NCBI GenBank assembly: GCA_019752335.1
Contig: JAIEMJ010000040.1
Span: forward strand, 62,001-126,000
Length of the DNA: 64,000 bases
Source: Bryobacteraceae bacterium
Lineage (GTDB): Bacteria; Acidobacteriota; Terriglobia; Bryobacterales; Bryobacteraceae
Reading direction: 5' to 3'
Shown: one piece after another, positions 1 through 64,000 of the stretch
Layout: each line of letters starts with the position of its first letter
How positions within the stretch are numbered: position 1 is the first letter of the stretch
Position numbers and translations under genes: made by a program
Notes under the pieces: generated by a model
Told to the model about the DNA's origin: nothing
Database searches by the model: none
The model's input: only the letters and a program-made list of their open reading frames with translations

Positions 1-441
1 TTGCCAGTTGACGTTGCCTGGTGCGGCCGTCAGCCCCATCTCATAGCCGAAGCCGGGCGGCGCATATTCGATGGTCACGAGTTTTTCGACGCGGTGAGGC
101 GCGGTATAGGCAAGCGCCAGGGCGGTGCCGCCGCCATGGTCGTAACCCACAATGCTTGCCGCCGGCACCGACAGCGCGTCCATGATCGCCGCCACATCGC
201 CGGCCAGCGTTGCCTTGTCATAAGGACCGTGCGGAATGTCCGATCCGCCGCAGCCGCGCTGATCGATGGCGATGGCGCGGTAGCCTGCTTCGGCCAGGCG
301 AAGCATCGTTTGGCGCCACATCCACCAATGCTGCGGAAAGCCATGGAGCAGAACAACGGCGGGGCCGTTGCCAAGCGACACCGCATGGAGGCCGACCGCA
401 CCGTTTACCGCGCGGTGATGATGAAAATCGTTGGTGTGCAT
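1..441 (-). CDS. alpha/beta hydrolase, epoxide-hydrolase-like (3' end outside window)
   Basis: The minus strand is open from an ATG at 441 to the window edge, giving 147 residues. The protein has the oxyanion motif HGFPQ near residue 34, then DQRGCGGSD, then the nucleophile elbow GYDHGG near residue 103. An Asp at the elbow (G-x-D-x-G) is typical of epoxide hydrolases and haloalkane dehalogenases, rather than the Ser of esterases. The acid and His of the triad lie outside the window. It is the last visible gene of a minus-strand series of small-molecule enzymes. The substrate cannot be told from sequence. Confidence 0.8.
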   Translation of the reverse strand, partial: MHTNDFHHHRAVNGAVGLHAVSLGNGPAVVLLHGFPQHWWMWRQTMLRLAEAGYRAIAIDQRGCGGSDIPHGPYDKATLAGDVAAIMDALSVPAASIVGYDHGGGTALALAYTAPHRVEKLVTIEYAPPGFGYEMGLTAAPGNVNWQ

Positions 442-493
442 GACGGACTACCTTTCGACTGGGGGATGTGAGGCCGTACGGCTCCAAACGGCC

Positions 494-864
494 TTAGAGT
501 TCACCCGCGCGGTAGAGCACTTCATACATGCCCGGGGACGCCTTCTCGATGAACGGCCGGATGATCTCGAGGTGATCGGCGAACAACTGGCTGTCCCGCC
601 ACGCGTTATAGTTCTCCATACCGTCGAACAGCGCGACATGACTAACTGGCCGCTGCCATCGACGGCGCGGCCCAGACGATTGCCGATCCAGCCCACTACC
701 AGGCCTTGGAGGCGCACATATTCGGCGGTTTGCGCCGCAATGAAATCATCGGCCATGCCGGGCTTGGGGGTAAACAGATTGACCAGAAGAACGTGTCCCG
801 TAACGTGCATGGCACTGGCGCTTCTGTTCTCCGTGCGGTCGTCCATGATGGCGTCGTCTACCAT
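494..864 (-). pseudogene. antibiotic-biosynthesis-monooxygenase-like protein, frameshifted
   Basis: A good start exists at 864 (AAGGAG seven bases upstream). The first frame gives MVDDAIMDD, then MHVTGHVLLVNLF and AEYVRLQGLVVGWIGNRL, up to the GQLV residues. At about 637-645 the coding frame jumps by one missing base. The second frame continues with HVALFDGMENYNAWRDSQ and a C-terminus ending YRAGEL before TAA at 494-496. Joined, the two parts resemble small dimeric alpha/beta-barrel proteins of the ABM type. Either the gene is broken or the assembly lost one base. The family assignment is tentative. Confidence 0.6.
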
Positions 865-956
865 GTTGAGCTCCTTGACGTAGTGGATGGGACCGGCTTG
901 CGAGGGGTAAGCCTTCGCATGGCGAAGTACCGCATTGAATTCGGGGGCACTTACCG

Positions 957-1622
957 TCATAGCGCGGATTGCGTTCCCATTGATGACGAGGCAGGGAGAG
1001 AGGCTGACAGCAAGGCGACCATGGCTGGATCGATGTCCCCGAAATACTCTCGGTAGGCCGCAATTTTGCCGTCTTGAACGTCGAATGACGCAGCGATGCG
1101 ATTTTTATAGGGCATGCCGCCGATGCTGCCATGATCGTCGAATTCGATGACTACGCTGTTGCCGCCTTCGGTAATGCGCAGCGGCTGCTCATAAACCAGT
1201 CGTGGCTCGGCAGTAGCGATCGTGCCGTAAATCCGGGCCGCGCCGTCCTTGCCCACGGTTTCGCCGCGAAACGGACCGAGCGGCATAGTGATGCGCACAT
1301 CGTCAGAGAGACTGTCGAGCCAGGGCGCGAAGTCCCCGCCGCCATGGCCGGCGCCGCTGGCGTGCCATGCCGCAAGGACGATCTCCCGGGGTGACGGTGG
1401 ACGCAGCAGGCCGTCCAGCTTCCGCGCAATGTACTGCGCAACGGGCGAGACGAGCAGGACGGTGGGCAGGACGATGACATAAGTGGACAAGAACCGGCTT
1501 GCCCAGACGTTCGCGAAGTCCGGGCCAAAACCCTTGGCCTGCCACGTGAATATTGCCGACATGATCACGCCCATCAAAAAGGTCATAGTGAGGATCATGA
1601 ACAGCGCTTGGCGGGTAAGCAT
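957..1622 (-). CDS. DUF2798 membrane domain fused to NTF2/SnoaL-like domain
   Basis: This is a 221-residue protein with two parts. Residues 1-70 contain two hydrophobic helices and look like DUF2798 (LTMTFLMGVIMSAIF, then LSTYVIVLPTVLLVSPVAQ). Residues 80-210 look like an NTF2/SnoaL cone fold (AAWHASGAGHGGGDFAPWLDSL, MPLGPFRGE, and a C-terminal KIAAYREYFGD motif). The start ATG shares its A with the upstream isochorismatase-family stop (TGATG), so the two genes are translationally coupled. The function is unknown. A membrane-tethered small-molecule-binding or cyclase-like domain is an inference. Confidence 0.75.
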   Translation of the reverse strand: MLTRQALFMILTMTFLMGVIMSAIFTWQAKGFGPDFANVWASRFLSTYVIVLPTVLLVSPVAQYIARKLDGLLRPPSPREIVLAAWHASGAGHGGGDFAPWLDSLSDDVRITMPLGPFRGETVGKDGAARIYGTIATAEPRLVYEQPLRITEGGNSVVIEFDDHGSIGGMPYKNRIAASFDVQDGKIAAYREYFGDIDPAMVALLSASLPASSSMGTQSAL

Positions 1623-2209
1623 CAGATCCGGTTACCCCAATAGCTGAAGTCCTGATAGAGCTTGCCGACTGCGGGACCTTCCGCGGTCTGCCAGTCCTTC
1701 ATGATTTCCGACGCGATGGAGGCCCAACTCACCATCACGGCCCCGGCCTGCGTCATGCGCAGCATCGCGGCCTGCTCGTTCAGCGCCGTGTCGGACCCAG
1801 ATACATCGACCACGACATAGGGTTCATAGCCACCGCCGATCAGGTCGAGCGTCAGTTGCAGCGTGCAGATGTCGAGCGATATGCCGCCCAGCACGACCTT
1901 GCGGCGGCCCATGCCCGCCAGCGCCTTCTGGAATTCAGGCTCATCCCACGCGCTGGGCGTATGCCGCTCCACCCGCACCGCGTGCCCCGCATGGGCCACG
2001 ACACCGGGAAAGAAACTGCCGCGAAAGCCGCCTTCCTCGCCCAACATAATCGTGGGTATCCGGAACAACTCGGAAAGTCGCGCAAATGCTTCGGCATTGC
2101 GGCGCAGGAGATCGTGGTCGATCGTCTTGATGCCGGGGAAGAACCCGTCCAGGAAATCGACCAGTATGAATACGGAATTGTCACGGGTAAGTTTGTCAGA
2201 GTAGTTCAT
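1622..2209 (-). CDS. isochorismatase-family cysteine hydrolase (YcaC-like)
   Basis: The 195-residue protein has the family's first active-site Asp in LVDFLDGFF (near residue 18) and the nucleophile region VLGGISLDICTLQLTLDL, where Cys is in the ICT motif. This matches YcaC-like hydrolases of the cysteine hydrolase superfamily, which cleave amides or isochorismate-like ethers. A GGAG site lies eight bases before the ATG at 2209. It is the first gene of a coupled pair with the DUF2798/NTF2 gene. The substrate is not known. Confidence 0.85.
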   Translation of the reverse strand: MNYSDKLTRDNSVFILVDFLDGFFPGIKTIDHDLLRRNAEAFARLSELFRIPTIMLGEEGGFRGSFFPGVVAHAGHAVRVERHTPSAWDEPEFQKALAGMGRRKVVLGGISLDICTLQLTLDLIGGGYEPYVVVDVSGSDTALNEQAAMLRMTQAGAVMVSWASIASEIMKDWQTAEGPAVGKLYQDFSYWGNRI

Positions 2210-2332
2210 GGCGTGGCTCCTTGTTCGCGGCGAACGGCAACCGCAGTAGTTGGGACTACCTAATCGCTATCGTAAAGACCTCTGAGCGAGGGCGAATCTG
2301 CAAAAGGAGAGCCAAAGAACTACTCCTTTTGG

Positions 2333-2440
2333 CTAGTCGTCAATGCGAAGGATCCCGCGATCCACGGCCACAACCATGCCGTGCGTCCGGTATTGAACGA
2401 TCAACGTGGAGGAACGTTACGCTGAACCCGGGGCGTCTTG
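2333..2440 (-). pseudogene. remnant of a LuxR-type response regulator C-terminus
   Basis: The minus strand reads VQYRTHGMVVAVDRGILRIDD then TAG at 2333-2335. This corresponds to the end of the intact response regulator at 6649-7293 (VQDRTHAVVVALDRGILRIEE). Base similarity continues on both sides, roughly 2303-2427 against 6621-6747, including the bases after the stop codon. An in-frame stop (TAA) appears just upstream of the matching segment, so only a decayed tail is left. The rest of 2210-2521, about 310 bases between genes, shows nothing else recognisable. Confidence 0.75.
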
Positions 2441-2521
2441 AAGAGTTAGGCGCCGGCCAGCCCGGTCCAGGCATCTGTCGTTGGCTTGGCCAAGACCGCG
2501 ACACACGAGAGGAAACTCCGC

Positions 2522-3913
2522 CTAGAGGCGGTAGGTAATCCCGAGGTTGAGAAAGTGCACCGCCTTGCCCGGCGGGGTTTCTCTGAGAAACTGTCCGGGC
2601 AGAAAGACTGAGTAGCCGAGGCTTACTCGCACATGCCTGTCGCGATTCCAGATGATTTCGGTTGATCCTTGCTGGCCAATAAATCTGGCCTGGCTCCCCA
2701 AGCCGTTGCGCAGCAACTGCCCGCCCACACCGTAGACGGCATCCCGCGTGCTGGTCCGGAAGAACCAGACCCAGCCGGACTCCACCCTCCATTTGGCGTG
2801 CGGCCGGAATTCGAGCAGCGGATGCAGATCACTGAAGTTGAAGGGCCCGTTCAACAGTACCTTGCCCCAATAGCCACCCTTCGGATAGGGGACGAGGAAG
2901 TTGGACAGGTTCTCGCCGCCCCGGTCACCGGAAGAGAGGTTCGCGCGGAGGGCCAGGTGCGGCTTTCCAGCGAGATCGAATTCGTAGCCGGTCTCGGTGG
3001 CGACGCCCCAGGCGCGGATCGGCGTAGAGTCACGAAAGGTTCCTGTTTGCCAAGCGCCTTCGTAGTCGTAGATCCAGCCGCCCCGGCGCTCCGCCCAGCG
3101 AGCCCCGATGGATTGGCGCTGGTCGCGGCCGGCTCCGCGCTGCCACCGGCGGAGTTTTTGATCCGTGTAAAGCCAGAAGATGTCGAGGCGCCGGGCGACG
3201 GTGGCGTAGAGACCGGCGAGGATCTGCCGGTGTTCGGGGGAGTCATCGAACCAGCCCCGGTTCGTTTGGACGGGTCGCGCGGCGAAGGTATCCACGCGAA
3301 GGTTCTTTCGACGAAAGGTGAGCGTGGCAGCATCGAAGCTTTGACGGACGTTGGGACCCTCACGATTGTTGATGAGGAGCCCTTGTCCATAGGTGAGTTC
3401 CTGCCGGCCGGTCCGGAGGACGAGAGATCGCGACTTTGTCTCGAGCAGCTTCAAATCCACAAATGCTTCATGGATGTCGCCCTTGTCTTGGTCAACGGGC
3501 CGTGGGCGTCCACTTCGGCCGTTTACGAAGTTGAACTTCAGGGTGGTGAAGAACCGGACACGGCGGTTGAGGTGCAGGTCCGCATAGGGCATGAAACGAT
3601 GGAGGAAGTAGTTCTGGTTGGGTTTCTCCGGATCGCTCCCCCAGTCCTCGTTGCGAAACCACTCGGTCTCCACTCGATACTCGGCACCGAAGGTGGCATA
3701 GGCGGACCCGGTTTTATTTAGCGAGACAAACTTGAAACCGTCCAAGGGATCCGTGCGCTTAGCCGGATCGCGGAGAAAGCTGTAGTCTTCGGTCCAGCGC
3801 ACGACGCCGGGCGTGGGACGCGCCGCCGTGGACTGGGCGGGGAGCTGACATACTCTGCTCACCAGAAGGACCATGGAGGCCACGATTGCTGACTTGGTCA
3901 GGAGGAAGACCAC
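2522..3913 (-). CDS. alginate-export-family outer membrane beta-barrel
   Basis: The 463-residue protein has an N-terminal signal-like segment (IVASMVLLVSRVCQLPAQS), then about 430 residues of alternating strands typical of AlgE-like porins: EYRVETEWFRNEDW, RFFTTLKFNF, LVLRTGRQELTYGQG with a following NNREGPNVRQSFD. It ends in a hydrophobic strand closing on YRL, as outer membrane barrels do. The start is given as GTG 3913, with GGGGAG three bases before it; an ATG at 3874 would give a shorter signal peptide. It follows the SnoaL-like gene by eight bases and is probably co-transcribed with it. The exported compound is unknown. Confidence 0.8.
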   Translation of the reverse strand: MVFLLTKSAIVASMVLLVSRVCQLPAQSTAARPTPGVVRWTEDYSFLRDPAKRTDPLDGFKFVSLNKTGSAYATFGAEYRVETEWFRNEDWGSDPEKPNQNYFLHRFMPYADLHLNRRVRFFTTLKFNFVNGRSGRPRPVDQDKGDIHEAFVDLKLLETKSRSLVLRTGRQELTYGQGLLINNREGPNVRQSFDAATLTFRRKNLRVDTFAARPVQTNRGWFDDSPEHRQILAGLYATVARRLDIFWLYTDQKLRRWQRGAGRDQRQSIGARWAERRGGWIYDYEGAWQTGTFRDSTPIRAWGVATETGYEFDLAGKPHLALRANLSSGDRGGENLSNFLVPYPKGGYWGKVLLNGPFNFSDLHPLLEFRPHAKWRVESGWVWFFRTSTRDAVYGVGGQLLRNGLGSQARFIGQQGSTEIIWNRDRHVRVSLGYSVFLPGQFLRETPPGKAVHFLNLGITYRL

Positions 3914-3921
3914 ATGCTCCC

Positions 3922-4380
3922 CTACTTGAGGATGCGCGAGGCGATGTGCTCACGAAAGATCATTTCGTAGCTGAGCGGATTCAAAGCTCCCACATAGTTC
4001 TCCACCAGCTTGCCATGGCGGAAACGCAGCAAATGAATCTCCGCCATCTCGATGCGTTGACCAGTGGGGCGCACTCCGTAGAGCTCGCCCGAGTGGACGG
4101 CACTGGCCAGGAAGCGAACGAGAACCCGGCCGTCCATCGTCTCGACGATGTCTTCGATTTTCATGACCCCTTCTGAAAAGGCAAGGCCCAGCGTTGAACC
4201 CAGAACTTGTCCATACTCGGCCTTGCCGATGATGGGCGCGTCGGGTTTTAGCCCCGTGCTGACCCAAACATGGTCGTCGACAATTTCGCCGAAGGCAGTT
4301 GGGTCGGCGCCGCCCAGTACACCTTCAACAAAGCGTCGGGCTAGGCGGATATTCTCAGATTCATTGGAGTTGATTTGCAT
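3922..4380 (-). CDS. SnoaL-like / NTF2-fold protein
   Basis: The 152-residue protein starts at ATG 4380, preceded by AAAGGA at good spacing; a longer in-frame start at 4407 has no such site. Typical SnoaL-like features are an N-terminal helix with ARRFVEGVLGGAD, a central strand EDIVETMDGRVLVRF, and a C-terminal strand set with GQRIEMAEIHLLRF and GKLVENYV. These proteins act as cyclases or hydrolases, or simply bind small molecules. The adjacent outer membrane barrel and cupin suggest catabolism of an imported compound, but this is inference. Confidence 0.8.
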   Translation of the reverse strand: MQINSNESENIRLARRFVEGVLGGADPTAFGEIVDDHVWVSTGLKPDAPIIGKAEYGQVLGSTLGLAFSEGVMKIEDIVETMDGRVLVRFLASAVHSGELYGVRPTGQRIEMAEIHLLRFRHGKLVENYVGALNPLSYEMIFREHIASRILK

Positions 4381-4466
4381 GTATGGTTCCTTTCGAATGG
4401 GGCCCACGCCCCGGTTTGTCCTTTTGCTTGGTTAGTTAGTGCCGCACCCGAACAATCTAGATGCGG

Positions 4467-4569
4467 TTAGTGCGGCAGGGTTCCTGCTATCGCACCCCCG
4501 CCGTCGACATCCAGGGTGACCCCCGTGATGAACCCATTCGTCATCAACATGAGCGCTGCTTCGGCGTCA
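4467..4569 (-). pseudogene. remnant of a short-chain dehydrogenase C-terminus
   Basis: Immediately after the cupin stop codon (4567-4569) the minus strand stays open in another frame. It reads DAEAALMLMTNGFITGV and TLDVDGGGAIAGTLPH before TAA at 4467-4469. The pattern AALMLMTNGFITGVTLDVDGG is the hallmark C-terminus of classical SDR oxidoreductases. Nothing of the Rossmann N-terminus or the catalytic YxxxK remains, so this is the scar of a deletion joining the cupin gene to the end of an SDR gene. Confidence 0.75.
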
Positions 4570-4959
4570 TGATGCCACCCCTTCAGCCAAATGAAAATCG
4601 GGATTCTGGGGATCGACAAACGCGGTCTGCACGGTCAGGATCTTGCAACCCGTCTTGGACTCATGCGGACCGTGAACGGCACCTACCGGGTGCGTAAGGA
4701 ATCCGCCCGGCCCGTGCGTTACCCCATCGTTGATAAAGTCACCCTCCAACACGTAGTGCGCTTCGGCGCCTTCGTTGTGGTAGTGGGCGGGGATCCTTGC
4801 TCCCGGGTGAATGTGAATCACCGTAGTGACCAAGCCACGGCGGGAGTCGAAGTTTAAAAGCTGTGCAGTAACGCCGCCAGGGGTAGCGCCGGGGATGGCA
4901 AAGTCGATTTCTGGAATCTGGTTGGTGTCAGTGGCGAATGAAGTTCCTTGGTGGTGCAT
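4567..4959 (-). CDS. cupin-domain protein
   Basis: The protein has 130 residues from ATG 4959, with AGGAGA upstream; the longer open frame upstream is not needed. The cupin metal motif is visible as HIHPGARIPAHYHNEGAEAHYVLEG near residues 48-72, followed by the second motif HPVGAVHGPHES. Small single-domain cupins of this kind bind one metal and act as dioxygenases, isomerases or sensors. It sits between the SnoaL-like gene and a chimeric oxidoreductase ORF, and its 3' end abuts the SDR remnant. Confidence 0.85.
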   Translation of the reverse strand: MHHQGTSFATDTNQIPEIDFAIPGATPGGVTAQLLNFDSRRGLVTTVIHIHPGARIPAHYHNEGAEAHYVLEGDFINDGVTHGPGGFLTHPVGAVHGPHESKTGCKILTVQTAFVDPQNPDFHLAEGVAS

Positions 4960-4996
4960 ATTGATTCGTCTCCTGTTTTGTTTCGGTTTCTGGCTT

Positions 4997-5596
4997 TTAG
5001 CCCAAATTGGCCCAGATCGTCTTGTACTGGGTGTAATTCTCCAAGGCCTCGGCACCCTGTTCACGGCCGTAGCCGGACATCTTAAACCCTCCAAAGGGCG
5101 CGTTGGGGTGGTATTTGTGCCAGGTGTTCAGCCACACGGTGCCGGCCTTGATCTTGTCCGCGAGGCGGAGGGCGCGTCGCATATCGCCCGTTTGAATTCC
5201 CGATGCCAGGCCGTAGCTGGTGTCGTTGGCGATGCGGATGGCTTCCTCCTCGCCTTCGAAGGGGATGATGGGCAGCACAGGCCCGAAGATCTCTTCGCGG
5301 GAAATCTTGAGGTCGTTTATCGCGTTGGCAAACAAGGTCGGCTCGATGAAGAGGCCCTTGCCATTGATCTTCCGAGTGCCTCCACCAGCTGCGGTGAGTG
5401 AGTCTTCAATACTGGCAAACGGAACCGCCAGCACGATGACGTCGCCAAAGGTTGCGGCCTCAGAGACGGCCAACATCCCTTTTGCGGGATCTTCCTTACC
5501 CGCACGTACGCCGAATCGTACTTCATGCCCGTTCGCAGTCCAGTATCTGGCCAAGCCGGTGGCTACCTTACCTGCACCGATGATTCCGATTTTCAT
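4997..5596 (-). CDS. chimeric ORF: F420/NADP-oxidoreductase N-terminus joined to aldehyde dehydrogenase C-terminus
   Basis: The 199-residue ORF has a clear AAAGGAG site before ATG 5596. Residues 1 to about 70 match F420-dependent NADP reductase-like Rossmann domains (MKIGIIGAGKVATGLARYW, then VIVLAVPFASIED). From about residue 72 the sequence becomes the last quarter of an aldehyde dehydrogenase: GKGLFIEPTLF, EEIFGPVLPIIPF, ANDTSYGLASG, AGTVWLN, APFGGFKMSGYGREQG. The ALDH catalytic Cys and general-base Glu precede this part in the family and are absent, as is the ALDH nucleotide site. The reading frame is preserved across the junction. The product cannot be a normal ALDH, and whether it folds is unknown. 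Confidence 0.8.
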   Translation of the reverse strand: MKIGIIGAGKVATGLARYWTANGHEVRFGVRAGKEDPAKGMLAVSEAATFGDVIVLAVPFASIEDSLTAAGGGTRKINGKGLFIEPTLFANAINDLKISREEIFGPVLPIIPFEGEEEAIRIANDTSYGLASGIQTGDMRRALRLADKIKAGTVWLNTWHKYHPNAPFGGFKMSGYGREQGAEALENYTQYKTIWANLG

Positions 5597-5611
5597 TGTG
5601 TGAAACTCCTT

Positions 5612-6577
5612 TCAGTGCTTGTCGCTTGGTTGGTTGAGGTCGAGTTGAACGATTTTTGCCGTCGCAACCCCGCTTGGCGGCGGAAGCGACATTCCGCCGT
5701 TCGTGACAACGTAGAGTTTGTTGCGGTCCCCCGACAAGCGACCGAAGGCGAGCGCTGTGCAGCCCGTAACGCCAGAGCTTGCGTCAGCGATGACGGTACT
5801 GGTGCCGTCCGGAGCTACTTTCACGACGCTGTTATACACATGGGTAGTGCCGTAGAGATTGCCGGCTTCATCGAGCGCAAAGTCGTCCAGGTTATTTGCA
5901 GACGACACCAGCGTGATCGCCCCGGGCTTGCCATCGCGTCTGATGGCGATCTTAAATAGCTGTTGACGCGCTGTGTTCGAGGCGTACAGGAAGCCGCCGA
6001 AGGCCTTCAGACCATTTACTCCCGGCGTTGGATTGTTGGCATCGGCGCGCTTGAGTCGATCATCCTCGAGCCATACGGTGGTCTTCCCAGTGGTACCGTC
6101 CGCCAGGTAGATGGCGCCGCGGTAAGAGTCGGCAACGAAGAACTGGTCCCCTTTCCAGGCGGCTACGCCATTAGGAAACATGCCGCTGTCGATCAGGCCA
6201 AGCAACGAGGCTTTACCCCTTCGATCAACCGAGAACAACGCCGCCTTCTCTTCCTTCGTCCATCCTGAAACCAGGAAGCCGCCGTCGCGGCGTTGGGCAA
6301 TACCGGCCACCTTGCCCTCCACATGCGCCCAGGCTTGCGGAGCGCTTCCCGATGCCATCCGGTAGATCCTGCCGTCCAGATGGCTGTTGATGTAGGCGGC
6401 GCCATCGGCGGCAATCGCGATGTTCTCAAGAAAGGTGTTCGTTGGGAATTCCGCCAGCGTGTGGCTGCTCACCAATTGCACGGGCGTATTCGCATACACC
6501 GGCGGTAGTTGCTGCGCGCGAGCAGCCAACACCAACAGCAATACGGGCCAATGATCGCGGCGTCGAAGAAAGTCCAT
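5612..6577 (-). CDS. exported SMP-30/gluconolactonase-like beta-propeller
   Basis: The 321-residue protein starts at ATG 6577 (MDFLRRRDHWP then a hydrophobic stretch ending ARAQ), which fits a signal peptide; the longer ORF start at 6631 would bury it. Repeating blades are visible (LENIAIAADGAAYINSHLDG, GVAAWKGDQFFVADSYRGAIY, VNGLKAFGGFLYASN, DDFALDEAGNLYGTTH). This fits a six-bladed SMP-30/LRE-like propeller, often a periplasmic lactonase or sugar-binding protein. It lies 71 bases downstream of the response regulator and may be part of its transcription unit. Confidence 0.75.
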   Translation of the reverse strand: MDFLRRRDHWPVLLLVLAARAQQLPPVYANTPVQLVSSHTLAEFPTNTFLENIAIAADGAAYINSHLDGRIYRMASGSAPQAWAHVEGKVAGIAQRRDGGFLVSGWTKEEKAALFSVDRRGKASLLGLIDSGMFPNGVAAWKGDQFFVADSYRGAIYLADGTTGKTTVWLEDDRLKRADANNPTPGVNGLKAFGGFLYASNTARQQLFKIAIRRDGKPGAITLVSSANNLDDFALDEAGNLYGTTHVYNSVVKVAPDGTSTVIADASSGVTGCTALAFGRLSGDRNKLYVVTNGGMSLPPPSGVATAKIVQLDLNQPSDKH

Positions 6578-6648
6578 AAGGCAAGCGTAACGAATGCCGC
6601 GGTGAAAGTGAATCTGGAAAAAGAGAGTCATAGGACTACGCCTGTTGG

Positions 6649-7293
6649 CTATTCCTCGATGCGAAGGATTCCCCGGTCCAAGGCCACGACCACGGCGTGG
6701 GTCCGGTCCTGAACGTTTAACTTGGAAAGAACATTCGCGATGTGAACCTTGACGGTGCCTTCGGAGAGGGCCAGGGCGTAAGCGATCTCTTTATTGCGCA
6801 GACCCCGGCTTACCAATTTAAGGACTTCCAACTCCCGATCCGTAAGGGTGACCCGCGGCAGATGGTCCGCGACCTGGGCGGCCACGGCGGGCGGTATCGA
6901 GCGGTGACCCCGATATACGGTCCGGATGGCTTCAGTGATTTGGGTGCGGAGCATGTCCTTCAAGAGGTAACCGGCGGCCCCGGCCTCTAGTGCCTGGTGG
7001 ATCACTTCGTCGCCGCTATACGTGGTCAAAGCGATGATGCGAGCCTTGGGCGAAAGTTGACGAATCTGCCGGATTGCGTCGACGCCGTCCTCCGTGCCTA
7101 GCCGTAAGTCCATGAGAACTACGTCGGGCCGAATTTCGACAAATAGATCGAGCGCTTGGGAGACGGAGGAGGCCAAGCCTAGGGTCCGCATGTCGGGCTC
7201 GGAGTCGATCACGGCCCGCAGGCCTTCGAGGAGCATCGGGTGATCGTCTACACAGAGGACGCTAATGATGTTTGGACTTCCCAACTCTGTCAT
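6649..7293 (-). CDS. NarL/LuxR-family response regulator
   Basis: The 214-residue protein has a receiver domain with the acidic pair in CVDDHPM (residues 16-17), the phosphoacceptor Asp62 in VVLMDLRLG, Thr in ALTTYSG and Lys in YLLKD. A LuxR-type helix-turn-helix follows (LTDRELEVLKLVSRGLRNKEIA, then SEGTVKVHIANVLSKL). It is 49 bases downstream of a HisKA_3-type kinase on the same strand, so they form a cognate pair. Its 3' end and following bases are partly duplicated at 2303-2427. Confidence 0.95.
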   Translation of the reverse strand: MTELGSPNIISVLCVDDHPMLLEGLRAVIDSEPDMRTLGLASSVSQALDLFVEIRPDVVLMDLRLGTEDGVDAIRQIRQLSPKARIIALTTYSGDEVIHQALEAGAAGYLLKDMLRTQITEAIRTVYRGHRSIPPAVAAQVADHLPRVTLTDRELEVLKLVSRGLRNKEIAYALALSEGTVKVHIANVLSKLNVQDRTHAVVVALDRGILRIEE

Positions 7294-7342
7294 TTTAATG
7301 TTTCCGCTGGTCTTCCGAATATGTCAATCGGCTGACTTTCGC

Positions 7343-10300
7343 CTACGCCTTTCGGACAGTGACAGATACCCGGGTGCCCGTCGGGTCGCTGGTGGTCTCC
7401 CACTTCGCCCCGATTCGCCGTGCACGTTCTTTCATGCCCGCCAAGCCAAAGTGGCCAGTATCGGGTGAAGGCGCGACGGTGGCGTCAAAGCCGCATCCGT
7501 TGTCATGGACGCAAAGTGCGAGCGTGGCGCCGGAGTATTCGAGGTTCACGGCAATGTTACTGGCCCCACTGTGTCTTTGCGCATTGGTAATGGCTTCCTG
7601 GGCAATCTGCAATAGCTCTCGCTCTGCGGCCGGAACCAAAGGGAAAGGTTTGCCTTCAACCCGGCAATGCACGGGAATCGAACCCTGCAGGCGCCCGGCG
7701 GTGGCCGTAAGACTTTCGGCAAGGGAAGGGCGAGGTTGGTCGCGCAGATCCCAAACGGCTTGGCGCGCTTCTCGCAGATATTGGTCCGCATTTCCCAAAA
7801 CTTGACGGATTCGTTCCCCACTTCCATGAGCTGTTCCATTGGACTTGGAAATCGCTTCCAATTGCAGGGTGACTCCCGTGAAACCTTGTAGCAGCGTATC
7901 GTGTAATTCGCGAGCAATCCGGGTGCGCTCTTCCATCACTGCTTTATGCCTCTCCTGTATATGCCTGATGCGAAGCCACCCGGCCAGACCAGTGACACAG
8001 CCGATCAGCGATACGATCGCGAGGAAGAACCAAATGGTCTCCGTAAAGGCCTTGGACTTCTCGAAGGAAAGCGTTGCCGGTGAAGGCGATTCAACGTGAT
8101 CGCTACTCGCGCCAATCACTTCAAATCGATAGCCGCCACCTTTGAGGCCCGTGTAGACCGCGCTGCGTTGCGTTGCTCCATCGATCCAATCCCGGTCGTA
8201 GCCCACCAAGCGAAAGCGAAACCGGTTCCTTTCCGGCCTGAGTAAGCTCAAGGTGGTGAATTGAAACTCAACCCTGGACGTGCTCGCCGGAATCACGAAC
8301 CCGTCCCTGCCGGAAGCCGCTTGGCCGTCGATCAAGATGCTTTCAATCCGGGTTTCCGGCCGCAGCGGATTCGCCGCTGGAGCCGACGGAACGATGCGCG
8401 CCAAACCTCGCATCATGACCATCCAAATCGAACCGTCTTTCGCTACCCACGTACCCGTGAAAGGGCGGCCTTCCGGGTAGCGAAGGCCATTTTTGGCAGT
8501 AAAGATACCCACTGATAGACGAATGGAGGGTTGGTGAAACAGCCTTGCAAGATCCCTTCCGCGGAGACGGAACACCCCGGAACTAGACCCCGCCCACAGA
8601 TCGCCTTGCGGGTCCAACGCAAGTCCGGTAATCGCTTCATCTGGCAGTCCATTTTTTTTGTTGATCACTAACAGACTCTCGCCGGCCAGTCGAACGAGCC
8701 CGGCTGCGGTTCCGATCCAGACCGGGCCATTCGGATCGACGTACAGGGCACTGATCAGGTTGGAAGGAAGGCCATTGCTCGTATTCCATGTTTTCCAAAC
8801 CCGATTTTGGAGGATCGCCAGGCCGTTCCTGGTTCCGACGTAAATCGCCCCGGAGGGATCCTCCGCCATAAGTGTGATGGGGGCTTTGGCAATGGGAAAC
8901 TCTGGGGAGGCATTCTCCCAAACTCCAACACCGTTTCCGCGGAAGAGCGAACCCGACCGCGTACCCACCCAGAATTCTCCGCTGGCCGTCTCCAAAAATG
9001 AAACTGCCATTTCCTTAGTTGGAATATTCTGCCTGCGATACTGTCCTGACTTGACGGCAAAGAGGAGGTTGGCAGAATCGCGAATCCAGATCGTGCCATC
9101 CCGGGATGTGCCCAATAGATCCTGATCAACATCTTTCTTAGGATGCGTCGCAACGATCTTTTGGCTGCCAACCTCCCCATCCAGCACATTACCGTCGGTG
9201 TCAACGCTGACAATTCCCTCTTTTTCGCTGAGTGCGATCTTGCCGAATGAACTCCGGCGGAGGCCTTCCGGTTCGCCGTAGAAAACAACTTGCGGACTCG
9301 ACAAGCGATGCAGCCCGCCCTGGGTACCGATCCAGACCGAACCTTCCCGGTCCTGAAACAGGGAACGCACTTCGCCCTCGAAAAGTGGCTCGGGCGCTTT
9401 CACTCTTTCCGCGTCGTCAACGGTGGCATTAGCCGCGGTGCGAATCACTCCGTTCCGATAAGTCCCCCACCACACTTCATTTCCAGGCATGACCAGCGCG
9501 CAGGTAACGATCTTCTTGTCTAACGCAAAAGGCCGGGCCGACGGGCGCAGCTTTCCTCCGATGAGAACATCTACGCCCTCTCTGCCCCCAACGAGGATGG
9601 TATCCTGGGCAGTTTCCGTAATGGCCCAGATTGCGTTCGTGGCCAAACCTGAGGTTTTGTCGTAAACTTCCCAAGTATCTCCCTGCCAGCGAATCAAGCC
9701 ATGTTCAGCGGAGCCAAGCCAGGTGGAGCCGTCGACAGCATGGAGCACCCGCAGTATCGTGGAGGGGGGCAATGGTTTTGGAGTTCGAACCGGCACGAAC
9801 TTCGCGCCATTCCATTCGAGTAAACCTCCGCGAGTGGGAGCCGCCCAAAGTCTTCCAGCCCGGTTCAAATGCAACTGAGCGATCTCCCGCTTGGCAAGGC
9901 CGGTTTCGGGTCCGAATCGTTCCCAACGGTTGCCTACGAAGCGCACCAGACCCGGTTCCAGCGGGGCACCCCACAAGGTACCCTCGCGATCTACTACCAG
10001 CGTTGTAACGATATTGGTACCGAGGCCGGGAATGTTGGACCGATCAAACAGAGTGGAGCGGATACCATCGAAACGGGCGATCCCCGCGCGCGTGGCCAAC
10101 CAGAGGTAGCCATCGCGAGTCTGTTCAATCGACGTAACCGTGCTGTGGGGAAGGCCGGAGTCCATATTCCAGGAGTCCAAGATCCATTGCGACAACTTCA
10201 AAGGCGGCGCGGCTGCCAGCGTCGAGCCAAAGAAAACACAGCAGATCAGGATTCTGCCGGCGCTACCCAAGTAGAGAGCCAGACTAGAAATTGCGGCAGC

Positions 10301-10360
10301 CACAATTTGAGCCCAACAATGTCTTGAAGCCGCATCCAATCTCCCCACTGTGAAGATCAT
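7343..10360 (-). CDS. hybrid sensor histidine kinase with two-component-regulator propeller repeats
   Basis: The protein has about 1005 residues. The start chosen is ATG 10360, because the longer ORF from 10516 would overlap addA; no good ribosome site is present. After a hydrophobic signal-like segment come many Reg_prop blades (TRDGYLWLATRAGIARFDG, DREGSVWIGTQGGLHRL and others), forming a large sensory propeller. A Y_Y_Y domain follows (GGYRFEVIGASSD), then one membrane helix (IWFFLAIVSLIGCVTGLAG). Next is a HisKA_3 dimerisation domain with ARELHDTLLQGF (His near residue 820), and a HATPase_c with NAQRHSGA and DNGCGFD. The sensor faces the periplasm. Such kinases often sense carbohydrates, but the ligand here is unknown. 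Confidence 0.92.
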   Translation of the reverse strand: MIFTVGRLDAASRHCWAQIVAAAISSLALYLGSAGRILICCVFFGSTLAAAPPLKLSQWILDSWNMDSGLPHSTVTSIEQTRDGYLWLATRAGIARFDGIRSTLFDRSNIPGLGTNIVTTLVVDREGTLWGAPLEPGLVRFVGNRWERFGPETGLAKREIAQLHLNRAGRLWAAPTRGGLLEWNGAKFVPVRTPKPLPPSTILRVLHAVDGSTWLGSAEHGLIRWQGDTWEVYDKTSGLATNAIWAITETAQDTILVGGREGVDVLIGGKLRPSARPFALDKKIVTCALVMPGNEVWWGTYRNGVIRTAANATVDDAERVKAPEPLFEGEVRSLFQDREGSVWIGTQGGLHRLSSPQVVFYGEPEGLRRSSFGKIALSEKEGIVSVDTDGNVLDGEVGSQKIVATHPKKDVDQDLLGTSRDGTIWIRDSANLLFAVKSGQYRRQNIPTKEMAVSFLETASGEFWVGTRSGSLFRGNGVGVWENASPEFPIAKAPITLMAEDPSGAIYVGTRNGLAILQNRVWKTWNTSNGLPSNLISALYVDPNGPVWIGTAAGLVRLAGESLLVINKKNGLPDEAITGLALDPQGDLWAGSSSGVFRLRGRDLARLFHQPSIRLSVGIFTAKNGLRYPEGRPFTGTWVAKDGSIWMVMMRGLARIVPSAPAANPLRPETRIESILIDGQAASGRDGFVIPASTSRVEFQFTTLSLLRPERNRFRFRLVGYDRDWIDGATQRSAVYTGLKGGGYRFEVIGASSDHVESPSPATLSFEKSKAFTETIWFFLAIVSLIGCVTGLAGWLRIRHIQERHKAVMEERTRIARELHDTLLQGFTGVTLQLEAISKSNGTAHGSGERIRQVLGNADQYLREARQAVWDLRDQPRPSLAESLTATAGRLQGSIPVHCRVEGKPFPLVPAAERELLQIAQEAITNAQRHSGASNIAVNLEYSGATLALCVHDNGCGFDATVAPSPDTGHFGLAGMKERARRIGAKWETTSDPTGTRVSVTVRKA

Positions 10361-10487
10361 AATATAGTCGGCGTAGCCAAGCTCGCCTCTGCTCAATGGA
10401 ACTTGAGCGGTAGCGGGTAGCGCTCGCGTTCCGCGCGGAGCGATCTTACCAACCTCGCCAGCCGCGCACGATAAACGTCGTCGCTTT

Positions 10488-13172
10488 TCAAATGGTTTGC
10501 TTCCAACTCTCGACATAGAAGGCCGGGTCCCGCACTTCCACCTCGGTCACTTCGCCGTCAAAACGGAAAGCGCGGGCCGCACGGCCCAGATGACGCGCGA
10601 GCACGAAGGCATATAAGCTAGCCGGCCAAACATCCGTCGCAAAAGCCACGACGATGGGTTCACCGTGTTCGACAAACCAAACGTCGATGGCGCCGGTGAC
10701 GATGACGCCATTGATCTCCACGGTGAAGTCCCAGTCGCGGTGTTGTTCGGTGGCGCGCCGCGCGCGCTGGCCCAGCGTGGTGTCCTCGAAACCGGGCGCG
10801 GGTACGGAGGTCACGGTTAACACGGCGTCCCACGGCTCGTCAGGGGCGATAGGCCGGAGTAACTCGGGCGGGCGGGCCGTGGCCGTGAACTCGACTAAGT
10901 CGTAGCGCGGCGGCGGTACGATGGCCAAGCGCGGCGTCACGCAGCGGCGGACCATCTCCGGCCATTTCGAGCGCACCTGTTTTCCCTCTGCCCAACTGAA
11001 GCAGAGCCGGTCCTCAGCTCGGGTCATGCCGACGTAGAAGAGGCGATTCACCTCGGCGGCTTCGCGTTCAATTTCGGCGTCGAGGTTCTGGCGATGCAAG
11101 CGGTCATGCACGGCATCGCCGGTGGCCGGGTCGCGCCAGGTGATGCCCAGGCCGCGCGACGGATGGAAACTGACCGGCGCGGAACGGCCTCCGCCGCCCG
11201 CGCGTTGCAAGCCACAGAGGAAAACGACGGGAAACTCCAGGCCCTTGGCGCCGTGCATGGTCATCACCTGGACGGCTTCGCCGTCGTCTCCGGTGGGCGC
11301 GTTGCCTTCGCGTTCCTGCGCGCGCTCTTCCAAACGGCGGACTAACTCGGCGAGTGGCCGCGGGTCCGCGTGCCACCACTCACGCACCATAGTGAGTAAC
11401 TTGTCGATATTGGCGCGGCCTGCGGCGTCGAGGCCTAAGGCATAGCCAGACTCGTCCACGGCACAGGCCAACAAACGGTCCGGCGCGATTTCCTGGGCCA
11501 TCTCACGGTGTAAGTGCAATCGCGCGGCAAAGTCGGCCGGGAGCGCGTCGACTAGGGCTCCGCCGGCCAGACGCATGGCGTAGATATCTTCGTCGCTGTA
11601 GCCGGCGAGCGGGGAGCGTAACACCGCGACCAGCGCAATCTCGTCGCGGGGATTGGCGACCATGCGCAGCCAGTTTACTAAGTCAGTCACTTCGGGCGCG
11701 GCAAAGAAGCCCCGGCCCAGCGACATCACGAAGGGTACACCAAAGGCGCGCAGTGCTTGTTCGAAGACGGGTAAGCCGGTAGTCTGGCGGAAGAGCAAAG
11801 CGAAGTGGGAGTAGCGATATCCCGTAGCGTGTAACTCGCGGATCCGGCGCGCGACGTGCTCGGCTTCCAGTTGCTCGCGTAGTTCAGGCGTATCGCCTTC
11901 GGTTACGAGAGCTTCAACGACGGGTCCGTCGCTGGGAGGGAATTCCCTGCGCGCTTCGAGTAATGGCGGCTCGAGGCCGGGAGCATCGTCGACAATAGCC
12001 ATCGCGGTTTGCAGAATTTCGGGCCGGCTGCGATAGTTGCCGCGCAATTCGTCGACAGCTTGTAGCGAATCGAGCAGGCCCTGCCGGTATTGCCGGAAGC
12101 TTTCGGGTGTCGCATGGCGAAAGCCGAAAATACTCTGATTCAAGTCGCCGACGCCGAAGAAGCGGCCTTCGCGACGCACTAAATTCATCAGACGCCATTG
12201 CAGAGGATTCGTATCTTGTAACTCATCCATCAGAATGGCTTCGTACTCTTCCTGCACACGGGAGCGAATTTCCGGGTAGCCTTCGAGTAACGCGATGGTG
12301 CGGGATTCGAGGTCACCGAAGTCGAGTACGCCGCGTTCGAACTTACGCCGGTCTACGTCGGAGGCTAACTGGGCGAATAACTCGACGAGTAACTCTCGCG
12401 CCGGTGCGTAGTGATGCATTAGCGCCGCCAGGCGATATTCCTTCAGGCACTCGCGAAAGTGCTTGGCGGCGTCGCCGCGCGCGTTCTTGATGAGGTTGGC
12501 GCCTTGGTCCAGCAGGGCGAAGTGTTTCGCGGTGAGGGACTCGGGCATACGCCGCAGCAGATCCAACCATTCGCGAAATCCAGGCTTATCCAGGTCCGCG
12601 GTGGCAGCAAGTAAGTGCGAACGGTCCGGTTGGCTCTCAGGCTCCGTGCGTAAATGCTCGAGCCGGCCACCGCTCGACCGCCATGTTTCGTAGAGTTCGG
12701 CCAAGTGCTCTACCGGTTGGTCCGAGTGCCAGGCCGAAAGGAGCAAGCGAAGGTCACTACGGCGTTCGGCGGCCATTCGGTCCAAAGTAGCTTTGATAGC
12801 GGTATGTAACTCCGCGCGCATCTCCGCTTCGTCGAGAATGGTGAAGCGAGGGTCGAGCCCGGCGGGGATCGCGTAGCGCCGCAGCAGCCGCGCACCGAAA
12901 CCGTGGATCGTGGCGACGGGGGCGCGCTCAATCTCCTGGCGCAAGGCAGGCTGATCGCGGAAGCGCACCGCCAGCCTTTGTTTGATTTCTTGCGCCGCTT
13001 TTTCAGTGAAAGTAATGGCGAGGACCTGGCTAGGGCGATAGCCGCGTTCATGAATGAGCCAGGCGTAGCGCTCCACCAGGACGCGCGTCTTGCCGGAGCC
13101 TGGGCCGGCAATGACGCAGACGTCCTGGCCCCAACGGGTGACCGCGGCGAATTGTTCTGGCGTCAGATTCAC
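10488..13172 (-). CDS. addA: AddA-like UvrD/Rep-family helicase with degenerate nuclease domain
   Basis: The 894-residue protein starts at GTG 13172, which overlaps the addB stop (GTGA); the frame upstream lies inside addB. Motifs in order: Q-motif LTPEQFAAV, Walker A AGPGSGKTRV, ITFTEKAAQEIK, Walker B ILMDELQDTNPLQW, motif III/IV GVGDLNQSIFGFRHA and LRGNYRSRPEIL, MTMHGAKGLEFPVVFL, and motif VI YVGMTRAEDRLCFSWAE. The C-terminus keeps the nuclease-like fold entry (GVIVTGAIDVWFVEHGE), but the expected DYKT is AFAT. It should act with AddB in double-strand-break end resection. Confidence 0.88.
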   Translation of the reverse strand: MNLTPEQFAAVTRWGQDVCVIAGPGSGKTRVLVERYAWLIHERGYRPSQVLAITFTEKAAQEIKQRLAVRFRDQPALRQEIERAPVATIHGFGARLLRRYAIPAGLDPRFTILDEAEMRAELHTAIKATLDRMAAERRSDLRLLLSAWHSDQPVEHLAELYETWRSSGGRLEHLRTEPESQPDRSHLLAATADLDKPGFREWLDLLRRMPESLTAKHFALLDQGANLIKNARGDAAKHFRECLKEYRLAALMHHYAPARELLVELFAQLASDVDRRKFERGVLDFGDLESRTIALLEGYPEIRSRVQEEYEAILMDELQDTNPLQWRLMNLVRREGRFFGVGDLNQSIFGFRHATPESFRQYRQGLLDSLQAVDELRGNYRSRPEILQTAMAIVDDAPGLEPPLLEARREFPPSDGPVVEALVTEGDTPELREQLEAEHVARRIRELHATGYRYSHFALLFRQTTGLPVFEQALRAFGVPFVMSLGRGFFAAPEVTDLVNWLRMVANPRDEIALVAVLRSPLAGYSDEDIYAMRLAGGALVDALPADFAARLHLHREMAQEIAPDRLLACAVDESGYALGLDAAGRANIDKLLTMVREWWHADPRPLAELVRRLEERAQEREGNAPTGDDGEAVQVMTMHGAKGLEFPVVFLCGLQRAGGGGRSAPVSFHPSRGLGITWRDPATGDAVHDRLHRQNLDAEIEREAAEVNRLFYVGMTRAEDRLCFSWAEGKQVRSKWPEMVRRCVTPRLAIVPPPRYDLVEFTATARPPELLRPIAPDEPWDAVLTVTSVPAPGFEDTTLGQRARRATEQHRDWDFTVEINGVIVTGAIDVWFVEHGEPIVVAFATDVWPASLYAFVLARHLGRAARAFRFDGEVTEVEVRDPAFYVESWKQTI

Positions 13173-15733
13173 GTGGCCACCTGCACCAACTGGGTCTCCG
13201 TGCGAATGCGGCAGGCACTTTCGAAGTCGCAATATTGACAATTGTTGCGGTCCACCGGGCGCACGGCAATTTCGCCGTCACGGATGCGGGCGATTACTTC
13301 CTGGGTGAGTTCTTCCGCCCGCCGCATCATCTCCCGCAGGCTGGCCGGATCGTCCCAGCCGGAGATCTTGGCCGAGTCCCGGAGGGCGACATAGTGAAAG
13401 CTGCGCGGCGCCAGGCCGAGGGTCCGTTGCAGGCCGAGTAAGTACAGGCCGCCCTGCACATACTGCTCGCTATCCTGGCGTTTGGTGACATTGGCGGCCT
13501 TCGAATACTTATAGTCGTAAGCGGCCACGGTGCCTTCCGGGAAAACGTCATAGCGGTCAATTCGAGCCCGAATCTGTAAGTCGCCGGCGAGCGGGAATTC
13601 CAGGCGCTGCTCGAGATGGGGCTTGCCACCGGTGGCGGGCCGGAACTCGCGCTCGAAGCTATGTAAGTCACGGAGCATTTTGAGGCGTTCGATTTCGGCC
13701 AGGTAACCGGGCGGGATATTGCGTTCCTCGCAGATGCGCTCATAGACTTGGTCGAACAACTCGTCAAACGACTGTGGGCCGCGAGCCGCCAGCCGGTGCA
13801 ATACTTCGTGAATGATCGTCCCTTGGGCCAGTGCATCCAGGCGCTCACCTGGTTCCGCGGGCGGCGGTTTCAACCTCAACGTGTAGCGGCCGAAGAACTG
13901 GAACGGACATTGGAGAAAGCTTTCAAGGCTGGAAGGGCTCGCCGTGGCGTGACGCGCGGCGAGAGCTGCTTGCAAGCGCGGCGCGGCGAGACGGGTGGCT
14001 CGGGCAGCCGCGTACCGGTGTTCGACGTAAGGAAGAATCGCGCGACTATCGGCGTCCACTACAGGCAACCCTTCCAGGGCAAAGGCAGGCTGCGTCCTTT
14101 CGCCTTGCCGGTCAAACCGGGGGTAACTCAAGTAAGACTCTTCGGCCGCCCGGCTTCGCGCGACCGAGAGTAAGTAGCGTTCTTCCGCCTGCCGGTCCGC
14201 CATGGTACGCAAGGCAAGACCCATTTCATTGAGCTGCCGCCGAACTTGATCCGGAAACAAAGCATCTTCCGAAGGATGCTGAGGGAAGGTGCCTTCGAGT
14301 AAGCCCGCGCAGAAGACGACGGGCAGACGCCACTGGCGAGCCTCCTGCGCGTCCATCACGTGGACCACGTCGCGGCGATTGTCCTCTTCCCGTACGGGCG
14401 TGCCGGCGGCCATGGCGCGGACGTCGGCCCAGTAAGTAGCCAGGCCTTGGGGGCGATCGGGCAGGATGGCCGTCACTGAGGCTAGTAAGGCAGCGATCGC
14501 GGGCGTCAGACTCGCGAATAACTGTTGCCAGAGGGCGGGCCGCAGGGCGCGGTCTCTTACCTCGTCGAGCCGTTCGAGGATGCTGAGTAAGGGCGTGAAG
14601 AGGAGTAAGTCGGCCAGGTTAGGTAAACCGCTAGCGGGGATGCGGCGGCGTAACTCGAAGTCGATTTCATCGCGCCGCTGGCCGACATCAGCGCCGCGGC
14701 GGCGCAGGCAGACGAGTAAGTCACGCTGATCCCAGTTACTCAAGGCGGCCTGCGCCAAGGCGTCCGCGTATTGGAAGCCGGGAGTGTTCAGGGTGGAAGT
14801 GGCAAAGTAGAAACGCGCGGGAATGCGGAAGCGTTCGAAGGCGGTGCGGAGGGCGGGAACATAGGGTCCGGCGGCGCGCACGATGACCGCCATCTCGCGG
14901 TAGCGATGGCCAGCGGCGCGAGCCCGGAGAATGCCCGCCGCGATGCGCGTGACTTCGCTCTCGAAGGAGTGCGCCGTGGTGAGGGTGGTGCGAGCGGGAG
15001 GCGGTACGAACCGGCAATGCTCCAGGGTAAAGCCGCGCTGCTCGAGCATCCGGAAGGCGCGTTGCGCGGTGGGGCCGTCGGGCAGCGTGACGGTAACCGG
15101 TACGTAGCGCCGGGCGGCGTCGAGCAGCGCGACCTCGCCCTCGGTGAGCGTATAGAAGCCGTCGCACAGCCAGGCCTCCGGGGGGCAGCCCTGCCGGTAG
15201 AGCGCCGCCGTGGCGCCCGTCAATCGCCAACCGCGCAAGGCTCGGCCCGCCTGCTTGACCTCGGCTTCCAACGAAGCATAGAAACGTACAAACTCTTCAG
15301 CGTCCGGATGCAGGCGCCGCAGGAGCGCGCCGGTGGCGGCCAGGTCCTGGCTGCTGTAGCCGGCGGCGTCCACTTCGGTGGCGATGGCGGAGAGGGTTGC
15401 CGCGAAACCAGGCGTCGCCAGGAGAGCTTGCCAACGTTTGCCGCGAAACTTGGCGAGCGTCCGCCGGATGAGGACTTCGAGTTCTCCGGGGAGAATCTGC
15501 GGCGCCAATCCATAGGCGAACTCGCCCACCACGGTCGCCAGCGTAGCCACCTGGCGTCCCCGCACCACCCGGCCTTCGCGCGCCAACTCATGCGTGAGAT
15601 GGGCGGCCATGGTCGCGGTGGGGACGATGAAGCGCGAAGGTTGCGTGCGAAAAATCTCCCGCAGTCGCGTTGACTTTCCGGAACCGACGGGGCCTAACAG
15701 AATGCGGCCTGGCTCTAGTTGGCGAATCTCCAA
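13169..15733 (-). CDS. addB: AddB-like PD-(D/E)XK nuclease subunit
   Basis: The 854-residue protein starts at TTG 15733, about eight bases after GGAGAC. It has a Walker A-like GPVGSGKST at residues 14-22, an inactivated helicase body, and a C-terminal RecB-type nuclease: ARIDRYDVFPEGTVAAYDYKYSK, then QYVQGGLYLLGL. Four cysteines fit the AddB iron-sulphur staple: one in FLQCPFQFFGRYTL and three in NCQYCDFESACR (CxxC-x5-C). It overlaps addA by four bases. Together they make the RecBCD-equivalent complex for break repair. The protein is shorter than the Bacillus subtilis AddB. Confidence 0.88.
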   Translation of the reverse strand: MEIRQLEPGRILLGPVGSGKSTRLREIFRTQPSRFIVPTATMAAHLTHELAREGRVVRGRQVATLATVVGEFAYGLAPQILPGELEVLIRRTLAKFRGKRWQALLATPGFAATLSAIATEVDAAGYSSQDLAATGALLRRLHPDAEEFVRFYASLEAEVKQAGRALRGWRLTGATAALYRQGCPPEAWLCDGFYTLTEGEVALLDAARRYVPVTVTLPDGPTAQRAFRMLEQRGFTLEHCRFVPPPARTTLTTAHSFESEVTRIAAGILRARAAGHRYREMAVIVRAAGPYVPALRTAFERFRIPARFYFATSTLNTPGFQYADALAQAALSNWDQRDLLVCLRRRGADVGQRRDEIDFELRRRIPASGLPNLADLLLFTPLLSILERLDEVRDRALRPALWQQLFASLTPAIAALLASVTAILPDRPQGLATYWADVRAMAAGTPVREEDNRRDVVHVMDAQEARQWRLPVVFCAGLLEGTFPQHPSEDALFPDQVRRQLNEMGLALRTMADRQAEERYLLSVARSRAAEESYLSYPRFDRQGERTQPAFALEGLPVVDADSRAILPYVEHRYAAARATRLAAPRLQAALAARHATASPSSLESFLQCPFQFFGRYTLRLKPPPAEPGERLDALAQGTIIHEVLHRLAARGPQSFDELFDQVYERICEERNIPPGYLAEIERLKMLRDLHSFEREFRPATGGKPHLEQRLEFPLAGDLQIRARIDRYDVFPEGTVAAYDYKYSKAANVTKRQDSEQYVQGGLYLLGLQRTLGLAPRSFHYVALRDSAKISGWDDPASLREMMRRAEELTQEVIARIRDGEIAVRPVDRNNCQYCDFESACRIRTETQLVQVAT

Positions 15734-15820
15734 GAACCATTGTCTCCGGTCGCCCGGCCACGCGCCAGTTTTTGGCTTCGCGGTAAAGCGAGTGGTGAGG
15801 CGCCTGGCGGAAGGGCGCCT

Positions 15821-16837
15821 TCACCCGCCGATGTAGCGCGCGTAGAGTGAGCGCGCCAGGGCGACGTCTTGCGTGCCCTTGATGATGGCGCGGCCGTCGG
15901 GGAAGATCGTCATCTCGTAGGGCGCGATGAAGAAGCGCAGGGCGAATTCGTTGGCGCGCACCTGGCCCAAGGGCGCGAGCGTTTGCGCCAACGCAACTAG
16001 GTCCAGCGGGCGCTTCCGCTCGTGGATCTGTACGGCGTTGCGGCCACACAACGAGACGGGCTTGCGGTGCTGCCCCTGCAGATGCTCGAAGCGGCGCTGG
16101 CCGCAGCAAAGGCAGGCGGGGTCCGGTTGCGGGGGAGCGGTTTGGCGAATGCGGCCGGTCCAGACGTCGAGGGTGGTGAGGCCGAGGTAAGGCTCCTGCC
16201 CCACGAGAATCTTCATCGCCGCGGCGACTTGCAAGGCGCCCACGGCGGTGGTGATCGCGGACAGGACGCCCACCGTCTCGCAGGTCTCCTGCGCGCCGCC
16301 GGGGGGCTCGGGATAGACGCAGGCGAGGCAGGCGGTGCGGCCGGGAATCACTGGCATGGTGAGGCCGTAGCTACCCACGGCGGCGCCGTAGATCCAAGGC
16401 AGACCGTGGGCGATGGCGTAGTCGTTCAATAAGTAGCGCGTCTCGAAATTGTCGGTGCCGTCGAGCAGTAAGTGCGTGCCGGCGAGTAAGTCGGCGGCGT
16501 TGGCGGGAGTGAGGTCGACGGCTTCGGCTTCCACGCGAATTCCTGAGTTGATGCGCCCGATGGCGTCCCGCGCGGCGATGGCTTTGGGTAGGGCGAGCCG
16601 GGCGTCTTCTTCGGTGAAGAGCCACTGCCTTTGTAAGTTGGAGGCTTCGATGGAGTCGCGGTCAATGATGCGCAGGGTGCCCACGCCGGCGCGGGCGAGC
16701 GCCGCCGCCTGATAAGTACCCAGGGCGCCGCAGCCCACGATGGTGACGTGCGAGGCGAGTAGTCTCTCTTGCCCCGCCCCGCCGAGGCCATCAAAGAGAA
16801 TCTGGCGCGAATACCGTTCCTGGTCGAGTTCGGTCAC
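15821..16837 (-). CDS. ThiF/MoeB/HesA-family adenylyltransferase (E1-like)
   Basis: The 338-residue protein starts at GTG 16837. It opens with ERYSRQILFDGLGGAGQERL and has the nucleotide loop GCGALGTYQAA, RIIDRDSIEASNLQRQ and LLDGTDNFETRYLLND. The catalytic Cys is in ETCETVGVLS, and two CxxC pairs (CLAC, CLCC) should bind zinc. This family adenylates the C-terminal Gly-Gly of ThiS or MoaD-like sulphur carriers. The last 80 residues form an extra domain that is not rhodanese (no CR-type active loop seen). No ThiS or MoaD partner is adjacent. It lies 87 bases upstream of addB on the same strand. Confidence 0.9.
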   Translation of the reverse strand: MTELDQERYSRQILFDGLGGAGQERLLASHVTIVGCGALGTYQAAALARAGVGTLRIIDRDSIEASNLQRQWLFTEEDARLALPKAIAARDAIGRINSGIRVEAEAVDLTPANAADLLAGTHLLLDGTDNFETRYLLNDYAIAHGLPWIYGAAVGSYGLTMPVIPGRTACLACVYPEPPGGAQETCETVGVLSAITTAVGALQVAAAMKILVGQEPYLGLTTLDVWTGRIRQTAPPQPDPACLCCGQRRFEHLQGQHRKPVSLCGRNAVQIHERKRPLDLVALAQTLAPLGQVRANEFALRFFIAPYEMTIFPDGRAIIKGTQDVALARSLYARYIGG

Positions 16838-16843
16838 AGTGAT

Positions 16844-17719
16844 TTAGTAAGTGGCCCCTTTGATGGGCAAGCGGACGCGATACACGCTGGTGTAGGCGGT
16901 GATGTAGAGCGTCATCAAGTCCGCGTCGCCGAAGGCCAGGTTACGCGGGGGCTCCGGTGTTTTGATGCTTTTGACGAGTTTGCCTTGGCTCGAATAAATC
17001 GCAATGTCATCGCAGGCGACATAGACGTTGCCCTTTTCGTCGGTGCGTAAGCCATCTGGCGGTCCGGTGATCCCAGAGACGAAGACGCGCTGATTGCTGA
17101 CGGCGCCCGCGCGATCCACGTCGAAGACCAGCACGGAGCGCTCATCGGAATTGGCCACGTACAAGAGCCGCCCATTGGGCGCCAACGTCACGCCGTTCGG
17201 CCGCCCGGCGGTTTTGGCGACGAGGCTCAATTCGTTTTTCGGGCTGAGCCGGTAGATGCCGTAAAAGTCGAGTTCGCGCGTGTCGGACTGTTGGCCAAAG
17301 GCCGGATCCGTAAAGTAGACGTTGCGATCCTTGCGTACGCAGATGTCATTCGGCGCGTTGAAGCGCTTGCCCTCGTAGCGCTCGGCGAGCACCTCCTGCG
17401 CACCTGTCTTCAAGTTCGTCCGCACCACGCGGCGCGTGCGCGTCTCGCAGGAGTAGAGATGGCCATCGGCGTCGACGGCGTTGCCGTTCGTCCCGTTCGA
17501 CTTTTCGCGCCAGGCAGTGCTGCCCTTGCCGGGGACAAACTTCTGAATGAGGTTACTGGGGACGTCGCTGAAGAGGAGGTAGCCTTCGGGCACCCAGACG
17601 GGCCCTTCGGTGAAGAGGTGGCGGGCGGAGACCCGGTCAATCCTGGTTTCGAAGTCCGCGAGCGACTTCGGCGCTTCGTCCTGCGCCAGCAGCGCGAGCG
17701 CTATAATGGGAATCACCAT
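16844..17719 (-). CDS. exported SMP-30/gluconolactonase-family protein
   Basis: The chosen start is ATG 17719, which gives a short signal segment (MVIPIIALALLAQ); an in-frame start at 17755 would add 12 residues and overlap the divergent gene. The propeller shows typical SMP-30 blades: FTEGPVWVPEGYLLFSDVP, GNAVDADGHLYSCE, FNAPNDICVRKDRNVYFTDPAFG, GRPNGVTLAPNGRLLYVANSDE and GPPDGLRTDEKGNVYVA. The Glu, Asn and Asp residues that hold the catalytic metal are present. It probably hydrolyses a sugar lactone in the periplasm. It is seven bases downstream of nothing else on this strand until thiF. Confidence 0.85.
   Translation of the reverse strand: MVIPIIALALLAQDEAPKSLADFETRIDRVSARHLFTEGPVWVPEGYLLFSDVPSNLIQKFVPGKGSTAWREKSNGTNGNAVDADGHLYSCETRTRRVVRTNLKTGAQEVLAERYEGKRFNAPNDICVRKDRNVYFTDPAFGQQSDTRELDFYGIYRLSPKNELSLVAKTAGRPNGVTLAPNGRLLYVANSDERSVLVFDVDRAGAVSNQRVFVSGITGPPDGLRTDEKGNVYVACDDIAIYSSQGKLVKSIKTPEPPRNLAFGDADLMTLYITAYTSVYRVRLPIKGATY
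17702..17707 (+). promoter_or_regulatory. possible -10 box, leaderless transcript of DUF1684 gene
   Basis: TATAAT ends 10 bases before ATG 17718. No consensus -35 is visible. A transcript started at normal distance would have almost no leader. Confidence 0.35.
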
Positions 17720-18605
17720 GAAGCCGATATGGAATGCGGTGTTTCTTCTTGCCATGAGTATGCTTGTTTCAGCAGCCGACCCCCTGAGTATAAAGGACTA
17801 CACGGCGTCGATTGAGAAATGGCGTGCGGAGTCCGAGGCGAAGCTGAAGTCCGACACGGGCTGGCTGACGGTTTCCGGCCTGTTCTGGTTGAAGGAAGGC
17901 AAGAATACGTTTGGGTCCGCGGCGGACAACGATTTGGTGCTGCCCAAGGGCTCGCCGGCGCACGCGGGCGTCTTCCTGCGGACCGGCAAGCGCATCGGGG
18001 TGACGGTGAACCCCGGCGCTTCGGTGACGTTGAAGGGCAAACCCGTCACCCGAATTGAAGCGTTGGTGAATGACGATCAAGCGAAGGAAGATATCCTCGT
18101 GCTGGGTGACGTGAGCCTCTTCGTGATTGACCGCGGGACGAAGATCGGCATCCGCATGCGGAACAAGAATAGCCAGTTGCGGCGCGAGTTCACGCACAAG
18201 ACGTGGTTTCCGGTGCAGCCGAACTACCGGGTGGTGGCGAAGTTCATCCCGCAGCCCGAGCGCGTGATTCGCATCCCGAATATCGTGAACGAGATGGAAG
18301 AGCACAAGGCGATCGGGCTAACGGAGTTCGTGCTGAACGGCAAGACCTACCGTTTAGAGCCCGTACTGGCCGACGGGCAGTTCTTCTACATCTTCAAGGA
18401 CAAAACAGCCGGCAAGCAGACCTACGGCGCCGGGCGGTATCTTTACTCCGAGCTACCCAAGGACGGCAAAGTGGTGATCGACTTCAACAAGGCCTACAAC
18501 CCGCCCTGCGTCTTTACTCCTTACGCCACCTGTCCGCTGCCGCTCAAACACAATCAGCTCGACATCCCGATTCCCGCGGGCGAACTGAAGTACGGCGACC
18601 ACTAG
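17718..18605 (+). CDS. exported DUF1684 protein
   Basis: The 295-residue protein has a signal peptide (WNAVFLLAMSMLVSAAD). DUF1684 signatures are clear: GWLTVSGLFWLKEGKNTFGS near residue 48, DNDLVLPKGSPAHAG, and the C-terminal NPPCVFTPYATCPLPLKHNQL followed by PAGELKYG. The family is widespread in Acidobacteriota and Bacteroidota and has no proven function. Its ATG shares bases with the start codon of the divergent SMP-30 gene (CATG), so the two genes have no intergenic space. Its end is two bases from the convergent ABC ATPase gene. Confidence 0.92.
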   Translation: MKPIWNAVFLLAMSMLVSAADPLSIKDYTASIEKWRAESEAKLKSDTGWLTVSGLFWLKEGKNTFGSAADNDLVLPKGSPAHAGVFLRTGKRIGVTVNPGASVTLKGKPVTRIEALVNDDQAKEDILVLGDVSLFVIDRGTKIGIRMRNKNSQLRREFTHKTWFPVQPNYRVVAKFIPQPERVIRIPNIVNEMEEHKAIGLTEFVLNGKTYRLEPVLADGQFFYIFKDKTAGKQTYGAGRYLYSELPKDGKVVIDFNKAYNPPCVFTPYATCPLPLKHNQLDIPIPAGELKYGDH

Positions 18606-18607
18606 CC

Positions 18608-19282
18608 TCACGACACGATGCGGCCGTCGCGCATGTGAACGATGCGGTCGGCGAAGGCGGCGGCTTCGGGGTTGTGGGTGATCATGATGATCGTCTGATG
18701 GAGACGATGATTGAGATCGCGGAGGAGATCGAGCACGAGGTTGGAATTCTCGGTGTCAAGGTTGCCCGTTGGCTCGTCGGCCAAGAGGAGCGCGGGGTGA
18801 TTCACGAGCGCGCGGGCAATCGCCACGCGTTGCTGCTCGCCGCCGGACATCGCGCGAGGCTTATGATTGAGACGATCGCTGAGGCCGAGTAACTGCAAGA
18901 CCTCCTGAAAGTTGGCATCCGGCGCGGACTTGTTTCCGGCAATGTATTTCGCGATGTCAATATTCTCTTGCGCCGAGAGCGTCGGCAGTAAGTTGTATTT
19001 CTGAAAGATGAAGCCGACGGTGCGCTTGCGCAACTCGGTGCGCTCGCCTTCGGTGAGGGCGAGTAAGTCCTGGCCATTGAGGTGAACGGTGCCGGCGGTG
19101 GGCGGGGTGAGTCCGCCGAGAATGTTGAAGAGCGTCGATTTTCCGGAGCCCGAGTGGCCGGCGATGGCGACAAACTCGCCTTTGGCCACCGTGAGATCGA
19201 CGCCCCGCAGGGCCTGGACTTCCACGTCTCCCTGGTGGTAGATCTTCTTCAGTTGGCGGATCTCCACCATCGCATCAGTCAT
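18608..19282 (-). CDS. ABC transporter ATP-binding protein, LolD/MacB type
   Basis: The start MTDAMVEIRQL at 19282 is preferred over 19297, which lies deeper in the permease gene. Motifs: Walker A GHSGSGKST, Q-loop FIFQKYNLLPTL, signature MSGGEQQRVAIARAL, Walker B ALLLADEPTGNLD and H-loop IMITHNPE. The DEPTGNLDT form is typical of LolD, FtsE and MacB ATPases. It overlaps the permease gene by a few bases, so the two form one exporter. The substrate may be a lipoprotein, peptide or envelope component. Confidence 0.95.
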   Translation of the reverse strand: MTDAMVEIRQLKKIYHQGDVEVQALRGVDLTVAKGEFVAIAGHSGSGKSTLFNILGGLTPPTAGTVHLNGQDLLALTEGERTELRKRTVGFIFQKYNLLPTLSAQENIDIAKYIAGNKSAPDANFQEVLQLLGLSDRLNHKPRAMSGGEQQRVAIARALVNHPALLLADEPTGNLDTENSNLVLDLLRDLNHRLHQTIIMITHNPEAAAFADRIVHMRDGRIVS

Positions 19283-20372
19283 AAGACAAAGCCTCAATGG
19301 CGTCCTGTTTCGCCGCCTTCAATCCCGGGTACAGCGTGCCCAGCAACGCGCCGAGCAAGGCGATCAACAACGCCTTCGGCCACCACAACGGCGTAATCTT
19401 CTGTTGCATGGAGGCGGGAATCGTTACCAGGAACAGGTATCGCGTGCCGAAGGAAAAGAGTATGCCGGTGATCGCGCCCAACACCGCGAGCAACAAGGAC
19501 TCGCGCAGGAGAATATTCACGATAAACGCAGGCGACGCGCCGAGCGCTTTCAGAATGCCAATTTCGCGGGTGCGTTCCAACACCGCCGTATACATCGAGA
19601 GAAAAACAAAGATAAAGCCAATGGCAACCGAAATGCCGACGATTACTTTTAGAAAGATGGTGAGCGCGGGAACCTTGTCCGCGCTGAAGGCGGAGAGAAC
19701 TTCTTCCATCGTATTCACGCCGTAGTCGGGCTGGTTTTTCTTCAGTCCCGCCACGACGGCGGGAATGTTTTCGGGGCGGTCCACCTTCAGGTAGATCTGG
19801 GTGATGCGGCCCGGGTTGCTGGTGAGATCCTGCAGCACCGGAAGCTGGACGAACATGCGGCCCAGCTTGCCGCTTTCGACGATGCCGCAAACGATCCATT
19901 CTTTATTGAGGAGCGGAATCTTCGAGCCCACGCGGAGCTTCTTTTCTCTGGCGTAGAACTCGTCCACGATGATGTCGGTTTCCTGGCGGAAGGGTCCGCC
20001 CGAGAGGAAGCGGATGCCGCCGGCCATGCGGGAGGAGCGATCCAGATCAATGCCGTGGAGCGAATTGGGGAATTGCAAGCTGTGCATCAGCACGCCGGCG
20101 GCGATGGTGACGTGGGGCTGGGTTTCGAGGTAAGGGATCAGCTTTTCGTTCAGCGGCGCGGCGCCGCCACCGGTGCCGAAGGAGGCGGTGGGTGAGCGGA
20201 AGATGACATCGGCGCCGGCGCCGCGGGCGCGCTCCCGATTGTCTTCCAGCATGCCGTCGCTCAAGCCGACGATGGTGAGCACCAGCGTAACGGAAAAAGC
20301 GATGGCTAGAATGCTCAGGCCGGTGCGAACGGGGCGGTGCTTCAGGTTTTCAATGACGAGGTGATTAACCAA
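19275..20372 (-). CDS. ABC transporter permease, MacB/FtsX family
   Basis: The 365-residue permease has an N-terminal membrane helix (VRTGLSILAIAFSVTLVLTIVG), a large periplasmic domain of about 230 residues, then three C-terminal helices (FLKVIVGISVAIGFIFVFLSM, LRESLLLAVLGAITGILFSFG, LLIALLGALLGTLYPG). Before the last helices is the conserved RTREIGILKALGASP loop that contacts the ATPase. The start appears to be TTG 20372, four bases after the stop of the upstream LamG-like gene. It works with the adjacent ATPase as a mechanotransmission-type exporter. Confidence 0.92.
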   Translation of the reverse strand: MVNHLVIENLKHRPVRTGLSILAIAFSVTLVLTIVGLSDGMLEDNRERARGAGADVIFRSPTASFGTGGGAAPLNEKLIPYLETQPHVTIAAGVLMHSLQFPNSLHGIDLDRSSRMAGGIRFLSGGPFRQETDIIVDEFYAREKKLRVGSKIPLLNKEWIVCGIVESGKLGRMFVQLPVLQDLTSNPGRITQIYLKVDRPENIPAVVAGLKKNQPDYGVNTMEEVLSAFSADKVPALTIFLKVIVGISVAIGFIFVFLSMYTAVLERTREIGILKALGASPAFIVNILLRESLLLAVLGAITGILFSFGTRYLFLVTIPASMQQKITPLWWPKALLIALLGALLGTLYPGLKAAKQDAIEALSYD

Positions 20373-20376
20373 GCTT

Positions 20377-20976
20377 CTAGTGTACTTCGCCGCGAATCTT
20401 CAGGTTGCGAAAAGACGCGCGCTCGAAGAAAGAGCCCAGGCCGACGCGGCCTTCGGTGAGGCTGAGGTCGTGGGCTTCGAGCGAGGCGTTCTTCTGGCCG
20501 TCGAACTCCATCCAGGCGTGGGTGCCGTTGACGATGAGCTTGACATGGGTCCAGTCGTCGGTGGGCAGCGTGGCGGGGCCGGTTTTGGCGCTGATGCGAA
20601 CGCGCTCGCCGCCGTAGACGTGGAACATGCCGTTGTGGACGATCTGCTTGTCGGCGCGATCGAGCGAGAGGTGCGCGTAGTTGAAGTGGGCGGCGTCCTG
20701 CCAGTGATAGAGCAGGATGAGGCTCTTCCCTTCGGTGCGCTTCACGTCGACTTCCAGGGTGACCTTGCGATAAGCGGGAGTCCGCGCGAGGGCGTACTGC
20801 ATGGGCCGGCGGGGTTCGGGCTTGGCGGGGCCGATTTTCAGCATCTCGAGGAGATTCGGCTCGGCGCGCCACTCCGCGGCGACGGGGACGTCCCAGGTTT
20901 GGCCCAGCGCTTGGACGGTTTCCCACGTGGGACCAGCCAGGGCGAACGCGGCGAGAGGCAGCAAGAGAAAACGCAT
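20377..20976 (-). CDS. exported LamG/DUF1080-like protein
   Basis: The start at ATG 20976 gives a signal peptide (FLLLPLAAFALAGP) and 199 residues; the longer frame lies over the divergent gene. The body looks like a concanavalin-like jelly roll of the DUF1080/family-16 type: RKVTLEVDVKRTEGKSLILLYHWQD, HFNYAHLSL, DDWTHVKLIVNGTHAWMEFDGQ, SLTEGRVGLGSFFERASFRNLKI. Such domains bind or cleave glycans. It is the first gene of a three-gene operon with the ABC exporter. Confidence 0.75.
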   Translation of the reverse strand: MRFLLLPLAAFALAGPTWETVQALGQTWDVPVAAEWRAEPNLLEMLKIGPAKPEPRRPMQYALARTPAYRKVTLEVDVKRTEGKSLILLYHWQDAAHFNYAHLSLDRADKQIVHNGMFHVYGGERVRISAKTGPATLPTDDWTHVKLIVNGTHAWMEFDGQKNASLEAHDLSLTEGRVGLGSFFERASFRNLKIRGEVH

Positions 20977-20983
20977 AAGCCTT

Positions 20984-20989
20984 ATTGTA
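20984..20989 (-). promoter_or_regulatory. possible -10 box, leaderless transcript of LamG-like gene
   Basis: On the minus strand TACAAT ends seven bases before ATG 20976. The whole gap to the divergent gene is 30 bases, so the leader must be very short. Confidence 0.35.
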
Positions 20990-20994
20990 TTGCG

Positions 20995-21000
20995 TATCAT
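20995..21000 (+). promoter_or_regulatory. possible -10 box, leaderless transcript of membrane protein gene
   Basis: TATCAT ends six bases before ATG 21007. No Shine-Dalgarno sequence is present in the preceding 20 bases. Confidence 0.35.
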
Positions 21001-21006
21001 CAACGC

Positions 21007-21447
21007 ATGAGAGCGATTCTCACCGGAGCCTTGCTGGCTGGCGTGCTGGACCTGGCCGACGCGCTGGTATTTTTCTCCAATCGTGGCGCGCGGCCGGTGC
21101 GCATCTTGCAGTCGATCGCCAGCGGCGTGCAAGGCGTGAGCGCGTATCGCGGCGGTGTGAGCAGCGCAGTTTTGGGCATCGCGTTGCATTTCGGGGTCGC
21201 GCTGGTGGCGGCGCTGGGCTACGCCATTCTGTGCCGCAACGTGCGTTGGGTGAAGCGGAATTTGGTGCAAGGCGGCTTGCTGTACGGGCTCGGGTTCTAC
21301 CTTTTCATGAACCTGGTGGTGCTACCGCTGTCGGCATTCCCCGGCCACATCTGGCCGCCCGTGGTGACGTCGGTATTTCTGAACGGAGTCCTGGCGCACT
21401 TGTTCCTGGTGGGGCTCCCCATCGCCTGGGCCGCTCGACGGTTTTGA
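21007..21447 (+). CDS. small integral membrane protein, function unknown
   Basis: The ATG at 21007 gives 146 residues; the much longer open frame upstream runs antisense to the LamG-like gene. Four hydrophobic segments are visible: AILTGALLAGVLDLADALVFF, VLGIALHFGVALVAALGYAIL, GGLLYGLGFYLFMNLVVLP and SVFLNGVLAHLFLVGLPIAW. The opening LDLADALVFFSNRGARPVRILQSIASG recurs in unnamed membrane proteins of soil bacteria, from memory of the family. No function is assigned. Confidence 0.7.
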   Translation: MRAILTGALLAGVLDLADALVFFSNRGARPVRILQSIASGVQGVSAYRGGVSSAVLGIALHFGVALVAALGYAILCRNVRWVKRNLVQGGLLYGLGFYLFMNLVVLPLSAFPGHIWPPVVTSVFLNGVLAHLFLVGLPIAWAARRF

Positions 21448-21513
21448 GCGCTGAGATTCTGGCGCTCTGGATGCCACCTCGTCGAGACACTGTACAGGTG
21501 TAGAAGCGCGAAA

Positions 21514-21564
21514 GCCCGCGACTTTCAGCGCGGGCCTCGGAATTGGTGCTCTTAGAGCCACCAA
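21514..21564. repeat. two tandem hairpins downstream of membrane protein gene
   Basis: The first hairpin has a perfect 7-bp stem (21514-21520 with 21529-21535, loop of 8). The second pairs 21543-21548 with 21559-21564, plus three inner pairs and one bulge. No T-run follows, so it may be a factor-dependent terminator or an mRNA-stabilising element. The rest of 21448-21640 shows nothing. Confidence 0.4.
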
Positions 21565-21640
21565 CTTGAGAATAGCGCTAATTACAGGAGGCGGCTAGCT
21601 GCCGAAGTGGCGTCCTCGCGCGCGTGACGGCTTTGACCAC

Positions 21641-22251
<611 letters not shown>

Positions 22252-22257
22252 CTACCG

Positions 22258-23163
22258 CTAGCGGCCGAAGGCCCGGCGCGGGTTCTCCCACAAGAGCTGC
22301 CGGGCTTGTTCCAGTCTCAGCTGCGGGAGGAAATCCTGGTAGAGGGTTTCGTAGCCGCGATAGTTGCCGCCGCCGGGTTCGCCGACGTGCCACCAGCCGG
22401 CGTCGTGGCTGATCAGCGTCCGGGATAGCAGCTTAGACTGCGCCATGAAGTTGACGCACTCCACATGCCAATCCAAGGATTTCGGCCCGATCCCGTCGAA
22501 CTCTACCCAGGCACCGGCGCGAGCCACTTCGGCGTGGACGCGGTGGTCGCGCTCATTCTGCGCGTGGACCCAGACGAACTTCCGCAACGGCAGCTTCAGG
22601 CGATCCAAGATTTCGATTTGCTCACGGGCCGCGCCGCGGCCGCTGTGGGAAGCGATGGTGAGTCCGGTTTCGCGCGAGGTGAGGGCGGCGGCTTCCACCA
22701 GCTTGCGGTCCCACGCGCCGAGCGGCGCGTCGTTGACGCCGATCTTGATGAAGCGCGGCTTCGTTCCGTCGATCCCCTGGCGGAACTCAGCCACCCAACG
22801 GCGGGCGAGTTGCTGCGCGGTCTCCGTCTTGGCGAAGTCCGGCAGGTGGCGGTAACGGTTGGCGGCGTAGAGGCCGGTGTTGGTCCAGATCTCAAGGCCA
22901 CAGGCCTGGGAGAGCCGCGCGAGCAGGACGGGATCCCGGCCCAGAAAATTCGGGGTGCATTCGAGCAGGCGCACGCAGCCTCGCTGCACGATGGCGTCGA
23001 GCTTGGGCTTCGCGGCGGCGAAGACCTCGTCGCGCTGGTAGCGCGAGGGCGAGGCGATGGCTGCGCCGGCGAAGTCCACCAGGATGTGCTCGTGGACGAG
23101 GATCGATTTCGACGGCGGGGCCAGGGCGGCCGTGAGCCACGCGCGTCTGCTCCAGGAAGCCAT
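22258..23163 (-). CDS. phosphotriesterase-family metal-dependent hydrolase
   Basis: The 301-residue protein has the amidohydrolase-superfamily metal ligands in PTE order: HEHI near residue 24, the lysine of RFIKIGVND that would be carboxylated, SHSGRG and WVHAQNE histidines, and the final Asp of LISHDAGWW. A short N-terminal hydrophobic stretch (SRRAWLTAALAPP) could be an export signal. Its ATG directly abuts the TAG of the upstream TonB receptor gene, so they are one transcription unit. Likely substrates are lactones or phosphoesters imported by that receptor. Confidence 0.85.
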   Translation of the reverse strand: MASWSRRAWLTAALAPPSKSILVHEHILVDFAGAAIASPSRYQRDEVFAAAKPKLDAIVQRGCVRLLECTPNFLGRDPVLLARLSQACGLEIWTNTGLYAANRYRHLPDFAKTETAQQLARRWVAEFRQGIDGTKPRFIKIGVNDAPLGAWDRKLVEAAALTSRETGLTIASHSGRGAAREQIEILDRLKLPLRKFVWVHAQNERDHRVHAEVARAGAWVEFDGIGPKSLDWHVECVNFMAQSKLLSRTLISHDAGWWHVGEPGGGNYRGYETLYQDFLPQLRLEQARQLLWENPRRAFGR

Positions 23164-26100
23164 CTACCAGAAGAGCTTCAAGCCGAACTGGAACTGGCGG
23201 GGGTCCAGAGCCGAGGTGTAAGCCAGGGGCGTTGAAGCGCTACTGCGATTCGCGATGATCGGGTTGGGTAACGTAGAAACTGGAACGTCGCCGACAATGT
23301 TATTCACGGTGCGGAAATTCGTGTGGTTGAAGAGATTGAAGCCTTCGGCGAGAAACTCCAGGGCCTGATTTTCACGCGAGCCGAAATGGAAGCGGCGGGA
23401 GAGGCGTAAGTCGAAACTATTGAAGGCGGGGCCTTGTCCCATGTTGCGGCCCAACGTCGCGGGGCGTTTGTTATTCACGTAAGTGTCGCCCTGATTGTCA
23501 ACGCCGGTAAGTACATTGAACGGCCGCCAGGAGCTCGCAATGAAAATGGGAGAAACGCTCCAATCCTTGGTAAGCCGGTTCTTCGCCTGGCTCTGATAGA
23601 CGGCATTAAAGACGGTACGGTGTTTCTGGTGGAAAGAAGAAAGGGCGCGTTCGGCGCGGAAATTGAGTTGGTCCTGCGGGGAGTAGTCCGAATTAAAGTC
23701 AGTTGATTCGTCGATGGCGCGCGAGTAGGTCTGATTGAAGTTAAACGAAAAGCCCTTCGAGAAGCGCTTCGTCACCTGCAGAATTCCGGCGTGGTAGAAC
23801 GAGTTGGCGTCCGAGATGGCGTTGTTGATTTGCAGGAGCAGTGGATTCGGACGGACAAAGAGCGGACGTCCATCGGGTAGGCGTTGGCCGGAGTAAGCGA
23901 CGTTGCGGCCGGTGTTGCGTGCCAGGTGTGCGGCGCGATTGAAGTTATAGCCTAACGACACAGCGAAGCCGCCGATTTGCCGCTCCACTTCGAGGCTCGC
24001 CTGATGGGCCCACGGATTCTGGAAGCCGGGCTCGATCCCGAAGACGACGGAGCCAGGCAGATTCGGCCCGACGCGGATGCCGAACTGCGCCAAATCGGCT
24101 TGCGAGATCTGCCGCGAACCGATGACGCCTTGCGCGGTCAAGGTCTGGAAGACGGTGGCCGAAGTAACGAATTGGCTGGTGCGGGGATCGCGGAAAATGG
24201 CGCTGGTGGGCGTCAGCAACACCTGGTTGATGAAGCGCCCGGAGAGAGGGTCAGCGACGCCGGCGATCTGTCCATTTACTTGCGAATAGTAAAGTCCGTA
24301 GCCGCCGCGAATGGCCATTTTCTGGTCACTGCCGGGTGACCAGGCGAAGCCCACGCGCGGGCCGATGTTATTGTAGTCGCGCGGTACCACGGGATTGTGG
24401 CGTTCCACCTCGTAGCGCAGGCCGCCGTTCAAGGTGAGATGCGAATTTACCTTCCAGGTGTCCTGCACGAAGAGGTTGTAGCGCGTCGTGGTGATCTTGT
24501 AGTTCGGGTCGCCGAAGCCTTGCTGGTAGAGTTCGGGGATGCCGAGCGCGTAGCTTTGTAGGGCGCTAATCGGCTGGCTGAGCACTGGGATCAGGCGCTG
24601 CTGGCCAGAGGCGGCAAGCAAGCCTCCCAAGGTAGTAGCGATATTCGGGTCGCCGGTGGCCGATTGCAGCACCAGCGCCAGCGGAATGCGCGAGCCGAAG
24701 GTGAAGCGGCCGCCAAGGAAAGTGTCGGATTGCTGGTTCACGCGCGTGGGGTTAATGTCCCAGCCGAACTTCACGCTGTGCTTTCCCGAGAGATAAGAGA
24801 AATTCTGCAAGGCCTGATAGTGGCGCTCAATGTTGCGGTATGGCACAAAGATCTGGCGGCCGAAGAAACCGAAACCGTTGATGTTGATCTCCGGGCCATT
24901 CGGATCATTGGGCAGCACCTTCAGGCGGTTGTAGCCCCATTGCGCGCGGGTTTCCATGATCCAGCGCGGATTGAAGATATAGGTGTCGGAAACGGCGCCG
25001 GTGAGATCCGTCTGGTTGACCGCGCGGCCGCGGTTAAAGCCGTCAAGCGCGCCAAAGGCGTTGTTGCTCGACGGGTTCTTCGTAAAATTGCTGCGCAGGA
25101 AGAAGGAGTGGTTGTCGTTAAGGCGGACGTCCCATTTCCCCGAAAGCTGGTTATTACGCTCGGAGAACGGGAAATTGCCGGAGTTCTGCGAGAATAACCG
25201 GGGCACGGCCGGGTTATTGCCGGGGACTAACAAGGCGCGCCCTTGCCGCGCCAAGCCCACCAGCGCTGGGCTGCCGGTACCTTCGAGGAAAGTGAGCAGG
25301 TCGGCTTGCCCTTGGGGCAGGCGATTGAAGACGCTGCGGTCCTGCAGAATCGGAATGAAGTTGGTCTCCTGCCGGCTCAAGTGTTCGTAGGCAAAGAACA
25401 GAAACTGCTTGTCCTTCACGAGCGCGCCGCCGGCGGTGGCCCCGGCTTGGGTCCGCGTGAAGGAGGACTTACCGGGATCAAAGTAGTTGCGCGCCTGAAT
25501 ATTCTTGTGCCGCAAGAAGCCAAAGATATTGCCCTTCCAGGTATTCGTCCCGGACTTCGAAATGATATTCACCACGCCGCCCGAAGCATTGCCAAACTCG
25601 GCGGAGAATGAGTTGCGGTTGATCTGAAACTCCTGCGCCGCCTCCTGCGAGAACGTCGGCCGGACGCCTCCGGAGACGTTGTAATTCTCCAGACCATCGA
25701 TAAAGAAGCCGTTGCCGCGGCCGTTGGAGCCACCAAAGCTCAAGCCGGAGTTCGGCGTTTGGATAGGCCGAAAGCTGGTATCGTCCGCGAGATTCTGCGT
25801 GGAGACCACGCCCGGCGCGAGCACCGCGAAGTCCAGGAAGTTGCGTTTGTTGATCGGCAGATTGGTGATGGCGCGCTGCTCGACGGTATTCGATTGCTGA
25901 GTGCGCTCCACTTCGACGGCGGCGGCCTCGGCGGTGACGTTCACTTCCGTGGCGACGGCGCCGGGTACAAGGTCGACGTTCATCGTAACCACGTCACCGA
26001 CACGGACTTCGACGCCGTCGAAAACTTTCGTCGAAAAGCCTGCGGCCTCGACACGCATCTTATAGGCGCCCGGCGGCAGCAAGGGCATCGTGAATTCGCC

Positions 26101-26283
26101 GCCGGCATTGCTCTCTACAGAACGCGTAAAGCCACGTTCCGCGTTGAGCAAAGTCACCTTGGACTGCCCAATGCCCCGGCCGGTGCCGTCGAGTACACTC
26201 CCGCGGACCTCGCCGGTACTGGAGGCCTGAGCCAGAGCCGTTTGACTGCACATCAATACTGCTACCACTACCCGGTGAAGCAT
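23164..26283 (-). CDS. TonB-dependent receptor with carboxypeptidase-regulatory N-domain (Oar-like)
   Basis: The start is ATG 26283, with AAAGGA eight bases upstream, giving 1039 residues. A signal peptide (HRVVVAVLMCSQTALAQA) is followed by a CarboxypepD_reg fold (GEVRGSVLDGTGRGIGQSKVTLLN, LPPGAYKMRVEAAGF). The plug region follows (QQSNTVEQRAITNLPINKRNFLDFAVLAPGV split by short loops, NGRGNGFFIDGLENYN, NRNSFSAEFGNASGGVVNIISKSGTN), then a long barrel ending on GLKLFW. It imports a large substrate across the outer membrane with TonB energy. It is the first gene of an operon with the phosphotriesterase homologue. Confidence 0.93.
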   Translation of the reverse strand: MLHRVVVAVLMCSQTALAQASSTGEVRGSVLDGTGRGIGQSKVTLLNAERGFTRSVESNAGGEFTMPLLPPGAYKMRVEAAGFSTKVFDGVEVRVGDVVTMNVDLVPGAVATEVNVTAEAAAVEVERTQQSNTVEQRAITNLPINKRNFLDFAVLAPGVVSTQNLADDTSFRPIQTPNSGLSFGGSNGRGNGFFIDGLENYNVSGGVRPTFSQEAAQEFQINRNSFSAEFGNASGGVVNIISKSGTNTWKGNIFGFLRHKNIQARNYFDPGKSSFTRTQAGATAGGALVKDKQFLFFAYEHLSRQETNFIPILQDRSVFNRLPQGQADLLTFLEGTGSPALVGLARQGRALLVPGNNPAVPRLFSQNSGNFPFSERNNQLSGKWDVRLNDNHSFFLRSNFTKNPSSNNAFGALDGFNRGRAVNQTDLTGAVSDTYIFNPRWIMETRAQWGYNRLKVLPNDPNGPEININGFGFFGRQIFVPYRNIERHYQALQNFSYLSGKHSVKFGWDINPTRVNQQSDTFLGGRFTFGSRIPLALVLQSATGDPNIATTLGGLLAASGQQRLIPVLSQPISALQSYALGIPELYQQGFGDPNYKITTTRYNLFVQDTWKVNSHLTLNGGLRYEVERHNPVVPRDYNNIGPRVGFAWSPGSDQKMAIRGGYGLYYSQVNGQIAGVADPLSGRFINQVLLTPTSAIFRDPRTSQFVTSATVFQTLTAQGVIGSRQISQADLAQFGIRVGPNLPGSVVFGIEPGFQNPWAHQASLEVERQIGGFAVSLGYNFNRAAHLARNTGRNVAYSGQRLPDGRPLFVRPNPLLLQINNAISDANSFYHAGILQVTKRFSKGFSFNFNQTYSRAIDESTDFNSDYSPQDQLNFRAERALSSFHQKHRTVFNAVYQSQAKNRLTKDWSVSPIFIASSWRPFNVLTGVDNQGDTYVNNKRPATLGRNMGQGPAFNSFDLRLSRRFHFGSRENQALEFLAEGFNLFNHTNFRTVNNIVGDVPVSTLPNPIIANRSSASTPLAYTSALDPRQFQFGLKLFW

Positions 26284-26369
26284 GAATGTTTCCTTTGCAT
26301 TAAAAACTAACACGCGCCACGCCAAATGCCAACCCCAGGAAGCACGGTACGATTTAGGGGAGTTAATAC

Positions 26370-27026
26370 GTGAAGCACCCCGCGATTCCTTATGTTCTGC
26401 CCATGGCCGTCTTCCTTGGCATTCTGGCGATCCAAAGTTATTTGGCGCCGCTGGGCTCCTTCGAGTTCCCCCTGCGGGTTCTGGTCTTAACGGGCGTCCT
26501 GTGGTACTTTTCACGACACGTCATCTCCTTCCGCTGCGTGCGCCCCGTGGCGAGTATTCTGCTGGGCATCGCGGTATGCGCGCTCTGGGTGCTGCCGGAC
26601 CAGCTCTTCCCGGGCTACCGGACCCACTGGCTTTTCAGCAGCCTGGGAACGTTGCAAACGTCGATCGACGCGAACTTACTCGCCAACCCCATGGTGCTCT
26701 TCTTTCGGACCGTGCGCGCCGTGATTCTGGTGCCCATTATTGAAGAGCTCTTTTGGCGCGCGTGGATGATGCGCTGGCTGATCGAGCCCGACTTTGAGCG
26801 GGTGCCGCTGGGTGCTTACGCGGCGCAAGCGTTCTGGATCACGGCGGCGCTTTTCGCGTCGGAGCATGGCCCTTTCTGGGACGTGGGTCTGGTTTGCGGC
26901 GTCCTCTACAACTGGTGGATGATCAAGACCAAGAGCCTGGGCGACCTGATTCTGACGCACGCCGTCACCAACCTCTGCCTCAGCCTCTTTACGATTGCCA
27001 CCAAGCAGTGGCAGTATTGGCAATAG
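26370..27026 (+). CDS. CPBP-family intramembrane protease (CAAX protease-related)
   Basis: The 218-residue protein starts at GTG 26370, seven bases after GGGGAG. It has six to seven hydrophobic helices and the CPBP motifs EELFWRAWMMRW (glutamate pair and Arg), SEHGPFWDVG (His) and LTHAVTNLCLS (His). It most resembles the subset of CPBP proteases found alongside exosortase/PEP-CTERM systems. No exosortase gene is in the window, but a PEP-CTERM protein is at 48356. It is divergent from the TonB receptor gene and starts a three-gene operon. Confidence 0.85.
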   Translation: MKHPAIPYVLPMAVFLGILAIQSYLAPLGSFEFPLRVLVLTGVLWYFSRHVISFRCVRPVASILLGIAVCALWVLPDQLFPGYRTHWLFSSLGTLQTSIDANLLANPMVLFFRTVRAVILVPIIEELFWRAWMMRWLIEPDFERVPLGAYAAQAFWITAALFASEHGPFWDVGLVCGVLYNWWMIKTKSLGDLILTHAVTNLCLSLFTIATKQWQYWQ

Positions 27027-27027
27027 C

Positions 27028-27450
27028 ATGAACGCCGCGCGCCTCTTCGAAATCGTCAGTACCTTGGTGCTGCCCGGCTGGCTGCTGCTCGTGCTCGCGC
27101 CACGCTGGCGCTTCACGCAGGCGATCGCCGGCGTCGGGCTGCCGCTCGTGCTGGCGGGGACCTACGTCAGCCAACTCGTAATGCATTGGGGGGAGAGCGA
27201 AGGCGGCTTCGGCAGCCTGGCCGACGTCAGCAAGCTCTTCGCGAATCCCAACGTGTTGCTGGCCGGCTGGATCCACTACCTGGCTTTCGACCTGTTTATC
27301 GGCGCGTGGGAGGTCCGCGACGCCGCGCGGCAGCAGGTGCCGCACTGGTTCGTTGTACCTTGCCTCGTGCTTACGTTCCTCTACGGGCCCACCGGACTGC
27401 TGCTCTACTTCGCCATCCGCTACGCGCGGGAACGCTACCATAGAGCCTAA
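27028..27450 (+). CDS. ABA4-like (DUF4281) membrane protein
   Basis: The ATG at 27028, two bases after the CPBP stop, gives 140 residues. The hallmark is LLAGWIHYLAFDLFIGAWEVRDA near residues 77-100 and VVPCLVLTFLYGPTGLLLYF near the end, with four hydrophobic helices. Plant ABA4 acts in neoxanthin synthesis; the bacterial homologues have no settled role. It sits between the protease gene and an oxidoreductase gene, and its stop overlaps the next start (TAATG). Confidence 0.88.
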   Translation: MNAARLFEIVSTLVLPGWLLLVLAPRWRFTQAIAGVGLPLVLAGTYVSQLVMHWGESEGGFGSLADVSKLFANPNVLLAGWIHYLAFDLFIGAWEVRDAARQQVPHWFVVPCLVLTFLYGPTGLLLYFAIRYARERYHRA

Positions 27451-28535
27451 TGCTTGAACCATTGAAAATCGCCGTGGCCGGCCTGGGCCGCATGGGCTGG
27501 ATTCATGCCCAACACGTGGGAGAACTCGCCAAAGAGACCGGAGCGTGCCAGTTGGTGGCCGTCGCCGACGCCAGCGCCGAACGCCGCCAGAAGTTCATCG
27601 ACGCGCACGGCGCCAGCGTGCCGGTGCTGAGTTCAGTAGACGAGCTGGCTGAGGCGAAGCTCTGCCATGCGACCGTAGTCGTCACGCCGACGGAGAAGCA
27701 TCGCGAGCACGCCACGCGGCTGATTCGGGCGGGGCATCGGGTGCTCGTCGAGAAACCGCTCACCGGCCAACTCGCTGGCGATCGCGAGTTCGCGGCCGAG
27801 CTGGACGCGCACCACCCGCAAGCCTTGATGCTCGCCTTTCAGCGCCGCTTCGATGAGGCGCTGAGTTTTGCGCGCGAGTTGATGCAGAGCGGCGCGATTG
27901 GACCTGTCTTCAAGATCTATTCGGCGCTGGAAGACTCCGGCCCCGCGCCGAATGGCTATCAGAGCGACGGTATTCTATCCGACATGTCGATTCACAACGT
28001 CGACGAAATCCTGTGGCTGACGGGACAATTGCCGGAAGCGGCCTTGGCGGTGGGTAGCCGTACTTACAGCCATCGTTTGACCACCTGTACGGAAGACTTC
28101 GACGACGCCGTATTGTTTATGTGGTTTCCGAAGCAAGCCGTGGGCGAGCTAACCGCGCAAGTCCAGGTGACGCGGAATCACGTCTCTGGTTATCGCGTGG
28201 AGAGCGCGATCTTCGGCGAGAAGGGCCATATTCGCCTGGGCCGCTTCGCGCAGCGTCCGCACGAAGTTATTGTAGAAGCCTACGGGCCGCGGTTCCAGCC
28301 GGATCCGCTGGTGCAGCGAATATTCGCGGTATTGCCGGATCAACCGGGGCAGGCCGAGTTTGTCGCGCGCTTTGGCAAGAGCTACAAGGCGGAAGTGGCG
28401 GCGTTTGTGGAGTGTTGCCGCGCAGGTACGCCTTTTCCGATCACCCACCGCGACGGACTGCGCGCCCAGGAAGTGATCGCAGCCGGCATGCGCAAGATGT
28501 TGACGTGCGCGGATGGCAGTCGCATAGGAAGTTAA
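27450..28535 (+). CDS. Gfo/Idh/MocA-family oxidoreductase
   Basis: The 361-residue protein has an N-terminal Rossmann fold with AVAGLGRMGWIHAQHV, the VAVADASAERR strand and the catalytic-Lys motif VEKPLTGQ near residue 104, followed by the C-terminal dehydrogenase fold (LMLAFQRRFDEALS, SDMSIHNVDEILWLTG). The Asp-xxx-His pair DMSIHNVDE matches inositol 2-dehydrogenase-like members. It probably oxidises an inositol or sugar with NAD(P). It overlaps the ABA4-like stop by one base. Confidence 0.9.
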   Translation: MLEPLKIAVAGLGRMGWIHAQHVGELAKETGACQLVAVADASAERRQKFIDAHGASVPVLSSVDELAEAKLCHATVVVTPTEKHREHATRLIRAGHRVLVEKPLTGQLAGDREFAAELDAHHPQALMLAFQRRFDEALSFARELMQSGAIGPVFKIYSALEDSGPAPNGYQSDGILSDMSIHNVDEILWLTGQLPEAALAVGSRTYSHRLTTCTEDFDDAVLFMWFPKQAVGELTAQVQVTRNHVSGYRVESAIFGEKGHIRLGRFAQRPHEVIVEAYGPRFQPDPLVQRIFAVLPDQPGQAEFVARFGKSYKAEVAAFVECCRAGTPFPITHRDGLRAQEVIAAGMRKMLTCADGSRIGS

Positions 28536-28695
28536 CTTTTTTGCCTGGGATTGACCCTGGGAATTCACGCGTGTTACGTTGAAGTTTCCTCATGCAGTAT
28601 CCCTTTTAAGTTTTTCCGATCCAACTAACCCTTTTATGCGTATTGTATATAGGGCTTTTGTGTTCTAAAGCGTTGACCAGGAAAGGGTGATTTTT

Positions 28696-29703
28696 TTGAA
28701 GACTTCCGAAGTAGTCCGCGCGTGGGGCAAGATTCTGACCGGTCAACAGCCGTCGCTGTCGATCGAGCTGACGAAAGAGTGCCCGCTGCGCTGCCCCGGA
28801 TGCTATGCCTACGATGATGCCCACTTGGGCGGCGACGGGGTTACCTTGCGCAGCTTGAACGACCGCAAGGGCCAGGAACTCATTGACGGCGTGCTCGAAG
28901 TGGTGGACCGCTTGCGGCCTTTGCATCTCTCGCTGGTTGGCGGCGATCCACTGGTGCGCTACCGGGAGGTGGAGGCCATGGTCCCGCTGCTGCTGGCCAA
29001 AGGCACCCACGTGCAGATCGTCACTAGCGCCTTCCGCACCATGCCGCTCGAATGGGCGACCTTACCGCATCTGAACGTCGTCGTCTCGATTGACGGCTTG
29101 CAGCCGGACCACGACGTGCGCCGCGCACCGGCCACGTATGACCGTATCCTTAAGAACATCGCCGGCCAGAAGATCACCATCCATAGCACCATCACTGGGC
29201 AAATGATGAAGCGGCCGGGCTACCTCCGCGAATTCCTGGAATTCTGGACGCCGCGGCCGGAGATTCATAAGGTCTGGTTCAGCTTCTTCACGCCGCAAGT
29301 GGGCGACCAGATGCCCGAGATCCTGACTCCGGCGGAGCGCCAGCAAGCCATCCGCGACCTGATGGAGTTGCGCCTGCAGTTCCCCAAGCTCGACATGCCG
29401 GTGGGCATGCTGCGCCAGTTCGCAACGCCGCCGCATCGCCCCGAGGAGTGCGTCTTCTCCCTGACGACGCAGACGCTGTCGGCGGATCTGAAAACGAAGG
29501 TGACACCCTGCCAATACGGCGGCAAGCCGGATTGCTCGCAATGCGGCTGTGTCGCGTCAATGGCCCTGGCGGCCGTGGCCGCACATAAGCTAGCTGGATT
29601 TATTCCGGTGGGTGCGATCTTCAAAGCGTCGATCGCGATTGGCCAAGCCTGGCCGAAGGCGCCGGAGCCCGCCAAACCGCTCGAACTGCGCGTGCTGCAG
29701 TAA
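28696..29703 (+). CDS. radical SAM protein with C-terminal Cys cluster
   Basis: TTG 28696 is the preferred start because AGGAAAGG at 28679-28686 lies eight to nine bases upstream; GTG 28687 would overlap that site. The [4Fe-4S]/SAM motif is CPLRCPGCYAY near residue 29 (CxxxCxxC). SVSI-type strands follow (LHLSLVGGDPLVR, VVVSIDGLQPDHD). The C-terminus has CQYGGKPDCSQCGCVAS, a possible second cluster site shorter than a SPASM domain, and a final hydrophobic stretch (GFIPVGAIFKASIAIG). The product is unknown. The 150 bases upstream show no precursor-peptide gene. Confidence 0.85.
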   Translation: MKTSEVVRAWGKILTGQQPSLSIELTKECPLRCPGCYAYDDAHLGGDGVTLRSLNDRKGQELIDGVLEVVDRLRPLHLSLVGGDPLVRYREVEAMVPLLLAKGTHVQIVTSAFRTMPLEWATLPHLNVVVSIDGLQPDHDVRRAPATYDRILKNIAGQKITIHSTITGQMMKRPGYLREFLEFWTPRPEIHKVWFSFFTPQVGDQMPEILTPAERQQAIRDLMELRLQFPKLDMPVGMLRQFATPPHRPEECVFSLTTQTLSADLKTKVTPCQYGGKPDCSQCGCVASMALAAVAAHKLAGFIPVGAIFKASIAIGQAWPKAPEPAKPLELRVLQ

Positions 29704-29812
29704 GACTCTCCTTCGAACCACCGCGTAAACCGTTAGTTTGTATGGGACCCGCCACTTCGTTCCGGGCTTGTTGGCACGCAGCAATTTGGGGTGCCCCCAG
29801 GCGTCCGGGAAT

Positions 29813-30847
29813 TTAGTGGGAGGCCAGAAAACGATCCACCTGATCGAGCCAAGCGGAACGAATCGCATCCGTCTCCTGGAGCAACTCGTGCCGCGCGCCT
29901 GGATATGGCGCGAGTTGGCACTGAGAGAGCTTTCCGCAGGCCTCCGTGTGCGCCGAGGCGTCGACGAAGGTGTCCTGCCCAGCCGACCCGATCAGCACCG
30001 GCGTTTGAATCGCCGCCAGATAATCCGGAGCCATCACCTGGGCGCAGGAGCCGAAGAATTCGAAGGCCCAGCGATAGGTACCGCCGCCTAAGCGCAGCGC
30101 GGGGCGTTCGCGGAACCAGCGTTGGGCGGTTTGATCGCGGGCGAGGTCGTGGGTGACGGGACTATTGGCGGCGTTGCGGGCGGGGTCGTCGCGCCAGTCC
30201 TGCTGCCCCAGCGCGTAGTGCTCGCCCAAGCCGGCGGCAATCATCAGTCCGGAGAGCGCGCGAGCCTGCCAGGCCGGCATCCCGGTGCGGGAACCGAGGC
30301 GCAAAGCGGGCGCCGACAGGGCGGCCGCGCGGACTAAACGAGGCTCGTCGTGCAGCAGGCGCAATGCGATATTGCCGCCCATCGAATGCGCCAGCAAGTA
30401 CGCCGGCTGCGGCTGTTGGCGCAGGAAGCGCGCCAGGTCAGCCGCGTCGTGCGCGAAGCCGAGCGAGTGGGCCATTTGCGGATTCGCGAGATAGCGCTGG
30501 GAGCCGCCTTGGCCGCGCCAGTCCAGCGTAGCGACGGCGTAACCGCGTGCCAGCAAGTCCTGGAAGGTCTCGAAATACTTCTCGGCGAATTCGGTATAGC
30601 CGCCCACCACCACGATTGTGCCCTTACGGACGCCGCCGATAGGCTTGGCGGAGCCGATGCGCAACAGGGCGCCGTCCGCGTTTTGCAGCGTACCCCATTC
30701 CCACGTCGGGGGACGGCTGAAGCGCTCCGGCAGCGCCGTCAGTTCCATTACCTTCGGCACGGCGGAGCGAGGATTCCCCACGCGGCAGTTCCAAAGCGCC
30801 ACTGCCGCGAACACCCCGATGACCGGCCCGATGAACCGCCGAAACAC
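29813..30847 (-). CDS. exported alpha/beta hydrolase (lysophospholipase-like, S33 type)
   Basis: The 344-residue protein starts with a hydrophobic signal (FIGPVIGVFAAVALWNC) in which the Cys may be a lipobox. The hydrolase core has ATLDWRGQGGSQRY, the nucleophile elbow LLAHSMGGNIAL (Ser) and, late, the acid in GSAGQDTFVDAS and the His in YPGARHELLQE. This is the monoacylglycerol lipase / lysophospholipase L2 layout. It starts one base after the NIPSNAP stop, so the two genes form an operon. Confidence 0.85.
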   Translation of the reverse strand: MFRRFIGPVIGVFAAVALWNCRVGNPRSAVPKVMELTALPERFSRPPTWEWGTLQNADGALLRIGSAKPIGGVRKGTIVVVGGYTEFAEKYFETFQDLLARGYAVATLDWRGQGGSQRYLANPQMAHSLGFAHDAADLARFLRQQPQPAYLLAHSMGGNIALRLLHDEPRLVRAAALSAPALRLGSRTGMPAWQARALSGLMIAAGLGEHYALGQQDWRDDPARNAANSPVTHDLARDQTAQRWFRERPALRLGGGTYRWAFEFFGSCAQVMAPDYLAAIQTPVLIGSAGQDTFVDASAHTEACGKLSQCQLAPYPGARHELLQETDAIRSAWLDQVDRFLASH

Positions 30848-30848
30848 G

Positions 30849-31268
30849 CTATTTCAGCTTCGAGTAATCCGTCGGCTCCAGGAAAACGCTTTCGACCTTC
30901 TGGTTGATCTTGCCATCCTTCTCGCTCTCGGCGGCAACCTTTTTCCACTCAGGATCGTTGCGGAAGGCATCCCAGGAGGCCTTGGCGGCTTCGCGGCTGT
31001 CGTGCGAAATGATGTAGACGAGCGTGTTCTCTTTCTTGGGCGAATCCATCGGCGTCCAGTAGCCGATATTCTTCATGCCGTGCTTCTCAAAGATACGCGT
31101 GGTGTGATTGCGGAAGCGCGCGTTGAGCGCGTCCAGCTTGCCGTCGAAGGTGGTGTAGGTGCGCAGTTCGTACACCCGGGCGCCGCCCGCGGCGTGGACA
31201 CCAGAGAGATAGCCGCCCGCGAAAATCAGCAGGGCCAGAGGTAAAACGATCGAGAGAGTTCTCAGCAT
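30849..31268 (-). CDS. exported NIPSNAP-family protein
   Basis: The 139-residue protein has a signal peptide (LSIVLPLALLIFAGGYLSGVHA) and a NIPSNAP-type ferredoxin-like fold: ARVYELRTYTTFDGKLDALNARF, HGMKNIGYWTPMDSP, NTLVYIISHDSREAAKASWDAFRNDPEW. It ends with VESVFLEPTDYSKLK. Secreted NIPSNAP proteins are numerous in Acidobacteriota and Planctomycetota, and their role is unknown. It is divergent from the Gfo/Idh/MocA gene at 31316 with a gap of only 47 bases. Confidence 0.9.
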   Translation of the reverse strand: MLRTLSIVLPLALLIFAGGYLSGVHAAGGARVYELRTYTTFDGKLDALNARFRNHTTRIFEKHGMKNIGYWTPMDSPKKENTLVYIISHDSREAAKASWDAFRNDPEWKKVAAESEKDGKINQKVESVFLEPTDYSKLK

Positions 31269-31275
31269 GCTTCGG

Positions 31276-31281
31276 ATTGTA
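31276..31281 (-). promoter_or_regulatory. possible -10 box, leaderless transcript of NIPSNAP gene
   Basis: On the minus strand TACAAT ends seven bases before ATG 31268. No Shine-Dalgarno site lies between. Confidence 0.4.
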
Positions 31282-31301
31282 TCGTCAATTGAGCTTCAGC
31301 A

Positions 31302-31307
31302 TATAAT
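31302..31307 (+). promoter_or_regulatory. possible -10 box, leaderless transcript of oxidoreductase-kinase operon
   Basis: TATAAT ends eight bases before ATG 31316. A transcript starting six to eight bases downstream would begin at the start codon. No -35 consensus and no ribosome site are seen. Confidence 0.45.
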
Positions 31308-31315
31308 CAAACTTG

Positions 31316-32614
31316 ATGAGATTAACTCGGCGTCACTTCGTGCTGGGATCCGGGGCGGCGACTTTCGCGCAGACCCCGGCCAACAACCGCGTGCAAGTGG
31401 GCGTAATCGGCTGCGGGGCACGCTCGCAGCAATTGATGCATAGCCTGATGGCGAACCCGGGCGTGGCGATCACCGCCATCAGCGATGCCTACCAGGGCCG
31501 CGTCACGCGCACCCAGGAGAACTGGGGCGCGGGCGCGAAAGCCTATCGCGATTATCGCGAGATCCTGGCCCGCAAGGACGTCGACGCCGTCATCATCGCC
31601 ACGCCGGACCATTGGCACCAGCGCATGTGCCTGGACGCGATCGCCGCAGGCAAGGACATCTACTGCGAAAAGCCGCTCACCTACAAGTCGAGCGAGGGGA
31701 AGCAGATCGCCGAAGCCGCCGCCAAGGCGGGCCGTATTGTGCAGGTAGGCAGCCAAGGTTGCAGCGGTGTGCTGCAGGAGCGGGCGCGGGAGATTGTGCA
31801 GTCCGGCAAAATCGGGCGCGTCACGCTGATTCGCGCAGCTTACAATCGCAACTCGGCTTCGGGCGCCTGGCTCTATCCGATTCCCCCCGACGCGACGCCG
31901 CAGACCGTCGATTGGGATCGCTTCCTCGGCAACGCGCCGAAGCATCCCTACTCGAACGACCGCTTCTTTCGCTGGCGCTGCTTTAACGACTATTCGGGGG
32001 GCATCGCCACCGACCTTTTCGTTCACCTCTGCACCACGATTCAATTCGTGATGAAAAGTGACGGGCCCACCAAGGCCATGGCCATGGGCCAGCTCTACCG
32101 TTGGAAAGAGAACCGCGACGTCTACGACACCATCAACGGTTTGCTCGAGTATCCGGAAGGCTTCGCGGCGAACCTGAGTTCGACGTTCAACAACGAGAGC
32201 TTGGCGGCCGGCAGCTTTCAGTTTTTGGGGACGGAGGGCACACTGGTGCTGAACTTCACCAGCCTGCAGGTGCTGGCGGAGTCCGGGGGCGAGGACAATC
32301 GCTGGATCGTCGAGAGTTGGCCGCGCGCCATGGAAAAGGGTTACTACGAGGACCCCAAGGTGCAGCGGGCGGAACTGAAGGACCATCGTCCGGCGCGTTT
32401 GGCGCCGGGCAGTGAGAGCTACATTGCCGAGGGTCCGGAGGCTACGGAGCGCCACTTCGCGTATTGGCTACAGGGGATCCGCACGCGGCAGGGGCATTGG
32501 GAGAATGCGCAGGTGGGCCATCGGGCCGCCGCTTGCGCGCATATGCTAAATCAATCGGCGCGCGAAGAGCGCGTCGTGAAGTGGGACCCCCAGAGAAACG
32601 ATATCGCCGGATGA
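31316..32614 (+). CDS. Tat-exported Gfo/Idh/MocA-family oxidoreductase
   Basis: The ATG at 31316 is used; TTG 31313 is one codon earlier. The 432-residue protein opens with a twin-arginine signal (LTRRHFVLGSGAA). The Rossmann motif is GVIGCGARSQQLMHSL, the Lys motif CEKPLTYKSSEG, and the family's later part includes PHWHQRMCLDAI-like DHWHQ. Members of this exported subgroup act on glycosides in the periplasm with tightly bound NAD. It is the first gene of a four-gene operon and overlaps the kinase gene by four bases (ATGA). Confidence 0.92.
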   Translation: MRLTRRHFVLGSGAATFAQTPANNRVQVGVIGCGARSQQLMHSLMANPGVAITAISDAYQGRVTRTQENWGAGAKAYRDYREILARKDVDAVIIATPDHWHQRMCLDAIAAGKDIYCEKPLTYKSSEGKQIAEAAAKAGRIVQVGSQGCSGVLQERAREIVQSGKIGRVTLIRAAYNRNSASGAWLYPIPPDATPQTVDWDRFLGNAPKHPYSNDRFFRWRCFNDYSGGIATDLFVHLCTTIQFVMKSDGPTKAMAMGQLYRWKENRDVYDTINGLLEYPEGFAANLSSTFNNESLAAGSFQFLGTEGTLVLNFTSLQVLAESGGEDNRWIVESWPRAMEKGYYEDPKVQRAELKDHRPARLAPGSESYIAEGPEATERHFAYWLQGIRTRQGHWENAQVGHRAAACAHMLNQSAREERVVKWDPQRNDIAG

Positions 32615-34452
32615 GTTGGATAGGCCGTTCGATCGCGCAGTACGAAGTTGTCTCGAAAATTGGAGAGGGCGGCATGGGCGAAGTGTATGCCGCGAAGGAC
32701 ACGCGTCTGAATCGCCAGGTGGCGATTAAGATCCTCCCGCAAGCGAAACTGGCTGACCCAGATCGCCGCCGCCGCTTTTTGCAGGAGGCGCAAGCCGCCT
32801 CCGCCCTGAACCATCCGAACATCATCACCGTGCATGACCTGCTGGCGGACGCGGGTGGCGACTGCCTGGTGATGGAGTATCTCACCGGCAAAACGCTGAC
32901 GCAGTCCATTCCGCCCTCGGGCATGCCGCTCAAGGAGGTTCTGGCCTATGGCGTGCAGATCGCGGACGCCTTGTCCGCCGCGCATGCCGCGGGGATTATC
33001 CACCGCGACCTGAAGCCGGCGAATGTCATGATTTCCGCCCAGGGCCGCGTGAAGCTGCTCGACTTTGGCCTCGCGAAACTCGTCGCGCCGGAGCCTGATC
33101 CGGAGAGCGACGCCACCAAGACGCTGGGTCCCCAGACGATTGAAGGCTCTTTGCTGGGCACCATCAATTACATGTCGCCGGAGCAAGCCGAGGGCAAACT
33201 GGTGGACGCGCGCTCCGACATGTTCACCTTTGGCGGTGTGCTGCATGAGATGCTCGCCGGGAAACCTCCCTTTGCGGGCGGCTCGCAGATCGCTACCCTG
33301 ACGGCAATTTTGCGCGATGAGCCCGCCCCGCTTCCCGCCACCACGCCACCAGACCTGGCCACCCTCGTCAACAAGTGCCTGCGCAAGAGCCCGGCGGACC
33401 GCTACCAGAACATGGAGCAAGTGCGCAGCGAGATTTCGCGCATCAAGGCCGTTTTCGACAGCGGCATCATCACCGCCAGCACGCCGCCCAACGTCACGCC
33501 TGCGCTGCCGGCCAAGCCGGAGGAGAAGAGGAAGTCGAACGGCCTGTGGCTGGCCCTCGGTGGTTTCGCCGTCGTCGCGGCCGCGCTCGGCGTTTTCTTC
33601 TTCACGCGCGGCACGCCGGCCCCGGCGGAGGAGCCGCAGGAGCAGGCCGAGGCCGTCGTGGCGAATCAGCCGCCACCGCCGCCACCCATGCCTGACGTTC
33701 TCACGAACGACAGCGTCATCGAGATGGTGAAGGCCAAGTTACCGGATCGCTTCATTCTTTCGCAACTGCGCTCGGCAAAAACGAAGTTTGACCTTTCCAC
33801 CTCCGAACTGATTCGCCTTAGCAAGAACGGCGTCTCCGAAGCGGTGGTGTCGGTGATGCGCGACCCGAAGGCGATCGTCCCGATGACGCCCGCGCCGACG
33901 GTGGCTTCCGTGAAAACGGCGCCGGCAACTCCGGCACCGGCATCTTCTGCTCCGGCGCCGGTGGCCGTGAGTCCAGCCGCGAGTCCGGTCGTAAAAACTG
34001 AGGCCCCGGCAGTGCCCACGACAGCGCCTCCGGCGGCGTCAGTTCCCGGTGGCACGCTCGCCGATGGCACTCGCATTCGCGTCATGCTCGATGAAGACGT
34101 CGCGCGCGAGGCGCGCCATGCGTCGCCGCTGAAGATGTCGGTGTCGGAAGACCTCAAAGTGAACGGGCGGGTGGTGATTCCCGCAGGCTCGCCGCTAACG
34201 GTGACGCTGGCCGTCATTCCGGGCCGCAAGCTGCTGGGCAAGGGTCCGCGGGTGGTGCTGCGCTTAGAAAGCGTCCGCGCCTTCGACGGGCGGCAGGTCC
34301 GCATCCGTTCCCGTGCCGCTAGCAGCCCCTCGGATACGGTGCGCCATCCGATTGAAGCCGCTGGCCTCTCGTCGGGCAGCCTGCCCGAAGGCATCCTGGC
34401 GCGCAAGGGCACCGAGATTTACTGTTACATCGACGGCGACTTCCCCCTCTAG
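32611..34452 (+). CDS. PknB-like Ser/Thr protein kinase, membrane-anchored
   Basis: ATG 32611 overlaps the preceding stop, giving 613 residues. The kinase domain (about 11-280) is complete: G-loop GEGGMGEVY (18-26), Lys40 in [14 protein letters not shown] at 131-138, DFG at 151-153, and MSPEQ. A membrane helix lies at about 311-331. The outer part has a Pro/Ala-rich stretch, a helical module ([16 protein letters not shown]) common in acidobacterial kinases and envelope proteins, and a beta-rich C-terminus ([27 protein letters not shown]). It should couple an outside signal to cytoplasmic phosphorylation. Confidence 0.95.
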
Positions 34453-34456
34453 TGGC

Positions 34457-35959
34457 ATGAGACTCGGCCTCCGGTTCGCGGTCTGCGTGGTCTTGCCAGC
34501 CTGCGCCGCCAGTTTGCCGATGTCGCTGTTTACGGGCGAGACCGCGCGCAAGCCGCTGCCCGCCACGATGCCCGGCGGCATCGCCGTCTTCGACGCCGAC
34601 AACGACGGCCTGCTCGACATCTTTTTTGCGAATGGCGCGCCGCTGCCGGCGGGCCGCAAGACGAGTCCGCTGCACAGCAATCGCTTCTTTCGGAATCGCG
34701 GCGCGATGCGCTTTGAGGACCGCACGGCCGCGGCCGGCCTAGCCGGCGTCGGCTACGACTTCGCCGCCGCCGCGGGCGACTTTGACCGCGACGGCCACAT
34801 CGATCTGCTGGTCTCCGGCTTGCGCGGACTCACCCTCTATCGCAACCGTGGCCAGGGTATCTTTGAGGACGTCACCGCGCGTAGTGGCTTGGATAACCTC
34901 GGGCGCTGGTCAGTCGGCGCGGCCTGGCTCGACATCGATAACGATGGCGACCTCGATCTCTTCGTCGTCAACTACGTGCGCTGGGACGCCGCCACGGAGA
35001 AGGCCTGCGTCGTCGAAGGCCGGCCGGACTTCTGTCATCCGCGATTCTACGAGCCGCAGCCCAACGCGCTCTTTCGCAATGACGGCGGGCGCTTCACGGA
35101 CATCTCGGTGGAGTCCGGCATCGCGCAGCACGCGGGCAAAGGGATGGCCGCCGCCGTCGCCGATTTTGACCTCGACGGCCGTCCCGACATCTTCGTCACC
35201 AACGACCGCGCCTTCAATTTCCTCTTCCACAATCTGGGAAATGGGCGCTTCTCCGAGATCGCTTTCGAAAGTGGCGTCGCCGTGCCGGCCAGCGGCAATC
35301 CGCCGTCAGCGATGGGCACCGACGCGCAGGACTACGACAATGACGGCCGGCCGGACCTCGTTTATACAGCCTTGCGCGACGAGACCTTCCCGCTCTATCG
35401 CAACGCGGGCGCCGAATTCACTGACGCTACGATGACGAGCGGCCTGAGCACGCTGACGCGCGCCATGGCCGGCTGGAGCATCGTCTTCGCCGACCTCGAC
35501 AACGACGGCCGCAAGGACCTCGCCATCGCCCGTGGCGAAGTGCTTTCGGCTACCGGCGCCAAGGGAGCCACGGGACGCGAACCCCTCACCTGGCTGCGCA
35601 ACACCGGCGCTCGCTTTGAGGCCGGAGCGCCGATCGCCGCACCGCCGCAACTCTACCGCGGCCTGGTTGCCGCGGACTTGGACAACGACGGCTGTCTGGA
35701 CCTGGTCGCCACCGCGCTGCAAGCTGCGCCGCAAGTGATCAAGCGTGCCTGCCCACCGGGAAGCCACTGGCTGAAGGTGATCGCGCCGCCCGGCGCGCGC
35801 GTCAGCGTGGATGGCCAGTGGCGCCACGTCACCTATACTTCGGGCTACGCTTCGTCGTGCCATTGTCCGCTGCACTTTGGCGTCGGCGCGGGTCCGGTGC
35901 GGGTGAAGACCGGTGAGAAGGACATGACGGTGAAGGTCGACCAGGTGATTCAGCCATGA
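34457..35959 (+). CDS. exported FG-GAP/VCBS repeat protein, ASPIC/UnbV type
   Basis: The ATG at 34457 gives a signal peptide (LRFAVCVVLPACAASLP) and 500 residues. Repeated calcium-binding FG-GAP motifs of the DxDNDGxxD form are clear: FDADNDGLLDIFFAN, FDRDGHIDLLVSG, IDNDGDLDLFVVN, FDLDGRPDIFVTN, YDNDGRPDLVYTA, LDNDGRKDLAIAR, LDNDGCLDLVATA. They build a seven-bladed integrin-like propeller. The C-terminus (HWLKVIAPPGARVSVDG) resembles the UnbV/ASPIC domain. It lies in the kinase operon, four bases after the kinase stop, and overlaps the TPR gene start by four bases. Confidence 0.92.
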   Translation: MRLGLRFAVCVVLPACAASLPMSLFTGETARKPLPATMPGGIAVFDADNDGLLDIFFANGAPLPAGRKTSPLHSNRFFRNRGAMRFEDRTAAAGLAGVGYDFAAAAGDFDRDGHIDLLVSGLRGLTLYRNRGQGIFEDVTARSGLDNLGRWSVGAAWLDIDNDGDLDLFVVNYVRWDAATEKACVVEGRPDFCHPRFYEPQPNALFRNDGGRFTDISVESGIAQHAGKGMAAAVADFDLDGRPDIFVTNDRAFNFLFHNLGNGRFSEIAFESGVAVPASGNPPSAMGTDAQDYDNDGRPDLVYTALRDETFPLYRNAGAEFTDATMTSGLSTLTRAMAGWSIVFADLDNDGRKDLAIARGEVLSATGAKGATGREPLTWLRNTGARFEAGAPIAAPPQLYRGLVAADLDNDGCLDLVATALQAAPQVIKRACPPGSHWLKVIAPPGARVSVDGQWRHVTYTSGYASSCHCPLHFGVGAGPVRVKTGEKDMTVKVDQVIQP

Positions 35960-36783
35960 TCCTGCTCTTCTTGTTGCTGCAAACGCCCGACCTGGCGTCG
36001 CTCTCGCGGCAAGGCGCGCAGGCCATCCGGGAGGGCCGTTATCCCGACGCTGAGCGCGCTTACCGGCAGTTACAAAAGCTGGATCCCACGAATCCGGCGT
36101 GGCACATGAATCTGGGCATTGCCTATCACAACGCCAAGCGGTTTTCCGAAGCCATCCCGGAGCTACAGAAGTACCTGAAGGCGCGTCCGCAGCCGGGGCC
36201 GATGTACTTGCTGCTCGGCGTGTCGCAACTAAAGCTGTCGCGCCCGTGCGACGCGGTCGGCGCGCTGGAGAAGGCCAAGCTCTGGAACGCGGAGCAGACC
36301 CTGGTGGAGCTCGCCGACGCCTACTACGGCTGTCGCCGCTACGCGAATGCGGCGCGCACGTACGAGGCGGTAAGGCCTCGTACGCCAGCCCTGGCGCGTC
36401 AGGCGGCGCACTGCTTTTGGCAGGCCCGGCTATACCCCGATGCCCAGCGACTGTTCGCCACCGTCGCCAGTGCCTTTGGGGAAGAGGCCGGCTTTAACTA
36501 CGAATACGGGGATACGCTGGTGCGGCAGTCGGGTCCGGCGGAGGGGGTAGCGTATCTCGAAAAGGCGGCAGCCTTGCAGCCGAATCTGATCGGCGCACGC
36601 GCCGAACTCGGCAAGGCTCTCGAAGCCCTGGGCCGCGCCGCGGAGGCGATCCCGCACCTCCAAACCGCCGCCGAAGCCGACCCCGTGCTCCTGCTGCCGC
36701 TCTCGCGCGCTTATCGCGCAATAGGAAAGGCCGCCGATGCCGAGGAGGCACAGGCGGCCTATCGCCGCAAGGTGGGCCAGTAA
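35956..36783 (+). CDS. tetratricopeptide-repeat protein, probably exported
   Basis: The 275-residue protein starts with a short hydrophobic segment (ILLFLLLQTPDLASL), then about seven TPR helix pairs: EGRYPDAERAYRQLQKLDPTNP, HMNLGIAYHNAKRFSEAIPELQKYL, YLLLGVSQLKLSRPCDAVGALE, VELADAYYGCRRYANAARTY, GRAAEAIPHLQTAAEADP. Such repeats serve as protein-binding scaffolds. The ATG overlaps the FG-GAP stop (ATGA). FG-GAP/UnbV and TPR proteins are often adjacent in Acidobacteriota. The gene ends ten bases from the convergent TonB receptor gene. Confidence 0.9.
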   Translation: MILLFLLLQTPDLASLSRQGAQAIREGRYPDAERAYRQLQKLDPTNPAWHMNLGIAYHNAKRFSEAIPELQKYLKARPQPGPMYLLLGVSQLKLSRPCDAVGALEKAKLWNAEQTLVELADAYYGCRRYANAARTYEAVRPRTPALARQAAHCFWQARLYPDAQRLFATVASAFGEEAGFNYEYGDTLVRQSGPAEGVAYLEKAAALQPNLIGARAELGKALEALGRAAEAIPHLQTAAEADPVLLLPLSRAYRAIGKAADAEEAQAAYRRKVGQ

Positions 36784-36793
36784 AGCTAGCGGC

Positions 36794-39700
36794 TTAGAAC
36801 AGGAAGCGCAACACCAGCGTCACGGTGCGAGTGTTGTTCGAGGTGTCCTGGTAATATCCAAAGTTCGCCGGGGCGAAAAGAGATTGACCAGGGGCACGGA
36901 AGTAGACATCGTTAAAGAGATTGAAGACTTGCCCTTGCAACTGCGCCTTCAACTTCTCCGTGATGGTGAAGTCCTTCTGCATCGTGATGTCATACTGCGT
37001 GAGTCCATTTTGGCGAAGGACGTTGCGGCCCACCGTGCCGAAGTTGCCGAGCAACGGCTGAGCTAGTCCGGAGTTCGTCACCAGATTCGGGTTACGGGCG
37101 CCAGTGCCCGGATCTGGCTGAAGCGGCACGTTCAGGGGGCCCACCAGGTTCGGACGCAAAGCGCCGCTGCCGCCGATGAAGAGCGGTTCGGCGAATTGAG
37201 CGTAGCCCGTGCGGGGACCGCTGAGGAGGAGCATCGGAGCGCCGGTCTGGGCCTGCCAAATGCCATTGAGGGCCCAGCCACCGAGCACCCAACGGGCGGC
37301 TGCCGGACCCTTGTTCTTGAACCACGGCAATTCCCAATTGTGGGTGACTACGACGCGATGGGTGACGTCGAAAGCCGAAGCGGCGCGATTGTCGCGGTTG
37401 TTGAAGGGGTTCTGCTGGGCACTGGAGTCGGCTTCCAGGACGCCGAGAGCGTCCGAGATGTCGTCGATCGACTTGCCCCAGGTGTAGGAGAGCGTATAGG
37501 AGAAGCCCTTGGAGAAGCGCTTTTGCGTCCAGAACTGGAGGCCGTGGTAGTTCGAGTTGGCCGAGCTTTCCACCAGCGACAGGTTGTTGAAGCGCGGATC
37601 GATGCGGTTGCCCGTGGTCGCCGTGGGGCCGGCGTTCAGGCCGGCGTTCAGGCCCGCCAAGGTACCGTTGGCCAGGAGCGCGGCTTCGTCAGCCGGAGAG
37701 TTGGCGCGGAAGCGCAGGTCCGGGCGCAGGAAGTTCAGCGGCCGCGTGCGCTGGAGGTAGTCACTCTTGGTACCGACGTAACCGATGCGCCACAGCATGT
37801 TGAACATCTCGCGTTCGACGGTGAGGTTCCACTGCTGAACGCGGGGATTCTTTAGGCTTTGATCGATGGCGGTGTAGGCACCGAAGTTGCGTAGCGTCGT
37901 GCCGAACGTTCCGACGGTAGCGCGCCCCACGCGCTGAAAGTCGGAGTTGTCAGCTACGATGTTTGGGAAGGAGTCAGCGCCGTTGAAAGTGACCGTGTTG
38001 AGTTGGTACATGAAGGGCGGAGCGAAGCGGATATTAGTGATCGGGTTCAGGAAGATATAGTCATACGTCCAGCCGTAGCCGCCACGGATGGAGGTTTTGC
38101 CGCTGTTCGGGTTCCAGGCGAAGCCGAAGCGGGGAGCCCAGTTGTAGAGCCGGTCGATCACTTTTTTGCCGACGTCAATGGAGCCGAGCGCGCCCGTGCC
38201 CGCCGCACCGAGGGCCGCGGTGCCATTCAGGTTTTGATTCGAAATGAGCCCGTTCACCTCGGTGACGCCATCGTTCACTTCGAGGCGCATGCCCAGGTTG
38301 AGGGTCAACGTGCGGCTGACGCGGAAGTCATCCTGCAGGAAGGCGTAGTTGTTCCACACGCGGTTGCCGCGCACGGAGTTGCCGAAGCGTTGCGAGAAGC
38401 TCACCGGGTTGCCGGCGGCGAACTGTGCGAAGTTGGCGAAGGTCCAGGTGCCGCGCACGTTCGCGTCAAAGAAGCTGTTCGCCTGGACGCGATTCACTTC
38501 GTAGCCGGCCTTGAAGAGATGCTTGCCGCGCGCGATGGTGACCGTGTTCAGGTACTGGAAGGTGTTCTGTACACGGCCCTGCGGACCGCCACTCCAGATG
38601 CCGAGCGTCGCGCGGCCATCCGAGAAGTTGATCTGCGGGCCGCCAAAGCTCTCCAGCGGATTGAAAATCGGATTGCTGCGGCCGAAAGCCGCAATGAAGT
38701 TCCAAACGATGGTGGGCGAGATGGAGCGCGTGTAGTTGAGCGTGCCATTCTGCGGCCGGTTCACGCTGGAAGCGCCGTTCGTGGGGAGATTGGAGTTGAT
38801 GAAGGTCAGGCCCGGCGACTGCTGAACGATATCCTGAATCGCCCAACGCCCAAAGAGGGTACTCTTTTCGTCAATGTTCCAGTCCACACGAATGGAGCCG
38901 TTGGTGTTGTCGGTGCCGAGCGGCGCGGCATTCTGCACGGTGCCGGAGTTCGAGGTAAACTGGCCGCCCTTGAGTTGCTCAAACAATTGGCGTGAAGCCG
39001 GGCTCGTAATCGCCGCCACGTCGGCCGGCGTCCAGGTGGTAGCCGTGCGCGTGCCGCCCGCGCCGCGAATGTACTGCCGCTCGTAGTGGCCAATGACGAA
39101 GAGCTTGTTCTTGATCACCGGCGACCCGATGTAACCGCCGTAACGGTTATCCCGCAGCGGCGGCCGCGTCGACGCGAAGAAGTCGCGGGCGTTGAGCTTG
39201 TCGTTGCGGAACTGCCACCAACCCTGTGCATGCAGTTCGTTCGTACCGGACTTCGTCAGAATCTGAAACTGCGAATTCGCATTGCGGCCGAACTCAGCGG
39301 AGAAGTTGTTCGAAATGACACTCACTTCCTTGATCAGGTACTCCGGAATGGTGCCAAGGCCGGCCCCACCAGTGGTGGAAACATCCGTCGCCGTGGCCGA
39401 GTCGATCGTGATGTTGTTACCACGGCCACGGCCGCCGTTCGAATTGTAGGAGCCCAGACCAAGGAACGGGTTGCGCGTCGTCACCGGAATCACTCCTGGA
39501 GTGGTACCAGCCAACGCGAGCACTCCGTTCGCCGCCAAAGGCAGTTCAGTGATCGCTTTGGAGTCCGTGGTGGTCTGCAATTGTCCACTTACGGTGTTGA
39601 TGGAGACCGGCGACTCTTCTACCGTCACTTCGGTGTTCAGGGTCTTCACGGCCAGTTGAAGACGAACGTCCTTGACGTTGCCACTGTTCACATCGGCCTG

Positions 39701-39958
39701 GGTAATCGTCGTGTCGAAGCCGTTGCTTTCCACTTTCACCTGGTATTTGCCGATATTGAGCAGGGTGAAGCGAACGCCACCCAGCGCGTCGGTGGCGCCA
39801 CGGCGCACCGCACCGGTCTCAATATTGGTAACCGTTACCTGCGCGCCGGCAATCGCCGCGTCGCTCTTGTCTGAAATCTTGATCTCCAGGTCGCCGGTAA
39901 TCTGGCCGAAAGCCAGAATCATCGTGGCGAGGAGGAGCGAAATTAACCTCAAAGTCAT
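36794..39958 (-). CDS. TonB-dependent receptor with carboxypeptidase-regulatory N-domain (Oar-like)
   Basis: The ATG at 39958 is preferred because AGAGG sits six to seven bases before it; the in-frame ATG at 39964 is too close to that site. The 1054-residue protein has a signal peptide (RLISLLLATMILAFGQ), a CarboxypepD_reg domain (GDLEIKISDKSDAAIAGAQVTV, LLNIGKYQVKVESNGF), plug motifs (NGGRGRGNNITIDSATATD, NNFSAEFGRNANSQFQILTKSGTNELHAQ) and a barrel ending VTLVLRFLF. It is a paralogue of the receptor at 23164, with quite different sequence. No partner enzyme follows it on the same strand. Confidence 0.93.
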   Translation of the reverse strand: MTLRLISLLLATMILAFGQITGDLEIKISDKSDAAIAGAQVTVTNIETGAVRRGATDALGGVRFTLLNIGKYQVKVESNGFDTTITQADVNSGNVKDVRLQLAVKTLNTEVTVEESPVSINTVSGQLQTTTDSKAITELPLAANGVLALAGTTPGVIPVTTRNPFLGLGSYNSNGGRGRGNNITIDSATATDVSTTGGAGLGTIPEYLIKEVSVISNNFSAEFGRNANSQFQILTKSGTNELHAQGWWQFRNDKLNARDFFASTRPPLRDNRYGGYIGSPVIKNKLFVIGHYERQYIRGAGGTRTATTWTPADVAAITSPASRQLFEQLKGGQFTSNSGTVQNAAPLGTDNTNGSIRVDWNIDEKSTLFGRWAIQDIVQQSPGLTFINSNLPTNGASSVNRPQNGTLNYTRSISPTIVWNFIAAFGRSNPIFNPLESFGGPQINFSDGRATLGIWSGGPQGRVQNTFQYLNTVTIARGKHLFKAGYEVNRVQANSFFDANVRGTWTFANFAQFAAGNPVSFSQRFGNSVRGNRVWNNYAFLQDDFRVSRTLTLNLGMRLEVNDGVTEVNGLISNQNLNGTAALGAAGTGALGSIDVGKKVIDRLYNWAPRFGFAWNPNSGKTSIRGGYGWTYDYIFLNPITNIRFAPPFMYQLNTVTFNGADSFPNIVADNSDFQRVGRATVGTFGTTLRNFGAYTAIDQSLKNPRVQQWNLTVEREMFNMLWRIGYVGTKSDYLQRTRPLNFLRPDLRFRANSPADEAALLANGTLAGLNAGLNAGPTATTGNRIDPRFNNLSLVESSANSNYHGLQFWTQKRFSKGFSYTLSYTWGKSIDDISDALGVLEADSSAQQNPFNNRDNRAASAFDVTHRVVVTHNWELPWFKNKGPAAARWVLGGWALNGIWQAQTGAPMLLLSGPRTGYAQFAEPLFIGGSGALRPNLVGPLNVPLQPDPGTGARNPNLVTNSGLAQPLLGNFGTVGRNVLRQNGLTQYDITMQKDFTITEKLKAQLQGQVFNLFNDVYFRAPGQSLFAPANFGYYQDTSNNTRTVTLVLRFLF

Positions 39959-40102
39959 ATACATCCTCTATCGTCAAATCTCCCAAGAAATTTGGGGCTG
40001 TGGCTGAAATGAGCCGCTCTATGTGCGCACGCCTAACTTCAGGAGTAACGTACATTAAAAAAGATTAACATAATCGAGCTTCAATGTGTGCAGTTTACAC
40101 AT

Positions 40103-40116
40103 GGCGCCATGGCGCC
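40103..40116. promoter_or_regulatory. 14-bp perfect palindrome in divergent intergenic region
   Basis: GGCGCCATGGCGCC reads the same on both strands. It lies between the divergent TonB receptor (start 39958) and SPFH (start 40302) genes, in an otherwise AT-rich stretch, so it could be an operator. The rest of 39959-40301 shows AT-rich promoter-like sequence but no clear -35/-10 pair. Confidence 0.35.
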
Positions 40117-40301
40117 CGAGAGGCTGCTTCTGGATCCGTGCGTACGAAATCAGGTAGGCAGAGAACCGGCCATCCGACCCATAAGGGATTCTTCATTAAG
40201 ATAATCGGATGCAAAAAAAATCGCTTTGGGTGAGTTTTTGCGATCAACATGATATCATAATGATAGGCAATCGATTTTATCAGAACCTGGAGAACATTAT
40301 C

Positions 40302-41168
40302 ATGATTCGCGAAACGCAAAGCTCTACCCCCTCGGGCTTCGCCATGTTGGCTGTCTCGTTCGTTGTCATCGTGGCGGCGATCCTGGGTATCATCCGTGTC
40401 GCCAAGACGCCCGAGGCCTGGCTGATCATCCCCTTGATGCTGCTCATCCTGACAGCTATCCTCGTCATGACCGGCCTCTTTACCGTAGAGCCCAACCAAG
40501 GCGTGGTGCTCACGCTCTTTGGTACCTACAAAGGCACCGAAAAGAACCCCGGCTTGCGCTGGGCTAATCCCTTCCTCGGGAAGCGGAAGATCTCTCTGCG
40601 CGTACGCAACTTCGAAACCCAGAAGCTGAAAGTGAACGACCTCGACGGTAACCCCATCGAGATCGCCGCCGTGGTCGTGTGGCAGGTGATCGACACCGCC
40701 GAAGCCTGCTTTGAAGTGGACAACTACGAGAATTACGTCCACGTCCAAAGCGAGAGCGCCCTGCGCAATCTGGCGACTTCCTACGCTTACGATTCACACG
40801 ACGACCACGGCAGCCTGCGCGGGTCCAGCGGCGAGATCGCCCTGCATCTGCAGCGCGAGATTCAGGACCGTTTATTGAAAGCCGGCGTGCAAGCTCTGGA
40901 GGCGCGGATCAGCCACTTGGCCTACGCGCAGGAGATCGCCGCCGCGATGCTGCAACGCCAGCAAGCCTCGGCCATCATCGCCGCCCGGCAGAAGATTGTC
41001 GAAGGCGCGGTAGGCATGGTGGAAATGGCGCTGGATATGCTCAGCAAGCGCAGCGTCGTCCAGTTGGACGAAGAGCGCAAGGCGGCCATGGTGTCGAACC
41101 TGTTGGTGGTGCTCTGCGGCGAACGCGGCACTCAACCTGTCGTCAACACCGGAACGCTCTATAACTAG
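40302..41168 (+). CDS. SPFH-domain (stomatin/prohibitin-like) membrane protein
   Basis: ATG 40302 with TGGAGA upstream gives 288 residues; the frame from 40209 is longer but has no such site. Two N-terminal membrane helices ([21 protein letters not shown] and [20 protein letters not shown]) are followed by the SPFH domain: [60 protein letters not shown] (split at DG), [29 protein letters not shown], and a coiled-coil tail. Such proteins form membrane microdomain scaffolds and regulate proteases. A short ribbon-helix-helix gene follows, 189 bases downstream. Confidence 0.92.
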
Positions 41169-41204
41169 TACGGTGACTGTATTGTTTGCTGATCCGGCTC
41201 GGAT

Positions 41205-41288
41205 AGCCCGCCGCGTAAGCGGTGGGGCACGTTTCGACGCTTTACGGCATATTCTGCCTGCGCTGCCCCATCGCTCACGCGATGGGCT
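41205..41288. repeat. long imperfect inverted repeat (REP-like element)
   Basis: Arms 41205-41229 and 41264-41288 (25 nt each) are complementary at 21 of 25 positions by hand alignment, with a 34-nt spacer. The inner segment of arm 2 can also form a smaller 8-bp hairpin (41267-41274 with 41279-41286). It lies between the SPFH and ribbon-helix-helix genes and has no T-run. Confidence 0.6.
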
Positions 41289-41357
41289 CCTCAAATCGAC
41301 GGGGCCGCCTGTGACCGCACGAAAGCGCAATGCGAATCGGATGAGAAGGAGGACGCC

Positions 41358-41537
41358 GTGAGTACCCGCAAGCCATTTCTCTTGCGCATTGACGACCGCG
41401 TCCTGGAAGGCGTGAAGCGCTGGGCGGATCAGGATCTGCGCAGCCTGAACGCCCAGGTAGAATTTCTCTTGCGCGAGAGCCTCCGCCGCGCGGGACGGCT
41501 CCCCGAACCCGAAGACCCTAACGCTGACCGTAGTTAA
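41358..41537 (+). CDS. short Arc/ribbon-helix-helix-type DNA-binding protein
   Basis: GTG 41358 follows AAGGAGGA (41346-41353), an ideal ribosome site. The 59-residue product reads STRKPFLLRIDDRVLEGVKR, then WADQDLRSLNAQVEFLLRES and LRRAGRLPEPEDPNADRS. The strand-helix-helix layout (FLLRIDDRVLEGVKRWADQD, then SLNAQVEFLLRESL) is that of Arc-like ribbon-helix-helix repressors. It follows the SPFH gene and overlaps the convergent rmlB stop by 20 bases. Being short, it is easily missed. Confidence 0.85.
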   Translation: MSTRKPFLLRIDDRVLEGVKRWADQDLRSLNAQVEFLLRESLRRAGRLPEPEDPNADRS

Positions 41538-42528
41538 CGTCGTAGAAGCGGCGGTATTCACCACTGCGCACGCGCTCCACCCAGGCGCGGTTTTCGCGAT
41601 ACCAATCGACCGTCAGGGCCAGGCCGCGGTCGAAGTCCATGCGCGGAGCCCAACCGGTTTCGCGCTCCAGTTTCTCGCTGGTGAGGGCGTAACGGCGATC
41701 ATGCCCGGGCCGGTCCGTCACGGTCTTCATCAAACTATCCGGTTGGCCGGTGGCGCGCAAAATGCGTTTGACGACTTCCAAATTGGGCAGCGAACAATTG
41801 CCGCCGATGTTGTACACCTCACCCGCGCGGCCCTGTGTCAGCACGGCGCGAATGCCGGCGCAATGGTCGTCGACGTACAGCCAGTCCCGGACTTGCTGGC
41901 CGTCGCCGTAAATGGGTAAGTCGCGCCCGTCCAAGGCGTTCGAGATCATCAGCGGAATCAATTTCTCGGGAAATTGAAACGGCCCGTAGTTATTCGAGGC
42001 GCGCGTCACTAAGACGGGTAATTTGTAAGTGGTGTAGTAAGAGAGCGCGAGTAAGTCCGAACCCGCCTTCGACGCCGAATACGGACTCGACGCGCGCAAG
42101 GGATAGGCTTCGTCCGCTTCGTGCGGCGCATCGATGGAGCCATAGACTTCATCGGTGGAGACATGCACAAAGCGGCTCAGCTTCGCGGCCCGCGCCGCTT
42201 CGAGCAACGTGAACGTGCCGCGCAAATTGGTTTCGAAAACCGGCGTGGGCGCGTGAATGCTGCGATCCACATGGGACTCGGCGGCAAAGTGAACGATGGC
42301 GTCGGGCTGCTCATCCGCCAACAACTTCTCTACCAAGCCGGCGTCGGCAATGTCACCTTGGACAAACTGATAGCGCGGATCCTGCGCCACCGAGACCAGA
42401 TTCTCCAGATTTCCCGCGTAAGTGAGCTTATCGAGATTCACGATGCGCGTCGCGGCGTTCAAAGCCAGCGTAGTGCGCACAAACGCGGAGCCAATAAATC
42501 CCGCACAGCCGGTGACGAGTAACTTCAT
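41518..42528 (-). CDS. rmlB: dTDP-glucose 4,6-dehydratase
   Basis: The 336-residue protein has the extended-SDR Rossmann motif TGCAGFIGSAFVR, NLDKLTYAGNLENL, HFAAESHVDRSI, STDEVYGSID with Thr-Asp-Glu at the active site, and YSASKAGSDLLALSY with the catalytic YxxxK. These are diagnostic for RmlB. It converts dTDP-glucose to dTDP-4-keto-6-deoxyglucose. It overlaps rmlC by four bases (ATGA). This is the second step of dTDP-rhamnose synthesis for surface polysaccharide. Confidence 0.97.
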   Translation of the reverse strand: MKLLVTGCAGFIGSAFVRTTLALNAATRIVNLDKLTYAGNLENLVSVAQDPRYQFVQGDIADAGLVEKLLADEQPDAIVHFAAESHVDRSIHAPTPVFETNLRGTFTLLEAARAAKLSRFVHVSTDEVYGSIDAPHEADEAYPLRASSPYSASKAGSDLLALSYYTTYKLPVLVTRASNNYGPFQFPEKLIPLMISNALDGRDLPIYGDGQQVRDWLYVDDHCAGIRAVLTQGRAGEVYNIGGNCSLPNLEVVKRILRATGQPDSLMKTVTDRPGHDRRYALTSEKLERETGWAPRMDFDRGLALTVDWYRENRAWVERVRSGEYRRFYDVNYGQR

Positions 42529-43064
42529 TTGTGCTGTAGTTCCCAGTCGTAATTCAGGCCCGCATGGTCATGCGCGATCCGGCCCTCGTCGGCGGGATTG
42601 TAGTGCCGGTCCGTCACGTAAACCAGCATGGCGGCCTGCTGACCGATTACCTTGTAGCCGTGCGCGACGCCTGGGGGAATCAGCACTTGCCAGGGGCGCA
42701 GTTGCCCGACGTAGAGCGTATTGCGGAGTCCGTAAGTGGGCGAGCCGGCGCGCAGGTCCACCAGACCGACTTGGAACATGCCTTGCGCCGGGCACCACAG
42801 ATCCGTCTGGTGGCGATGGTAGTGGAAGGCCTTGATCGTCCCCGGATAGCTGAGCGCCGCGGAGACTTGCGTCGAAGCCGTGGGAAAGCCGGCGGGCAGG
42901 CCTTCGCCGAGGCGGATCACTTCCAGGAAGTAACCGCGGTCGTCGGGAAAAATCGGATAAGCATGCACGCGGACGCCATCGATCAGGTCCGCCGAATCCG
43001 GCTTCAGAATCACCTTGCCAATGCCCTTGGGATTCTGGAGTGAATCCCACTCTAACTCGCTCAC
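42525..43064 (-). CDS. rmlC: dTDP-4-dehydrorhamnose 3,5-epimerase-family protein
   Basis: The 179-residue protein starts at GTG 43064, overlapping the rmlA stop (GTGA). RmlC features: HAYPIFPDDRGYFLEVIR, SAALSYPGTIKAFHYHRHQTDLWCPAQG with the catalytic His and metal-like double-stranded helix, LIPPGVAHGYKVIG and YVTDRHYNPADEGRIAHDHAG. The spacing of HYHRHQTD fits, though the N-terminal part differs from enteric RmlC (KAFHYH in place of RGLHYQ), so specificity could be altered. It works between RmlB and RmlD. Confidence 0.9.
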   Translation of the reverse strand: MSELEWDSLQNPKGIGKVILKPDSADLIDGVRVHAYPIFPDDRGYFLEVIRLGEGLPAGFPTASTQVSAALSYPGTIKAFHYHRHQTDLWCPAQGMFQVGLVDLRAGSPTYGLRNTLYVGQLRPWQVLIPPGVAHGYKVIGQQAAMLVYVTDRHYNPADEGRIAHDHAGLNYDWELQHK

Positions 43065-43795
43065 TGCGGATTCCCCGCGGCGCGCGTGTCGGCCACCAAA
43101 TTGGTGGCGCGGCGCAGTGAATCGAAGGTGCCGGCGTCAGTCCACCAGCCGTTGAGGTAATTGAAGCTCATGGTGCCTTCGCGGATGTAGGCGTTATTGA
43201 CGTCGGTGATTTCGAGCTCGCCCCGGCGCGACGGCTTCAGGTGCCGGCACTTCTCGAAGACGGTGGAATCGTACATATAGATGCCGGTTACCGCGAGATT
43301 CGTCTTGGGGTGTTCGGGCTTCTCTTCGATGCCCACGATCCGGTCGCCCGCGAGTTCCGCGACGCCGAAGCGGGAAGCGTCGGAGACCTCTTTCAAAAGA
43401 ATCTTCGCGCCCACCTTCTGTTCCGCGAAGTCCCGCGCGGCTTGCGCGATGGAGCCTTCAATCAGGTTGTCGCCAAGGATCACGCAGATGGGTTCGTTTT
43501 CGGCGAAATGCTCCGCCAGCGCCAGAGCTTCGGCGATGCCGCCTTCGCCTTCCTGGTAGGCATAATTGATCTGGCGCAAGCCGAACTCTTTGCCGTTGGC
43601 CAACAGGCGCAGAAAGTCGCCGGCATTGCGTCCGCCGGTGACGACCAGCACTTCCCGAATCCCCGCCTCCACCAGCGTCTCGATGGGGTAGTAGATCATC
43701 GGCTTGTCGTAGATGGGCAGCAGATGCTTGTTGGTGATTTTGGTAAGCGGGAAGAGGCGGCTGCCGGTGCCCCCCGCAAGAACGACGCCCTTCAT
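43061..43795 (-). CDS. rmlA: glucose-1-phosphate thymidylyltransferase (short form)
   Basis: ATG 43795, with GGAGG six bases before it, gives 244 residues. Motifs: VLAGGTGSRLFPLTKITNKHLLPIYDKPM, the nucleotide-binding GGRNAGDF, LGDNLIEGS for metal binding, EEKPEHPKTN and YLNGWWTDAGTFDSL. It makes dTDP-glucose from dTTP and glucose-1-phosphate. At 244 residues it lacks the C-terminal helical part of the usual 290-residue RmlA. It is the first gene of rmlACB. No rmlD is present in the window. Confidence 0.92.
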   Translation of the reverse strand: MKGVVLAGGTGSRLFPLTKITNKHLLPIYDKPMIYYPIETLVEAGIREVLVVTGGRNAGDFLRLLANGKEFGLRQINYAYQEGEGGIAEALALAEHFAENEPICVILGDNLIEGSIAQAARDFAEQKVGAKILLKEVSDASRFGVAELAGDRIVGIEEKPEHPKTNLAVTGIYMYDSTVFEKCRHLKPSRRGELEITDVNNAYIREGTMSFNYLNGWWTDAGTFDSLRRATNLVADTRAAGNPQ

Positions 43796-43849
43796 AAATG
43801 CCTCCGGCGGTGGGTTGCTGGGCCTAAATTTTGCACGTAAATTCGATGG

Positions 43850-43855
43850 TATCAT
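43850..43855 (+). promoter_or_regulatory. possible -10 box upstream of cupin gene
   Basis: TATCAT directly precedes ATG 43856 and ends nine bases before the in-frame ATG 43865. If it is a -10 box, the second ATG would be a near-leaderless start. Confidence 0.3.
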
Positions 43856-44221
43856 ATGGCCCGAATGAAGCTTCACTCCTGGAATGAACTCGAACGGGAA
43901 CAGATGAACGCCCTCGTGGTGCGGCAGGCGATCCACGGCACCAACCTGACCATCGCCCGCCTCGAAATGAAGGCTGGCGCCGTGGTGCCCGTGCATCATC
44001 ACGTCAACGAGCAGATGACGGTGCTCCTCAGCGGCAAACTGCGCTTCATTTTCCCCGAAAAGACGCTCGACATCGTGGGCGGCGAAGTGATGGAGATCGC
44101 GCCCAACTTGCCGCATCGTGTCGAGGCGCTCGAGGATTCAGTCGCCATCGACGTCTTCTCGCCGGTCCGCGAGGACTGGCGCCGCGGCGACGACGCCTAC
44201 CTGCGCGAAGGAAGCCGCTAA
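43856..44221 (+). CDS. cupin-domain protein
   Basis: The 121-residue protein (118 if ATG 43865 is used) is a single cupin: AGAVVPVHHHVNEQMTVLLSGKLRF with three His and one Glu as metal ligands near residues 46-54, then IAPNLPHRVEALEDS. It resembles KdgF-like or quercetinase-type small cupins. It is divergent from rmlA and starts a run of three same-strand genes. A precise reaction cannot be assigned. Confidence 0.88.
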   Translation: MARMKLHSWNELEREQMNALVVRQAIHGTNLTIARLEMKAGAVVPVHHHVNEQMTVLLSGKLRFIFPEKTLDIVGGEVMEIAPNLPHRVEALEDSVAIDVFSPVREDWRRGDDAYLREGSR

Positions 44222-44223
44222 TC

Positions 44224-45609
44224 ATGCGCGCGCTGGTCCTCTGGCTCATCCTGGGAAGCCTGGCCTGGGGGCAGGCCACGAAAGAGCCCGCGCCGATTTA
44301 CTACCTGCTGTGGTTCGACACCGAGGACTACATCACGCCCGCCTCCGACGACGCCGCCTTGCGCCTGGCACAAGAGCTCGACAAGCTCGGCGTCCGCGCC
44401 ACCTTCAAGGTGGTGGGCGAGAAGGCGCGCGTCCTGGAGCAACGCGGACGCCGCGACGTGATCCAGGCCCTGGCGCGGCACGACATCGGCTACCACTCGA
44501 ATAACCACTCCATTCCGCCCTCGCCCGCCGTGTATCTGCGGCCGCTCGGTTGGCTCGAAGGCGCGGCCGAGTTCGAACGCCGCGAGGGGCCCGGGGCAAA
44601 GGACGTCGCCCGCATCTTCGGCCAGACGCCGAGTTGCTACGGGCAGCCAGGGAATAGCTGGGGTCCGCAGAGCACGCTGGCCCTGCGGCGCATGGGCATT
44701 CCCACTTATATGGACGAAGCCCGTCAGGTGGGCCTGAATCAGCAGCCCTTCTGGTACGGCGGCGTGCTGCACGTCTTGAACCTGCGCCAGTTCTCGCCGC
44801 GCGCGAATCTGAACGCGCCGGCCGACCTCGCCGAAGGTATCCAGAAGTTCGACGCCGCTGTCGCCGAATTACGCCAGCGCGGCGGGCCTGGCTTCATCCA
44901 AAGTTATTACCACCCCACCGAATGGGTGACCACCGCATTCTGGGACGGCGTCAACTTCGGCCGTGGCCGCTACACCGCACCCGCCGATTACCGCCAACCG
45001 CAAGCGCGCACCCCGGAAGCTACCGCGCAAGCCTACCGCATCTTCCTGGACTTCATCCGCCACGTACAAAAGACGCCCGGCATTCGCTTCGTCACCGCGC
45101 GCGAATTGCCCATTCTGCTGGCCGATCCCGTCACCCGACCCACCGCCGCCGAGGCCCGCGCCCAGTTTCGTGACCGTATTGATCTGCGCGGTCCGCATTC
45201 GGCGGCTGACCTGCTGCTGGCGCTGCTCGGCATCACGCCGCGCTACGTCGATGGGCCCAGCGAGCGCGTCGCTACCACGGCCAAGGCGGACATCACCCGC
45301 GCGCAGTTCGACTACGCCAAGCGCCAGGCCATTGCGCACATTGAGCAAACCGGACGCCTGCCCTCGCACGTCTTCATCGAATCCGCCACGCTCTCCCTCG
45401 GTGACTTCGCCAGCATGCTCGCTTACGACGACGGCTCAACCCCGCAGGTAGCTCTCCGCCAGGGCCAGTTGGCCTTCGAACGCCATATCGCCACCGACGG
45501 GCGCAAGACCTTCGACTGGGTGATTCACCCGGAGGGCTTCGATGGATCAGCGCTGCTGGAATTGGGCCGCTTGCAAGCTTGGACGTTGAAACCAGCCAGG
45601 GTCCGCTAA
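44224..45609 (+). CDS. exported polysaccharide deacetylase-like protein
   Basis: The 461-residue protein has a signal peptide (LVLWLILGSLAWGQA) and starts two bases after the cupin stop. The NodB-like part reads YLLWFDTEDYITPASDDAALRLAQELDKLGVRATFKVVGEKARVL in pieces: the DTED acid pair, and the histidines in RHDIGYHSNNHSIPPS. A PSCYGQPGNSWGP stretch replaces the usual FRPPYG motif, and a late YYHPTEWVT supplies His. The C-terminal 150 residues are an extra helical domain. A zinc-dependent sugar deacetylase or related esterase role is likely but not certain. Confidence 0.75.
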   Translation: MRALVLWLILGSLAWGQATKEPAPIYYLLWFDTEDYITPASDDAALRLAQELDKLGVRATFKVVGEKARVLEQRGRRDVIQALARHDIGYHSNNHSIPPSPAVYLRPLGWLEGAAEFERREGPGAKDVARIFGQTPSCYGQPGNSWGPQSTLALRRMGIPTYMDEARQVGLNQQPFWYGGVLHVLNLRQFSPRANLNAPADLAEGIQKFDAAVAELRQRGGPGFIQSYYHPTEWVTTAFWDGVNFGRGRYTAPADYRQPQARTPEATAQAYRIFLDFIRHVQKTPGIRFVTARELPILLADPVTRPTAAEARAQFRDRIDLRGPHSAADLLLALLGITPRYVDGPSERVATTAKADITRAQFDYAKRQAIAHIEQTGRLPSHVFIESATLSLGDFASMLAYDDGSTPQVALRQGQLAFERHIATDGRKTFDWVIHPEGFDGSALLELGRLQAWTLKPARVR

Positions 45610-45623
45610 CCGTAGACTCCTAC

Positions 45624-46262
45624 ATGGCATCCGTCTTTGTCACCGGAGCGACCGGCTACGTCGGCCGGCATCTCATTCCGGCCCTGCTCGCGCGCGGCCA
45701 TCGTGTCCGAGGGCTGGTGCGCACCGAATCAGCCGCGAAGCTCGTGGCCGGTGAACCCGTCATCGGCGATGTTCTCCACAAGGAGGACTATGTCTTGTCG
45801 CCCGAAGACACCGTCGTGCATTTGGCCGGCACGCCACGGCCGAATCCTCGCAAGGGCGTGCAATTCCGGGCCTTTGACCTGCCCTCGATCCAAGCCGCGG
45901 CGGCGGCCGCTCATGCGGCTGGGGTGAAGCACTTTGTGTATGTGAGCGTCGCGCATCCGGCGCCGGTGATGCGCGATTACATCGCGGTCCGCCAGGCCGG
46001 CGAAGCCGAACTCGCCCGCCTGGGGCTATGCCGCACCATCATCCGGCCTTGGTACGTCCTCGGCCCTGGGCATTGGTGGCCCTACGCGCTAAAGCCCTTT
46101 TACTGGCTGGCCGCGCGCTCACGTTGGCATCGCGCGGCAGCCGCGCGGTTGGGCGTGGTGACGATTCAGCAAATGGTCGGCGCGCTGGTGGAAGCCGTAG
46201 AACAGCCACCAGCGGCACTAAGGATCGTGGAGCCGCCAGAGATCGCTAATTCACGGTCTTGA
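45624..46262 (+). CDS. NAD(P)-binding atypical SDR (NDUFA9-like)
   Basis: ATG 45624 gives 212 residues. The Rossmann loop VTGATGYVGRHLIPALLARGH is at residues 6-26, followed by VVHLAGTPRP, GVKHFVYVSVAHPAPVM and CRTIIRPWYVLGPG. It lacks the YxxxK catalytic pair, as do atypical SDRs that bind NADP and act as regulators or quinone-reductase-like proteins. It follows the deacetylase gene and overlaps the convergent JAMM-like gene by 17 bases. Confidence 0.85.
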   Translation: MASVFVTGATGYVGRHLIPALLARGHRVRGLVRTESAAKLVAGEPVIGDVLHKEDYVLSPEDTVVHLAGTPRPNPRKGVQFRAFDLPSIQAAAAAAHAAGVKHFVYVSVAHPAPVMRDYIAVRQAGEAELARLGLCRTIIRPWYVLGPGHWWPYALKPFYWLAARSRWHRAAAARLGVVTIQQMVGALVEAVEQPPAALRIVEPPEIANSRS

Positions 46263-47526
46263 CGACGTAGACTTCGCTGATGCTGTTGCGGTCCAGCAGG
46301 AATACTTCGAGCCGCAGCGTGACGTTGGCGCGTGCATTGCGGATGATGACGCTGCCCGTCTGCAAGTCGGCGGGCTTCAGTTCGACCGCCTTATAGAATT
46401 CCCCGTCCTGGATGTGGAGGATTCCGCGCGTCGCGATGGCGACCGGGATGGCCCCACGGTCCCAGGTGACGTGGATAGAGTCCGCCTCCTGGCGCACCGC
46501 CAACGACAGGCCATAGGCAGTGAGCGGCACCGCCGTGTTGGGCTTGCGAATGTTCACCGCGATCAGGAAGCCCACCAGGACGCCCAGCAGCAGGAAGATC
46601 GACGACAAGGGTAGCCAAACCCAGCTCTTCTTGATCTTCTGCGACGCTTCCGTCGAGTAAGTCAATTCGGTGGAGGTGTCGCGCGGCGTCAACGAAGAGG
46701 GCGTGTACACCGGGGCCACCTCGGTTTGCGCGCCGAACAGCGGTCGCGTTTCCGTCTGGCTGGGCGGCAGATGGCTGGGCGGCAGAATCGCTTTCGCCAT
46801 CGGCGCCAGATCCGCCGGTCGGCTCTCCCGAATCGGAATCGGCGCCTTTGTCGCGGCTGGCTCCTCGGGCAATTCGGGTAGTGCTAAGTCCGCCGCCCGC
46901 GGACTGTCACCCACCGATCCGCCACCGAGTTCACGGCGCCGGAAGGGGAAAGTCAGGTACGGAGCATCGCTGCGAATCTGGCCCTTTTCTTCGAAAAAGA
47001 AGCCGGCCTGGCTCACCTTCGTCGCGAAGGGACGAATCAAGAGCACCATGCCCGTCGGGTCCGGGAAGTAGTTCGAGAAGAGCTGTAAGTCTTCGTCGGT
47101 GAGTCCCATGCCGTCGCGCGTGTGGCTGCGGAAGTAACCCACCGGGCGCAGATCGCGCGCATTGGACTGCGTGGCCTTTTCGACCGTCTCGGCGAAGAGC
47201 CGCGTATCGGCTTCGGTCAACTGAAACGACGGCCCACGGCGATAGTCGCACGAGACGATGGAGAAGTCGCGAATGTGTACCAGCAACGGCGACTCCGTAA
47301 CTACCTCGCCCAACAAGATGCCACCCACCTCGGCGCCACGCTTCGGCACCGAACCAAAGCCCCGCATCACTTCCGCCGACAGGCGATCAATGACGTCAAA
47401 CTCCAGCCGCACCTGCACGCCCTTGCCTTCAGGCGCCCAGGTATAGTACGAGTTCGTCATCGGAGTTCCCTCAATCGCGGGCTGCGACATGCTGTTTTCT
47501 ACCGCCATGTGTATTTCCGGACTCAC
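46246..47526 (-). CDS. membrane protein with degenerate JAMM/MPN-like domain
   Basis: The 426-residue protein starts at GTG 47526 (AGAGG nearby); ATGs at residues 7 and 13 are possible. Residues 40-190 resemble an MPN domain: RGAEVGGILLGEVV with Glu66, and YFRSHTRDGMGLTDED, which fits the JAMM spacing H-x7-S/T-x-x-D (His135, Thr143, Asp146), but the first His of H-S-H is Arg133. A linker rich in Pro/Ala/Glu follows, then one membrane helix (about 303-325) and an outer beta-rich domain of 100 residues. The MPN part is probably cytoplasmic. Metal binding is doubtful. Confidence 0.6.
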   Translation of the reverse strand: MSPEIHMAVENSMSQPAIEGTPMTNSYYTWAPEGKGVQVRLEFDVIDRLSAEVMRGFGSVPKRGAEVGGILLGEVVTESPLLVHIRDFSIVSCDYRRGPSFQLTEADTRLFAETVEKATQSNARDLRPVGYFRSHTRDGMGLTDEDLQLFSNYFPDPTGMVLLIRPFATKVSQAGFFFEEKGQIRSDAPYLTFPFRRRELGGGSVGDSPRAADLALPELPEEPAATKAPIPIRESRPADLAPMAKAILPPSHLPPSQTETRPLFGAQTEVAPVYTPSSLTPRDTSTELTYSTEASQKIKKSWVWLPLSSIFLLLGVLVGFLIAVNIRKPNTAVPLTAYGLSLAVRQEADSIHVTWDRGAIPVAIATRGILHIQDGEFYKAVELKPADLQTGSVIIRNARANVTLRLEVFLLDRNSISEVYVVKTVN

Positions 47527-48355
47527 AGAGCCTCTTGATTCCTCCCGACAAATTGAAGAAAGGTAAGGCCTTTCTTCATCTTATTACAAACTGCCGGAAC
47601 GGCCAACGAATCTTTCGCCACATGGTTCAGGGCGCGCTAGGTTCGCGTGAGCAGCGGGACATTTGGCTGGCCGCCGAGGCTGCTCACCGTTCGGACATCC
47701 GAGCGAAGGCGCCGCATTCAAAGATTATCCGGGCCCGATTCGTGCCAGTTTAGGTATGACTGCGCTTCAGAGTGGCTATTTTGTCTTGCCGCACTCGGGG
47801 GACAGCTTCGGCAACGTGGTTGACATAAGGCTCCCTACCGGAAGCCCGGGAACATAGCTCGGCCCGTGTCCCGCAACGGGTCCGGTGTAAGACGTGTCGT
47901 CGTCGGAACATCACGGCGAGGCAAGGTAAATAGGTGATTGTCCCTAGTACCGAGCGAGCCAAATCAGAGAAAAAAAGACAACTATCAAGTCCAACTATTT
48001 GGAGATGGAAGAGCCTTGTGTGCCCACTCCGTTCCAGCGGCAAAGGGCTGGAGCGTAGCCTAATCGCTCTTCCTTTTTCTTGGAGGGCACTCGTGATGCT
48101 CTGTGAGCACTACCCTCGCGAGATCTCGCAGTTGCAGGCCGAAACCTGTCGCCATTCGTGGGCGTTCGCAATATGACGCGCACCACTCGAACGTCTGAAA
48201 ATCCGACGGCCCCTCCGACTGGCCCAACCGTTCGCTTAAGCGACCAATTGCTCCGCTTCGCCGGAGGAAAACCACACAAAGGAGCAACGGGCTGATTCAT
48301 GCTAACCTTTTAAGGTATTGGCGCTAGGGTAGCAACAGAATAAGGGATAACTCTC
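47527..48355. other. intergenic region of about 830 bases
   Basis: No credible gene is found. A perfect 9-bp stem hairpin lies at 47555-47577 (loop of five bases) in the leader of the JAMM-like gene. Short open frames such as 47535-47753 and 47934-48176 lack ribosome sites and family motifs. An AAGGGA site near 48341 belongs to the PEP-CTERM gene. Confidence 0.5.
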
Positions 48356-48958
48356 ATGATCACGCGTTTGTTGATCGCTATGTTTGCGCTTCTGTCTATT
48401 GCTCCAGTGAACGGTGCCAATCTCGTTACCAACCCCGGTTTTGAGATTCTAGGAGGTATCGGCGGATGGACGTTCACCACCCCCTTCTCATCCTCGGGAT
48501 GGTCACTAAGTGGAATGGCGTACGAGGGCCTATATTCGCTTAGCACATCCTGTGACGGGGCCTATTGCATGGATCAGACCACGGGCTACTGGTTCCGACA
48601 GAGCTTGCCCACTACGCCAGGGGGAGTGTACGAGCTTTCCCTGTTCGTCTTCGGGCAGTCGCAGTACGTGAATCCGGGTCAACCCCAGTGCTCCATTTGT
48701 CAGCTCGACGTCTATTGGGCCGGAACGCTTGCGGCCACTTTTACGAATTTTCAGCCCGTGTACTCGCGCCACACGGTTAGCAACTTGGTTGCTAGTGGGG
48801 CTTCGACGACTCTACAGTTCAACGGTCGGGCCAATGGCAGCATCTTGATCGACAACATCTTCGTGGACACGGCCGTGCCAGAACCAACAACCTTTCTCTT
48901 CACGGTCGGCGGTTTAGGGCTAGCCGTTTTGCGCCCACGTCTTCGCGTCACCAAGTAA
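48356..48958 (+). CDS. PEP-CTERM sorting-domain protein
   Basis: The 200-residue protein has a signal peptide (RLLIAMFALLSIAPVNGA), an N-terminal NLVTNPGFE motif with following GWTF typical of carbohydrate-binding-like jelly rolls, and a C-terminal sorting tail: VPEPTTFLFTVGGLGLAVL followed by a basic RPRLRVTK. This is the PEP-CTERM pattern recognised by exosortase. It is exported, cleaved and probably retained at the surface with exopolysaccharide. No exosortase is in the window; a CPBP protease of the related type is at 26370. Confidence 0.9.
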   Translation: MITRLLIAMFALLSIAPVNGANLVTNPGFEILGGIGGWTFTTPFSSSGWSLSGMAYEGLYSLSTSCDGAYCMDQTTGYWFRQSLPTTPGGVYELSLFVFGQSQYVNPGQPQCSICQLDVYWAGTLAATFTNFQPVYSRHTVSNLVASGASTTLQFNGRANGSILIDNIFVDTAVPEPTTFLFTVGGLGLAVLRPRLRVTK

Positions 48959-49327
48959 CTTTTCTTCTGACGTTGCCTCTCTCTCACGACGACTCGTCGC
49001 GTCCAAGCTCGGACAGCCAGGCTTCGGAGGGGCGGCTTCGCTCAGTAGTCGTCATCAGGGCGCTGAGCATCCTCAGCGCGACGACGCGGCACAGAACCGC
49101 TCCACGGCGATTGTGAGAAACTCGTTATTTCGACGGCGCTTGACGCCCTCTGATGAGCTGTTTTGGCACAAGTCTCGCCTAATGGCTCATGATCGACGGC
49201 GTAGTGTAGGGAAAGCCAGTACAGGCTGGGTATACGCTACCGTTCGGGCGCTCAAGTTACCAAGTCCCGATCATGCGTAGGGCCGATCAAGAATCCGCGG
49301 CGATAGGCCTTACGGTACCATCGGCAA
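48959..49327. other. intergenic region of about 370 bases
   Basis: The only open frame of note is 49113-49280 (GTG, 55 residues, DELFWHKSRLMAHDRRR in the middle), without a ribosome site or known motif. Nothing else is recognised. Confidence 0.4.
49316..49321 (+). promoter_or_regulatory. possible -10 box, leaderless transcript of rsmI
   Basis: TACCAT ends six bases before ATG 49328. No Shine-Dalgarno site is present. Confidence 0.3.
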
Positions 49328-50140
49328 ATGCCGGGAACTCTCTACATCGTCGCGACCCCCATCGGCAACCTGGGCGATCTCACGTACCGCGCCGCCAAGG
49401 TGCTCGCCGAAGTGGCCGTCATCGCCTGCGAGGATACCCGCCAAACCGCCAAACTCCTGCACCATTACGAGATCCGCACCCCCACCACCAGCCTCCACGA
49501 ACACAACGAACGCCAGAAGCTCGATGCGCTCCTGGACCGGATCGAAGCCGGCGAATCGATTGCCTTGGTATCGGACGCGGGCACTCCCCTCATTTCGGAC
49601 CCCGGTTTCCCCCTGGTGCGCGAGGCTCGCCGCCGCGGGATCCCGGTTACCCCTTTGCCCGGCGCTTCCGCCCTTACCGCCGCTCTATCGGCCTCCGGCC
49701 TGCCGACGGACGCCTTCTACTTCGGCGGCTTCTTGCCTCCCAAAAGCGCGGCGCGGCGGCGAGTTCTCGAACAACTGGCGCCCCTCGATGTCACGCTGAT
49801 CTTCTACGAGGCTCCGCACCGCATCCGCGAGACGCTGTCCGAGATCGCCACCGTATTGCCTCACCGGCCCGTCGTGGTGGCGCGCGAGCTTTCGAAGCTC
49901 CACGAGGAGTTCGCGAGCGGCCTGCCGGAGGAAGTCGCCAAAACGATTGCCGAACGCGGCGAAATCACCCTGCTGATCGGCAAAGCCGACCCTACGCTGG
50001 CCGCGCCCGCCACCAACGACGAACTCAAGCGCAGCTACCAGGAACTCGTCGCCGCCGGCGAGCCCCCTAGCGCCGCCGCCAAGCAGATCGCCCAGCGTTT
50101 CGGCCTTTCCAAGCGCGAAGCCTACAAACTGGGCCTATGA
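49328..50140 (+). CDS. rsmI: 16S rRNA (cytidine-1402-2'-O)-methyltransferase
   Basis: The 270-residue protein has the RsmI signature order: LYIVATPIGNLGDLTYRA, ACEDTRQTAKLLHHYEI, SLHEHNE, LVSDAGTPLISDPGFPLVREA, PLPGASALTAALSASGLPTD, FGGFLPPK, FYEAPHRIRETL, ARELSKLHEEF. It uses SAM to methylate the ribose of C1402 in the P-site of 16S rRNA. The C-terminal helical part (AAKQIAQRFGLSKREAYKL) is also typical. It stands alone, upstream of a membrane protein gene. Confidence 0.97.
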   Translation: MPGTLYIVATPIGNLGDLTYRAAKVLAEVAVIACEDTRQTAKLLHHYEIRTPTTSLHEHNERQKLDALLDRIEAGESIALVSDAGTPLISDPGFPLVREARRRGIPVTPLPGASALTAALSASGLPTDAFYFGGFLPPKSAARRRVLEQLAPLDVTLIFYEAPHRIRETLSEIATVLPHRPVVVARELSKLHEEFASGLPEEVAKTIAERGEITLLIGKADPTLAAPATNDELKRSYQELVAAGEPPSAAAKQIAQRFGLSKREAYKLGL

Positions 50141-50169
50141 TGAGTGGGTAAGGAGCCCCCGCGCAAACT

Positions 50170-50847
50170 ATGACCACGCCGCCCCCTCTCCATCAACCGC
50201 CGCCCACCGAAGGGCCAAAAAAGACGCCCGTCTGGGTCTGGATCATCGCCGCCGTCGGAGGCGTCATTCTGCTGGCGATCATCGCCATCGGACTGCTCGG
50301 CTACTACGCGGTGCAGAAGGTGAAGGAGGTGGCGTCGAATCCTTCAGCCGCCGCCGCTCTGATCGCCAAACTGGATCCGAATCTCGAAGTGCTCGACGTC
50401 GACGACCAGAAGAAGATCATCCGCGTCCGCAACAAGCGCAACAACGAGGAAGTCACCCTCAATCTGACGGACATCATGCAGGGCAAGCTGAAGGTGTCGC
50501 ACGAGGGCAAGAACGGCGTAGAAGACTTTCAGATTGGCGGCGAGGTGAAGCTACCGTCGTGGATGCCAGCTTACCCGGGCGCGGCGCCGAAGGGGCTCGG
50601 CTCCGGCAGTAGCGACAAGGATGGCGCGGGCGGCCTCGCCATGTTTGAGACCCCCGATGCGCCTGAAAAAGTACTCTCCTTCTATCGCGCGGCCCTCGAC
50701 AAGAAAGGCTTCACGCCCGGTGAGAGCGTTCAGGCGAGTGGGGCTTCCGTGTTGGTAATGAAGTCCGACGATGGCAAAATGGCGACGATCACCGCCACCG
50801 TGGCCGACGGCTCTACGAAGGTCACCTTGCTCTATGGCGGCAAGTAG
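50170..50847 (+). CDS. single-pass membrane protein, function unknown
   Basis: ATG 50170 with AAGGAG upstream gives 225 residues. A Pro-rich N-terminus is followed by a membrane helix (VWVWIIAAVGGVILLAIIAIGLLGYYAV, about residues 21-48). The outer part has LDVDDQKKIIRVRNKRNNEEVTLNL, WMPAYPGAAP and a C-terminal module ETPDAPEKVLSFYRAALDKKGF that recurs in bacterial lipoproteins of unknown role. No enzymatic motif is seen. It overlaps the next gene by 14 bases. Confidence 0.8.
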   Translation: MTTPPPLHQPPPTEGPKKTPVWVWIIAAVGGVILLAIIAIGLLGYYAVQKVKEVASNPSAAAALIAKLDPNLEVLDVDDQKKIIRVRNKRNNEEVTLNLTDIMQGKLKVSHEGKNGVEDFQIGGEVKLPSWMPAYPGAAPKGLGSGSSDKDGAGGLAMFETPDAPEKVLSFYRAALDKKGFTPGESVQASGASVLVMKSDDGKMATITATVADGSTKVTLLYGGK

Positions 50848-51760
50848 CCTCCTGCTGTTAGCCTGCCTGGCCGCGGACGCTGACTATACCTATCAACGCG
50901 CCGGCCAGGCCGCCGACGCGGTCACCACGGTGCAAGGCGGCGCCGTCCTGATGGGCGGCGGTCGCGACGTCGACGAAGCCTTCTCCTGGATGATCGAGCG
51001 CTCCGGCCACGGCGACTTCCTCGTCCTGCGCGCCACCGGCACCAACGCCTACAATCCGTACGTGCTCGAACGAGGCCCCGCGAATTCGGCCGCCACCCTC
51101 ATCCTCCGCAATCGCGAAGCCGCCTCCGACGCCTTCGTGCTGGAGCGTGTCCGACAGGCCGAGGCTATCTTCCTGGCCGGCGGCGACCAGTGGAATTACG
51201 TCCGCCTCTGGAAGGACACGCCGCTCGCGACACTCCTCAACGAGCGCATCGCGCAAGGCGTGTTGATCGGCGGCACCAGCGCCGGCCTGGCCGTGCTCGG
51301 CGAGCATTACTTCTCCGCGGAGCGCGACACGGTGACCTCGGCACAGGCGCTCGCCAACCCCTTCGACGAGCACGTCACCTTAGGCACCGGCTTCCTGCGC
51401 GTGCCGCACCTCGAAGGCCTCATCACCGATAGCCACTTTATGCAGCGCGGCCGCGAAGGCCGCCTGCTCGCCTTTCTGGCGCGGCTGCGCGTCCGGGGCG
51501 TGGGGATCGACGAGGCTACGGCGGTGTTGGTGAATCCGGACGGGAAGTCGCGGGTGGTGGGCCGGAATCAGGCACATTTTTACGAGATTTCCGGTCCGGG
51601 CCTGGTCTGCACGCCCGGCGAAACACTCGACATCGGGTCAGTGAAGATTTACCGCTCGGGCGCGGGCGGCACCTTCGACTTTGCCGCTTGGGCGAGCTCA
51701 GACGAGGCGGAATTCCTCAGCGTGAAGGCGGGTGCTATACTCAAGTCTGAACGGCCATGA
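50834..51760 (+). CDS. cyanophycinase-like serine peptidase (S51 family)
   Basis: ATG 50834 gives a signal-like start ([14 protein letters not shown]) and 308 residues. S51 features: [37 protein letters not shown], the nucleophile motif [32 protein letters not shown] with its His and Arg, and [12 protein letters not shown]. Such enzymes cleave beta-aspartyl bonds of cyanophycin or of isoaspartyl peptides; the exported form suggests use of external polymer. It overlaps secG by four bases (ATGA). Confidence 0.88.
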
Positions 51761-52194
51761 TTATTCTTTTAACCATCGTGCATGTGTTGGTATGCACCCT
51801 CCTGATTGGCGTAGTGCTGCTGCAAAGCGGAAAGGCCGCTGATTTGGCGGGCGCTTTCGGCGGCATGGGCTCGCAGACGACTTTCGGTCCCCGCGGCGCG
51901 GCGACCCTCTTGACCAAGGCGACGACCATCGGCGCTGGTCTGTTTATGGTAACTTCGCTGAGTCTGGCGGTCTTGCAGACGCGGGAAGGCGGCGGTCGCG
52001 GTTCAGTGTTGGATCGCGCTCCCATCGCGGCGCCGAAGACGCCGACGAAGGCTCCTTCCGTGACGATCCCCACGGCTCCCGTGGTTCCGGCTCCGGGCGC
52101 TGCCCCGAAGGTGGAAGTGACCCCTGTTCCTCAGAACGCGGTCCCCGTAAAGACGGCTCCCGCGCCTCCGGCGGCTGTTCCGGCCAAGAAGTAG
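51757..52194 (+). CDS. secG: preprotein translocase subunit SecG
   Basis: The 145-residue protein has the SecG layout: helix [20 protein letters not shown], the cytoplasmic [33 protein letters not shown] signature, then helix [18 protein letters not shown]. The C-terminal 65 residues are a Pro/Ala/Val/Lys-rich tail, common in SecG of this phylum. It aids protein export through SecYEG. tRNA-Leu follows 28 bases later. Confidence 0.93.
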
Positions 52195-52221
52195 TATAAT
52201 CAGTTTAGGTTTGATCACCTT

Positions 52222-52306
52222 GCGGAGGTGGCGGAATTGGCAGACGCACTAGCTTGAGGTGCTAGCGAGTAACATCGTAGGGGTTCAAGTCCCCTCCCCC
52301 GCACCA
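52222..52306 (+). tRNA. tRNA-Leu(GAG)
   Basis: The 85-nt sequence folds as a class II tRNA: D-arm, anticodon stem CTAGC/GCTAG with loop TTGAGGT (anticodon GAG, reading CUC and CUU), long variable arm, T-arm AGGGG-TTCAAGT-CCCCT, and encoded CCA. The acceptor stem pairs except A5, which faces C. It lies downstream of secG and ends 15 bases before a terminator. Confidence 0.95.
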
Positions 52307-52321
52307 TTTTTTGTTTGCAAG

Positions 52322-52353
52322 AAAAGGCCATCGTTCTGCGATGGCTTTTTCTT
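52322..52353 (+). terminator. Rho-independent terminator after tRNA-Leu
   Basis: A perfect 7-bp stem (52327-52333 with 52339-52345, loop of five) is followed by five T and preceded by four A. The flanking A and T runs pair too, so it may also stop the converging racemase-family transcript. Confidence 0.85.
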
Positions 52354-52425
52354 ATTGCGCGACATCTTTCTACATAGCCCTTCGCCCAAGTACGCCAGCA
52401 CGAGGCTGATCTTCCTGCGCTGCGC

Positions 52426-53115
52426 CTACTTGATCGCGAAACGCGCGATCGCATCGGCGTGAATACCCGCACAGTCAACGAGCGGAAACCCGGCCGTCTG
52501 CTCGTTGAGGGCCAGCGCGAGGTCAGTCCCGCCCAGCATGATGGCTTCCGCGCCCTGATCTTTGAGCAAACGGTGGCTCGCGGCATGGAAGACCGCGCGT
52601 TGACCCTCGGTGACCATCCCCGTCGCGGCCATCGCAACGTAAGCCTGATGCACTTCGTCCAAGTCTGGCGAGGAGGGCGGAAGGATCTCTGCCGTGGCGA
52701 TGCGTCCGTAAAAGCAGGTCTCCATCACCGTACGGGTGCCAAGAATTCCGATCCGCCGCAGACCCAAAGTTGCGATGGCCCGGTTCACTTCGGAAAGCAA
52801 ATCCACCACGTGAAGTGGGGATAGCGCCTTGAACGTATCGATACAGAAGTGTCCTGCAATCGACGTGACCGCGACACACTCGGCCCCGGCCGCCACGAGG
52901 CGATGGGTGAGCCGCTCGTAGATGGCAGTCTGAGCGGCATCGTCATGGCTGGCGAGATTCCCGAGGAGAGTTGGCGTATCGGCATGCACCATCGTCAGTT
53001 CCAATGCCGCCCCCTGCTTGGCGAAGGTGGAAATCAAACGCCGGTAGTAATAGTCTGTGGCAGCGGGGCCAATCCCGCCAATGAGGCCAATATGCACTTT
53101 CGTCACTCCCAGCAT
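52426..53115 (-). CDS. aspartate/glutamate racemase-family protein lacking both catalytic Cys
   Basis: The 229-residue protein has the family fold: VHIGLIGGIGPAATDYYYRRLI, AAGAECVAVTSIAGHF, GLRRIGILGTRTVMETCFYG and GAEAIMLGGTDLALALN. In racemases the two bases are Cys in CNT and GCT motifs; here they read VTS and GGT. A start at GTG 53106 fits the usual N-terminus (MTKVHIGLIGG) better than ATG 53115. It may be a ligase-like or isomerase relative, or a non-catalytic member. It is alone and convergent with tRNA-Leu. Confidence 0.8.
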   Translation of the reverse strand: MLGVTKVHIGLIGGIGPAATDYYYRRLISTFAKQGAALELTMVHADTPTLLGNLASHDDAAQTAIYERLTHRLVAAGAECVAVTSIAGHFCIDTFKALSPLHVVDLLSEVNRAIATLGLRRIGILGTRTVMETCFYGRIATAEILPPSSPDLDEVHQAYVAMAATGMVTEGQRAVFHAASHRLLKDQGAEAIMLGGTDLALALNEQTAGFPLVDCAGIHADAIARFAIK

Positions 53116-53163
53116 CGATCATACCGGCAGACCCACGCTTCTGAAGCACAGCAAAGCGGTTAC

Positions 53164-53952
53164 TCAGCAGCGCAGTGCCGCGAAGTTGAAGGTGTCACAG
53201 TCAGGGCAGCGGAAGCAGAGTTGCCAGACGCGAAAGGCATTCCGGTGGCGGAGCCATTCGCCGCTGCAGGCTGCGCCGCATTGGCTGCAGACGAAGCCGT
53301 CGCCGTCGAACTCCACCACCAGCGCGTTTTGCCGGAAGTGAAACTCCCAGCCGTACACCGTCAGGCGCGTGCCGAGCAGACGATCCGGCACGGAGAGCAG
53401 CGCCAGCAAAAGACTCACCCACGACGCACCCAGGCCCGGAAAAACGTACCGGCGGCGACGCGGTAGTTGCCTCACTCTGTCTCGCGTAAGGAAGCTGAGC
53501 GAGGAGTACAGCGTCCGCGTGGCTCGCAGCGGGAGGCCGGCGTGCGTGGCGACCAGTCCAGCGACTTGCGCTGGGCCGGTAAACGCGTTGACGTGGCCGC
53601 CGCCCAGGTAGAGCCAGCGGTAAATGCGGTCTGTGAGCGTAGTGGCGTCGGGCACGGTGACGTATAGAATCCCGCCGGGCTTCAGGACGCGGCCGACTTC
53701 GCCCAGCGCGACCGGGGCCCGTGCGAAGTGCTCCAGGCAGTGGGCTGCGATGACGAGGTCGAAGCTGTGCGCAGCAAAAGGGAGTTGGTGCGAGTCGCAG
53801 CGGACGAAGAGCCCGGGACCGGCGGGAATAGCGGGAATAGCGTCGAGGTCAGCGTGGATCACGCACCCCTGTGGCACGGCAAAGCTGCCGGCGGGACCCG
53901 ATGCCAGGTCCAGCACGCGACTGTCCGCGTGGGTGTAGTCGCCAAGGCGCAC
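53164..53952 (-). CDS. class I SAM-dependent methyltransferase with C-terminal Cys-rich tail
   Basis: The frame is open from 54249, but codons upstream of about 54000 look non-coding and lie over the divergent gene. The first plausible start is GTG 53952, giving 262 residues; no ribosome site supports it. SAM-binding motif I is VLDLASGPAGSFAV, then ADLDAIP, SFDLVIAAHCLEHF and EVGRVLKPGGILYVTVPD. The tail has CSQCGAAC and CFRCPDC, a likely zinc site. The substrate is unknown. Confidence 0.8.
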   Translation of the reverse strand: MRLGDYTHADSRVLDLASGPAGSFAVPQGCVIHADLDAIPAIPAGPGLFVRCDSHQLPFAAHSFDLVIAAHCLEHFARAPVALGEVGRVLKPGGILYVTVPDATTLTDRIYRWLYLGGGHVNAFTGPAQVAGLVATHAGLPLRATRTLYSSLSFLTRDRVRQLPRRRRYVFPGLGASWVSLLLALLSVPDRLLGTRLTVYGWEFHFRQNALVVEFDGDGFVCSQCGAACSGEWLRHRNAFRVWQLCFRCPDCDTFNFAALRC

Positions 53953-53984
53953 GGGTTGTTTTTGAGCATAGCAAGCCGCGCGCG

Positions 53985-53990
53985 TATCAT
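53985..53990 (+). promoter_or_regulatory. possible -10 box, leaderless transcript of BNR-propeller gene
   Basis: TATCAT ends nine bases before ATG 54000. No Shine-Dalgarno site is present. Confidence 0.35.
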
Positions 53991-53999
53991 AGTGTCTGG

Positions 54000-55634
54000 A
54001 TGGCGCTGGTGTGGAGCTTATTGTTCGCGGTCTTGTTGCAGGCTGCCGAGTGGGAGCCGTTAGGACCCGAAGGCGGCAGCGTGCATATCCTCGCGATCGA
54101 CCGTGCGCATCCCGCCACCTTGCTGGCCGGCACACGCAGCGGGAGGCTCTTCCGCACCACCAACGCCGCTGGCACCTGGTCCGCGCTGCCCCTGCCCCGC
54201 TTTCCCAATACGACGCTGCACGCCCTGGCGATTGACCCGGCGGACCCACGCCGCCTCTTTGCCGGCCTGAATGACCCCACGGGAAAAAATAGCGCCCTCT
54301 GGCGCAGCGACGATACCGGCGGCCACTGGCAGCGCGTCGAAGATCTCGCCGGCCGCGCCGTGCTCTCGCTCGCCATTCGCGACACCGAGCCCAGGCTCTT
54401 CGCCGCCGGCACCGATCGGGGCGTCTACCTCAGCGAGGACCAGGGTCTTCGCTGGCGTCTGATCTCGCCCGAAGGCCATCCCGAAATGAATGGCATCGTC
54501 TCCCTCGCGCTCGATCCGCGGCAACCCGGCACCCTCTACGCCGGTACCACCCATCTGCCGTGGAAGACCGCCGACGGTGGGGCCACCTGGACCTCCATCC
54601 ACGACGGCATGATCGACGACTCCGACGTCTTCTCGATCCTGGTGGACGCGACGCGCCCCGGCCGCGTCTATTCAAGCGCCTGTTCCGGTATTTACGCCAG
54701 CAAAAACGACGGAGCTGTGTGGCTGAAGGCGGAAGGCATTCCGGCGGATAACCGCCGCACGCACGTGATCGCGCAGGATCGCGAGTATCCGAATCTGCTG
54801 TACGCCGGAACGACGGCCGGCCTGTGGAAGTCCGCCGATTCGGGCGCGACCTGGAAAAAACTGCTCGGCGCAACGGTGAATTCGCTCGCCGTCGATCCTC
54901 GCGATGGCCGCGTCATGTACCTGGCCACCGACGGCGGCGGCGTCTTGAAGACAATGGATGCGGGCCGCAGTTGGCTGGGGCGCAACAGCGGTTTGGTAAA
55001 CCGGCGCGTGACGTCGATCACGGCCTCCGGAACCTCGCTCTACGCCACCACGATGTACGAGGGCGAGTACGGCGGCGTCTTCATCAGCAAGAGCGGTGGC
55101 CGCGTCTGGACCCTGCTCGCCGACGCCAAGCGTCTGCACGGCGAGAACATTCTGAAACTGCGCGCCCGGGGCGCCGAACTGATCGCCACTACCTTCAACG
55201 GCCGTCTCGTTTCCCAGGATGCCGGCAAGACGTGGGCGTATAAGCCAGTCCGTACGCCGGAGCCGCCGCCCGGGAAAGTGCGTGGCCAAACACCCTTTGA
55301 AGTGGCCCGGTCAGCGTTGACGCCCGCGGTCCGCTTGGCCGCGACTCTGGGGGGACTGGAGCGCAGTACCGACAGCGGAAAGTCCTGGAACCGGGTGACG
55401 AAGGGTTTGCCCGCTGGGTTCGTTCGGGCGGTGGCATTTCACCCGCGCAACGCCGGCGAATGCTACGCCGTGCAGTACTCGCGGCTGTACCGTTCCACCG
55501 ATGCCGGCCAGACCTGGGAATTCCTCCCCGGCGGAGATTCATCCATGCTGTTGGTTTCCCTGTTTGTTCAAGGCTCGTTAATTTACGCCGTCAGCGAGGA
55601 CCAGGGCATCCACCGTAGGCAAATCGTGCAATAA
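54000..55634 (+). CDS. exported BNR/Asp-box (sortilin-like) beta-propeller
   Basis: ATG 54000 gives a signal peptide (LVWSLLFAVLLQAAEW) and 544 residues. Asp-box motifs of the S-x-D-x-G-x-x-W type recur: RTTNAAGTWS, RSDDTGGHWQR, LSEDQGLRWR, KTADGGATWTS, KSADSGATWKK, KTMDAGRSWLG, RSTDSGKSWNR, RSTDAGQTWEF. They build a large propeller of the VPS10/sialidase-like fold. No glycosidase active-site residues are obvious, so a binding role is likely. The OmpA-like gene follows 29 bases later. Confidence 0.9.
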   Translation: MALVWSLLFAVLLQAAEWEPLGPEGGSVHILAIDRAHPATLLAGTRSGRLFRTTNAAGTWSALPLPRFPNTTLHALAIDPADPRRLFAGLNDPTGKNSALWRSDDTGGHWQRVEDLAGRAVLSLAIRDTEPRLFAAGTDRGVYLSEDQGLRWRLISPEGHPEMNGIVSLALDPRQPGTLYAGTTHLPWKTADGGATWTSIHDGMIDDSDVFSILVDATRPGRVYSSACSGIYASKNDGAVWLKAEGIPADNRRTHVIAQDREYPNLLYAGTTAGLWKSADSGATWKKLLGATVNSLAVDPRDGRVMYLATDGGGVLKTMDAGRSWLGRNSGLVNRRVTSITASGTSLYATTMYEGEYGGVFISKSGGRVWTLLADAKRLHGENILKLRARGAELIATTFNGRLVSQDAGKTWAYKPVRTPEPPPGKVRGQTPFEVARSALTPAVRLAATLGGLERSTDSGKSWNRVTKGLPAGFVRAVAFHPRNAGECYAVQYSRLYRSTDAGQTWEFLPGGDSSMLLVSLFVQGSLIYAVSEDQGIHRRQIVQ

Positions 55635-55663
55635 TCAGGAGTTAGTAGCTAGAGAAACCTACC

Positions 55664-57685
55664 ATGATGAAATCCAAAATCTCCCCCTTGCTCATGTGCC
55701 TGTTCGCGTTACCTTTGCCCACCTTGGCGCAGCAGAAGTTAGTGGACACCGGCGAAGTAGGCAAATACGAATTCAATTTGTTTGGCGGCGGCACCTTCTT
55801 CCGCCGGCAGACGCAATCGCCTAACATTAAGTTCGACGACGGCGGTACTATTGGTGTCCGCTTTACCCAGAACTATTGGCGCTATGTCGGCATTGAAGAA
55901 GCACTGCGCCTGCATGGTACGAATAACCCGATCTATACCAATCCCGCGACGGGCGGCACCAGCGCCTTTGGTGCGCGCAACCGTGGCTTCACCATTTCGC
56001 CGATTTTCCACTTCACGCCCCGCGAAGCGCGCTTCCGCCCCTTCCTGAAGGCGGGTTTGGGGTTCAACTGGATGGGCCCCACGGACGAAGCCCGCCGCCA
56101 ACTCTCGGCCGTGCGCAATCCCTTCGGCCAGCCCATCAACCTGGATAGCGCCATCTCGCCGCTCTTTGTCTACGGCGGCGGTGTGAAGTACAAAATTACG
56201 GATCGCATCGGCTTCCGCGCGGATGCCGACGGCTCCGTGGCGCGGACGCCGTCCTTTGGCATTCCGTCGGTGGGTCCGGCTGGCTCCATCCTGGTGGGTA
56301 ACCGCGGCGTGCTGAATGGCTCCAGCGTTACGGCTGGCTTGAGTGTCTACATGGGCAAGCTGATGGACGCGCCGCTGGGCGATTTCACGGTGGGCCAACT
56401 GGAGTCCACGTCGCTGAGCGCCTTTGACGGCGACATGTTGAATTTCAAGGTCCCCGCCTCCAGCACCATTGAGGGTGTGAAGCCCAAGTGGAACTGGTTC
56501 TACGAGGGCAAGCCGGTAGCCGGCTTGGCCGGTGGCGTCGGCGGTGGAGTGGACTCCGAAACGTTCGGGTTGAAGGCTCCCACGAAGCCGGGCACCTACG
56601 AGGTGAAGGCGATTGTCGAGGCTGACCAGGCCGGCGTGAAGACGCGGCGCATTCGCAACTATCTGAAGAAGAACCCCATCGCCGCCGCCGAACGGAAGGC
56701 GACCTTCACCGTGAAGCCGTGGCCGGCGCCGACCCTCCAGGGCCGCGCCAACCCGCCCACGATTTCCGCCCCGATGCCGCCCGCTGGCACGTCGCCCGGT
56801 ACGCCGATCTCCGTCTCGAGCGCCGGCACGTCCACCGTCAGCGCCTCTTCGGGCGCCTTTGATCGTCCTCGCGAACTCGTCTACACCTTCACGGCCACGG
56901 AAGGCCGCCTGACGCCCGGCAATACCGCGGGCGGCACTGTCTCGCAGCCGAACCCGCAAACGGTGATCATCACCCTGAAGGATGTGAAGCCCGGCGACAC
57001 GCCGAACGTCACCGCCATCTACACGCCCGAGGGCGTGTCGGTGCCGGCCGGTGGCTCGAAGAACATCGACATCGCGATGAAGGTAGTCGACTCGCATGGC
57101 ACGGAAACGTCGGATAGCGCGCGGATCACCATCTCGGTGCCAAATCCGCCGCCGCCTCCCCCGCCGCCGCCCAGCCTGCAACCCTTGCAGCTCGACGACC
57201 TGATCTTCGGCTACGGCCGTGGCCGCGTGAACAACTGCGCCAAGCGCGTGCTCGACGCCGCTTACGAACGCCTGGTCGCCAACGGCGACTACGATCTGGT
57301 CCTCATCGGCCACATCGACGAGAAGGAAGCCAAGATCCGGCAGCCTCGCCGTCGCGGTGTGACGCCGAAATCGATTGAAGAGCAGCGCGTACTCAACACG
57401 GCCGCTTATCTCACCGCCGGCCAGCAACCGTGCAAGAATCTCGATGCTTCGCGCATCAAGGTGATGTACGCCGGCACGGCCCAGACCAACGAGAGCAAGG
57501 CTCTCCTCTGCGTCACCTCCACCACGGAACGCGCCACGGATCGGGCGCGTAAGAATGACGACAGCGCCAAGAACCGTCGCGTCGAAGTCTGGCTGGTGCC
57601 GCGTCCGGGTAAGGGTCCGATGCCCGCAGGCTTGAACCTGCAGGATCTGCCCGCCGCCGATCTGCCCAAGGGCTGCCCGCAGTAA
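55664..57685 (+). CDS. OmpA-family outer membrane protein with beta-barrel and PKD-like linker
   Basis: The 673-residue protein has a signal peptide (LLMCLFALPLPTLAQQ), an N-terminal 8-stranded barrel (YEFNLFGGGTFFRRQT, RFTQNYWRYVGIEEALRLH, SVTAGLSVYMG), two Ig/PKD-like domains (about residues 240-500), a poly-Pro hinge and a C-terminal OmpA-like domain (LDDLIFGYGRGRVNNCAKRVLD, DLVLIGHIDEKE, RRVEVWLVPR). The OmpA domain would bind peptidoglycan, though the central TD-x10-LSxxR motif is weak (IEEQRVLNTAAYL), so binding is uncertain. A strong terminator follows. Confidence 0.85.
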   Translation: MMKSKISPLLMCLFALPLPTLAQQKLVDTGEVGKYEFNLFGGGTFFRRQTQSPNIKFDDGGTIGVRFTQNYWRYVGIEEALRLHGTNNPIYTNPATGGTSAFGARNRGFTISPIFHFTPREARFRPFLKAGLGFNWMGPTDEARRQLSAVRNPFGQPINLDSAISPLFVYGGGVKYKITDRIGFRADADGSVARTPSFGIPSVGPAGSILVGNRGVLNGSSVTAGLSVYMGKLMDAPLGDFTVGQLESTSLSAFDGDMLNFKVPASSTIEGVKPKWNWFYEGKPVAGLAGGVGGGVDSETFGLKAPTKPGTYEVKAIVEADQAGVKTRRIRNYLKKNPIAAAERKATFTVKPWPAPTLQGRANPPTISAPMPPAGTSPGTPISVSSAGTSTVSASSGAFDRPRELVYTFTATEGRLTPGNTAGGTVSQPNPQTVIITLKDVKPGDTPNVTAIYTPEGVSVPAGGSKNIDIAMKVVDSHGTETSDSARITISVPNPPPPPPPPPSLQPLQLDDLIFGYGRGRVNNCAKRVLDAAYERLVANGDYDLVLIGHIDEKEAKIRQPRRRGVTPKSIEEQRVLNTAAYLTAGQQPCKNLDASRIKVMYAGTAQTNESKALLCVTSTTERATDRARKNDDSAKNRRVEVWLVPRPGKGPMPAGLNLQDLPAADLPKGCPQ

Positions 57686-57711
57686 AGCGGCCCCTTGGCA
57701 AAAGCAAGAAC

Positions 57712-57736
57712 AGCCCGGGCTTCGGCCCGGGCTTTC
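57712..57736 (+). terminator. Rho-independent terminator after OmpA-family gene
   Basis: A 9-bp perfect GC-rich stem (57712-57720 with 57725-57733) with TTCG loop is followed by a short T-run. Confidence 0.8.
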
Positions 57737-57760
57737 GTGTCTGGTAAGAGGATTTGAACG

Positions 57761-58450
57761 ATGAACGTGAGTGTAATTCTACCCGCCGCCGGCTTCGGCA
57801 CCCGCATGGGGGGCGGCCATCGCAAGCAGTTTCTGCAACTGGACGGCGTGCCCGTCCTGGTGCGGACCATTCGCAAGTTCGCCGCCGCTCCGGCCATCGG
57901 CGAAATTGTCGTCGCCGTGCGGCCGGAGGATCAGGCGGCCGTCGAGGAGATGCTCGCCAAGGAGACGGCGGGTAAGCCGGTCCGGATCGTCCAGGGCGGC
58001 ATTTCGCGGCAGGAGTCCGTCGAGAACGCGCTCCGGACACTCAGCCCCACCGTGGAACTGGTCGCCGTCCACGACGCCGTGCGGCCGTTTGTCGACCTCG
58101 AAACCATCCAGAAGGTGATCGACGAAGCGGCCCGCACGGGCGCCGCCATCGTCGGCATCGTGCCCGTCGACACGGTGAAGCAGGTCCACCTGCACAAGAT
58201 CCGCGCGACGATTCCGCGCGAAAAGCTAATCCTGACCCAGACACCCCAGGTCTTCCGCCGGGACCTGCTGCTGGAGGCCTTCGCCCGCGCCCGCGAGGAT
58301 CAGTTTACCGGCACCGACGAGTCCTCGCTGGTCGAGCGCCTGGACAAAGTGGAAGTCAGCGTGATTCCCGGCAGTGACCGCAATATCAAGATCACCCGGC
58401 CGCACGACCTCAAGCTCGCCGAGCTCTTCTTGAGCGAAGAGCCCAGCTAA
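57761..58450 (+). CDS. ispD: 2-C-methyl-D-erythritol 4-phosphate cytidylyltransferase
   Basis: The 229-residue protein has VILPAAGFGTRMGGGHRKQFLQLDGVPVL at its N-terminus, VQGGISRQESVENAL, VAVHDAVRPFVD, VPVDTVKQV and a C-terminal TDESSLVERLDKVEVSVIPGSDRNIKIT. These are the CTP-binding and substrate motifs of IspD. It makes CDP-methylerythritol in the MEP pathway. AGAGGA precedes the ATG. It overlaps ispF by one base (TAATGA). Confidence 0.97.
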   Translation: MNVSVILPAAGFGTRMGGGHRKQFLQLDGVPVLVRTIRKFAAAPAIGEIVVAVRPEDQAAVEEMLAKETAGKPVRIVQGGISRQESVENALRTLSPTVELVAVHDAVRPFVDLETIQKVIDEAARTGAAIVGIVPVDTVKQVHLHKIRATIPREKLILTQTPQVFRRDLLLEAFARAREDQFTGTDESSLVERLDKVEVSVIPGSDRNIKITRPHDLKLAELFLSEEPS

Positions 58451-58935
58451 TGAGCGCCTTCCGCATTGGCCAGGGCTGGGATAACCACCGCCTGAAAGAG
58501 GGCAGGCCGCTGATTCTGGGCGGCGTGACGGTGCCGTGCGAGTTCGGCCTGGACGGCCACTCCGACGCCGACATTCTGCTGCATGCGATCACCGATGCGC
58601 TGCTGGGCTCAGTAGCGTTGGGCGACATCGGCATGCACTTTCCGGATACCGATCCGCAGTGGAAGGGCGCCGCCAGTGAGCGCTTCGTGCAACATGCCTT
58701 GTCGCTGGTGGAGCGGGCCGGCTACCGGCTCGTCAACGTCGATAGCACCGTGATTCTCGAGCGGCCCAAGTTGAAGGACTATCGCGCTTCAATTCGGGAG
58801 AACGTCGCCAGAATACTGCGGCTGCCGGGCGAGGACGTGAACGTCAAATTCAAGACCTCGGAGCGCGTGGGCCCCGTGGGCGAGGGCCTGTCGGCGGAAG
58901 CGCAAGCGGTCGTACTTATCACCCGCCATGCTTGA
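58450..58935 (+). CDS. ispF: 2-C-methyl-D-erythritol 2,4-cyclodiphosphate synthase
   Basis: The 161-residue protein has RIGQGWDNHRL with the metal ligands Asp and His, LGGVTVPCEFGLDGHSDADILLHAITDALLG, and VNVKFKTSERVGPVGEGLSAEAQAVVLI. The usual DVH of the first motif is DNH, which keeps both ligands. It follows ispD in the MEP pathway and forms a homotrimer with three zinc sites. The gene overlaps mscS by eight bases. Confidence 0.97.
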   Translation: MSAFRIGQGWDNHRLKEGRPLILGGVTVPCEFGLDGHSDADILLHAITDALLGSVALGDIGMHFPDTDPQWKGAASERFVQHALSLVERAGYRLVNVDSTVILERPKLKDYRASIRENVARILRLPGEDVNVKFKTSERVGPVGEGLSAEAQAVVLITRHA

Positions 58936-59953
58936 TTCGCTCTTCCGCAAGACGCTCTGGTTCTGGGTTCACACGCTGGGCTGGTTCTTCGGCTCGCTCG
59001 CGGCCCTGCTGCTACTGCGCTGGTTCCTGCTGCGGCTCATCCGCCGCCGCGAGACAGACTTTGCTCGCGTCGCCTTCGATACGCTGCGTTGGCCCTCGTT
59101 CTTCTGGTCGCTCGCCGGCGCGCTGCACATCGGTCTGCGCTTCGCCGAACTGACTGACCGGCAGGATAAGCTGCTCTCCACCTGGGTGATCGGCTTCCTG
59201 ATCGTCAGCCTGACGCTCGTCGCGGCCAACGTGCTGGTGCGGCTCCTGGTAGTCTACGGCAGCCTGCGCAACATGGAATTCGCCATCTCCGGACTGTCGC
59301 GCGCGATGCTGCACGTGTTTGTCTACAGCTTCGGACTATTGGTGCTTTTGGGATATCTGGGCATCAGCATCACCCCGGCGCTGACGGCCTTGGGCGTCGG
59401 CGGCCTGGCTGTGGCGCTGGCTTTGCAGGAGACCCTCGGCAACTTCTTCGCCGGGGTCCTGATCCTCGTCGAAAGCCCCATCCGCGTGGGGGACTTCATC
59501 ACGCTGTCGTCGGGCGAAGAGGGCACCGTAACCGACATCGGCTGGCGCACGACGCGCGTCGTGATGGGGACGAACAACAGCATTGTCATTCCGAACAGCA
59601 AGATCACGTCGAGCATCCTCATCAACTACAGTCTGCCCGCGCACATGATGGTGACGCCCGTGGACATCTTCGTCGCTCCCACGGCGGACCTCGACGTGGT
59701 CACCCGTTTGGCGCAGGAAGCGGCGGCGGAAGCGATCGAGGCGGGCGAAGGAGTCCTGGCGGAGCCCGCACCCGCCGTCATGTTCGACCCCGGCCCCCTG
59801 CCCACGCACTTTCAGTTGAAGCTGCTGGTCGCGGTGGCGGACCGCCTACAAGTCACGCCCGTCCGCAGCGCCGTCCGCCTGCGGCTGATGAAGAAGTTTC
59901 AGGCCCACGACGTCCCCCTGCCATTAGGCGAGCGCCTAATCGGCTGGCCTTAA
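58928..59953 (+). CDS. MscS-family mechanosensitive channel
   Basis: The 341-residue protein has five hydrophobic helices; the last two include the pore helix LTALGVGGLAVALALQETLGNFFAGVLILVESP, which carries the Gly/Ala packing of MscS TM3. The cytoplasmic beta-domain follows: IRVGDFITLSSGEEGTVTDIGWRTTRVVMGTNNSIVIPNSKI (in parts), which is diagnostic. It releases solutes in hypo-osmotic shock. It overlaps ispF and is the last gene of the ispDF operon. Confidence 0.93.
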   Translation: MLDSLFRKTLWFWVHTLGWFFGSLAALLLLRWFLLRLIRRRETDFARVAFDTLRWPSFFWSLAGALHIGLRFAELTDRQDKLLSTWVIGFLIVSLTLVAANVLVRLLVVYGSLRNMEFAISGLSRAMLHVFVYSFGLLVLLGYLGISITPALTALGVGGLAVALALQETLGNFFAGVLILVESPIRVGDFITLSSGEEGTVTDIGWRTTRVVMGTNNSIVIPNSKITSSILINYSLPAHMMVTPVDIFVAPTADLDVVTRLAQEAAAEAIEAGEGVLAEPAPAVMFDPGPLPTHFQLKLLVAVADRLQVTPVRSAVRLRLMKKFQAHDVPLPLGERLIGWP

Positions 59954-59956
59954 ACG

Positions 59957-59999
59957 CACCAAGGGCCGACTACGCCTGGCGGCGGGCCGGCCCTGGGTG
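59957..59999. terminator. hairpin between converging mscS and clpC genes
   Basis: Arms 59957-59968 and 59988-59999 pair over 12 bases with one G-T wobble. There is no T-run, so it may be a two-way, factor-assisted terminator. Confidence 0.5.
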
Positions 60000-60019
60000 G
60001 GTGCTTGCTAGGAGGAAGA

Positions 60020-62515
60020 CTACGAGAACATATACAGCGGCAGACCCTCGGTGGCCACGGCGGTGCCGCCGGCTCCTACGGCGACTTCTTCGCCTTCCGC
60101 CGGCTCCACCGGGTCGATTTGACGGCAGTAGATGCCGGCGTCGCCCAGGTAGACTTCGAGGTTGCTGGGCCGGGGTAACGAACCCTGGATCACCATGTCC
60201 GAGAGCGGATCCTCAATGTACTTCTGCAGCGCGCGGCGCAGGGGACGCGCGCCGTAGGCACGGTCACTGGCGGTTTTCTCCAGGATGTACCGGGCGGCGT
60301 CTTCGTTGAGGCGGATCTTGATCTGCTTGATGGCCAGATTCTGGTTGATGTGCTCCACCTGCAGGCCGATGATCTTGATCAGGTCCTCATCGATGAGGGA
60401 CGTGAAGAGGATCACTTCGTCGAGCCGGTTGAGGAATTCCGGATTGAAGGCGCGTTTCACCTCGCCCATCACCTGATCCTCCACCTTGGCGGCGACGCCG
60501 TTGGGCGAAGGCGCGTCGAAGCCGATGCCCTTCTTCTTGTCGAGGAAGCGGGCGCCCAGGTTCGACGTCATGATAATCATGCTGTTCTTGAAGTCCACCG
60601 TGTTGCCGAGTCCGTCGGTCAACTGGCCATCTTCGAAGACCTGCAGCAGGATATTGTAGACATCCGGATGCGCCTTCTCGATTTCGTCGAGCAGGATGAT
60701 CGAATACGGGTTGCGCTTCACGCGTTCCGTGAGTTGGCCGCCCTCCTCATAACCGACGTAGCCGGGAGGCGAACCGATCAGCTTGGCCACCGAATGCTTC
60801 TCCATGAACTCCGACATGTCGAAGCGGATGAGATTCTTTTCGCTGCCGAAGAGGAACTCGGCCAGCGCTCGGGCGACTTCCGTCTTGCCGACGCCGGTGG
60901 GCCCCAGGAAGAGGAAGGAGCCCGAAGGCCGCTTGGGCGACTTTAAGCCGGCGCGCGAGCGGCGGATGGCGCGGGCGAGCGCCGAGATCGCTTTCTCCTG
61001 GCTGATGACGCGCTTGTGGAGCTCTTCTTCCACGCGCAACAGCTTCGAGATCTCTTCTTCCTTGATGGACGTCATCGGCACGCCGGTCCAGCGGGCGACC
61101 ACGTCTTCGATGTCGTCCTTGGTGACGACGCCGGTGGACGTGTCGTCGAGGTTGTACTTCTCGCGCAACTGGCGCAGGTTGTCGCGCTCCTTGCGCTCTT
61201 CGTCCGAATAGAAGCGAGCCTTCTCGAACTCGTGGTTCGCGATCGCGTTCTCCATGCGGTGCACGATGAACTTGATGCGCTTCTGAATTTCAGCGACATC
61301 CGAGGGCAACGTCGTCTGCTTCAGCTTGACGCGGGCACCGGCCTCGTCGATCAAGTCGATAGCCTTGTCCGGCAGGAAACGGTCCGGGATGAAGCGGTTC
61401 GAGCTGTACACCGAAGCTTCAATGGCCTCGTTGGTGTAGGCCACGGCGTGGAACTTCTCGTAGCGCTCCTTGATGCCGTACATGATCTTCACCGCGTCGG
61501 CTTCGTTGGGGGGCGGAACTTTCACGGCCTGGAAGCGGCGTTCGAGCGAACGGTCCTTCTCGATCGACTTGCGATACTCGGCCGGCGTGGTGGCGCCGAT
61601 GCACTGAATTTCGCCGCGAGAGAGGGCCGGCTTGAGGATATTGGCCGCGTCGAGCGAACCTTCGGCGGAACCGGCGCCGACGAGCGTATGCAACTCGTCG
61701 ATGAAGATCACCGCGTTCTGGTTCTCCATCAGCTCTTTCATGATGGTTTTGAGGCGTTCTTCGAACTGGCCGCGATACTTGGTGCCGGCGACGATCAGCG
61801 AAAGGTCCAGCGCCAGAATGCGTTTGTCGGCGAGGAACGAAGGTACGTCACCGTCGGCGATCTTTTGGGCGAGGCCCTCGACGATGGCCGTCTTGCCGAC
61901 GCCAGGTTCGCCGATCAGCACCGGGTTATTCTTGGTGCGGCGGCAGAGGATCTGAATCACCCGCTCGAGCTCATGGTCGCGGCCGATGAGCGGATCCACG
62001 TGGCCGTCGATGGCCGCTTGGGTGAGGTCGCGGCTGAACTCGGTCAGCAGGCTGCTCTCCTTCGAACGGCTCGACGAGCTCTTCTCGGAACTGGCGCGCG
62101 CAATCTCTTCGCGCACTTGCGACAAGCGCAGGCCGCGCTCGTGCAGGATCTCAGCGGCGAAGCACTTCTCTTCGCGCAGCAGGCCCAGCAGCAAATGCTC
62201 GGTGCCAATGTGCTTGTGATTCAGGCGTTCCGCCTCTTCGGCGGCGTAAGCCAGCACGCGCTTACACTCGTGGCTGAGCGGGAGGTCGACCGACGTCGAT
62301 ACCTTCTCGCGAATGGTGGTGTGGGCCTCAATCTGCTTGCGGATCGATTCGATCGCCGCATGCGAACGGAGGAACCGGTTCGCCAGGGCCTTATCCTCAC
62401 GGAGGAGGCCGAGGAGCAAGTGCTCTGTCTCAATGTACGGGCTGCCGAATTGGCTCGCCTCATACCGGGCAAAGAAGATAACCCGGCGCGCCTTCTCTGT
62501 GTATCGTTCGAACAT
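60020..62515 (-). CDS. clpC: ClpC-type ATP-dependent protease ATPase subunit
   Basis: The 831-residue protein has a duplicated N-domain ([31 protein letters not shown] and [13 protein letters not shown]), AAA1 Walker [16 protein letters not shown] and Walker [16 protein letters not shown], the UVR-motif middle domain ([27 protein letters not shown] in parts), and AAA2 with [18 protein letters not shown] and [19 protein letters not shown]. It unfolds substrates for ClpP. The C-terminal tail is Gly/Val-rich and ends LYMFS. It lies 17 bases downstream of the LolD-like ATPase gene. Confidence 0.96.
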
Positions 62516-62532
62516 AGGATTCTACCCTTATT

Positions 62533-63276
62533 CTACTCTCTCGGACTTGGGACGGTATCCGCCGTTTGGGGGAAGACCTTGGTACCAGACTCGCCATTCG
62601 GGCGATCTGGCATTTCAATCAACCTTCCCTGCTCTAATTGCAACACACGATCGCACCGCGCGGCGAAGGCGCGGCTATGGGTGACGAAAACCGACGTCAA
62701 CCGGTGCTGCACGTGCAAGCGCTCCAATAGCTCCACGATCTTATCGGCAGTTTGGTAGTCTAAGTTGCCAGTTGGCTCGTCGGCGAGCAAAAAAAGTGGC
62801 TCGCCTACCAGGGCGCGCGCCAGCGCGACGCGCTGCTGCTCGCCGCCCGAAAGCTCGCCCGAGAGGTGGGACTCGCGCCCGCTGAGTCCTACTTCGTGCA
62901 GCCGCTCGCGCGCCGGCGCCAGCGCCGCCGCTCGCGCTACGCCGCGCACCAACAGCGGCATCATCACGTTCTCCAGCGCGGTGAACTCGGGCAGCAGCGA
63001 CTGAATCTGCCAAACAAAGCCAATGCGGCGGTTGCGGAAATCGGCCAGCGCGGCGTCGGGGAGTTGGGCGAGGTCGACGCCGTCGAGCATGACGCGGCCA
63101 GCCGTCGCGCGGTCCAGCCCGCCGAGCAGATGTAACAACGTCGACTTGCCCGCGCCGGATGCGCCCACCAGCGCGACGCGCTCCCCGCGCGCGACGCTCA
63201 AATGAAGATGACGGAAGACGGTCACCGGCCCACTGGCGGGCTGGTAGGTCTTTTCGAGGTCGGCAACGGCGATCAC
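62533..63276 (-). CDS. ABC transporter ATP-binding protein, LolD-like
   Basis: GTG 63276 gives 247 residues beginning IAVADLEKTYQP, the normal N-terminus of this family; the frame to 63468 has no motif. Motifs: Walker A GASGAGKST, Q-loop FVWQIQSLLPEF, signature LSGGEQQRVALARAL, Walker B LFLLADEPTGNLDYQT, H-loop VFVTHSRA. No permease gene is adjacent; it lies directly upstream of clpC. The substrate is unknown, and a permease beyond the window on this strand is possible but not upstream (the next gene there is on the other strand). Confidence 0.9.
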   Translation of the reverse strand: MIAVADLEKTYQPASGPVTVFRHLHLSVARGERVALVGASGAGKSTLLHLLGGLDRATAGRVMLDGVDLAQLPDAALADFRNRRIGFVWQIQSLLPEFTALENVMMPLLVRGVARAAALAPARERLHEVGLSGRESHLSGELSGGEQQRVALARALVGEPLFLLADEPTGNLDYQTADKIVELLERLHVQHRLTSVFVTHSRAFAARCDRVLQLEQGRLIEMPDRPNGESGTKVFPQTADTVPSPRE

Positions 63277-63341
63277 AGTGTCCAAACTGATCCCAGGATG
63301 GCATACCCCGAGAATGTTAGGCGGGGGCACAAAGAATTTGC

Positions 63342-63369
63342 TTGACGCCGCCGATGGATCGGTCATAAT
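63342..63369 (+). promoter_or_regulatory. sigma-70-like promoter
   Basis: TTGACG at 63342-63347 and CATAAT at 63364-63369 are 16 bases apart. The promoter faces the gene starting at 63461, about 85 bases downstream. Confidence 0.55.
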
Positions 63370-63460
63370 GACGGAATCCCCCGTCGCTGTTTCGCGCCAC
63401 GTTGCATTCGAACTCAAAACGTTATATACATCAGGTGTCACTGAAGCGGAGAGTGTTGTT

Positions 63461-64000
63461 GTGCGCAATTCTTCTTATCGACGTTCGTTGGCTGGCTGGG
63501 CCTTGCTGGCGTGGCTGACGGGTCTGGCCCACGGGCAGATCTTCCTGAACAGCACCGGTAAGAATGTACGCCTCGTGGGAACCGACGAAGCGGTGCTCGA
63601 AGCGGGCGATCCGCGGACTGACCTACCCTGCGCCGTGGTCCACCCCAAACCGGTCCTTGGCTTTGACCTGCGCTTCCACGCGCGTTACGAAGTGACGGTT
63701 CCGATGCGCGAATTGGCGGGCGCCGAGAATCTGCTCAGCGTGCTCTTCCGCGTCACTCCGCTGGATGCGGCCGGCAAAAGTTCCGACACGGCTACTTATT
63801 TCGTACAAAAGCTCCGAGTGCCGCAGATTGACGAGGAAGCCAAGGGCGACGCCCTCATCGAAGGCTCGTTCGACGTGGGCGAAGGCAAGTTCAAAGTGGA
63901 ATGGCTGATGCGCGACCGTGCCGAACGCGTCTGCTCCGATAGCTGGGAAGCCGAGGCATCGCTGCCCTCGAAGGACAAGGAGATGAGCCTGATGATTCCG
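63461..64000 (+). CDS. exported protein, unknown function (3' end outside window)
   Basis: GTG 63461, seven bases after CGGAGAG, gives 180 residues to the window edge without a stop. A signal peptide is present (RSLAGWALLAWLTGLAHGQ). The rest is a soluble domain (TDLPCAVVHPKPVLGFDLRFHARYEV, LLSVLFRVTPLD, ALIEGSFDVGEGKFKVEWLMRDR) that I do not recognise. It has its own promoter and is divergent from the LolD-like gene. Confidence 0.75.
   Translation, partial: MRNSSYRRSLAGWALLAWLTGLAHGQIFLNSTGKNVRLVGTDEAVLEAGDPRTDLPCAVVHPKPVLGFDLRFHARYEVTVPMRELAGAENLLSVLFRVTPLDAAGKSSDTATYFVQKLRVPQIDEEAKGDALIEGSFDVGEGKFKVEWLMRDRAERVCSDSWEAEASLPSKDKEMSLMIP

Follow-up and report, generated by a model that had tools for sequence, protein, structure and literature searches.

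The stretch of DNA analysed here (the window, 64,000 bp of a Bryobacteraceae bacterium genome) carries on its minus strand one open reading frame (ORF) of 199 residues that is built from parts of two genes, an F420-dependent NADP oxidoreductase (NADPox) and an aldehyde dehydrogenase (ALDH). In our judgement this chimera is probably a real and recent fusion, born of a single deletion of about 1.5 kb, and its product is most likely an inactive remnant. The initial annotation of this DNA had left three origins open: a recent deletion fusion, a mis-assembly and a new small protein. The first is the best supported of the three, a local mis-assembly is possible, and a new small protein finds little support.

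Composition of the chimeric frame

The chimera and its immediate surroundings comprise the following features.

4467..4574, minus strand: probable C-terminal remnant of a short-chain dehydrogenase (SDR), 35 codons and a stop (weak matches, best E 0.052 and 0.07)
4567..4959, minus strand: cupin gene, directly downstream of the chimera, ATG at 4959 (Pfam)
4997..5596, minus strand: chimeric ORF, 199 aa, ATG at 5596, stop ending at 4997
4997..5386, minus strand: ALDH-derived part, residues 71-199 and stop (Pfam PF00171, model 336-461 of 461)
5381..5398, minus strand: junction zone, residues 67-72 (LTAAGG), by comparison with the ALDH codons and NADPox proteins of relatives
5387..5596, minus strand: NADPox-derived part, residues 1-70 (Pfam PF03807 and alignment)
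5606..5612, minus strand: Shine-Dalgarno sequence AAAGGAG, abutting the stop codon of the SMP-30-like gene that precedes the chimera
5612..6631, minus strand: SMP-30/NHL-like gene, directly upstream of the chimera (Pfam; relatives in 6 of 21 ALDH loci)

The coordinates, the single open frame and the good ribosome site given by the initial annotation are all confirmed; the strand, which it did not state, is minus. A clear Shine-Dalgarno sequence, AAAGGAGTTTCACACA, lies ahead of the ATG, which is 15 bases from the stop of the SMP-30-like gene, and 37 bases separate the chimera's own stop from the ATG of the cupin gene. Since the ribosome site and the stop are still present, the 199-residue product is probably translated. 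Pfam assigns residues 2-70 to F420_oxidored (PF03807, model 1-79 of 94, E 1.3e-10) and residues 70-194 to Aldedh (PF00171, model 336-461 of 461, E 1.8e-46), in agreement with the earlier description of an oxidoreductase N-terminus joined to an ALDH C-terminus. That description also stressed that no frame is lost at the join. The frame is indeed intact, but a random join is in frame one time in three, so this by itself is uninformative on selection.

As in other members of the F420-dependent NADP oxidoreductase family, residues 2-70 make up the N-terminal portion of the dinucleotide-binding domain. Unlike them, the chimera lacks the rest of this domain and the C-terminal part, so that about 130-140 further residues of its aligned relatives are absent, and one loop is about 8-10 residues shorter than in most of them. 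An incomplete domain and a missing C-terminal part are not what an active F420/NADP oxidoreductase would have. The closest sequences to the NADPox part reach no more than 44-48% identity, and no donor was recovered among the sequences searched. Used alone as a query, it had no other match in the phylum genomes at E<=1e-10, matched four plasmid records at 37-45% identity, and hit no solved structure at E<=0.01; the intact NADPox relative in locus L050 matches two solved members of the family, 5n2i and 1jax.

The ALDH-derived part corresponds to the C-terminal quarter of the ALDH superfamily protein (PF00171). In intact relatives two motifs, ELGGKSP and GEVCVAG, which we take to hold the general-base Glu and the nucleophile Cys respectively, lie upstream of the retained portion, and both are absent from the chimera, so the earlier remark that the ALDH Cys and Glu are missing stands on this assignment. 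With the cofactor domain gone as well, the chimera does not have the parts of an active aldehyde dehydrogenase. The best NCBIfam match is betaine-aldehyde dehydrogenase, far below the cut-off.

Residues 66-75 of the chimera read S-L-T-A-A-G-G-G-T-R. At this point NADPox relatives have, for example, A-L-x-x-A-G and ALDH relatives L-T-A-G-G-G, and because the two parental families are similar here the breakpoint is uncertain by about 4 codons. The parents probably shared only a few bases at the junction, which would fit illegitimate recombination between parental DNA that is now gone. A shared stretch so short would be unable by itself to mislead an assembler. No repeat of at least 11 bases was found at the junction in the present sequence, from which the sequence before the deletion may have differed.

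Homologous loci and the origin of the fusion

We compared the gene order with that of 21 ALDH loci from other bacteria (L036-L056), whose ALDHs are 56-79% identical to that of L046, itself in the set; the ALDH of L050 is in two pieces, 76 and 83% identical to it. A NADPox gene is present in 15 of the 21 loci and, as a partial copy, in a 16th (L041). In six of them (L037, L039, L040, L043, L052 and L055), which span four genera and include three from Mesorhizobium, it lies directly upstream of the ALDH gene on the same strand, with 12 to about 70 bases between the end of the NADPox frame and the first aligned ALDH residue. The ALDH part of the chimera has 80-87% amino-acid identity to these six (over 113 residues for L055). 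Distant relatives, and only these, thus carry the two parts unfused on a single contig, in this order and co-directional; a close relative with the unfused pair at the chimera's own locus was not found, and the polarity of the change rests on these distant homologous clusters. With L037 as the template, 1,530 bases are missing between NADPox residue 70 and the corresponding ALDH position.

The ancestral cluster would then have contained co-directional NADPox and ALDH genes, with NADPox first. A single deletion, about 1.5 kb long, would have removed roughly the final two thirds of NADPox together with the initial three quarters of ALDH, leaving the remaining parts joined in frame; its probable mechanism is illegitimate recombination at a very short repeat, in the similar codons of the two genes near the junction. 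In the product the NADP-binding domain would be incomplete, and the C-terminal part of NADPox, the cofactor domain of ALDH and the catalytic Cys and Glu would all be missing. Given these losses, it is most likely an unstable and inactive remnant; the cluster around it was probably acquired laterally and appears to be undergoing trimming.

Events of this kind are known. In the deletion-born fusions described by Kaul et al. 2026 (PMC12803068), one ORF results when a deletion brings together pieces of two distinct genes; the narX case combines genes from one operon, and in the accounts of acrR-glcD and mlaE-htpX catalytic motifs are lost and function is not evident. The present chimera fits this pattern as a two-gene ORF with catalytic motifs lost and no function evident. 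It differs from the cases set out there, which come mostly from deeply sampled species, in being found in one genome, with the unfused state in distant clusters and not in conspecific strains. It would be one more deletion-born fusion and no new kind of system, and a clear single case of how a deletion between adjacent co-directional genes can make a chimeric ORF, which may then be annotated "aldehyde dehydrogenase".

Among the other explanations, an assembly error is the strongest, and we consider it unlikely. On this reading both NADPox and ALDH would be intact in the genome, and the assembler would have dropped roughly 1.5 kb between them. Only one assembly of the species was found, and two further irregularities in the window, the SDR-like tail and a frame change at 448-960 (both described below), could also be sequence errors. 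Against it stand the lack of a repeat at the present junction, where the parents appear to have shared a few codons only, and the rest of the assembly, which is 97% complete in 55 contigs and in which neither missing part has a close stray copy. With residues 1-364 of the L046 ALDH standing for the missing ALDH part, the best match is 36% identical; the L050 NADPox has a 38% match on contig 12 and, apart from that, only hits the chimera (48%). It is also unlikely that unrelated loci were misjoined, because the types of gene that flank the chimera are found beside the ALDH elsewhere: SMP-30-like genes in 6 of the 21 loci, SnoaL genes in 6 and alginate-export porins in 4. No cupin relative was listed in these loci, which counts against the proposed origin. 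Also rejected was recombination with a paralogue elsewhere in the genome, where the nearest ALDH is only 36-42% identical.

Homologous clusters also carry broken copies of the same ALDH, which further argues against an assembly error. The frame is broken in L050 (L050:4946-6441) and L055 (L055:5104-6554), although L050 is a metagenome assembly and its break may therefore be an error. In a cyanobacterial record (L099, 3566-3619), only the last 18 residues of the ALDH remain, ahead of a SMP-30-like gene, apparently an independent loss. Together with the window, 4 of 23 clusters (the 21 loci, L099 and the window) have a broken ALDH copy, suggesting that the ALDH of this probably mobile cluster is often dispensable.

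Conservation, predicted structure and fate of the product

The ALDH half was compared with 19 close ALDHs that are ungapped and full length (L044 and L055 were excluded; L050, with its frame break upstream, was included). It is 79-89% identical to 18 of them and 71% identical to the 19th (L056). Their hosts are scattered over cyanobacteria, sphingomonads, Mesorhizobium, Paraburkholderia, actinobacteria and an Acidobacteriaceae bin, whereas in a sample of 396 genomes of the phylum the 17 others that match at E<=1e-40 are no more than 48-54% identical. This distribution suggests that the ALDH subfamily is patchy and probably moves between lineages.

Of the 129 ALDH columns, 58 are invariant in the 19 relatives, and the chimera retains all 58. 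When the relatives are left out one at a time, 10 of the 19 are equally free of deviations. By simple arithmetic, if these sites are unconstrained, their complete retention limits the change that followed the fusion to about 5% (95% level). The ALDH branch of the chimera in the tree is 0.039, against a median of 0.053. The intact columns and short branch indicate that either the fusion is recent or the ALDH half is still constrained, and the data fit both. The divergence of the ALDH half from its nearest relatives should nearly all be older than the fusion.

If the half were still constrained, the fusion could be a functional new protein, expressed and selected, for example an NADP-binding part-Rossmann with a strand-swapping ALDH tail, or a subunit modifier. 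We regard this as improbable. The intact frame, the strong ribosome site, the operon-like position and the retained invariant columns all speak for it, as does the predicted structure of the N-terminal half. When the 199-residue product was modelled, as the initial annotation had proposed, AlphaFold with mixed alignment rows gave that half a block pLDDT of 70-93 and the ALDH half only 25-63 (pTM 0.40); with ALDH rows only, the ALDH half reached 27-71 and the N-terminal half, which then had no rows, 25-32 (pTM 0.41). The proposed prediction thus yields a confident N-terminal half, given NADPox rows, and a poor ALDH half in both models. The alignments were shallow (20 and 28 rows) and the models were run without an intact control, so they indicate only weakly that the ALDH half fails to fold by itself. 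The poor models of this half nevertheless count against a functional protein, as do the incompleteness of both domains in Pfam, the absence of the junction from all other matches listed and the lack of a close intact ALDH partner in the genome. The more specific version, a newborn stable NADP-binding part-domain with a putative ALDH oligomerisation tail, maintained by selection, is very improbable; if true, it would be a natural one-step deletion yielding a useful new protein.

It had also been thought conceivable that the tail, which may include the ALDH oligomerisation strand, forms hetero-oligomers with an intact ALDH. This is unlikely, since the genome encodes no close partner: its nearest intact ALDH is 42% identical to the retained part, and 36% was the best match to the missing part of a relative.

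The same junction was sought in other genomes, and none of the matches listed has it. Among 61 relatives including the genome itself (E<=0.001), only the genome's own match starts before residue 26 among the matches listed. No other fusion appeared in the 396 phylum genomes, again including its own, at E<=1e-40, a threshold at which a diverged fusion could be missed, nor in 64 loci obtained from a contig search. Plasmids gave 3247 matched records, of which 391 cover 80% or more of the query, one lies at 60-80% identity and none above; no fusion is present among the best 30, where the rows that bear a feature name are ALDHs and the others are unannotated. Phages gave 66 records, all under 60% identity, with no fusion among the best 5. 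L046 and L050, which had appeared as full-length matches, were rejected, each having two separate genes, ALDH and then NADPox. A conserved fusion family was accordingly rejected over the relatives, phylum genomes, loci, plasmids and phages listed, and a limited literature search found no published report of this very fusion.

In the tree, the ALDH half groups with L036 (support 84/83, below the starred level), outside the loci in which NADPox precedes ALDH, a placement that counts against the simple deletion. No NADPox is seen in L036, and in L050 the two genes stand in reverse order, so the nearest ALDHs have no NADPox directly upstream, as might be expected had the ancestor been arranged differently (with ALDH ahead of NADPox and a duplication or inversion, for instance, or with a larger deletion over more genes); we give this alternative very little weight, because it requires a longer deletion or additional events and the simple order is seen in 6 of the 21 loci.

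Neighbouring genes and signs of erosion

The chimera may not be the only scar in this region, and other erosion nearby speaks for the deletion. A frame of 35 codons at 4467-4574, overlapping the stop of the cupin gene (ATGA), is probably the tail of an SDR gene and a second deletion scar. Pfam finds nothing in it. It has 21 PDB hits (best E 0.052): by our count 15 lie close to the C-terminus of SDR-type enzymes, two on the N-terminal part of one such enzyme and four on phage spike or baseplate proteins. A tblastn search of plasmids returned four records, all annotated SDR, at E 0.07-0.09. These matches are individually weak, and taken together they make the SDR-tail reading likely.

A frameshift is possible in the ORF at 448-960 (minus strand), which as a whole has no Pfam match and seems to switch frame within antibiotic-biosynthesis-monooxygenase-like sequence. 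Its first part matches the Pfam ABM model below threshold (E 0.11) and has five plasmid matches, all weak, that carry the annotation NAD(P)H-dependent oxidoreductase, and its second part has no match in Pfam or plasmids; with weak or no matches to the parts, the frameshift is put no higher. The large genes further to the left (hydrolase, isochorismatase, amidohydrolase, porin and MFS) look intact by Pfam coverage.

The gene cluster as a whole was probably acquired laterally, judging from how rarely three of its members were found in relatives. The cupin has two distant matches in 60 relatives (42% and 37%), the DUF2798-SnoaL protein none in 60 relatives at E<=1e-6, and the SMP-30-like gene none in 298 other genomes of the class at a strict E<=1e-30.

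The DUF2798-SnoaL protein is encoded at 957-1622 (minus strand) by one frame that contains a DUF2798 and a SnoaL_2 domain, and it may be another fusion. Positions 1-6631 of the window, together with its own contig C21 from about 54421, form a long run of catabolic-looking genes on the minus strand, including SMP-30-like, cupin and SnoaL genes, porins, isochorismatases, an amidohydrolase and an MFS gene.
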